From: Proteobacteria bacterium UBA1844 | GTDB taxonomy: Bacteria > Pseudomonadota > Gammaproteobacteria > Steroidobacterales > Woeseiaceae | Reading direction: 5' to 3' | DNA: 28,625 bases | Assembly (NCBI GenBank): GCA_002338615.1 | Contig: DDIS01000055.1 | Span: 36,786 to 65,410, forward strand | In this document: positions 1 to 28,625 of the stretch, piece by piece | Layout of the letters: each line of letters opens with the position of its first letter | Position numbering within the stretch: the first letter of the stretch is position 1 | Notes under the pieces: model-generated | What the model was told of the DNA's origin: nothing | The model's database searches: none | The model's input: the letters and a program-made list of their open reading frames with translations, nothing else | Position numbers and translations under genes: made by a program

Positions 1-452
1 TCGGCGGCCGCCAGCGTGTCCCGGTACCAGCGCCGGTAGGTGGGCTTGAAGCGAATCAGTTTTAAGTCCGTGTCGCCGCGGATACTCAAGACGTATGGAA
101 TACCGATCTCGGCGGCCAGTGTCCTGCCGAGAGGCCCTTCATAACTCAGCTTGTGACAATGAATGATATCGGGGTTGATATCGTTCTCGCGCAGGATGCA
201 TCTCAAGCGACGTGTAAGGCGTGCCAGGAAGTAACGAAGGCCGAGCCCAAACGGCAGCGCAAAAAAGTGCATGGCAAACACGTTGCCATCGTGCCGCACA
301 AGCCCGGAGCGGCCAGGGCGCGAGCTTCGATTCAGCGACAGCACCGTATGCTCGAAATCGTCGGCCGCCGCAACAAGGTTGTTGACCGCCCGGGTCTTCC
401 TGCCCGCGATACTGTCCTGGTAGTCGCAGGAGATATGTAAAATATGTGCCAT
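1..452 (-). CDS. Glycosyltransferase family 4, N-terminal part (runs off the left edge)
   Basis: The minus-strand frame from an ATG at 452 stays open to the window edge, giving about 150 residues of the N-terminal half. It starts MAHILHISCDYQDS and contains a Rossmann-like acceptor half with PDIIHCHKLSYEGPLGR and IPYVLSIRGDTD. This pattern (beta strand, 'DIIH.H', 'P.V...RG') is typical of the N-terminal lobe of GT-B fold, GT4-type enzymes that add sugars during polysaccharide or glycolipid synthesis in the cytoplasm. The donor-binding C-terminal half lies outside the window, so the sugar cannot be guessed. The gene is divergent from a second GT4 gene 136 bases away, so both probably belong to one surface-polysaccharide locus. 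An overlapping open frame at 139-567 on the same strand is a shadow. Confidence 0.82.
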   Translation of the reverse strand, partial: MAHILHISCDYQDSIAGRKTRAVNNLVAAADDFEHTVLSLNRSSRPGRSGLVRHDGNVFAMHFFALPFGLGLRYFLARLTRRLRCILRENDINPDIIHCHKLSYEGPLGRTLAAEIGIPYVLSIRGDTDLKLIRFKPTYRRWYRDTLAAA

Positions 453-479
453 GTGGCGCCGGTCCCGGATTATTGTCCT

Positions 480-495
480 GCAGTGGCTGCACTGC
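480..495. repeat. Short inverted repeat in the divergent glycosyltransferase gap
   Basis: GCAGTG (480-485) and CACTGC (490-495) are perfect reverse complements around a four-base centre, in the middle of the 135-base gap between two divergently transcribed glycosyltransferase genes. The position suits an operator for a dimeric regulator, but no known consensus is recognised and a 6-base repeat can occur by chance. Confidence 0.3.
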
Positions 496-587
496 GGCGG
501 GTGTGTATGCTACTGGCAACAAGGGGCGACGCAAGCGTTTGTCTGGCTGCCGAACTTCAATTGACACGATGATAGCAAGGAGCCTGA

Positions 588-1736
588 ATGCGTGTAGTCA
601 TGGCCGGGGATTTTCCCCGGAAGCCCGACGAAATCGGCGGCGGTGTGGAGGCCGTCACCACCTATCTCGCGAATGCCCTGCAGGCGCTGCCGGATATCGA
701 GCTTGAAGCAGTGACGCTCGATCGCTGGGGTGGCGCGGCGCGCAGCGAGATGCAGCGCGATGTAATGGTGCATTTCGTGCCGCTCAGCCGGAGGCCAAGC
801 CGCCTTTCCAACCGGCAGAACGTCCATCGCATGAGCGACAGGATTCGCGCGCTTGCGCCCGACCTGGTCCACGCACAGGTAGCCAACCAATACGCGGCTG
901 CGGCAAAGCACAGCGGATTCCCCTGGGTCTTGACGGCTCATGGAATTCGCCATCTGGAAATGGCGCTGCGCCCCGGACTGCTAAATCGATACAGGGGAGC
1001 CATGATCCGCCGTGAAGAGTTTCACCTGATGGCTGCGGCCCAACACCTGATATCGATCAGCCCGTTCATTACCGACGTCTTCAACGCGCATATTTCCGCA
1101 ACCACCACCCAGATCGATAACCCGGTTGACGGTGCTTTTTTCGATGCATCACGAAATGCGCAGGATGCAAGCCTGCTCTATGTCGGCCGGCTGATTCCAC
1201 GAAAGGACATCCTGACCTTGTTGAAGGCGTTCGTAATGGTGAAGGAACAAGTGCCGGAAGCCGAGTTGCGGCTCGCAGGCGAGGGCATCACGGGTCTGGA
1301 ACCGACAGGCTACCCCGCACAGATGATGCGCTTCATCGAACAGCACGGGCTGACTGAGGCAGTCACATTTCTCGGTCAACTCGACGACGCGGCATTGATT
1401 GCAGAGTATGAAAAGTGCAGCCTGATGGTCGTATCGTCGATTCTGGAAACTGCGCCGATGGTGATTCTGCAAGCCATGGCAGCAGGTGTACCAGTGGTAA
1501 GTACAGATGTAGGGGGCATACGTTATCTCGTGGAACACGATTCTTCCGGCGCGATTGTCGCGGCCGGTGACGCCGCCGCGCTGGGCCGGGAAGTGGTGGC
1601 AATTCTCAAAGATCCGGAAAAGTGCCTGCGCTTCGGGCAGCATGCGCGTAGGCTTGCCGAAAGCCGCCTGCGCGCGAGTGACGTTGCAGCCCGGACCCGG
1701 GACGTTTATGTCGCGGCCTTGCAGTCGGCCAGCTAA
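588..1736 (+). CDS. Glycosyltransferase family 4 (GT-B fold)
   Basis: A 382-residue protein of normal GT4 length. The N-terminal lobe has the GGGVEAV loop (17-23), LVHAQVANQY (93-102) and VLTAHGIRHLE. The C-terminal lobe has LLYVGRLIPRKD (196-207) and the donor-binding segment around LETAPMVILQAMAAG (286-300). The second acidic position of the family's EX7E motif is Gln295 (E287...Q295), a variant I recall from other GT4 proteins, so activity is not excluded. AAGGAG sits 6 bases before the ATG, supporting this start. The next gene follows after 21 bases with its own Shine-Dalgarno site, so the two probably form an operon. The expected role is transfer of a sugar from a nucleotide-sugar donor during exopolysaccharide or glycolipid assembly at the inner face of the membrane. 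The substrate is unknown. Confidence 0.9.
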   Translation: MRVVMAGDFPRKPDEIGGGVEAVTTYLANALQALPDIELEAVTLDRWGGAARSEMQRDVMVHFVPLSRRPSRLSNRQNVHRMSDRIRALAPDLVHAQVANQYAAAAKHSGFPWVLTAHGIRHLEMALRPGLLNRYRGAMIRREEFHLMAAAQHLISISPFITDVFNAHISATTTQIDNPVDGAFFDASRNAQDASLLYVGRLIPRKDILTLLKAFVMVKEQVPEAELRLAGEGITGLEPTGYPAQMMRFIEQHGLTEAVTFLGQLDDAALIAEYEKCSLMVVSSILETAPMVILQAMAAGVPVVSTDVGGIRYLVEHDSSGAIVAAGDAAALGREVVAILKDPEKCLRFGQHARRLAESRLRASDVAARTRDVYVAALQSAS

Positions 1737-1757
1737 ACCTCAAGGAGTAACGGACTG

Positions 1758-3509
1758 ATGGGCGCATTCCTGTACATTCGACGGCCGGCACCAAGCGAGC
1801 AGGCCGCTCAAGATTCCGTGGCACAGCGCTCCATTCTGCAGATGCAGTCGCGTGGCCTGCAGCACAAAGCACTGCTTGCGCGTAATGGTTTTGACTTGCA
1901 CATTTACTCCAAGCGACGCTTTGAAACCGAAAACGTTCTCGAATTCGAGAACGGTAGTTTCATCGTCGCAACAGGCACGCTTATCTACCGCAATCGAATC
2001 GGCAATGCTGCTCTTGCCGCGTTATTCGAAGACTTCACGCGTGAACGCCTGACGTTTGAGAATGCGCTTGGCCATTTCGCGGTGTGGATCTACCACGCAG
2101 GCCGCCTGAGCCTGTTCACAGATTATCAGGGCATGTACCAGGTCTACCGGGATGAAACCTGGGGCCTCATATCCAGTTCCTTTCTTGCGGTGCATGCCGC
2201 GTGCAAGACACGCACGCCCAGTGCGCAGGAAATTTACGAATACCTGTGTTTTTCCCACTACTACGGCAACCAGACGATTATCAAGGAAGTCTCCCGGCTT
2301 GATGAGCGCTTTATCCATCAACTGGTCCCCGGGCATTCGGAAACTCTGAAACGAATCCGTTTACCCGAATTTGATCCGCAAGCAGATTTCGACGCCCAGG
2401 TCGAGCGCACGCATGAGCTGCTTGGCAATTATTTCGGTGCGTTGGCGGCTGCTTTTGGCAATGATCAGTCGCTGGGGCTTACCGGCGGCTACGACAGTCG
2501 CTTGACGCTTGCCTGCCTGCGTCATTGTGGCGTCAGCCCACGGGTGTATGTGCAGGGCCCCGACAGCTCCATTGATGTCCGGATCGCGAAGGCAGTTGCT
2601 GCCGCGGGAAACTTCAAGATAGACCACGAACCGGATGCAGCAATGCCTGCATTCACCCGCGATGAATTTGCGGCCCGTTTGCAATCTGCCTACCATTATA
2701 TTGACGGCTTTAATCCTGCCGGCCTGTTCAACAGCTGGTCGCTTAGCGCCAACGAGCGCAGCCGGGTGCCGCGACCGGAGCGGCTGCGTTTGTACGGTAT
2801 GGCGGGCGAGATTTACCGGCGCAATCTGCCGCTTGCAAACCGCCCATGCACTATTGAGAGGTTTCTTACGGTGCAGGCCGACAAAGCAGATTACTCGTCA
2901 TTCACAGACTCTTTTGACAAGCGCGGGTTTTTCCGGGCTGTTGGCGCCAAGAATGTGGCTGCGATGCAGCTGGACGCACGTCGCTTGACGCCGGAGCAAA
3001 CCGAACTCAGCTACCCGCATTTTCGCCTTGCGAGGAACTCCGGCTGGCAAATGAGTGCGCAGAATGAACGAGCGCATGCGCTCGTTCCTTATGGTGAGCC
3101 GGCATTGAGCTACGCCAGCGGCGGCATCCGGATGGAATTTCGTGATCTTGGGCGCTTTGAAGCGGCGCTCATTCAGCGTGCAGACCCGGTTCTCGCGGCA
3201 GTAACGTCTGCCTACGGGCATGCTTTCAGTGAAGCGCCCGGACTAAAAAGGCGCTTGCGTACGAGCTTGTTACGCGCGGTTCCGGTGGCCGCACGTCCGT
3301 TGATGTATCGACTTCGAGCCAAGCGGCGACAGCCGCCTGATCGAGCGATATTTCAGCGGGCCGACTACCTGTCCGCAATTTTTCCCGATGGGTTCCCGCA
3401 CGTGCGGCCGCTGGTTAACGTAAACGAAATAAAAGATGCGGCAATGCTAAGCCGTGCACTGACGGTGGAATTGATCCTGGACGGACGGTTCGCCTGCCAG
3501 CCTGCCTGA
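1758..3509 (+). CDS. Asparagine synthetase-like protein lacking the glutaminase cysteine
   Basis: A 583-residue protein with the two-part layout of class B asparagine synthetases. An Ntn-hydrolase-like N-terminal half (about 1-200) is followed by an ATP-pyrophosphatase domain with a PP-loop, LTGGYDSR, at 241-248 (family form SGGxDS). The N-terminus reads MGAFLYI: the Cys at position 2 that forms the glutaminase nucleophile is absent, so it should not release ammonia from glutamine. Such proteins in polysaccharide loci are thought to amidate or otherwise modify carboxyl groups by ATP activation, but no specific substrate can be read here. AAGGAG lies 9 bases before the ATG. It follows the GT4 gene by 21 bases, as a likely operon partner. 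A lasso-peptide cyclase is a distant alternative; no precursor or protease gene is nearby. Confidence 0.82.
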   Translation: MGAFLYIRRPAPSEQAAQDSVAQRSILQMQSRGLQHKALLARNGFDLHIYSKRRFETENVLEFENGSFIVATGTLIYRNRIGNAALAALFEDFTRERLTFENALGHFAVWIYHAGRLSLFTDYQGMYQVYRDETWGLISSSFLAVHAACKTRTPSAQEIYEYLCFSHYYGNQTIIKEVSRLDERFIHQLVPGHSETLKRIRLPEFDPQADFDAQVERTHELLGNYFGALAAAFGNDQSLGLTGGYDSRLTLACLRHCGVSPRVYVQGPDSSIDVRIAKAVAAAGNFKIDHEPDAAMPAFTRDEFAARLQSAYHYIDGFNPAGLFNSWSLSANERSRVPRPERLRLYGMAGEIYRRNLPLANRPCTIERFLTVQADKADYSSFTDSFDKRGFFRAVGAKNVAAMQLDARRLTPEQTELSYPHFRLARNSGWQMSAQNERAHALVPYGEPALSYASGGIRMEFRDLGRFEAALIQRADPVLAAVTSAYGHAFSEAPGLKRRLRTSLLRAVPVAARPLMYRLRAKRRQPPDRAIFQRADYLSAIFPDGFPHVRPLVNVNEIKDAAMLSRALTVELILDGRFACQPA

Positions 3510-3633
3510 TGTCGCGGCAACGAAACCGCTGAACACAACGCGTCCGCAACGCACGCCCGCCAAGGGGTGCGAACAAATCTCGTCGCTGGCATCCGAAAAC
3601 AAGACTTGCTTCACGGTTTTTGACATCCACGGC

Positions 3634-3646
3634 GTCACAATGTGAC
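3634..3646. repeat. 13-base palindrome upstream of the riboswitch
   Basis: GTCACAATGTGAC is a perfect 6-1-6 inverted repeat, about 110 bases upstream of the riboswitch and 60-90 bases upstream of the candidate -10 elements. It could be a protein-binding operator for that promoter. The half-sites are in the opposite order to a CRP site (TGTGA-N6-TCACA), so CRP is not proposed. The rest of 3510-3700 shows no gene or other clear element. Confidence 0.35.
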
Positions 3647-3702
3647 CTAACGATAAGTCTTTCTGCGGCCAAGGATGACGGCGAAAGAGGCGACAAATCG
3701 TT

Positions 3703-3730
3703 TATAATCAACAATTTAGGAAATTATACT
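3703..3730 (+). promoter_or_regulatory. Candidate sigma-70 -10 elements for the riboswitch transcript
   Basis: Two -10-like hexamers lie in an AT-rich stretch before the riboswitch: TATAAT at 3703-3708 and TATACT at 3725-3730. The second would start transcription near 3737, about 20 bases before the aptamer. Neither has a convincing -35 hexamer at 16-18 bases, so an activator (perhaps through the palindrome at 3634-3646) or an extended element may be needed. Confidence 0.45.
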
Positions 3731-3757
3731 AAAGTGTTGATGAATTAGGAATTTCAG

Positions 3758-3847
3758 ATACAGAAAGGCAAACCGATCGAAAGGTCGGGACGCAAAGCCA
3801 CCGGTTTACGGGCTATGAGCCTATGACAGCGGGGTTGCCGGTTTGAT
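3758..3847 (+). promoter_or_regulatory. Cyclic di-GMP-I (GEMM-I) riboswitch aptamer
   Basis: The stretch matches the GEMM-I consensus step by step. The P1 arm GGCAA (3767-3771) pairs with TTGCC (3835-3839). A hairpin CCGATC-GAAA-GGTCGG (3773-3788) carries the GNRA tetraloop. It is followed by the invariant GGGACGCAAAGCC (3787-3799), a second hairpin with a TATG receptor-like segment, and GCGGGGTTGCC. By alignment to the Vibrio Vc2 aptamer from memory, the ligand contacts are G20 = 3768, A47 = 3795 and C92 = 3838. The G at position 20 favours c-di-GMP over the cGAMP-binding GEMM-Ib variant, which has A. About 160 bases of leader follow before the lipoprotein start at 4010. The expression platform is not obvious: CGTTAA/TTAACG (3903-3908/3920-3925) is a weak hairpin, and a run of T at about 3953-3957 lacks a strong stem. 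Confidence 0.93.
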
Positions 3848-4009
3848 CATCGTGTTGCGAGCTAAGTACCTTCTATATAGTCCACGCGACCATCGTCAAA
3901 TACGTTAATTAGCCCTGTTTTAACGGCTGCGTTCACGATTAAAGTGCGCTAGTTTTTATCTGCGCGTCGACGGTTTGGCCTTGCTGATACAAGAGCAGGA
4001 GCCATTTGG

Positions 4010-5977
4010 ATGAAGGGAACTCGTCGCGTCGCGTACGGCATGATTGCCGCCATCAGCAGCATCGTACTCGGCGGCTGTCTGTCGAAGGGGGAGGCAGATG
4101 ATCCGTACGGATTGTTCGTTGTAGAGCACAAGCAGGAAGTTTCAATATCCGGCAGTGTTGGCGACGGCCCGCTGGCAAATTCCGATCTCAGTGTGTCGGC
4201 GGTCGACGGTAACTCCCTGGCCGAGGGCAAGAGTGACGAGAAAGCCGGCTACTCAATGACATTCTACGCACCGGTCAAGGGCTATCCATTAATTATTACA
4301 GCGTCGGGCGGCAAGGATCTCGTTACCAATCGCGCACCGGATTTTGCGCTGCAGGGTGCGGTTATTTCATCCAGCGCAGTTGCGACCGCCAATATCAACC
4401 CGTTTTCAACGCTGGCGATCGAGATGGCCAAGGATCTGAACGGTGGCCTGACGACCGCGAATCTCGCGCGCGCGGAAGAGGTAGTCACCGTAGCGCTAAA
4501 CAGCGGGCTCTCCACGCTGGTCGATTCCGGTCCCATCGCAACTCCTATCGACGAAAGAAATATTGCCGAAATCGTGATGGCTTCCGAAACCCTCTCCGAA
4601 ATCATCAGGCGTAGCAGCGACGCATTGAACTCGGCGGGAGAAGCAACGACTGCTGAGCGAGTCATCGAGTCACTTGGTGCGGACCTCATCGACGGAGTCA
4701 TTGAAGGTAACGGTGGCGCGCGCGCCGATGGAAGAATCTCGGCCGCGGTAATTGCCGCGAGTGCCCAGGTGTTGCTCGAATCCATGAGCCACACGTTGCA
4801 TGTCGATGGCATTGATGCAACAGACGGTATGCAATATGCGATCAGCGTTGTATCGCCCAATCCGGCTGAGCCGGCATTGAGTACCATGACACCGGGCACC
4901 GAGATGGTGGAGCAGTGGAAAGCGGCTTTGTTCGCCGTCGCGTCGGTCAGCGATGACCCGGATATTTTACAACTGGCCGCCGCGGCCGATGGCGTCGTGC
5001 CGGGCATGGCTGCGGCAGATATCCGGGCAATGATCTCCGATAGCCATCGCAGTGCGCTCTACCAGGCGTTGAACAAGATCGCGGCTGGGCCGCCATCGAT
5101 GGTTGCCGCAGTCAATTCAGTAGCGCGCACGGGCGGCGGGCAGATTGTGACTGCCAACCGGGCGCCGACAATTTCCGGAAGCCCGCAAAAATCGATTCGC
5201 ATTGGAGAGCAGTACGATTTCCAGCCGAAAGTCAGCGACCTGGATGGAGATGAGTTGAGTTTCAGCGTTCAGGGCAAGCCAGGCTGGCTGAAATTTGAAA
5301 CGAAAACAGGCCGCTTGTCGGGCGCGCCGACCAACGCTGACACAGGCGTGCACGCGGGCATCATCGTTTCCGTGTCGGATGGGCAGGCCAGCAGTAATGT
5401 TGGACCATTTTCAATTACGGTCGCGGGTGCAGATTCGGCGCCGAGAATTTCCGGATCGCCGCCTGCGGACGCAATCGTTGGCGTGCGGTACCAGTTCAAG
5501 CCGACAGCAAGCGACCCGAACGGCGGTCCCATGCGCTTCTCGATCGAGAACAAGCCGACCTGGGCGAATTTCGATGTCCTGACGGGTTTGCTTGCGGGTA
5601 CGCCCGGAGAAAGTGACGTCGGCGCGGACCGGAACATAAGGATTTCAGTCACCGATGGCCATTCCACTGCGTACCTTGCGGCGTTCAGTATCGAAGTGAA
5701 GTCGGCGGGCAAATCCGCCGGCCGAGTAACGGTCAGCTGGACTCCGCCGACGCGCAACGAGGACGGTACCGTGCTCAAGAACCTGGCAGGCTACCGTATC
5801 TACTGGCGCAAAGAGGCCGCAACGTTCAATGATTCAATGATGATCGGCAACGCCAACGTTACGCATGTGCAGATTGATGACCTGGTACCCGGCAAATACG
5901 AAATTGTCGTCACGGCGTTCAATGACCTTGGTACAGAGAGCAGGTTCTCGAATATGGTCAGCAAGGTTGCTGACTAG
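4010..5977 (+). CDS. Riboswitch-controlled surface lipoprotein with Ig-like (He_PIG) and fibronectin III-like domains
   Basis: A 655-residue predicted lipoprotein. The signal peptide ends in the lipobox L20-G-G-C23, so Cys23 should be lipidated. Residues 45-110 look like a small beta domain (SISGSVGDGPLANSDL). Residues 120-370 are alanine-rich and probably helical, with no family recognised. Two 'putative Ig' (He_PIG) repeats follow at about 385-472 and 477-564, each with the sequence P.ISGSP...YQF.P...D.....F.I..KP.W..F...TG.L.G.P. The C-terminus (571-655) is a fibronectin III-like domain with the AGYRIYWR strand. AGGAG lies 8 bases before the ATG. The domains suggest an adhesin or matrix protein, which fits control by a c-di-GMP riboswitch 160 bases upstream. 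There is no PEP-CTERM or LPXTG anchor. Function is inferred from architecture only. Confidence 0.85.
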   Translation: MKGTRRVAYGMIAAISSIVLGGCLSKGEADDPYGLFVVEHKQEVSISGSVGDGPLANSDLSVSAVDGNSLAEGKSDEKAGYSMTFYAPVKGYPLIITASGGKDLVTNRAPDFALQGAVISSSAVATANINPFSTLAIEMAKDLNGGLTTANLARAEEVVTVALNSGLSTLVDSGPIATPIDERNIAEIVMASETLSEIIRRSSDALNSAGEATTAERVIESLGADLIDGVIEGNGGARADGRISAAVIAASAQVLLESMSHTLHVDGIDATDGMQYAISVVSPNPAEPALSTMTPGTEMVEQWKAALFAVASVSDDPDILQLAAAADGVVPGMAAADIRAMISDSHRSALYQALNKIAAGPPSMVAAVNSVARTGGGQIVTANRAPTISGSPQKSIRIGEQYDFQPKVSDLDGDELSFSVQGKPGWLKFETKTGRLSGAPTNADTGVHAGIIVSVSDGQASSNVGPFSITVAGADSAPRISGSPPADAIVGVRYQFKPTASDPNGGPMRFSIENKPTWANFDVLTGLLAGTPGESDVGADRNIRISVTDGHSTAYLAAFSIEVKSAGKSAGRVTVSWTPPTRNEDGTVLKNLAGYRIYWRKEAATFNDSMMIGNANVTHVQIDDLVPGKYEIVVTAFNDLGTESRFSNMVSKVAD

Positions 5978-6005
5978 TGTCGTGCGCGAATTGGTCGTAC
6001 AGGGC

Positions 6006-6470
6006 CTAGGTTTGCGACTGCAGGTAGTTCTGCACGCCTATTTTTTCAATCAGCCCGAGCTGGGTCTCCAGCCAGTCGATGTGTTCTTCTTCTGACTCGA
6101 GAATATTGTCGAATAGTTCGCGACTGACGTAATCCTGCACGCTTTCGCAACTGGCTATCGCCTTGCGCAGATCCTTGACGCCATCCAGTTCCATAGCCAG
6201 GTCGCACTTGAGGGCTTCCGGTGCATCTTCGCCGATGCGCAAACGACCGAGGTCCTGCAGATTGGGCAGCCCCTCGAGAAACAGGATGCGTTCAATAAGT
6301 GCGTCCGCGTGTTTCATTTCGTCGATGGACTCGTTGTATTCCTGCTCGCCGAGTTTGCCGAGACCCCAGTCCTTGAACATGCGCGAATGCAGGAAGTACT
6401 GGTTGATTGCCGTCAACTCATTTTTCAAGACTCGGTTGAGATGCTCGAGAACTGCTTTATCGCCCTGCAT
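6006..6470 (-). CDS. bfr: Bacterioferritin
   Basis: A 154-residue protein that aligns along its whole length with E. coli Bfr (about 158 residues). The diiron ferroxidase ligands are all present: E18, E51, H54, E94, E127 and H130. The haem ligand M52, in SIDEMKHAD, is also present. The C-terminus ends with QNYLQSQ as in the family. The product should assemble a 24-subunit haem-containing shell that oxidises Fe(II) and stores iron in the cytoplasm. GGAG lies 7 bases before the ATG. The gene follows bfd by 122 bases on the same strand and may share its iron-responsive promoter. Its 3' end faces the lipoprotein gene, 28 bases away, with no obvious terminator between them. The 6538-6560 gap has a weak ATTCCGC/GCGGAAT hairpin of unknown meaning. 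Confidence 0.96.
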
Positions 6471-6592
6471 GGCGTTTCTCCGCTTGGCCGTGGGCCGTCA
6501 CGGGCCATGATATAGCGCGAGGAATGTACTGCAAGTTATTCCGCTCGAGTGCCGCGGAATGCTTCAGTGAGCGGATAATTTGCGCTGCTTCG

Positions 6593-6811
6593 TTACGCCA
6601 GTTGCGGGCGGTAAAGGCGCGGCAGGGGGTAGGGCGAATGTGACGGCTTTTGAGTGGCATCACGGAGCACGTCGAGAGCGATCTCCCTGCATGAGCCGCA
6701 GCCGGCGGCAAGGCCCAGCTCCCGCTGCAACGTCCCGAGATCCGCGCTGCCGGTTGCCGCGGCGTCACGAATTTGCTGCTCGGTTATCGCATTGCAGATG
6801 CAGACGTACAT
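6593..6811 (-). CDS. bfd: Bacterioferritin-associated ferredoxin
   Basis: A 72-residue protein with the BFD-type [2Fe-2S] motif: C4, C6, C38 and C41 (CIC near the N-terminus and GCGSC at 37-41). Bfd binds bacterioferritin and supplies electrons to mobilise stored ferric iron, so its place directly upstream of bfr on the same strand is functionally apt. The E. coli protein has 64 residues; the eight or so extra C-terminal residues (PYPLPRLYRPQLA) look unstructured. No strong Shine-Dalgarno is visible before the ATG. The start is fixed by the family N-terminus M-Y-V-C. A promoter overlapped by a Fur-like box lies about 30-60 bases upstream. Confidence 0.95.
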   Translation of the reverse strand: MYVCICNAITEQQIRDAAATGSADLGTLQRELGLAAGCGSCREIALDVLRDATQKPSHSPYPLPRLYRPQLA

Positions 6812-6840
6812 TGATGAGCCCGGTGCTTTGAACTGGCTGT

Positions 6841-6869
6841 ATTCAAACCTAAATGCGAATGATTGTCAA
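6841..6869 (-). promoter_or_regulatory. bfd promoter overlapped by a Fur-box-like operator
   Basis: On the minus strand TTGACA (6869-6864, a perfect -35) is followed by a 17-base spacer and TTGAAT (6846-6841, 4/6 match to -10). This places transcription start about 20 bases before bfd. On the plus strand TGCGAATGATTGTCA (6854-6868) matches the 7-1-7 Fur consensus TGATAATnATTATCA at 11 of the 14 defined positions and covers the -35 and spacer. This is the classic layout for repression by iron-loaded Fur, so bfd is predicted to rise under iron limitation. The site is also about 170 bases upstream of the divergent dehydrogenase gene. Confidence 0.75.
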
Positions 6870-7034
6870 TACGATTATGTCACATATTGCACCCGTGACG
6901 AGCTGCAGGAACTCATCCGGCCTCAGCGAGTGGCGGCTGTACACGGGTCCCGGGTCCGGCCACAATCGCGATACCATGCGCTGCGACAAGCCGAACACCT
7001 TCAGCGCAGGTCCGGTCAGCAAAGGATTTCAGGC

Positions 7035-7814
7035 ATGCATGACTTATTCGATCTTGCGGGAAAAGTGGCGCTCGTTACGGGCGGTTCCCGAGGCATCGGC
7101 GAGATGATTGCCGAGGGTTTCGTCAATAGTGGCGTAAAGACCTATATCTCGGCGCGCAAGGCCAAGGCCTGCGATGCAACAGCAAGGCGGCTTTCCGCAA
7201 ACGGCACCTGCGTCTCGATCCCGGCCGATTTGTCCACAATGGACGGTGTTGCCCATCTCGCGAAAGAGTTTGGCAGGGCGGAATCCCGGCTCCACATCCT
7301 GGTCAACAACGCCGGGGCAGCCTGGGGTGCGCCGATCGATGAGTTCCCGGAATCGGGCTGGGATAAAGTGATGGACATCAATGTAAAAGGACCCTTTTTC
7401 TTGACCCAGGCCTTGTTGTCCCTGTTGGAGGCGGCCGCAAGCGCGGCGGATCCGGCGCGTATCATCAACGTGGGATCAATCGACGGCCTGAACGTAAGCC
7501 GCATGCCAACCTACTCCTACGGGCCCAGTAAAGCGGCTGTGCATCACCTGACGCGCACCCTCGCGACGCATCTCGCACACCGCCACATCACGGCGAATGC
7601 AATCGCGCCAGGCCCGTTTCCCAGCCAGATGATGGCGCATACACTAAAGACTCAGGGTGAAAAAATTCGCAACGCAGTGCCGCTTGGCAGAATCGGCGAG
7701 CCGGCTGATATGGCCGGTACGGCAATCTACCTCGCGTCGAAGGCGGCCGCCTACGTAAGCGGCGCCGTGATTCCCGTCGATGGGGGAATCGTTGCCGCGG
7801 CTGGCACGCTGTAG
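7035..7814 (+). CDS. RhlG-like short-chain dehydrogenase/reductase
   Basis: A 259-residue classical SDR. It has the cofactor loop TGGSRGIG (15-22), NNAG (91-94), catalytic S148 (NVGS), Y162 and K166 (YGPSK), and the C-terminal VDGG. The start ATG at 7035 is chosen because the family N-terminus begins there and AAAGGA lies 9 bases upstream. The same frame is open back to 6654, but that part overlaps bfd antisense and resembles nothing. The protein resembles Pseudomonas RhlG (MHxxFxLAG start, ISARxAxAC, PSxM) as recalled, an NADPH-dependent 3-oxoacyl reductase linked to rhamnolipid or PHA metabolism. The Arg after the second strand (S39-A-R) fits an NADP(H) preference. Nothing nearby confirms the substrate, so only an acyl/keto reductase role is inferred. 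Confidence 0.9.
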   Translation: MHDLFDLAGKVALVTGGSRGIGEMIAEGFVNSGVKTYISARKAKACDATARRLSANGTCVSIPADLSTMDGVAHLAKEFGRAESRLHILVNNAGAAWGAPIDEFPESGWDKVMDINVKGPFFLTQALLSLLEAAASAADPARIINVGSIDGLNVSRMPTYSYGPSKAAVHHLTRTLATHLAHRHITANAIAPGPFPSQMMAHTLKTQGEKIRNAVPLGRIGEPADMAGTAIYLASKAAAYVSGAVIPVDGGIVAAAGTL

Positions 7815-7855
7815 CGGGGAGCGGCCGAATGTGACCCGCCCCCTGCAATGTGCGC

Positions 7856-7890
7856 CCGTCTCGTGGCACCATTGGCTGACCACGAGACGG
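7856..7890 (+). repeat. 11-base-pair inverted repeat in the leader of the PrsR-type regulator
   Basis: CCGTCTCGTGG (7856-7866) and CCACGAGACGG (7880-7890) are perfect reverse complements around a 13-base loop. The hairpin ends 14 bases before the regulator's ATG at 7905, in the 90-base gap after the dehydrogenase stop. No T-run follows, so it is not a normal intrinsic terminator. As RNA it would sit next to the ribosome binding region; as DNA it could be an operator. Confidence 0.7.
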
Positions 7891-7904
7891 ATAATTGCAG
7901 TGAA

Positions 7905-9287
<1,383 letters not shown>

Positions 9288-9312
9288 CGAGATCCCGGCT
9301 GTTGCGTCCGGG

Positions 9313-10656
9313 CTAGCGGGATTTGAACTGATCCGGGTTCAGATCATGGCGCGACAGCAGTTTGTAAAAATCCGTGCGGTTGCGCTTTGCGAGCCGTGCA
9401 GCCTGGCTTACATTGCCCATGGTTATCTGCAGAATCTGCGACAGGTAATTGCGCGTAAATTCGTCTCGCGCATCAGTGAACGAGAGCAGCTTGCCCGCGT
9501 GTTCGCCAAGGCTTTGCTGCACCAGTTCGGCACTGATAACCGGTGAGCGCGACAAAGCGACATTCTGCCGAACGACGTTCGAAAGCTGCCGTATATTGCC
9601 GGGCCATTCGGCTGTAACCAGCATTTCGACGGCTTCAGGTGCGTACACTTTTCGTTCCTGGCCCGCTTCGCGTGCGATGACTTGCAGGAAATGTGCGACC
9701 AGCAGCGGGATGTCTTCGCGCCGGTCATCGAGAGAGGGCAACTTGATGTTAACGACGTTCAGGCGGTAGTAAAGATCCTCGCGAAAACCGCCTTTTTTCA
9801 GCATGTCCTGCAGGTCTCGATGCGTTGCGGAAATTACCCGCACATCCACGTCGAGCGCATCGTTACCGCCGACCGGGCGAACCTGGTTTTCCTGCAATAC
9901 GCGCAGCAGTTTGACTTGCAAACGCATCGGCATGTCGCCAATTTCGTCGAGCAGCAAGGTGCCGCCCTCGGCTGACTGGAACAAACCCTTGTGGCTGCGG
10001 GTCGCGCCTGTAAACGCGCCTTTTTCGTGACCGAACAATTCCGACTCGAGCAGGTTCTCGGCCATCGCGCTGCAGTTGATTGCGACGAATGGCTTGCTCT
10101 TGCGGGGGCTCGCGTTATGCAGGGCCTGTGCAAGCAGTTCTTTGCCGGTACCCGACTCGCCCGAAATCAGTACGCGGGCGTCTGTCGCCGCGACCATGCG
10201 CGCCTGGTTGAGTACCTCTTTCATGCCCTGGTTGCGTGTGATGATGCCCGTGGCCCAGTCTTCTTCGAGATCCGCGGAGCCGGACACCTTGAGTGCTTTC
10301 TCGACCGTACTCATCAACTCATCCTTGTCGATGGGCTTGGTCAAAAAGCCGAATGCACCTCCTTGCGTTGCCGTGACTGCATCGGGGATTGTGCCGTGTG
10401 CGGTGATGATGACAACGCGAAGACCGGGCGACCGGGTCTGCAGTTCCTTGAGCAGTCCGATGCCATCCATCTTGTCCATACGAAGGTCTGAAATGACGAG
10501 GTCAGGCGTGAACCGGCTCAGTTTCGCCAGTGCGTTCTGCGCGCTGTCAACGGCTTCGACTTCATATCCTTCAGCGCGCAATCGGATGGAGAGCAGGCGC
10601 AACAGCCCGGGGTCGTCGTCGACCAGTAAAATCTTGCCGGTGGGTTTGGAAGTCAT
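9313..10656 (-). CDS. glrR: Sigma-54-dependent response regulator GlrR (QseF)
   Basis: A 447-residue activator close to E. coli GlrR. The receiver domain has D13-D14-D15 and phospho-acceptor D57 (VISDLRMDKMDG), plus the TAHGTIPDAV and GFLTKPIDKD segments. The AAA+ domain has GESGTGKE, a standard GAFTGA loop, LLLDEIGDMP and FREDLYYRLN. The C-terminal Fis-type HTH is GNVSQAARLAKRNRTDFYKLLSRHDL, nearly as in GlrR. The ATG at 10656 is preferred over one 13 codons upstream because family proteins begin there. The distal position after glrK and qseG matches the enterobacterial operon, where GlrR activates the small RNA gene glmY for amino-sugar and envelope homeostasis. Whether that target exists here is unknown. 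A structured leader lies between qseG and this gene. Confidence 0.94.
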   Translation of the reverse strand: MTSKPTGKILLVDDDPGLLRLLSIRLRAEGYEVEAVDSAQNALAKLSRFTPDLVISDLRMDKMDGIGLLKELQTRSPGLRVVIITAHGTIPDAVTATQGGAFGFLTKPIDKDELMSTVEKALKVSGSADLEEDWATGIITRNQGMKEVLNQARMVAATDARVLISGESGTGKELLAQALHNASPRKSKPFVAINCSAMAENLLESELFGHEKGAFTGATRSHKGLFQSAEGGTLLLDEIGDMPMRLQVKLLRVLQENQVRPVGGNDALDVDVRVISATHRDLQDMLKKGGFREDLYYRLNVVNIKLPSLDDRREDIPLLVAHFLQVIAREAGQERKVYAPEAVEMLVTAEWPGNIRQLSNVVRQNVALSRSPVISAELVQQSLGEHAGKLLSFTDARDEFTRNYLSQILQITMGNVSQAARLAKRNRTDFYKLLSRHDLNPDQFKSR

Positions 10657-10689
10657 CGGGTGCTTGCGATTGATTCTTGCAAATCTTAA

Positions 10690-10725
10690 GGACAAGGGTA
10701 GTGCCTTGTCCCGTCAGGGGCAAGG
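10690..10725 (-). promoter_or_regulatory. Attenuator-like competing hairpins between qseG and glrR
   Basis: In the transcript (minus strand), segment A CCTTGCCCC (10725-10717), segment B GGGACAAGG (10712-10704) and segment C CCTTGTCC (10697-10690) follow one another. B can pair with A (eight pairs and one mismatch, four-base loop) or with C (eight perfect pairs, six-base loop), but not both. The B-C hairpin ends 33 bases before the glrR ATG and is followed by TTAAGATTT, a poor U-tract. This could be an internal attenuator, an RNase processing site or a stabilising stem that tunes regulator level relative to the kinase. Confidence 0.55.
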
Positions 10726-10788
10726 TAATCCTTTCATAAATAAGCACTTGTCGCGATATTGCGACTGTTGCGCAATGGCGAACCGCGG

Positions 10789-11421
10789 TTACTGTCCCTG
10801 TTCGCGAATCGAGCGTTCGATGTTGGTGATGGCTTCCAGTTTCTCTTCGGCCTCGGCGAGCTGGTTGCGCAGTTGCCGATTCTCGGCCTCGACACCAGCC
10901 AGTCGCTGACTGACGGCCTGTTCCTCGGTACGGTCCTGTCGCGAAGTTGACGAGGACTCACGCAGCCGCCATACCTCGGACGCAACGACCAACTGTTGCT
11001 CAACCGAGCCAAGGTATATATGCGCGAGCGCGATTTCGGATGGCGTCATCAGAGTGGTTTGCGTGAGCACCTCACGCAGCAGGCTTTGCGACTGTTGCAA
11101 ATCCGTCCCGCTGTGCCCGGGTGTCGCGAGCACCAGCGCATAGCGCAGATTAGTCGAGGGGCCCGGCGTGAGAGTCGCGCGCGATTTTGCATCCGCAAAA
11201 ATCTCAGCCTGGGTCGCAGGATCACCCGTCGCGAGCATATCGAGCTCGCGCAGGTAGTCATCGGCATTGGGTGCGCCGGGGCTTACCGGTTCCGCCGAGC
11301 GCGTGCTTTTGCCCGGTGTCACACGATCGAGCCAGCTGGAGGTCGGTGCGCAGCCAACAAAGCTCGCGACAGCGAGTACTGTCACTGTTATCTGCACCGC
11401 TTTTTTCAAACCTTCATGCAT
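10789..11421 (-). CDS. qseG: QseG-like outer-membrane lipoprotein (YfhG family)
   Basis: A 210-residue protein between glrK and glrR, the position of qseG (yfhG) in Enterobacteria. The N-terminus MHEGLKKAVQ is followed by a hydrophobic segment and a lipobox-like F21-V-G-C24, so lipidation at Cys24 is likely. The middle has helical repeats (about 50-130, TGDPATQAEIFADAKS and LRYALVLATPGHSG). The C-terminal 50 residues form a strong coiled coil rich in Glu, Gln and Leu. Enterobacterial QseG binds the GlrK sensor in the periplasm and is needed for its activity, and the same role is inferred here. Its ATG overlaps the glrK stop by 8 bases, indicating translational coupling. Assignment rests more on synteny and architecture than on sequence identity. 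Confidence 0.75.
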   Translation of the reverse strand: MHEGLKKAVQITVTVLAVASFVGCAPTSSWLDRVTPGKSTRSAEPVSPGAPNADDYLRELDMLATGDPATQAEIFADAKSRATLTPGPSTNLRYALVLATPGHSGTDLQQSQSLLREVLTQTTLMTPSEIALAHIYLGSVEQQLVVASEVWRLRESSSTSRQDRTEEQAVSQRLAGVEAENRQLRNQLAEAEEKLEAITNIERSIREQGQ

Positions 11422-12880
11422 TCGCTGCTAATTTCTCTTTCAGTATGGCCTGCTGTTGCGGGATCTCGATGCGAAAGTGCGCACCCGCATTCGCGCCATC
11501 GTTGATCAGTGTTACGGCGCCATCGTGTGCCTGGACACATTCCATGACGACCGACAGCCCGATACCCGTGCCGGCCACCTGGCCGCCTTGTTCGCGGCGT
11601 CCCTGGAAGAACGCATCGAATATCCGCGGACCCTCATCTTCCGGTATTCCCGGGCCGGTGTCTGCGAACTCGATTACAAAACTCCTGCTCTCGCGCCGGG
11701 CGCGGATGGTTACAAAACCGCCTTTTGGCGTGAACTTGATCGCATTTGACAGCATATTGTCGAGTACCGTGCGTATTTTGTCCCGGTCGGCGTTGACGAT
11801 TACGTCCTCGACGTCGAGCCGCAGCTGGATATGACCCACTTTCAGCGCCAGCCGCTGCTCTTTGGCGACCGAAATGACCAGTACGCGCAGTGGGAAATCC
11901 GACAGCGTCAGGACTTCGTTCTTGGTCTGCCAGGCGCTGAAGCTGAGCAGGTTCTCGATCAGATGTTGCAGTTTCAGGCCATTCATCCTGAGGATGTCGG
12001 CCACCTCGTGTTGTGGTGGGTCGAGTTCACCCAGCGTGCCATCGAGCAGTAGTTCCGTACCCTCCCGGATACTTGCCAGCGGCGTCTTCAGTTCGTGCGA
12101 CATGTGTCTCAAAAAGCGGTTTTTTTCCTGTGCAAGGTCGAGTAGTCGAATACGCAGCCACTCCAGCTGCCTGCCCAGTTTTTCGAGATCGGAAGGCCCT
12201 TTGATGGCGATGGGTTTCGAGAATCCGCTCTGACCAAGCTGATCGATGGCCTTGTCGATCTGGCGTATGGGCCTTGCGACCAGCAAAATAAAGAATAGCA
12301 CGAGCACCACGGTGCCCGGGACCAGCGCCGCCACCTGCCAGGCCGAAATCCGCTGTGCTTCGCGGGTACTCGCTTGCAATGATCTCAGTTCGCTTTCGAC
12401 GTAGCGACCCAGGTCGCCAGTCAGGCGCGACGTATCCTGCTTCAGTTCTGCGAACATCGCGATTGCGCGGTCTGTATCGGCTGCGGTGAGGCCTGGTCTC
12501 GCGAGCTGTGCCACGATTGCAGCGGCCTTGCTCGCCACCGTGTCGATCATCACTTCGGCCCCTGCCGATTGTGCCAGGGGTCGCATGGCTTCCAGTCTTT
12601 CGTAGACCGTGCCCAGGTCCTGCTGCAGCAATTGCAGGGCATCGGCATTTTTCAAAACTACGTACTGGCGTGCAACCCGCTCCAGGGACCCGATGCGTTC
12701 GGCCAGCAAGCGGTTGTTGTCGGCTGCCGCCACGCCGGTAAATACGAGGCGCTCGCTTTGTTCTGCCAGGCGGTCGAGGCTGAACAGTGCCCAGAGTACC
12801 GACAAAAGCAGCGGCAGGGCGACAATGCCGAAGCCGACCAGTATCAGTCCGTTAAGCGATCTTGGGCGGCGAAAAGTCAT
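11414..12880 (-). CDS. glrK: Sensor histidine kinase GlrK (QseE)
   Basis: A 488-residue membrane kinase. TM1 is at about 11-34, a periplasmic helical domain at 35-180, TM2 at 183-202 and a HAMP domain at 203-255. The HisKA domain carries phospho-acceptor H262 in FLRHMSHELKTPL. The ATPase domain has the N-box LDNMLSNAIKF (N375), DTGPG (407-411) and GTGIGL (437-442). The all-helical sensor region without PAS matches GlrK/QseE. It should phosphorylate GlrR Asp57, with QseG modulating it from the periplasm. The ATG lies 56 bases after the galE stop, on the same strand, so co-transcription with galE is possible. That gap contains a 12-base palindrome CCCGGGCCCGGG (12922-12933) without a T-run. Confidence 0.93.
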   Translation of the reverse strand: MTFRRPRSLNGLILVGFGIVALPLLLSVLWALFSLDRLAEQSERLVFTGVAAADNNRLLAERIGSLERVARQYVVLKNADALQLLQQDLGTVYERLEAMRPLAQSAGAEVMIDTVASKAAAIVAQLARPGLTAADTDRAIAMFAELKQDTSRLTGDLGRYVESELRSLQASTREAQRISAWQVAALVPGTVVLVLFFILLVARPIRQIDKAIDQLGQSGFSKPIAIKGPSDLEKLGRQLEWLRIRLLDLAQEKNRFLRHMSHELKTPLASIREGTELLLDGTLGELDPPQHEVADILRMNGLKLQHLIENLLSFSAWQTKNEVLTLSDFPLRVLVISVAKEQRLALKVGHIQLRLDVEDVIVNADRDKIRTVLDNMLSNAIKFTPKGGFVTIRARRESRSFVIEFADTGPGIPEDEGPRIFDAFFQGRREQGGQVAGTGIGLSVVMECVQAHDGAVTLINDGANAGAHFRIEIPQQQAILKEKLAANA

Positions 12881-12936
12881 TTCGGCAGTTTAGCATTGGG
12901 TGCTTGTTTTGCGTCAGGTCGCCCGGGCCCGGGTCA

Positions 12937-13947
12937 TTAACCGGGCCAATACGCGCTGGGATCACCGGCCGCAATTTTACGTTCCCAGGCGAGGCTGGTG
13001 CGGACAATCGTGTCCAGGTCGTCGAATTTCGGGGTCCAGCCCAGCGTATTGCGAATGCGCGTGGCAACGGCAACCAGTTCTGGCGGGTCGCCCGCACGGC
13101 GGGGCTCCTCAGTGATCGTAAGCGCTGTACCGTTGGCCTCGCTGACTGCATCCAGGACTTCCCGTACGCTGTAGCCATGTCCGTAACCACAATTCAGCGT
13201 GGTTGACTCGCCACCGTCACGCAGATACCTGAGCGCGTCGATGTGCGCCGTCGCAAGATCCTCGACATGGATATAGTCGCGCAATCCCGTACCGTCCGGC
13301 GTCGGGTAGTCGGTGCCGAAAATTGACACCCGCTCTCGCTTGCCGACAGCGGCCTCACAGGCCACCTTGACCAGCAGCGTGGCGAGCGGCGTCGACTGGC
13401 CGATGCTCCCGCCCGGCTCACAACCGGCGACATTGAAGTAGCGCAGCACCACGTAGTTCGGTCCGCCTGCGATGCCAAGGTCGCGCAGCATCCATTCGGT
13501 CATCAGTTTCGATGTGCCATAGGGATTGATAGGCACTGTGGGTGAATCTTCGGCCGCTTTACCGCCGGGTGGCAAACCGTAAACAGCGGCGGTGGAGGAA
13601 AAAACAACATGTCTGACACCGTGCCGGTGCGCCACTTCAAGCAGCGTACGGCTATTGGCCGTGTTGTTGCGATAGTACTTCAAAGGATCGGCGACAGACT
13701 CGGGAACAATCGTGTGTGCCGCGAAATGCATGAGCGTGTCGATATCGTGGGCCGCAAAAATCGATTCCAGTAATCCGGCGTCTCCCGTATCGCCAACGAT
13801 CAGTTCACCGCTTGTAACCGCCGCACGGAACCCGGTACTCAGGTTGTCCAGCGAGATGACATCTTCGCCTTGCTGACCCAGTTGCCGCAAAACGTGGCTG
13901 CCGATGTAGCCGGCGCCACCAGTTAGTAATATCTTTTTGTTTTTCAT
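12937..13947 (-). CDS. galE: UDP-glucose 4-epimerase
   Basis: A 336-residue extended SDR. The NAD-binding loop TGGAGYIGS is at 9-17, with LMHFAAHTIVPESV at 72-85, FSSTAAVYG at 116-124 and the catalytic YGTSK at 143-147. GLRDYIHVEDLA is also typical of GalE. E. coli GalE has Ser at the third catalytic position (S124); here the aligned residue is Thr119, a substitution I recall in other GalE proteins. It interconverts UDP-glucose and UDP-galactose, supplying donors to glycosyltransferases such as those at the left of the window. ATG at 13947 is chosen; a TTG one codon upstream is less likely. A TATAGT -10-like hexamer at about 14027 on the minus strand and an inverted repeat at 13975-14006 lie in its leader. 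It may be transcribed into glrK-qseG-glrR. Confidence 0.95.
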   Translation of the reverse strand: MKNKKILLTGGAGYIGSHVLRQLGQQGEDVISLDNLSTGFRAAVTSGELIVGDTGDAGLLESIFAAHDIDTLMHFAAHTIVPESVADPLKYYRNNTANSRTLLEVAHRHGVRHVVFSSTAAVYGLPPGGKAAEDSPTVPINPYGTSKLMTEWMLRDLGIAGGPNYVVLRYFNVAGCEPGGSIGQSTPLATLLVKVACEAAVGKRERVSIFGTDYPTPDGTGLRDYIHVEDLATAHIDALRYLRDGGESTTLNCGYGHGYSVREVLDAVSEANGTALTITEEPRRAGDPPELVAVATRIRNTLGWTPKFDDLDTIVRTSLAWERKIAAGDPSAYWPG

Positions 13948-13974
13948 CAAGTTTTTGCTCTAATTCATCAAAGC

Positions 13975-14006
13975 CGGGTCAATCTGTGAACTCATCGCGT
14001 GACCCG
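13975..14006. repeat. Inverted repeat in the galE leader
   Basis: CGGGTCA (13975-13981) and TGACCCG (14000-14006) are perfect complements with an 18-base spacer, 28 bases upstream of galE. The arrangement suits either an operator with two half-sites or a leader hairpin. The rest of the 294-base gap before the metalloprotease gene shows no gene and no clear promoter for that gene. Confidence 0.4.
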
Positions 14007-14241
14007 TATGAAAGTTTACCAATACTATAGGCGCGAATACGGACCTGGATCGCACTATGTTATGTGAGCCAGACTTGCATGTGCCCGATTCACGCCAGCA
14101 AGACGGCCCGTGCATCAAAAGCGTTCCGCGCCTTGCAGCCGATTTTGCAGCGCTCGGTTCCGCGCAGGTTCAGGTTCGGACGCTATGATCAGCACAGCTC
14201 GCGGCGCACGCATTGGCGGCCCCTTTAAGATGGAGAAATGA

Positions 14242-16320
14242 ATGCGTGACCAGATTTCGCAGACCGCACGACCTTGCAGCAGCCTGTTTGCCATTTGCGC
14301 CAGCCTGTCGTTCCTGGCCGCTGGCCTCGCTGGCTGCGGCGGTGGAGGTGGCGGCGATTCATCCCCGAACCCCCCACCGGCGAATGTGGCACCGACGGCC
14401 AATGCGGGCGCCGACCAGAATGTTACCACCGGCACCACGGTCACATTGAATGGTAGCGGCACGGATGCGAATGGCGATACGCTGACCTATGGCTGGACCC
14501 AGACAGCAGGTCCTACCATCACGATCAATAACGCGAGCTCGGCGGTCGCAAATTTTGTCGCTCCTGCAAGTCCGGCGACGCTTGAGTTCCAGTTGCGGGT
14601 CAGCGACGGGACGCTGTCAGCCACCGACCTCGTGAGTATTTCTGTCGCCGCCCCGCAGGCCACGGTCAGTGTTGGCGGGAAAGTGAATTATGAATTTGTA
14701 CCGCCGAACGTCGATTGTCGCGGCCTGAACTTTGCGCTGCCGCCGATCGTCAAACCGATTCGCGGCGCGACCGTGCAGCTGCTGGCAGGCAATAGCGACA
14801 CGGTGCTGGCGAGTACCGTATCGAATGCCGCTGGTGACTACGGCTTCGCGAGTGTGCCGGGGGGCACCAACGTACGCCTGCGGATTTTGGCGGAACTCAA
14901 GCAGATTGGTGTGCCGGGCTGGGATGTTGAAGTACGAGACAACTTCGACGACCGTTTGACGCCGGCCCCTTTGCCGGCACGGCCGTTATACGCGGTGGAC
15001 GGCGCACCCTTTAATACCGGTGGCGGCAATGTTACGGATAAAAACCTGACTGCGACCACGGGTTGGGGCACAAACAGCTACACGGGCGACCGCGCGGCGG
15101 CACCATTTGCGATTCTCGACACCATCTATGCCGGCATGCAGCTGGTGCTTGGCACCGACGCAAACTCAGTGTTCCCGCCACTCGATGCATATTGGAGCGT
15201 CAACAACACCAGTATTGACGGCGACGTGGCGGCGGGCGAAATTGGCACCTCGTTCTACACCGGAAACCCGGATGGCGGCCCGGCAAATCCGTCGCTGTTC
15301 CTGCTTGGCGATGCCGCTGATGACACGGAAGAGTTCGACGATCATGTGGTATTGCACGAATGGGGCCATTATTTCGAAGACAACTTCTCGCGCTCCGATT
15401 CGATCGGCGGGCCACATGCACTGGGCGAATCACTCGATCCCCGGGTCGCGTTCGGCGAGGGCTTCGCCACGGCCCTTGCCGCAATCGGCCTCGATGAACC
15501 GCAATACTGCGACACGGGCGCACCGGGTACGACAGCAGGTTTTGGAATTAATGCGGAGACGGCTGACAGCGGCAAGGATCCGGGCTGGTTTAACGAGATT
15601 TCGGTGATCACTTTGCTGTACGACCTGTACGATACAAATATCGATACGGACGGGAGCGGCACGGATGCGGGTTCCATCGGTTTTGAGCCCATTTTTGCCA
15701 CGATGCTTGGCGCGCAAAAAAATACGGCGGCATTCACGACTATTTTCTCATTCGCAAGTGCGCTTCGATCTTCCCTTCCTGATATGGCCGACGTGTTGTT
15801 TCTCGATTCTCAGCTCGAGCGTGAAAAAATTAGCTCCGCCGCACTTGATGAATGGGGTACAAATGAAGGCAACCAGCCTAACGGAGCCAGGGATGTATTG
15901 CCGGTTTACAAGATGTTGCAGGCCAACGGCGGTGACACTATCTGCACCAACAGCGATTTTGATCGTCCCGACCGGACCGGCAACAAACTGGCGGAGCGTC
16001 GCTATTTTCAACTTGCCGTGCCTGTGACAGATACTTACGATGTGGTGGTCCGCTCCGAGACTAACCCCCCGATTACCGCAGATCCGGACGATCTCGACCA
16101 GAGTGACCCCGATATTTACATCTATGCGAATGGTGTTCTTGTCGCGGTCGGTGACAGTGGCGAGGAAAACCAGGAAGTATTCACTACCCAGTCTGTGTTG
16201 CAGGCAGGACAAACCTATGCGGTTGATCTGCACGAATTCCGTTTCGCAGATGATGAGACCACGCCGGCAAGCTACCCGGAACAAATCTGCTTTAATGTCT
16301 CTTTTACCCAATCGCCTTAG
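14242..16320 (+). CDS. Lipoprotein zinc metalloprotease with PKD-like domain
   Basis: A 692-residue predicted lipoprotein. The signal sequence ends in L29-A-G-C32, followed by a run of six glycines as tether. A PKD/K319-like beta domain is at 50-136 (PTANAGADQNV and LTYGWTQTAGP). A carboxypeptidase-regulatory-like domain (about 142-230) contains GATVQLLAG and AAGDYGF. The peptidase core has HEWGH (372-376) with a downstream GEGFATA giving E406, as expected for a gluzincin-type zinc site (two His plus a distal Glu). The C-terminal 120 residues resemble a pre-peptidase (PPC-like) beta domain. GGAGA lies 6 bases before the ATG. It should act at the outer membrane or cell surface; its substrate is unknown. 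The next gene, a small lipoprotein, follows 34 bases later. Confidence 0.85.
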   Translation: MRDQISQTARPCSSLFAICASLSFLAAGLAGCGGGGGGDSSPNPPPANVAPTANAGADQNVTTGTTVTLNGSGTDANGDTLTYGWTQTAGPTITINNASSAVANFVAPASPATLEFQLRVSDGTLSATDLVSISVAAPQATVSVGGKVNYEFVPPNVDCRGLNFALPPIVKPIRGATVQLLAGNSDTVLASTVSNAAGDYGFASVPGGTNVRLRILAELKQIGVPGWDVEVRDNFDDRLTPAPLPARPLYAVDGAPFNTGGGNVTDKNLTATTGWGTNSYTGDRAAAPFAILDTIYAGMQLVLGTDANSVFPPLDAYWSVNNTSIDGDVAAGEIGTSFYTGNPDGGPANPSLFLLGDAADDTEEFDDHVVLHEWGHYFEDNFSRSDSIGGPHALGESLDPRVAFGEGFATALAAIGLDEPQYCDTGAPGTTAGFGINAETADSGKDPGWFNEISVITLLYDLYDTNIDTDGSGTDAGSIGFEPIFATMLGAQKNTAAFTTIFSFASALRSSLPDMADVLFLDSQLEREKISSAALDEWGTNEGNQPNGARDVLPVYKMLQANGGDTICTNSDFDRPDRTGNKLAERRYFQLAVPVTDTYDVVVRSETNPPITADPDDLDQSDPDIYIYANGVLVAVGDSGEENQEVFTTQSVLQAGQTYAVDLHEFRFADDETTPASYPEQICFNVSFTQSP

Positions 16321-16354
16321 ACACCAAGGCACCGCAAACCTCCAGGATATGACT

Positions 16355-16936
16355 ATGAAAGCTGACTACTTCTTGATTGCCCTTGCGACACTGGCCATTT
16401 CCGCTTGCGGGCAAACAGGCGAGAATGCGGCGCAAAGTGAACAGCCCGTCGAGCTCGCATCGAGTACACCGGCCGTGAGCTTTACACCCGCAAATGACGA
16501 CGCAACGGTGGCCGGCAAGCCGTCGGCACCTATCACTATCTCGTACAAGATCATCGGCAAACCGCTTGTTGGGCAACCGCTCGCCGTCGAGTTGCGTATC
16601 AAATCGGTGTTCGGCGACATACCTGTCCGGATTGACTATCGGATCAATGATACAGGTGCATTGCGTCTCGCGGATTCGCAACCTGCTTTTGCAAACATCG
16701 AAGCGAGTATCGATGCACCATCAGGAGAGCAGGTTACCGTTGTGCCGCTGCGCGAAGGCCGCTCTTACCTGAATGTGTCGGCCAGTGTGGCGACCGATGA
16801 CGGGTCGGTCGCAACGGTCACCGCCATTCCGATTGCCGTCGGCGATACACCGCGCAAGCCGGAGGAGAGCGGGACGGTAGAAACCGATGCCGGGGGCAAT
16901 GCGGTGCGGGTACTTAAGGGCAAAGAATCCAACTGA
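16355..16936 (+). CDS. Small predicted lipoprotein, partner of the metalloprotease gene
   Basis: A 193-residue protein with a signal peptide and lipobox I15-S-A-C18. The mature part begins with a Gln/Glu/Ser/Thr-rich linker. It continues as a beta-rich domain (about 50-165) with ITISYKIIGKPLVGQPLAV and VTVVPLREGRSYLNVSAS, resembling an Ig-like fold, and ends in a charged tail. I recognise no named family. AGGA lies 7 bases before the ATG at 16355; a second ATG two codons upstream is too close to it. It follows the metalloprotease gene by 34 bases with no terminator, so the two are probably co-transcribed. An accessory role such as binding, inhibition or presentation is possible but unsupported beyond position. 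The 307-base stretch after it holds the REP pair. Confidence 0.75.
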   Translation: MKADYFLIALATLAISACGQTGENAAQSEQPVELASSTPAVSFTPANDDATVAGKPSAPITISYKIIGKPLVGQPLAVELRIKSVFGDIPVRIDYRINDTGALRLADSQPAFANIEASIDAPSGEQVTVVPLREGRSYLNVSASVATDDGSVATVTAIPIAVGDTPRKPEESGTVETDAGGNAVRVLKGKESN

Positions 16937-17004
16937 CCGCCCGGTTATGTGAAACCAGTTCGCGAAAAGCTCGCAGGACGTTTGCGGTGACGAATCACCA
17001 CCAA

Positions 17005-17074
17005 TCGCGCCGGGGACGGCGCTCCTACGACCGGATCGGTACCAGGTTTCCGTAGGAGCGGCATCCTGCCGCGA
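17005..17074. repeat. Head-to-head pair of GTAG-type REP elements (BIME-like)
   Basis: GTAGGAGCGGCATCCTGCCGCGA lies at 17052-17074. A related copy starting GTAGGAGCGCC lies on the opposite strand at 17028-17005. Each has the GTAG head and a G+C-rich hairpin: GCGGCA/TGCCGC in the right copy and GCGCCG/CGGCGC in the left. They face each other across 23 bases. This is the form of bacterial REP elements moved by REP-associated tyrosine transposases (RAYT/TnpA-REP), which bind the GTAG-plus-hairpin structure. No RAYT gene is in this window. The pair may act as a transcript 3' stabiliser or terminator for the lipoprotein operon ending at 16936. Confidence 0.85.
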
Positions 17075-17243
17075 TCCAATGCTATGGCGCGGGAAATTAT
17101 TCCCAAACTAATTTCCAGAATCTGCGTTATTTCACAGACGTTAAACGGTAGTACGCCTATCGTTGCACCAATACTGCCGGGACACCGTACCAACAGAGGT
17201 GCGTCCCGACAGTCATTATTTGTGCGATTCGGGCATTTGCGGA

Positions 17244-20200
17244 ATGGAAAAAAGTCTGCGGGACAAGATAAGGAATGCGACAAGCAGCAGCGATGCACGC
17301 GAGTCGGATTTCATTGAGCTGTTGCGCCTGGTCGACGCACATTACGACCGGATGGAAGCGACCATTACGCAGTCCGTCATCACTCAGACGATGAACGCGC
17401 GGAGCCTGACAGGTAACACGCCCATTGATGCTTTGTTCGATAGTGTCACGGAGGCGTTGTTGTCTGTTGACGAGGCGGGCGTTATCCGGGTGTGCAACAA
17501 AGTGTGTACACGCTACTTCGGTCTGAGCAAAGAACAGCTGGTTGGCAGTCATATCCAAAAAATTATACCGACAGCCACGGGTACTTCCTTCACTGAATTC
17601 CTGCAACCCTATGTTGCCAATCTCGACGACACCGAAGTTGACTATTCCGCGGGCGAGGTCGAAGCACGTCGCGCCAACGGCCACCGGTTCATAGCCGAGA
17701 TTAACGCGAGCGGCCTGGAAGGAACTGAAGGAAAAGTCTACGTCATCAGTTTGCGGGATGTCACACTGCGACGCGACGCGGAGCGGGCACTGAAAGAGAA
17801 CGAAGAGCGCTATCGCGCGCTGGTGCAATACGCACCTGAGGCCATTGTTGTGCTCGATGTGAAAGACAACAAGTTCGTTGATGCCAATGACAAGGCTTGT
17901 GAACTCTTTAATTTGTCACGCGCTCGCCTGCTTGCCATCGGTCCAGAGGTGGTCAGCCCGGAAATGCAACCAGACGGTACGCCATCCTTTGGCATCCATC
18001 GCGGCATCGTCGACCGGGCACTGCAGGGCGAGCATCCCACGTTTGAGTGGACGCACAAGGACTCGACCGGCAAGCTGTTTCCCTGCGAGGTGCGATTTAG
18101 TCGCATGCCATCGGATCAGCGAATCCTGCTCCGGGTGAGCATCAGCAATATTGAAGAGCGCAAACGCAATGAAGCGTTCGGGTTTGCGCAAAACAAGATT
18201 CTCGAGATGATCGCTGCCAGCGCGCCGTACGATCGAACGCTGCGCGCAATCTGCCGCTTTGTTGAACGCATCAGTGACGACCTGACGGCGGCAATCATGG
18301 TGTTGGATGGCGACGGAAAAACGCTGAATGTCGAACAGGCACCAGGTCTCGATGATGCCATGCGCCTGTGCCTCGACTTCGTGCCTGTTGCCGCCGACAG
18401 CCTGACATGTGGCAGAGCAGTGTACGAAGGCAGCGACCGCTTCACGGCAGACGTCGCGCTCGAAACCGGGTGGGGAGTCCATATCAACCTGCTCGAGTCT
18501 TCGGGCTATGTCGCAAACTGGTCGTTCCTCGTGCACGGCGAAGGGGGCAAGATCATCGGCACGCTGGATGTGTTCCTGAAAAGTTCGCGGCAGCCGGGTA
18601 CGGACGAGCTCGATAAGTTAGGTCGCATGGCGCGGCTCGCCGGCATTGCCATCAAGCGCCAGCAGGACGAGGAGAGACTACGCAGCAGTGAAGCGCGCTA
18701 TCGTGGCTTGTTTGAAAATGTTATCGACGGTGTGTACATCGCGTCGCGTGACGGCGAGATCTCTACCGCGAATCCAGCGCTTGTGGAGATGCTCGGGTAC
18801 GACAGCGTCGAAGCGCTCAAGGCAGCGGGTCGCACGACGAGGATGTACGTTAACCCGGTGGACCGCGAACGCGTATTCGCGCGCCTCGAGACCGAAGGCT
18901 TTGTGAAGAACTTCGAGTACCGCCTGCGCCGCAAGGATGGCAGTGAAATAGTCGTGCTGGAGAATTCGCGCGCGCTTTATGACGATAGCGGCGCAGTCAT
19001 CGGCCATGAAGGAACAATGACAGATATCACGGATCGCAAGCGTGCGGAAACCCGCGTATTCGAAGAAAAGGAGCGTGCGCAGGTTACCCTGCAGTCAATC
19101 GGCGACGGGGTGATTACCACGGATGCGAGTGGCAGGATCGACTACATCAATCCGGTTGCGCAGGACCTGACTGGTTGGGATGTGCGCAGTGCGACAGGCA
19201 CGCCTGTAAACGACATCATGATGATTATCAATGAGCACACCCGCGCAACGGTAGAGAATCCGGTTTTACGATGTCTCAAGGATGGCCGTGTAACCACGCT
19301 CGCAGAAAACTCCGTCCTGATTACGCGCAAAGGCGACGAAATACCGATCCAGGACTCCGCAGCGCCAATACGGGACCGTATCGGTAATATTATTGGCTCG
19401 GTCATGGTGTTCCATGACACGAGCAAGGAATCCCGGCTTTTCCGGCAGTTGAGCTACCAGGCCGCCCATGATTCCCTCACGGGTCTGATTAATCGCAAGG
19501 AATTCGAAAGCCGGCTGGTCGCAAGCTTCGATGCACTAAAGAACGATCCGGAGCAGGCGCACGCGTTGCTGTACCTGGATCTCGATCAGTTTAAAGTTGT
19601 GAACGATACGTTCGGTCATACCGCCGGTGACGAACTGCTGCGCCAGTTGGCGAATATAGTGCAACTGGAAGTGCGGTCCAGCGATGTTTTTGCGCGTCTC
19701 GGTGGCGATGAATTCGGTATCCTGCTCGAACGTTGTTCGGAAAAGCAGGCCATGGATGTGGCTGAGGCAATTCGTGGCGCGATCGAAGGGTTCCGCTTCG
19801 AATGGCAGGATGCGTTCACGACCATACGGGCTTCCATCGGTGTAGTGATGGTGACCTCCGACGTGGATGAGGTTGCATCGCTGATGAGTTCCGCGGACGT
19901 TGCGTGCTACTCGGCCAAGGACAAGGGTCGCAACCAGGTCCATCTGTACAAGGGTAGCGACGCAACCGTCCGACACGAGGAAATGAAGTGGGTGTCGCGG
20001 ATTACCAGTGCGGTTGAGGAAGAACGCCTGGAGCTCTATTTTCAACCTATTATCGGCATTAATGCGGACTATGGGGCGGCTCGCGGCCACTACGAATTGC
20101 TGCTTCGAATGCGCGATGAAAATGGCGAGATCGTGAACCCCAACCAGTTCATTCCATCGGCCGAACGCTATAACCTGATGTCAACGCTGGACCGCTGGGT

Positions 20201-20783
20201 CATTCACAAAGCTCTGACGGATCTTGCGGATCGCAGCAGCGCCCCGGAAGCACGCTATACGCTTGCCATTAACCTGTCAGGCACTTCGCTAAGTGAAGAC
20301 CGATTCCTCGAGTATGTCGTTGACGAGTTGCGCAAGCATAAGTTGCCGAATGGAGCGATCTGTTTTGAAATTACCGAGACTGCGGCAATCTCAAATCTGT
20401 CCCGAGTTGTGCATTTCATGCGCGCCATGAAAGAGCTTGGATGCAAATTTTCGCTCGACGATTTCGGGAGCGGTTTGTCGTCCTTTACCTATCTCAAGAA
20501 CCTGCCCGTGGATTACCTGAAGATTGACGGACAGTTTGTCAGCAACGTCGTAGATAACAGCGTCGATGAGAGCATGGTGCGAGCCATTAGTGAGGTGGGT
20601 CACGCGATGGGTATCGAAATGATTGCAGAGCGTGTCGAAACCAGGCAGGTACTCGAAAAGCTGGGCACGCTCGGGGTTGAATTCGCGCAGGGCTACTACA
20701 TTGCGCGGCCCTGCTCCGTGGCGAAGTTCGAACCCTGGAACAGCGAGGGTGGTAACGCCGCGCCAGTCGAATTGCTGGCCTAG
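17244..20783 (+). CDS. Multi-PAS/GAF GGDEF-EAL cyclic-di-GMP protein
   Basis: An 1179-residue protein without transmembrane segments. Order: short helical N-terminus; PAS (about 64-176); PAS (189-305); GAF-like (313-472); PAS (485-600); PAS (612-727); GGDEF (735-905); EAL (915-1165). The active-site motif is GGDEF (820-824) with the product-binding I-site RSSD (811-814) five residues before it, so the cyclase half looks competent and feedback-inhibited. The EAL half keeps its catalytic Glu951 in ELLLRM (ELL instead of EAL), INLSG, EITE, DDFGSG (1072-1077) and LKIDG, so phosphodiesterase activity is also plausible. ATG 17244 is chosen over an upstream TTG (17163). The product should be a cytoplasmic sensor making or degrading c-di-GMP in response to PAS/GAF ligands that cannot be read from sequence. 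The nearest known output here is the riboswitch at 3758. Confidence 0.94.
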   Translation: MEKSLRDKIRNATSSSDARESDFIELLRLVDAHYDRMEATITQSVITQTMNARSLTGNTPIDALFDSVTEALLSVDEAGVIRVCNKVCTRYFGLSKEQLVGSHIQKIIPTATGTSFTEFLQPYVANLDDTEVDYSAGEVEARRANGHRFIAEINASGLEGTEGKVYVISLRDVTLRRDAERALKENEERYRALVQYAPEAIVVLDVKDNKFVDANDKACELFNLSRARLLAIGPEVVSPEMQPDGTPSFGIHRGIVDRALQGEHPTFEWTHKDSTGKLFPCEVRFSRMPSDQRILLRVSISNIEERKRNEAFGFAQNKILEMIAASAPYDRTLRAICRFVERISDDLTAAIMVLDGDGKTLNVEQAPGLDDAMRLCLDFVPVAADSLTCGRAVYEGSDRFTADVALETGWGVHINLLESSGYVANWSFLVHGEGGKIIGTLDVFLKSSRQPGTDELDKLGRMARLAGIAIKRQQDEERLRSSEARYRGLFENVIDGVYIASRDGEISTANPALVEMLGYDSVEALKAAGRTTRMYVNPVDRERVFARLETEGFVKNFEYRLRRKDGSEIVVLENSRALYDDSGAVIGHEGTMTDITDRKRAETRVFEEKERAQVTLQSIGDGVITTDASGRIDYINPVAQDLTGWDVRSATGTPVNDIMMIINEHTRATVENPVLRCLKDGRVTTLAENSVLITRKGDEIPIQDSAAPIRDRIGNIIGSVMVFHDTSKESRLFRQLSYQAAHDSLTGLINRKEFESRLVASFDALKNDPEQAHALLYLDLDQFKVVNDTFGHTAGDELLRQLANIVQLEVRSSDVFARLGGDEFGILLERCSEKQAMDVAEAIRGAIEGFRFEWQDAFTTIRASIGVVMVTSDVDEVASLMSSADVACYSAKDKGRNQVHLYKGSDATVRHEEMKWVSRITSAVEEERLELYFQPIIGINADYGAARGHYELLLRMRDENGEIVNPNQFIPSAERYNLMSTLDRWVIHKALTDLADRSSAPEARYTLAINLSGTSLSEDRFLEYVVDELRKHKLPNGAICFEITETAAISNLSRVVHFMRAMKELGCKFSLDDFGSGLSSFTYLKNLPVDYLKIDGQFVSNVVDNSVDESMVRAISEVGHAMGIEMIAERVETRQVLEKLGTLGVEFAQGYYIARPCSVAKFEPWNSEGGNAAPVELLA

Positions 20784-20843
20784 GTTCGACACGCTGCGAT
20801 AGTCCGGGCTAGACTGCGTGCTGGTTTGCTATTCAGGATATGC

Positions 20844-21686
20844 ATGCTCAAACCCCAGCCAGCCGACGATTCACCAGGCTTGCTCGCAGCCCATGAGCCG
20901 CCCGCGTTCAAGCTGGTCAATGGCAGTTCGAAGCAGCCACTATTGCTGGTTTGTGATCACGCCAGCAACCGGATTCCGGAATCGCTCGCCAATCTGGGGC
21001 TCGATTCGGGCGCGCTTCGCTCTCATCTTGCGCTGGATCTGGGCGCAGCCGAATTGACCGGATACCTGGCGGAGCGGCTCGGCGCGGCCGCCGTGCTCGC
21101 ACAGTATTCGCGCCTTGTGGTTGATTGCAACCGCGACTTGCAGGACCCCGGTGCTTTTCTTGGGTATGGGGACGGCATTGAAGTGCGCGGTAACAGCCAC
21201 CTGGGCCGGCACGACAAAGATCTGCGCGCTCGTGCGATCTACCACCCCTATCACGGCGCCATCGACGCTCAGTTGCGGCGCTTGCTCGAGCTTCAGATGA
21301 CGCCGATCTTTCTTTCCATACACAGTTTTACTCCCGTCCTGGATGGTGTCGCACGTGCATGGGAAGTCGGAATATTGTGGGATCAGGATCAGGGTCTGCA
21401 CGAATATTTTCTCGACGCGTTTCGCGGCGCAGGACTTGTGGCTGGCGACAATGAGCCGTACTCCGGCAAGGATCCCGCGGATTTCACGATTGACCATCAT
21501 GGAGAGGCAAACAAACTGCCTTGCGTTGCGGTGGAGGTTCGCCAGGACTTGCTGAGTAGCACAGCAGGAGTAGCGCGAATAGGCAATCTGATTCAGGAAG
21601 TGATTGCTGGCCTTTTAGAACGCGGCAGTGAGGCCCAAAAACCGGCGAACGGGCCTCGCCGGAACCAGGCATGTAATGATGGCTAG
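20844..21686 (+). CDS. N-formylglutamate amidohydrolase family protein
   Basis: A 280-residue protein with family motifs: LLLVCDHASNRIP (33-45), SRLVVDCNRD (89-98), IYHPYH (132-137), SIHSFTP (159-165) and the acidic VAVEVRQDL (228-236). His and Asp/Glu residues in these blocks form the metal site of HutG-type hydrolases, which release formate and glutamate from N-formylglutamate. No histidine-degradation gene is nearby. The ATG at 20844 has AGGA 6 bases upstream; a TTG six codons earlier is less likely. The 3' end overlaps the next gene by 11 bases, so the two are translationally coupled. The genomic partner (a carboxylate-amine ligase) suggests a substrate other than that of the Hut pathway, perhaps a modified gamma-glutamyl or N-acyl amino acid. 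Confidence 0.9.
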   Translation: MLKPQPADDSPGLLAAHEPPAFKLVNGSSKQPLLLVCDHASNRIPESLANLGLDSGALRSHLALDLGAAELTGYLAERLGAAAVLAQYSRLVVDCNRDLQDPGAFLGYGDGIEVRGNSHLGRHDKDLRARAIYHPYHGAIDAQLRRLLELQMTPIFLSIHSFTPVLDGVARAWEVGILWDQDQGLHEYFLDAFRGAGLVAGDNEPYSGKDPADFTIDHHGEANKLPCVAVEVRQDLLSSTAGVARIGNLIQEVIAGLLERGSEAQKPANGPRRNQACNDG

Positions 21687-22815
21687 GTCGGAACCGGTCT
21701 TTACGCTCGGAATCGAGGAAGAGTACCTGTTGGTCGATAAGGCCAGCCGCAGCCTCGTCGTCGATCCGCCGACCGAGCTGATGAATGATTGCGAAGAGCG
21801 GGCAGCAGGCCAGGTCAGCGCGGAGCTGCTACGCTCGCAGATCGAGGTCGGTACGCGGGTTTGTGAGACTGTTCAGGAGGCGCGTGACGATCTCGCGCGG
21901 CTACGCAAGATTGTTATCGATACGGCAGCCGACTACGAGCTCGCACCTATCGCCGCGTCGACGCACCCGTTCAGCAGTTGGAAAGAGCAAAAGCAGACGC
22001 AGAAAGAACGCTACGACGCGTTAACGATCGAAATGCAGGGTGCTGCGCGACGACTTGCTATCTGCGGAATGCATATACACGTCGGTATCGACGACGACGA
22101 ACTGCGCATTGATCTGATGAACCAGCTGTCCTACTTCCTGCCGCACTTGCTGGCATTATCCTGTTCGTCGCCATTCTGGGATGGCCGCGATACAGGCCTG
22201 AAAAGTTATCGCCTTACGGTTTTTGATGCATTGCCGCGCACGGGCCTGCCTGAACGTTTTGAAAGTTGGGCCGAATACCGGCGGCATGTCGATATCCTTG
22301 TGAATGCCGGCCTGATAGAAGACTCGACGCGGATCTGGTGGGACCTTCGTCCGAGCGCGCGATACCCGACACTCGAAACGAGAGTGATGGATGTATGTAC
22401 GCGCCTTGATGATGCGGCCGCGCTTGCCGCCTTGCTGGTGTGTATTCTGCGGATGCTGTATCGCCTGCGCACGCGCAATCAGCGCTGGCGAAACTATACG
22501 CCAATGCTAATTCGTGAGAATCGCTGGCGCGCAATGCGCTACAGCTTTGACGAAGGGCTCATCGATCTTGCGCGGGGCACGGTCCTGCCGTTTGCGGACT
22601 TGCTGGATGAGCTGATCGAGCTCGTTGCCGAGGATGCCGACGCTATCGGGTGCAGCAGCGAAATAGCGCATACGCGGACCATATTGCAGCGTGGTAGCAG
22701 TGCCCATCGGCAGCTCGAGATTCACGATCAGGCTTTATCGTCAGGAAAGAGTCGCGCAGAGAGCCTGCAGGACGTCGTCGACTTTCTGATCCTGGAAACG
22801 GCGGCCGATACCTGA
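21676..22815 (+). CDS. ybdK: Carboxylate-amine ligase, YbdK family (GCS2-type)
   Basis: A 379-residue protein close in length to E. coli YbdK (372). The start MMARSEPVFT leads into the ATP-grasp-like GCS2 signature LGIEEEYLLV (11-20). Other conserved parts are the HPFSSWKEQ block, CGMHIHVGI, WWDLRPSARYPTLETRVMD and RENRWRAMRYSFDEGLI. YbdK proteins have weak glutamate-cysteine ligase activity in vitro; the true substrates are unclear. Two adjacent ATGs (21676, 21679) both lie inside the end of the upstream hydrolase gene. A GTG at 21628 opens the frame earlier but adds residues absent from the family. Adjacency with an N-formylglutamate-type hydrolase is, as far as I recall, a recurring pair, so the two may make and break the same amide bond or process one gamma-glutamyl compound. 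Confidence 0.92.
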   Translation: MMARSEPVFTLGIEEEYLLVDKASRSLVVDPPTELMNDCEERAAGQVSAELLRSQIEVGTRVCETVQEARDDLARLRKIVIDTAADYELAPIAASTHPFSSWKEQKQTQKERYDALTIEMQGAARRLAICGMHIHVGIDDDELRIDLMNQLSYFLPHLLALSCSSPFWDGRDTGLKSYRLTVFDALPRTGLPERFESWAEYRRHVDILVNAGLIEDSTRIWWDLRPSARYPTLETRVMDVCTRLDDAAALAALLVCILRMLYRLRTRNQRWRNYTPMLIRENRWRAMRYSFDEGLIDLARGTVLPFADLLDELIELVAEDADAIGCSSEIAHTRTILQRGSSAHRQLEIHDQALSSGKSRAESLQDVVDFLILETAADT

Positions 22816-22856
22816 GCAGTGGGTCGCGTCTGGGGCCCGGAGTTCAGCACATAGCG

Positions 22857-22912
22857 CCGGCCACGGGCCGGACTGCGGCCTGCGTCGCATTTTAGCCGGT
22901 GTGTCCCGGCTA
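22857..22912. repeat. Two tandem hairpins between ybdK and the diguanylate cyclase gene
   Basis: CCGGCC-acg-GGCCGG (22857-22871) and TAGCCGG-tgtgtc-CCGGCTA (22893-22912) are perfect short stems in the 152-base gap after the ligase stop. Neither is followed by a T-run, so they may be a factor-assisted termination region, an mRNA end-stabilising structure, or leader structure for the cyclase gene that starts 56 bases later. Confidence 0.5.
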
Positions 22913-22967
22913 GAATTCCCCGGATGAGTCAAAGAATTGACATAACATCGCCGGGTGTGGCGTGAGC

Positions 22968-24887
22968 ATGGATTGGACAGGCCTGGTTCTGCCGCCCATT
23001 TTTGCCATTGCGGCGCTGAGCTACGTCGGCCTCGCACTATTCGTGTCGCGTTCGTCGCCGCGCAGCATCATTGGCGTACTACTTTTTCTAAACGGCATTC
23101 TGATTGCAGGCAACGCCTTTACCTACGTTACCAGCGATCTTGGGTTGTACGGTATTGGCCGCACTCTGACCTTTTTTGCCGCCAGTTTCATGCCGGTTGC
23201 ATTTTATTCGATCTATCGCCAGTTCACTGGCTCGCTGCCAGGGCCGTTGCTGCTTGCGTTGTTGTCAGTCATTCCGGTTCTTACCACCTTATTCGCGCTA
23301 ACCGATCCGCTGCACAACATAATCTGGGACACGGTGACCACGGCCGATAATATCGGTTTCACAGACCTTACAGAGCACTTCTGGTTCAACCGCGTTCACG
23401 GGCCTTTTGCCTACGGACTGTTCGGCTATTCGGTTCTGGCTCTGGCCGCAAAAATGTCCAGCATTGCGTCAGCGCATCGACGTACCGTTGGCATCCTGGT
23501 TGCCTGTGCCACGCTGCCGTTTGCGGTCAGTGTAGCCAATAACTTTCTCGGTTTCGGGCCGGCGGACTTTCCGTTCCTGTCCTTGACACTGGTTGCGCTA
23601 TTGCCACTCTTTGCTTACGCAAGCGTTGCATTGCGCATGTACGATTTCAGTCCGGTTGACTACCAGACCCTGTTCGATCACGTTCGGGACCCCGTCATCG
23701 TACTCGACAACCGCGAGCGTATTATTTGCGCGAATCGCAAAGCAACTGAACTTTTAGGTAAGAAAGAATCCGCATTGCTGGGGCAGCGATTATGGCAGGA
23801 CGTACCTGCAGCGCGCGACATTCTTGGTCGGGCAACTGAACTTGATCTTACGCAGACATTGAGTCTCGATGGCAACCAAAGCTACGAAGTGAGTGTGGCG
23901 CCACTCAGGGATCGCCGAGGTGTACGCCAGGGCGCGGTGGTTGTATGCCGCGATGTAACGGAACGACGCAAAGCCCTGGCGCAACTGGCCGACAGCGAGC
24001 ACCTGATTCGCACACTGATTGAAACCTCTTCCAATGGCATCCTGCGATTCGCTCTGGATCCTGGCCGGGAACAACCCCGGTTCCGATGCGTGTTTGCAAA
24101 CCGGGCCGCTGAAGCCTACCTCGGTGAAGTGGGAACATCGCTCGTCGGGACCTGGCTGGATGCACTACCGGTGCTGGATCCTGAGCGACTAACGGCGCAT
24201 TTTTGCTCGACCACCAATGCCGGGGTTCCGGTCAGTTTTGAAATGGCGGCCACTGTACAGGAACAGGAATCGTGGCTGCGGATCGTAGGCGAACCAGTGG
24301 GCGACGATATGTCCGTCACGTTGATCGACATCACCAAGCGCAAACACAATGAACAGCGCATGCTCGATGAGGCACTGCGCGACCCGTTGACGGGTGTCCT
24401 CAACCGGCGCGGCTTTGAAAGCGCCGCGGCAAGCTGTATTCGCTCAAGTGCGCAGGGGGCGGTTCTGTATTTGGACCTGAATCAGTTCAAGAGTATTAAC
24501 GACCGTTTCGGACACCAGGCGGGCGACGCGCTGCTGAAAGCATTTGGACATCGCCTGGGCTATTGCCTGCGCACGGAGGACATACTGGGCCGCCTTGGCG
24601 GCGACGAGTTCGCGATCGTGCTGCCCGGTGTTTCGGTCGCTGACGCGAAACACATTGCGGAACGGCTCGTCAGCACGGCAGCAGATGCCTATATCATTCA
24701 GGGCAAGGAAGTTCGATGCTCTGCGAGTGTCGGGATTGCACTGCTGCCACAACATGGTCATGAGCTCTGGCATCTCATCAGCGTCGCAGATGCCGCCATG
24801 TATAATGCAAAAAATATTTCCGATGCAGATGCGGCCAACGATCGCGCGGCCTACGTCGATGCCGCTACAGCGGAGGTACGACGCTGA
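22968..24887 (+). CDS. Membrane diguanylate cyclase: 7TM-PAS-PAS-GGDEF
   Basis: A 639-residue protein. Residues 5-225 hold about seven hydrophobic helices like the 'histidine kinase N-terminal 7TM' sensor domain. They are followed by a PAS domain (about 232-335, DPVIVLDNRERIICANRKA), a second PAS-like region (345-465, SSNGILRFALD) and a GGDEF domain (about 475-620). GGDEF is intact (544-548), with the I-site RTED (535-538) five residues before it, so it should synthesise c-di-GMP and be inhibited by it. There is no EAL domain. ATG 22968 is used; a GTG two codons upstream is possible, and neither has a strong Shine-Dalgarno. The 3' end overlaps the convergent lipoprotein gene by 23 bases. Confidence 0.93.
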   Translation: MDWTGLVLPPIFAIAALSYVGLALFVSRSSPRSIIGVLLFLNGILIAGNAFTYVTSDLGLYGIGRTLTFFAASFMPVAFYSIYRQFTGSLPGPLLLALLSVIPVLTTLFALTDPLHNIIWDTVTTADNIGFTDLTEHFWFNRVHGPFAYGLFGYSVLALAAKMSSIASAHRRTVGILVACATLPFAVSVANNFLGFGPADFPFLSLTLVALLPLFAYASVALRMYDFSPVDYQTLFDHVRDPVIVLDNRERIICANRKATELLGKKESALLGQRLWQDVPAARDILGRATELDLTQTLSLDGNQSYEVSVAPLRDRRGVRQGAVVVCRDVTERRKALAQLADSEHLIRTLIETSSNGILRFALDPGREQPRFRCVFANRAAEAYLGEVGTSLVGTWLDALPVLDPERLTAHFCSTTNAGVPVSFEMAATVQEQESWLRIVGEPVGDDMSVTLIDITKRKHNEQRMLDEALRDPLTGVLNRRGFESAAASCIRSSAQGAVLYLDLNQFKSINDRFGHQAGDALLKAFGHRLGYCLRTEDILGRLGGDEFAIVLPGVSVADAKHIAERLVSTAADAYIIQGKEVRCSASVGIALLPQHGHELWHLISVADAAMYNAKNISDADAANDRAAYVDAATAEVRR

Positions 24888-26193
24888 TTGCAGCTGTTGC
24901 CGGATCGACGGTATCCAGTAGTAATATCTCGATGGTATCGCCGAGAGCCAGGTCAATGCTGACAGGGCCTGCGACAATCGTCTTGTCCTGGCGAGGCGTT
25001 ACATACATGTCATAGTCGCCCGCCGGCATCGTAAATACTTCGGACAGAATCTTGTAAGGCAACGACAGACGCGGCACTTCTTCAGTGATTGGAATGCCGG
25101 CAGCGACGAAATAGACATCCAGAATGTCGTGATTCGAAGAGCCCTGAAAGACACGTAGCTTGGCAAGCGTTGACGTCGACTCGCGGTCCGGTTGATATAT
25201 CAGAGCCGTGCGCTCGCTGCCGCTCCCCATGACAATAAGTTGTTTGTGTGCGCCGACGGTTGGCTCAAACTCCTGTTCGAATAGTATGGCACCCGGGTTC
25301 CCCGTGGGCGTGTAGCGATACGTAGTGTCGCCGGTGCCAGTTGTGATGTCACCGCTGACATCCGCAAACTTGTGCTCGGTGAGCACGAGGCTGGTGAGCG
25401 CCTCGTCGTCATAAATATCGGCGGGTGGCAGGTCGATCGATGTTTGGATGAACCGAATCGTCGGAGCGTAGCGCACATCCGGCAAGTTGCTCACGCCACC
25501 TTGCTCCGGGAATACCCTGACGTTGTACGGTGCAAGGTCCTGCTCATTGCCGTCGAAGACCGGAATGATGTTTGCCGTACGTGGCGCGTAGGCGATCGAG
25601 GTGGATTGATACAGTATCGTCGCTGGGTCTCCTGGCGGCGTAATTGTAATAACGTAGCTGCCGGCGGGGAAATCCTGAGGCGGAAGGACGTCCCCATAAG
25701 TAATCGTGCCGATCGCCGCGCCGGCTGTTGGTGACACGCCGGGTGCCGCAAAGTAGAAATCAATGGAATTCTGTGACGCAGCGAGATTGGCAAATCGAGC
25801 CTGCGTCACCGAATCAGTGTCGGCGAATACGCGCTTGTCGTATTGCCACACCGTTACATCCGGCGTGGCGATTGCTCCGGTCAGTACAAACGTGTAGTCG
25901 CCGTCGGCATCGATTTTCTGCACCTTTGATGCAATTCGCTGCGGCTCAAGCTTGCCGGCAAGACGGGCATCGAAATTGAACGGGTACTCGAAATCGTCAA
26001 AGCGGGGTGACGCGCTCACAACCTTGTACTTAAGTGCGTCAATCACACGTTCTTCAATGCGAAATGCGACCTCGGGTGAAGCCTTGATCGCATTGATCGC
26101 GCGAATCGTGCCCTTGCCGGTCGGGTTTGGCAGATCCGATTCGGCACAGGACGCAAGTAAGATCAGTGCCAAAAGTGAAAATAGCAGTCTCAT
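24865..26193 (-). CDS. Predicted lipoprotein with DUF4397-like domains
   Basis: A 442-residue protein with a short signal peptide and lipobox L13-A-S-C16. At least two DUF4397-like blocks are visible. One lies at about 135-225 with NSIDFYFAAPGVSP and PAGSYVITITPPGDPA; the other lies at about 345-435 with DVYFVAAGIPI and PAGDYDMYVTPRQDK. This pattern ('D.Y....G......PAG.Y....T') is typical of the extracytoplasmic, beta-rich DUF4397, of unknown function. The ATG overlaps the stop of the upstream aldehyde dehydrogenase gene (ATGA, 26190-26193), so it is translationally coupled to a cytoplasmic enzyme, an unusual pairing. Its last 23 bases overlap antisense with the diguanylate cyclase gene, with no room for a terminator. 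Confidence 0.82.
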   Translation of the reverse strand: MRLLFSLLALILLASCAESDLPNPTGKGTIRAINAIKASPEVAFRIEERVIDALKYKVVSASPRFDDFEYPFNFDARLAGKLEPQRIASKVQKIDADGDYTFVLTGAIATPDVTVWQYDKRVFADTDSVTQARFANLAASQNSIDFYFAAPGVSPTAGAAIGTITYGDVLPPQDFPAGSYVITITPPGDPATILYQSTSIAYAPRTANIIPVFDGNEQDLAPYNVRVFPEQGGVSNLPDVRYAPTIRFIQTSIDLPPADIYDDEALTSLVLTEHKFADVSGDITTGTGDTTYRYTPTGNPGAILFEQEFEPTVGAHKQLIVMGSGSERTALIYQPDRESTSTLAKLRVFQGSSNHDILDVYFVAAGIPITEEVPRLSLPYKILSEVFTMPAGDYDMYVTPRQDKTIVAGPVSIDLALGDTIEILLLDTVDPATAAISVVPPL

Positions 26194-27626
26194 TGCTTGC
26201 CTGTTTCGTAGCCATAAATCGACTTGGTTTCGAGGAATTCCTCCATTCCGTATACGCCCCACTCGCGGCCATTGCCGGAGTGTTTATAGCCGCCGAACGG
26301 CGCCATCGCATCGAGTTCCGAACCGTTGATGTGTACCATGCCGGTGCGCAGCCGCGCCGCAATTCTGAAAGCTCGCTCGGGGTCCGCCGAGGACACATAG
26401 CCGGACAGGCCATACGGCGTATCGTTAGCTATGCGCACCGCGTCGTCCTCATTTTCGTAGGCAAGAATCGACAGGACCGGCCCGAATATTTCATCGCGTG
26501 CAATACTCATCTCGTTGCTGACATCACTGAATACGGTTGGTTTCACAAAATAGCCCTTGTGCAGCCCGTCCGGCCGTCCGGTGCCGCCCGCTGCAAGCGT
26601 TGCACCTTCGTCGATGCCTTTTTGAATCAGGGTCTGAACTTTCTCCCATTGCAGCTTGGAAACCAGCGGTCCAACACGGGTGCCTTTCTCGCGCGGATTG
26701 CCGACCTTGGTCGTGCGTGCAACTCTCGCGGCGATTGCGGCTGCGTCGGCCATGCGGTCGCGAGGCACCAGCATACGGCTGGGCGCATCGCAGGACTGCC
26801 CCGTATTTTCGAAGCAGGCGGCCGCGCCAGACGCAACTGCCGTTTCCAGGTCCGCATCGTCGAGCAGGATGTTGGCGGATTTGCCACCCAGTTCCTGCGC
26901 GACGCGCTTGACGGTGCTTGCCGCATTTTGCGCGACCAGCACGCCGGCACGAGTAGAGCCGGTGAAGGACACCATAGCGATGTCCGGGTGCTGGCTGATT
27001 GCCGTACCGACGCCGGGGCCATCGCCATTGATCAGGTTGAACACGCCGGCGGGGACGCCGGCTTCGTGCAGTATCTCTGCGAAAACAATGGCGCTAAAGG
27101 GTGCGAGTTCGCTCGGTTTCAGGACCATGGTGCAACCGGCGGCAAGCGCTGGCGCGACCTTCACGGCAATCTGGTTGACCGGCCAGTTCCAGGGCGTTAT
27201 CAGGCCACAAACGCCAATGGGCTCCTTCACAACGAGCGTATTGCCGATACGCTCTTCAAACGCATAGCTCTTTAGGACCTGCAACGCCGCTTTCAGATGC
27301 TGCGGTCCACTGGCCGCCTGCGCATGCTTCGCGAGGCCCCATGGCGCCCCCATCTCGTCCATGATGGCCTCTGCCACCTCATCGTGACGATTGGCAAATA
27401 TCGCGAGGATCGATTCGAGCAACTCGATGCGTTCCTCGCGACTCGACTTCGAATAGCTCTGAAAAGCACGGCTCGCGGCGGCAACGGCATTGTCCACGTC
27501 AGCCCCTGAACCGAGGCTGATTCGACCATACGCTTCCTCGGTTGCCGGGTTAACGACATCGAGCGTGCGCGCTGTTACCGGCGGCACCCATTGGCCGTCA
27601 ATGTAGAAGTTGAGTTTCTCAAGCAT
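26190..27626 (-). CDS. NAD(P)-dependent aldehyde dehydrogenase
   Basis: A 478-residue member of the aldehyde dehydrogenase superfamily. It has the oxyanion/cofactor segment TPWNWPVNQ (N147), cofactor-binding K170 (VLKPSE), general base E245 (ELGGKS), catalytic C279 (NTGQSCDAPSRML), DEIFGPVLSI, and PFGGYKHSGNGREWG near the C-terminus. All catalytic residues are present. The substrate cannot be fixed; family members with this pattern oxidise a range of aliphatic and aromatic aldehydes. GAGG lies 7 bases before the ATG and immediately after a terminator T-run. The upstream AraC-type gene on the same strand is the likely regulator, and the divergent enoyl-CoA hydratase gene suggests a catabolic setting. 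An antisense 382-codon open frame within it is a shadow. Confidence 0.95.
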   Translation of the reverse strand: MLEKLNFYIDGQWVPPVTARTLDVVNPATEEAYGRISLGSGADVDNAVAAASRAFQSYSKSSREERIELLESILAIFANRHDEVAEAIMDEMGAPWGLAKHAQAASGPQHLKAALQVLKSYAFEERIGNTLVVKEPIGVCGLITPWNWPVNQIAVKVAPALAAGCTMVLKPSELAPFSAIVFAEILHEAGVPAGVFNLINGDGPGVGTAISQHPDIAMVSFTGSTRAGVLVAQNAASTVKRVAQELGGKSANILLDDADLETAVASGAAACFENTGQSCDAPSRMLVPRDRMADAAAIAARVARTTKVGNPREKGTRVGPLVSKLQWEKVQTLIQKGIDEGATLAAGGTGRPDGLHKGYFVKPTVFSDVSNEMSIARDEIFGPVLSILAYENEDDAVRIANDTPYGLSGYVSSADPERAFRIAARLRTGMVHINGSELDAMAPFGGYKHSGNGREWGVYGMEEFLETKSIYGYETGKQ

Positions 27627-27637
27627 CGGTGATCCTC

Positions 27638-27676
27638 AAAAAAAGCGAGCCGCGAATTCTAGCTCATATCGGCTCG
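27638..27676 (-). terminator. Intrinsic terminator directly in the aldehyde dehydrogenase leader
   Basis: On the minus strand CGAGCCG (27676-27670) pairs with CGGCTCG (27652-27646) around a 17-base loop and is followed by C and seven T (27644-27638). This has the stem and U-tract of a Rho-independent terminator in the direction of the AraC and dehydrogenase genes. It ends 11 bases before the dehydrogenase ATG, and the GAGG ribosome site adjoins the T-run. It either ends the AraC transcript or acts as an attenuator. A TAGAAT -10-like hexamer in the loop could give a promoter overlapping the hairpin, but it has no good -35. Confidence 0.8.
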
Positions 27677-27701
27677 TATCGGGGTGGAAAGTACGGATTC
27701 A

Positions 27702-27734
27702 GGCAGCCACAGAGGTGGCGGCGCGAGCGCTGCC
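27702..27734. repeat. Hairpin just after the AraC-type gene
   Basis: GCCAC (27706-27710) and GTGGC (27715-27719) form a five-pair stem with a four-base loop. An alternative outer pairing is GGCAGC (27702-27707) with GCTGCC (27729-27734). It touches the stop codon of the regulator gene on the minus strand. No T-run adjoins it. It may be part of the leader structure that ends in the terminator at 27638-27676. Confidence 0.4.
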
Positions 27735-28123
27735 TAGATCTTGGCGATGCGTAGAAATCGCTCGCGGTATTGTGCTGGAGGCAGGTCGTACCAGGATTTG
27801 AACGCGGTGGTGAACGAGCTGAAGTTTGAATACCCCAGTAGCATCGCGACCTCGAGTGCTTTGAGCCGGTTGTCCTTGAGGTAGCGGATCGCAAGGTCGG
27901 CGCGAACTTCCTTGAGAACCGACTGGAAGCTGGTTTTCTCACTTTTCAGCCGCCGCTGCAGCGTGCGGCGGCTGATTTTCAGGATACGGCAGGCCGCGTC
28001 CGCATTGGCTTCGCCGCTCGCCATCAGGTCGGCCAGCATGCGTTTCAGCTGCGCGGCCAGATTGTCCCCTGTATTCAGGGACTTGAGGTATTTTTCTGCC
28101 TGTTCAATAAGTTGCAGGTACAT
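27734..28123 (-). CDS. Short AraC-family transcriptional regulator (DNA-binding domain only)
   Basis: A 129-residue protein. Residues 30-125 form an AraC-type double helix-turn-helix: DAACRILKISRRTLQRRLK is the first HTH, and EVAMLLGYSNFSSFTTAFKSW with PPAQYRE is the second plus the family signature. AraC proteins of this subtype usually have about 330 residues with an N-terminal ligand-binding domain. Here only about 30 residues precede the HTH. An in-frame TAG lies 14 codons upstream of the ATG, so no longer start is available. It is either a stand-alone short regulator or the remnant of a longer gene. Its place before the aldehyde dehydrogenase gene and divergent from a beta-oxidation-type gene (91 bases) suggests it regulates one or both. 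Confidence 0.85.
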   Translation of the reverse strand: MYLQLIEQAEKYLKSLNTGDNLAAQLKRMLADLMASGEANADAACRILKISRRTLQRRLKSEKTSFQSVLKEVRADLAIRYLKDNRLKALEVAMLLGYSNFSSFTTAFKSWYDLPPAQYRERFLRIAKI

Positions 28124-28214
28124 GCTGCGCGCTTCCGGAGATGACCGAGGTGCTCGTGTCGTCTAACATACCGACTGTGCGCCGGATTTCCAACTACCTT
28201 GAGGGCCGCTTGCG

Positions 28215-28625
28215 ATGCCAGTAACGTTTGCTCTAGCCGATACCGTCGGTGTCATAACGATCGATAATCCGCCAGTGAACGCGCTTTCGCAAGCCGTTCG
28301 CGAGGGTATTCAGAGCGCGATGCGAGAAGCAGTGCAGGGGCCCTGCAAGGCGATTGTCATTTGCTGCGACGGTCGTACATTCGTCGCCGGAGCCGATATC
28401 AAGGAATTTGGCAAACCGCCAGCCGAGCCCTGGCTGCCGGATCTGCTCAACGAGGTCGAGGCTTCCTCGAAACCGGTAGTTGCAGCGCTACATGGGACTG
28501 CGCTCGGCGGTGGCCTGGAACTCGCGCTTGCCAGTCACTACCGTATCGCGGATGCCGCTGCCGTGGTCGGACTGCCGGAGGTCAAGCTGGGCCTGTTGCC
28601 GGGCGCGGGTGGCACACAGCGAGTC
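28215..28625 (+). CDS. Enoyl-CoA hydratase/3-hydroxyacyl-CoA dehydrogenase type protein, N-terminal part
   Basis: The frame is open from ATG 28215 to the window edge (137 residues). It has a crotonase fold: [16 protein letters not shown] near the start, the oxyanion-hole segments [10 protein letters not shown] and [13 protein letters not shown], and the catalytic-glutamate region [18 protein letters not shown]. The N-terminal sequence resembles that of bifunctional FadJ/FadB-like proteins of about 700 residues, which hydrate enoyl-CoA and then oxidise the 3-hydroxyacyl-CoA in beta-oxidation. The dehydrogenase half would lie to the right of the window, so a single-domain hydratase is not excluded. 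No strong Shine-Dalgarno is seen; GAGGG lies about 12 bases upstream. Confidence 0.9.

Follow-up and report, generated by a model that had tools for sequence, protein, structure and literature searches.

What does a cyclic-di-GMP-type RNA do in front of a large surface-protein gene in a member of the Woeseiaceae, and does the pairing recur among relatives? The locus lies in a 28,625-nt stretch of DNA from Proteobacteria bacterium UBA1844 (contig DDIS01000055.1), analysed in full and called the window here; the riboswitch, leader and lipoprotein features given below are all on its forward strand. Run at gathering scores over the whole window, Rfam cmscan gave one hit, to RF01051 at 3757–3842; it scored 82.1 bits (gathering score 35; E 5.6e-15) and spanned model positions 1–87 of 87. 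The covariance search proposed in the earlier note thus confirms, from sequence, a c-di-GMP-I (GEMM-I) riboswitch; the aptamer, first described as near-complete, is in fact whole, and begins one base before the position given there (3758). The 93.6 bits that it scores with R1, a covariance model which we built from 34 aptamers, are not independent, as the window's own aptamer is among them.

Ligand class could be read from the aptamer core strand GGCAAACC (3767–3774). Its first G, at 3767, stands at what we take to be position G20 of the Vc2 aptamer, where a G would mark the c-di-GMP type and not the cGAMP type. The equivalent position is G in 37 of the 38 linked aptamers, the one exception being an A before the short gene of G015 (L089). 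The GEMM-Ib (cGAMP) class was rejected for the window aptamer on account of this G, and exchanges at this position (A20G, G20A) alter selectivity (PMC6456294, PMC6274999).

After a spacer of 167 nt, close to the 160 or so first estimated, the aptamer is followed by the ATG (4010) of a gene (4010–5977) encoding 655 amino acids. The product is a predicted lipoprotein, with a signal peptide (4010–4078) whose lipobox, VLGGC, was read by eye and contains Cys23, the sole Cys of the protein. Both domain families proposed for its C-terminal half score above their Pfam cut-offs: He_PIG (PF05345) in two stretches (E 2.1e-16, 60.6 bits, cut-off 24), at residues 386–472 (5165–5425) and about 477–564 (5438–5701, bounds estimated from the family alignment), and fn3 (PF00041; E 3.5e-07, 30.8 bits, cut-off 25) at residues 569–650 (5714–5959). 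The preceding N domain (336 aa, residues 41–376; 4130–5137) appears to be a transthyretin-like beta-sandwich with helices, and had been described as unassigned and Ala-rich. It indeed has no match in Pfam or NCBIfam, but its Ala richness is mild, at 16.7% against 13.1% in the whole protein.

Among 28 family members, weak matches were to CarboxypepD_reg (12), bMG3 (6) and Big_6 (6), and a nickel-transport model of NCBIfam was matched by seven members (best E 0.0011). The best PDB sequence match of the N domain was a hypothetical glycoside hydrolase (E 0.02 over 48 residues). With the full-length model, the best 50 Foldseek rows were chains of Ig/Fn3 type or of other beta-sandwich adhesion proteins, SraP among them. 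The closest solved structure to the N domain was the non-heme domain of Geobacter PgcA, at a Z that helical models can reach by common arrangement. Geobacter belongs to another phylum than the window organism. Identity with a PgcA-type cytochrome is ruled out, because the 655-aa protein contains a single Cys and lacks CXXCH haem motifs. The same fact weighs against a non-adhesin role at the surface, whether in contact with metals or minerals, as for PgcA, or in envelope or polysaccharide secretion; Ig/Fn3 stalks are, moreover, typical of adhesive surface proteins, and we regard such a role as possible but less likely.

The surroundings of the gene bear on the same question. As the earlier note had it, polysaccharide genes adjoin: a glycosyltransferase lies at 588–1736, with more glycosyltransferase-like ORFs, seen by eye, upstream on the same contig (L012), GalE lies at 12937–13950, and PrsR, the sigma-54-type response regulator of PEP-CTERM/exopolysaccharide systems, is encoded at 7848–9287 on the forward strand (TIGR02915, 706.4 bits, cut-off 502.6). 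Of the eight N-domain genes, four (those of the window, G032, G015 and G027) have PrsR within 3 kb downstream, in G015 directly so; in G013 it lies directly downstream of a short-type gene. With PrsR 1.9 kb downstream and glycosyltransferases around it, the window gene resembles the PEP-CTERM/exosortase exopolysaccharide locus with PrsK/PrsR, as far as the available parts of its description go (PMC1569441). It differs in that the lipoprotein has a lipobox anchor (by eye) and in that no exosortase matched TIGR02602 or PF09721 in its own genome, which is 93.8% complete and may lack the gene for that reason; an exosortase was found in 20 of the 60 genomes of the set. From domains and neighbours together we infer a surface protein, adhesive or linked to the matrix, that belongs with a PrsR-type exopolysaccharide locus.

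The linkage of aptamer and lipoprotein, which the earlier note made a touchstone of its proposal, is conserved in relatives. Across 60 related genomes, R1 placed an aptamer directly upstream, on the same strand, of all eight genes with the full N-domain/He_PIG/Fn3 architecture (tandem aptamers before two of them), and 17 of 51 N-domain loci from named genomes had one, six of the 17 being contigs already in the 60-genome set. Among short He_PIG-Fn3 genes the aptamer preceded 20 of 33, a 21st having a weak 37.5-bit R1 match to which Rfam gave no confirmation, and among He_PIG-only genes it preceded one of 17 (by gene type, Fisher p 5e-6 with the weak match counted). It was found before none of the four distinct small fn3-only genes with upstream sequence. 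The other genes of the fetched loci gave 1/399, a rough background only, because the loci were fetched for containing the family. A tree built from 53 N domains placed 15 aptamer-linked rows in the window's clade, where 15 of 16 members were linked, and four elsewhere; the aptamer label required four changes, compared with a mean of 15.9 after shuffling (0/500 as low). The aptamer, the gene and their recurrent linkage are matters of observation.

The linkage count comprises 69 rows, drawn from regions whose protein matches reach E 1e-13 or so, together with some weaker matches in the same stretches; long repeat proteins, matched at E values above roughly 1e-8, and the G024 pair, which is linked by coordinates, lie outside it. 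Genes with the upstream side cut (L086, L118, L122 and the first genes of L126 and L127) and both L124 rows, duplicates of L077, were omitted. L085, cut at its 3' end, was counted as a short type from a trace of Fn3, and for several He_PIG-only genes cut at the region edge the absence of Fn3 rests on the protein search. The Woeseiaceae themselves were represented in the genome search only by metagenome-assembled genomes.

How might the RNA act on the gene? A candidate sigma-70-like leader promoter (TTTATA-18-TATACT, 3701–3730, 9/12 consensus match) is weak, because four sites of such quality occur in 2.5 kb on both strands against 1.5 expected from shuffles. A sigma-54/PrsR promoter 5' of the aptamer was rejected as a general rule: in the 90 nt upstream, a near-perfect site (11/12) was present in only one of the 36 usable leaders, that of the own-genome paralogue L010, and the next-best score was 8. 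An intrinsic terminator as expression platform was likewise rejected for the window leader, since none of the five terminator-like sites of 3510–6010 lies within it (3843–4009).

A predicted Shine-Dalgarno (SD)-sequestering hairpin (3976–4004; SD AGGAG at 3997–4001) lies just before the AUG. While the whole 289-nt window leader is of ordinary stability (z −0.81), the 52-nt stretch 3964–4015 has an MFE of −17.8 kcal/mol (z −2.52), equalled in 4 of 200 shuffles. Over all 38 linked leaders, whose start codons a script chose by their distances from the SD and the lipobox, the 46 nt before the AUG plus 6 nt fold to −16.0 kcal/mol, against −10.9 in 73 control genes (p 2e-7). SD regions are unpaired at 0.38 in these leaders and at 0.50 in the controls (p 7e-5). 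Nineteen of the 38 form a hairpin set, selected because that structure is evident in them; in the remaining 19, folding is somewhat stronger than in controls (p 0.011) and SD access is the same (0.48, p 0.33). AUG access differed from controls in no leader set (p 0.08 or more). In 18 of the 19 hairpin leaders mean pairwise identity is 0.81 in the anti-SD arm, 0.48 in the SD arm and 0.40 upstream. Covariation support is weak, because RNAalifold on a MAFFT alignment of the 19 leaders gave four pairs, with two-sided changes in only one. Computation supports the SD-covering hairpin as a candidate expression platform, with predicted translational control. That the leader works mainly via transcription, by Rho-dependent or other termination, with the hairpin incidental, would fit its length (54–187 nt among linked leaders) and the half of the leaders without a clear hairpin, whose SD access equals that of controls. 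We consider this improbable, given a window leader free of intrinsic-terminator-like sites and a hairpin that is, over all 38 leaders, stronger than in control genes.

The direction of predicted translational control would depend on the anti-SD arm GGTTTGGC (3972–3979), the best complement to the core strand in the 167-nt leader, which could pair with either the SD side or the aptamer core at 3767–3774; just its final four bases lie inside the predicted hairpin stem. In the window the arm–core complement scores 7/8 (for this leader taken singly, shuffle p 0.10) and the ensemble probability of core–arm pairing is 0.65. Assessed one by one, only seven of the 36 leaders had complementarity at p < 0.05, and the window's was not one of these. 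Across the family, a core complement scoring 7 or more of 8 was found in 17 of 36 usable lipoprotein leaders, against none of 22 other GEMM-I sites searched over 170 nt 3' of the aptamer; 16 of the 17 lie between −38 and −32 relative to the AUG, the other at −45. A core-to-arm-region pairing probability above 0.3 was reached by 14 of 34 leaders and by 6 of 146 chimeric controls (p 7e-4). The median over the 34 is 0.02, and eight of the 19 hairpin leaders stay at 0.03 or below.

When the aptamer was removed in silico, 13 of the 34 usable leaders lost more than 0.05 of SD access and none gained access, as against 32 down and 21 up among the 146 chimeric controls. These folding calculations ignore tertiary contacts and kinetics, and the leaders are related rather than independent sequences. 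The sequence evidence favours c-di-GMP as an OFF signal, a direction that is the more likely one but uncertain. Without ligand, the anti-SD arm would pair with the core strand and release the SD, and translation would be on; with c-di-GMP, the core strand would be locked in the folded aptamer, so that the arm would close on the SD and translation would be off.

The opposite direction, in which c-di-GMP turns the lipoprotein on and the ligand-bound state opens the SD hairpin, agrees with the fact that matrix and adhesion are usually promoted by c-di-GMP. The three surface-protein precedents, Bc2/Cap (PMC4933901), Vc1/GbpA (PMC4744006) and pgcA (PMC6456294), are, in the portions available, all ON switches and speak against the OFF reading. 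With a narrower SD definition, removal of the aptamer raised SD access in 3 of 37 leaders and lowered it in 12. However, by eye we saw no strand that could expose the SD once the aptamer has folded, and the wider definition gave no rise at all, so we rate the ON direction as possible but the lesser candidate. The reading that we prefer, and hold to be somewhat probable, is that a c-di-GMP-I riboswitch controls translation, off with ligand, of an outer-membrane lipoprotein with a transthyretin-like/helical head on an Ig-Ig-Fn3 stalk, which most likely acts at the cell surface, within or upon the exopolysaccharide matrix.

How new is such a system? The surface system, first put forward as a candidate for an undescribed one, is not wholly so: GEMM-regulated Fn3 surface proteins are on record in Geobacter (Gbem_1796/1798/1799, KN400_1971; PMC2996986, PMC13194489), where the gene of an Fn3 surface protein follows a GEMM aptamer, an arrangement present three times in one genome, and PgcA is a possible structural relative of the N domain. 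The likeness noted is one of gene arrangement; the accessible parts of these reports describe no SD hairpin or core-strand platform, and many Geobacter GEMM-I switches favour cGAMP (PMC6456294), the window's being predicted to be of the c-di-GMP type. PgcA of G. sulfurreducens is a triheme lipocytochrome under a cGAMP-type switch (PMC5732950, PMC6456294), with 10-fold lower pgcA expression without the cGAMP synthase (PMC6456294), whereas the window lipoprotein has no haem motif. In Bacillus thuringiensis, Bc2 is likewise a c-di-GMP-I riboswitch before a single adhesive surface protein, the collagen adhesion protein Cap (PMC4933901), but it is an antiterminator ON switch and Cap is cell-wall-anchored, in contrast to the SD hairpin and the lack of a terminator-like site here. 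In Vibrio cholerae, Vc1 likewise consists of a GEMM-I aptamer with a long leader, there preceding the gene of a factor for surface colonisation, and its c-di-GMP sensing augments GbpA; GbpA, however, is a secreted chitin-binding protein, no terminator or anti-SD was apparent between Vc1 and gbpA, and the mechanism of Vc1 and Vc2 was still unknown as of 2016 (PMC4744006). What is new here is the candidate SD-hairpin expression platform. A search of the open PMC literature, mostly at search level, surfaced neither this lineage nor this platform, and nothing on Woeseiaceae and c-di-GMP.

A bolder and more tentative proposal, which we would not yet call probable, is a strand-mimic translational switch: the arm would resemble the aptamer's 3' strand and pair with the ligand-binding core, c-di-GMP would decide SD closure, a family of exopolysaccharide-locus lipoproteins would be off at high c-di-GMP, and a PgcA-like head would be common to surface lipoproteins under GEMM control in two phyla. 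Because the anti-SD arm is conserved and complementary to the core, a few reporter mutations could put the expression platform to a direct test, and a PgcA-like head in a haem-free protein could help explain the role of the PgcA non-heme domain. For the Woeseiaceae, the locus would connect c-di-GMP with a recurrent, uncharacterised family of surface proteins by way of RNA alone and, if the OFF direction is true, would do so contrary to the common rule that c-di-GMP promotes matrix proteins.

The only RNA match in the 28.6-kb window, when Rfam covariance models were run at gathering scores over its whole length, is a complete c-di-GMP-I (GEMM-I) aptamer at 3757–3842 (+), with a score of 82.1 bits (cut-off 35). 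This covariance check bears out the GEMM-I identity proposed in the earlier note, which had called the aptamer only ‘near-complete’, and the coordinates it gave for the aptamer and for the end of the downstream ORF hold to within one base. That ORF, the next after the aptamer (4010–5977 (+), 655 aa), encodes a signal peptide that by eye ends in the lipoprotein motif VLGGC, an N domain (residues 41–376), two He_PIG domains and one fn3; no curated family for the N domain was found in Pfam or NCBIfam.

Among 60 related genomes (including its own, G000), 30 matched the lipoprotein and 54 matched RF01051. We retrieved the loci of the stronger lipoprotein matches, apart from G024, and scanned 56 sources with our own covariance model, built from 34 aptamers. 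All eight genes with N domain, He_PIG and Fn3 (‘N-type’) have a same-strand aptamer immediately upstream, as do 20 of 33 short He_PIG-Fn3 genes (‘short-type’; plus one weak match) and one of 17 He_PIG-only genes. Among 399 other genes in these loci a single one, a small ORF within one of these leaders, has an aptamer within 500 nt. The linkage is thus conserved among relatives, and the riboswitch–lipoprotein unit is real. Aptamers stand in tandem before the gene in G046, G059, G005 and G058 (Rfam-confirmed) and, by our own model only, at L151, a locus from a named genome. In named genomes the N domain occurs at 51 loci, 17 with an aptamer (six being, by length, the same contigs as in the set just counted); these 17 include loci of Woeseiaceae MAGs and of Thioalkalivibrio sp. 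XN8. The scanned tube-worm symbiont, Sedimenticola and Pseudomonadales loci had none. When mapped onto a tree of 53 N domains, the aptamer label requires four changes (shuffled mean 15.9; none of 500 shuffles as low), at least three of them forced by well-supported branches. The window's well-supported clade is aptamer-linked in 15 of 16 cases, and four linked members fall outside it: L151, and L154, L077 and L152 within one group of four. These label changes indicate that the coupling was gained, lost or transferred on more than one occasion.

Many of the 38 leaders extracted (54–187 nt, start codons chosen by script) end like GGGUUGCCCGCCUG-loop-CAGGCAGGAGCACAACCC-AUG, where a hairpin covers the Shine–Dalgarno sequence (SD). 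Across all 38, folding around the SD was −16.0 versus −10.9 kcal/mol in 73 control genes having an SD (p 2e-7), and SD-region access was 0.38 versus 0.50 (p 7e-5). The 19 leaders that show no visible hairpin did not differ from controls in SD access (p 0.33). The window's hairpin stretch has a z of −2.52, with only half of the 8-base anti-SD arm (3972–3979) inside the predicted stem. Across the 19 aligned hairpin leaders, RNAalifold covariation support was weak. A search of the window leader for terminator-like sites found none. Translational control is the best reading of the leader. At L077 (3981–4032) and L078 (3775–3826), of the Thioalkalivibrio XN8/G046 type, the predicted hairpin takes in the start codon itself, through pairing of GGCCAUG with CAUGGCU (GUG in L078). 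This hairpin, without a core-complementary arm, appears to be a different solution behind tandem aptamers.

Were the arm to serve solely SD-side pairing, it should drift along with the SD side. Instead, in 18 of the 19 hairpin leaders, mean pairwise identity is 81% for the anti-SD arm, 48% for the SD-side arm and 40% upstream. Apart from a few mismatches, the anti-SD arm matches the reverse complement of GGCAAACC, the nearly invariant core of the aptamer. A core complement scoring at least 7/8 is present in 17 of the 36 lipoprotein leaders, in 16 cases 32–38 nt before the AUG, and none of the 22 other GEMM-I sites in this set of genomes has one; shuffle tests on single leaders reach p < 0.05 in only seven of the 36. 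In unconstrained ensembles, core and arm region pair with a probability above 0.3 in 14 of the 34 leaders versus six of 146 chimeric controls; the median over the leaders is 0.02, and pairing is at most 0.03 in eight of the 19 hairpin leaders. With the aptamer removed, as a proxy for a locked aptamer, SD access decreases in 13 of 34 leaders and increases in none (controls: 32 down and 21 up of 146); with the SD region defined more narrowly it falls in 12 and rises in three of 37. In the window itself core–arm pairing has a probability of 0.65, and removing the aptamer raises arm–SD pairing from 0.30 to 0.70. On this modelling, c-di-GMP is more likely an OFF signal.

The lipoprotein gene is surrounded by genes for a glycosyltransferase, a ferritin-like protein, an SDR, PrsR (TIGR02915, 706 bits), a second sigma-54 regulator, a histidine kinase and GalE. 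A 583-aa ORF (1758–3509), directly upstream in the polysaccharide region, matched nothing in Pfam or NCBIfam at an E-value of 0.01 or below. The riboswitch gene is followed, 11–19 kb downstream, by two c-di-GMP enzymes: a multi-PAS GGDEF-EAL (17163–20783) and a 7TM-PAS GGDEF (22962–24887). PrsR, described as a component of PEP-CTERM/exopolysaccharide systems (PMC1569441), lies less than 3 kb downstream of four of the eight N-type genes (window, G032, G015, G027) and adjoins a short-type gene in G013. It is on the same contig but ∼60 kb from the family gene in G046 and G059, on a different contig from the N-type gene in G012, and was looked for but not found in G022. Exosortases occur ∼10–55 kb from a family gene, on the same contig, in G005, G015, G021, G028, G046 and G059; a search of the window's own genome found none.

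The own genome has six GEMM-I matches above cut-off, the weakest at 37.3 bits. One (G000:C107, L005/L010), assigned to c-di-GMP-I-GGC when both Rfam families compete, lies before the gene of a short He_PIG-Fn3 lipoprotein that is paralogous to the C-terminal half of the window protein. Just upstream of this aptamer is a near-perfect (11/12) sigma-54 promoter, TGGCACACCCATTGCA (L010 ∼4377–4392), so the paralogue could be under PrsR as well as c-di-GMP. In G015, a genome of the window's own genus, the short lipoprotein gene on C21 has an aptamer (L089 5900–5986 (−), the same as L049) with A in place of G at G20, the base typical of cGAMP-type GEMM-Ib. At 12 of 23 non-lipoprotein GEMM-I sites examined, the product of the next gene starts like MNVVIFGKGFGKPRQ (L004 1501–1586 and L009 5279–6211, G000:C49; further L047, L048, L051, L054, L056, L058, L059, L060, L063, L064 and L067). 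The own-genome gene of this type encodes an M23 peptidase, with, by eye, an LpxC-like gene before it and a SecA-like gene after. Sites of this kind appear to form a second riboswitch regulon, distinct from the lipoprotein one and centred on a conserved cell-wall peptidase. Other own-genome sites lie between two similar tandem kelch-repeat proteins (L008 893–5301, G000:C83) and upstream of an FAD-binding/ALO-type oxidase (L007 5012–6625, G000:C56), where ∼8 nt separate the aptamer from the first ATG, leaving hardly any leader, and the frame is open through the aptamer, making the start ambiguous.

GEMM control of Fn3 surface proteins is described for Geobacter bemidjiensis, with triplicated genes, and noted for G. 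sulfurreducens KN400 (PMC2996986, PMC13194489); control of an adhesin by GEMM-I is established for Bc2/Cap, and sequester/anti-sequester platforms are a known type (PMC4933901). The pairing proposed in the earlier note stands, but as a surface system it is not wholly undescribed, given the Geobacter proteins reported in PMC2996986. The direction of control and the function of the protein are what we infer; the new parts of the unit are a candidate expression platform and an unclassified head domain.
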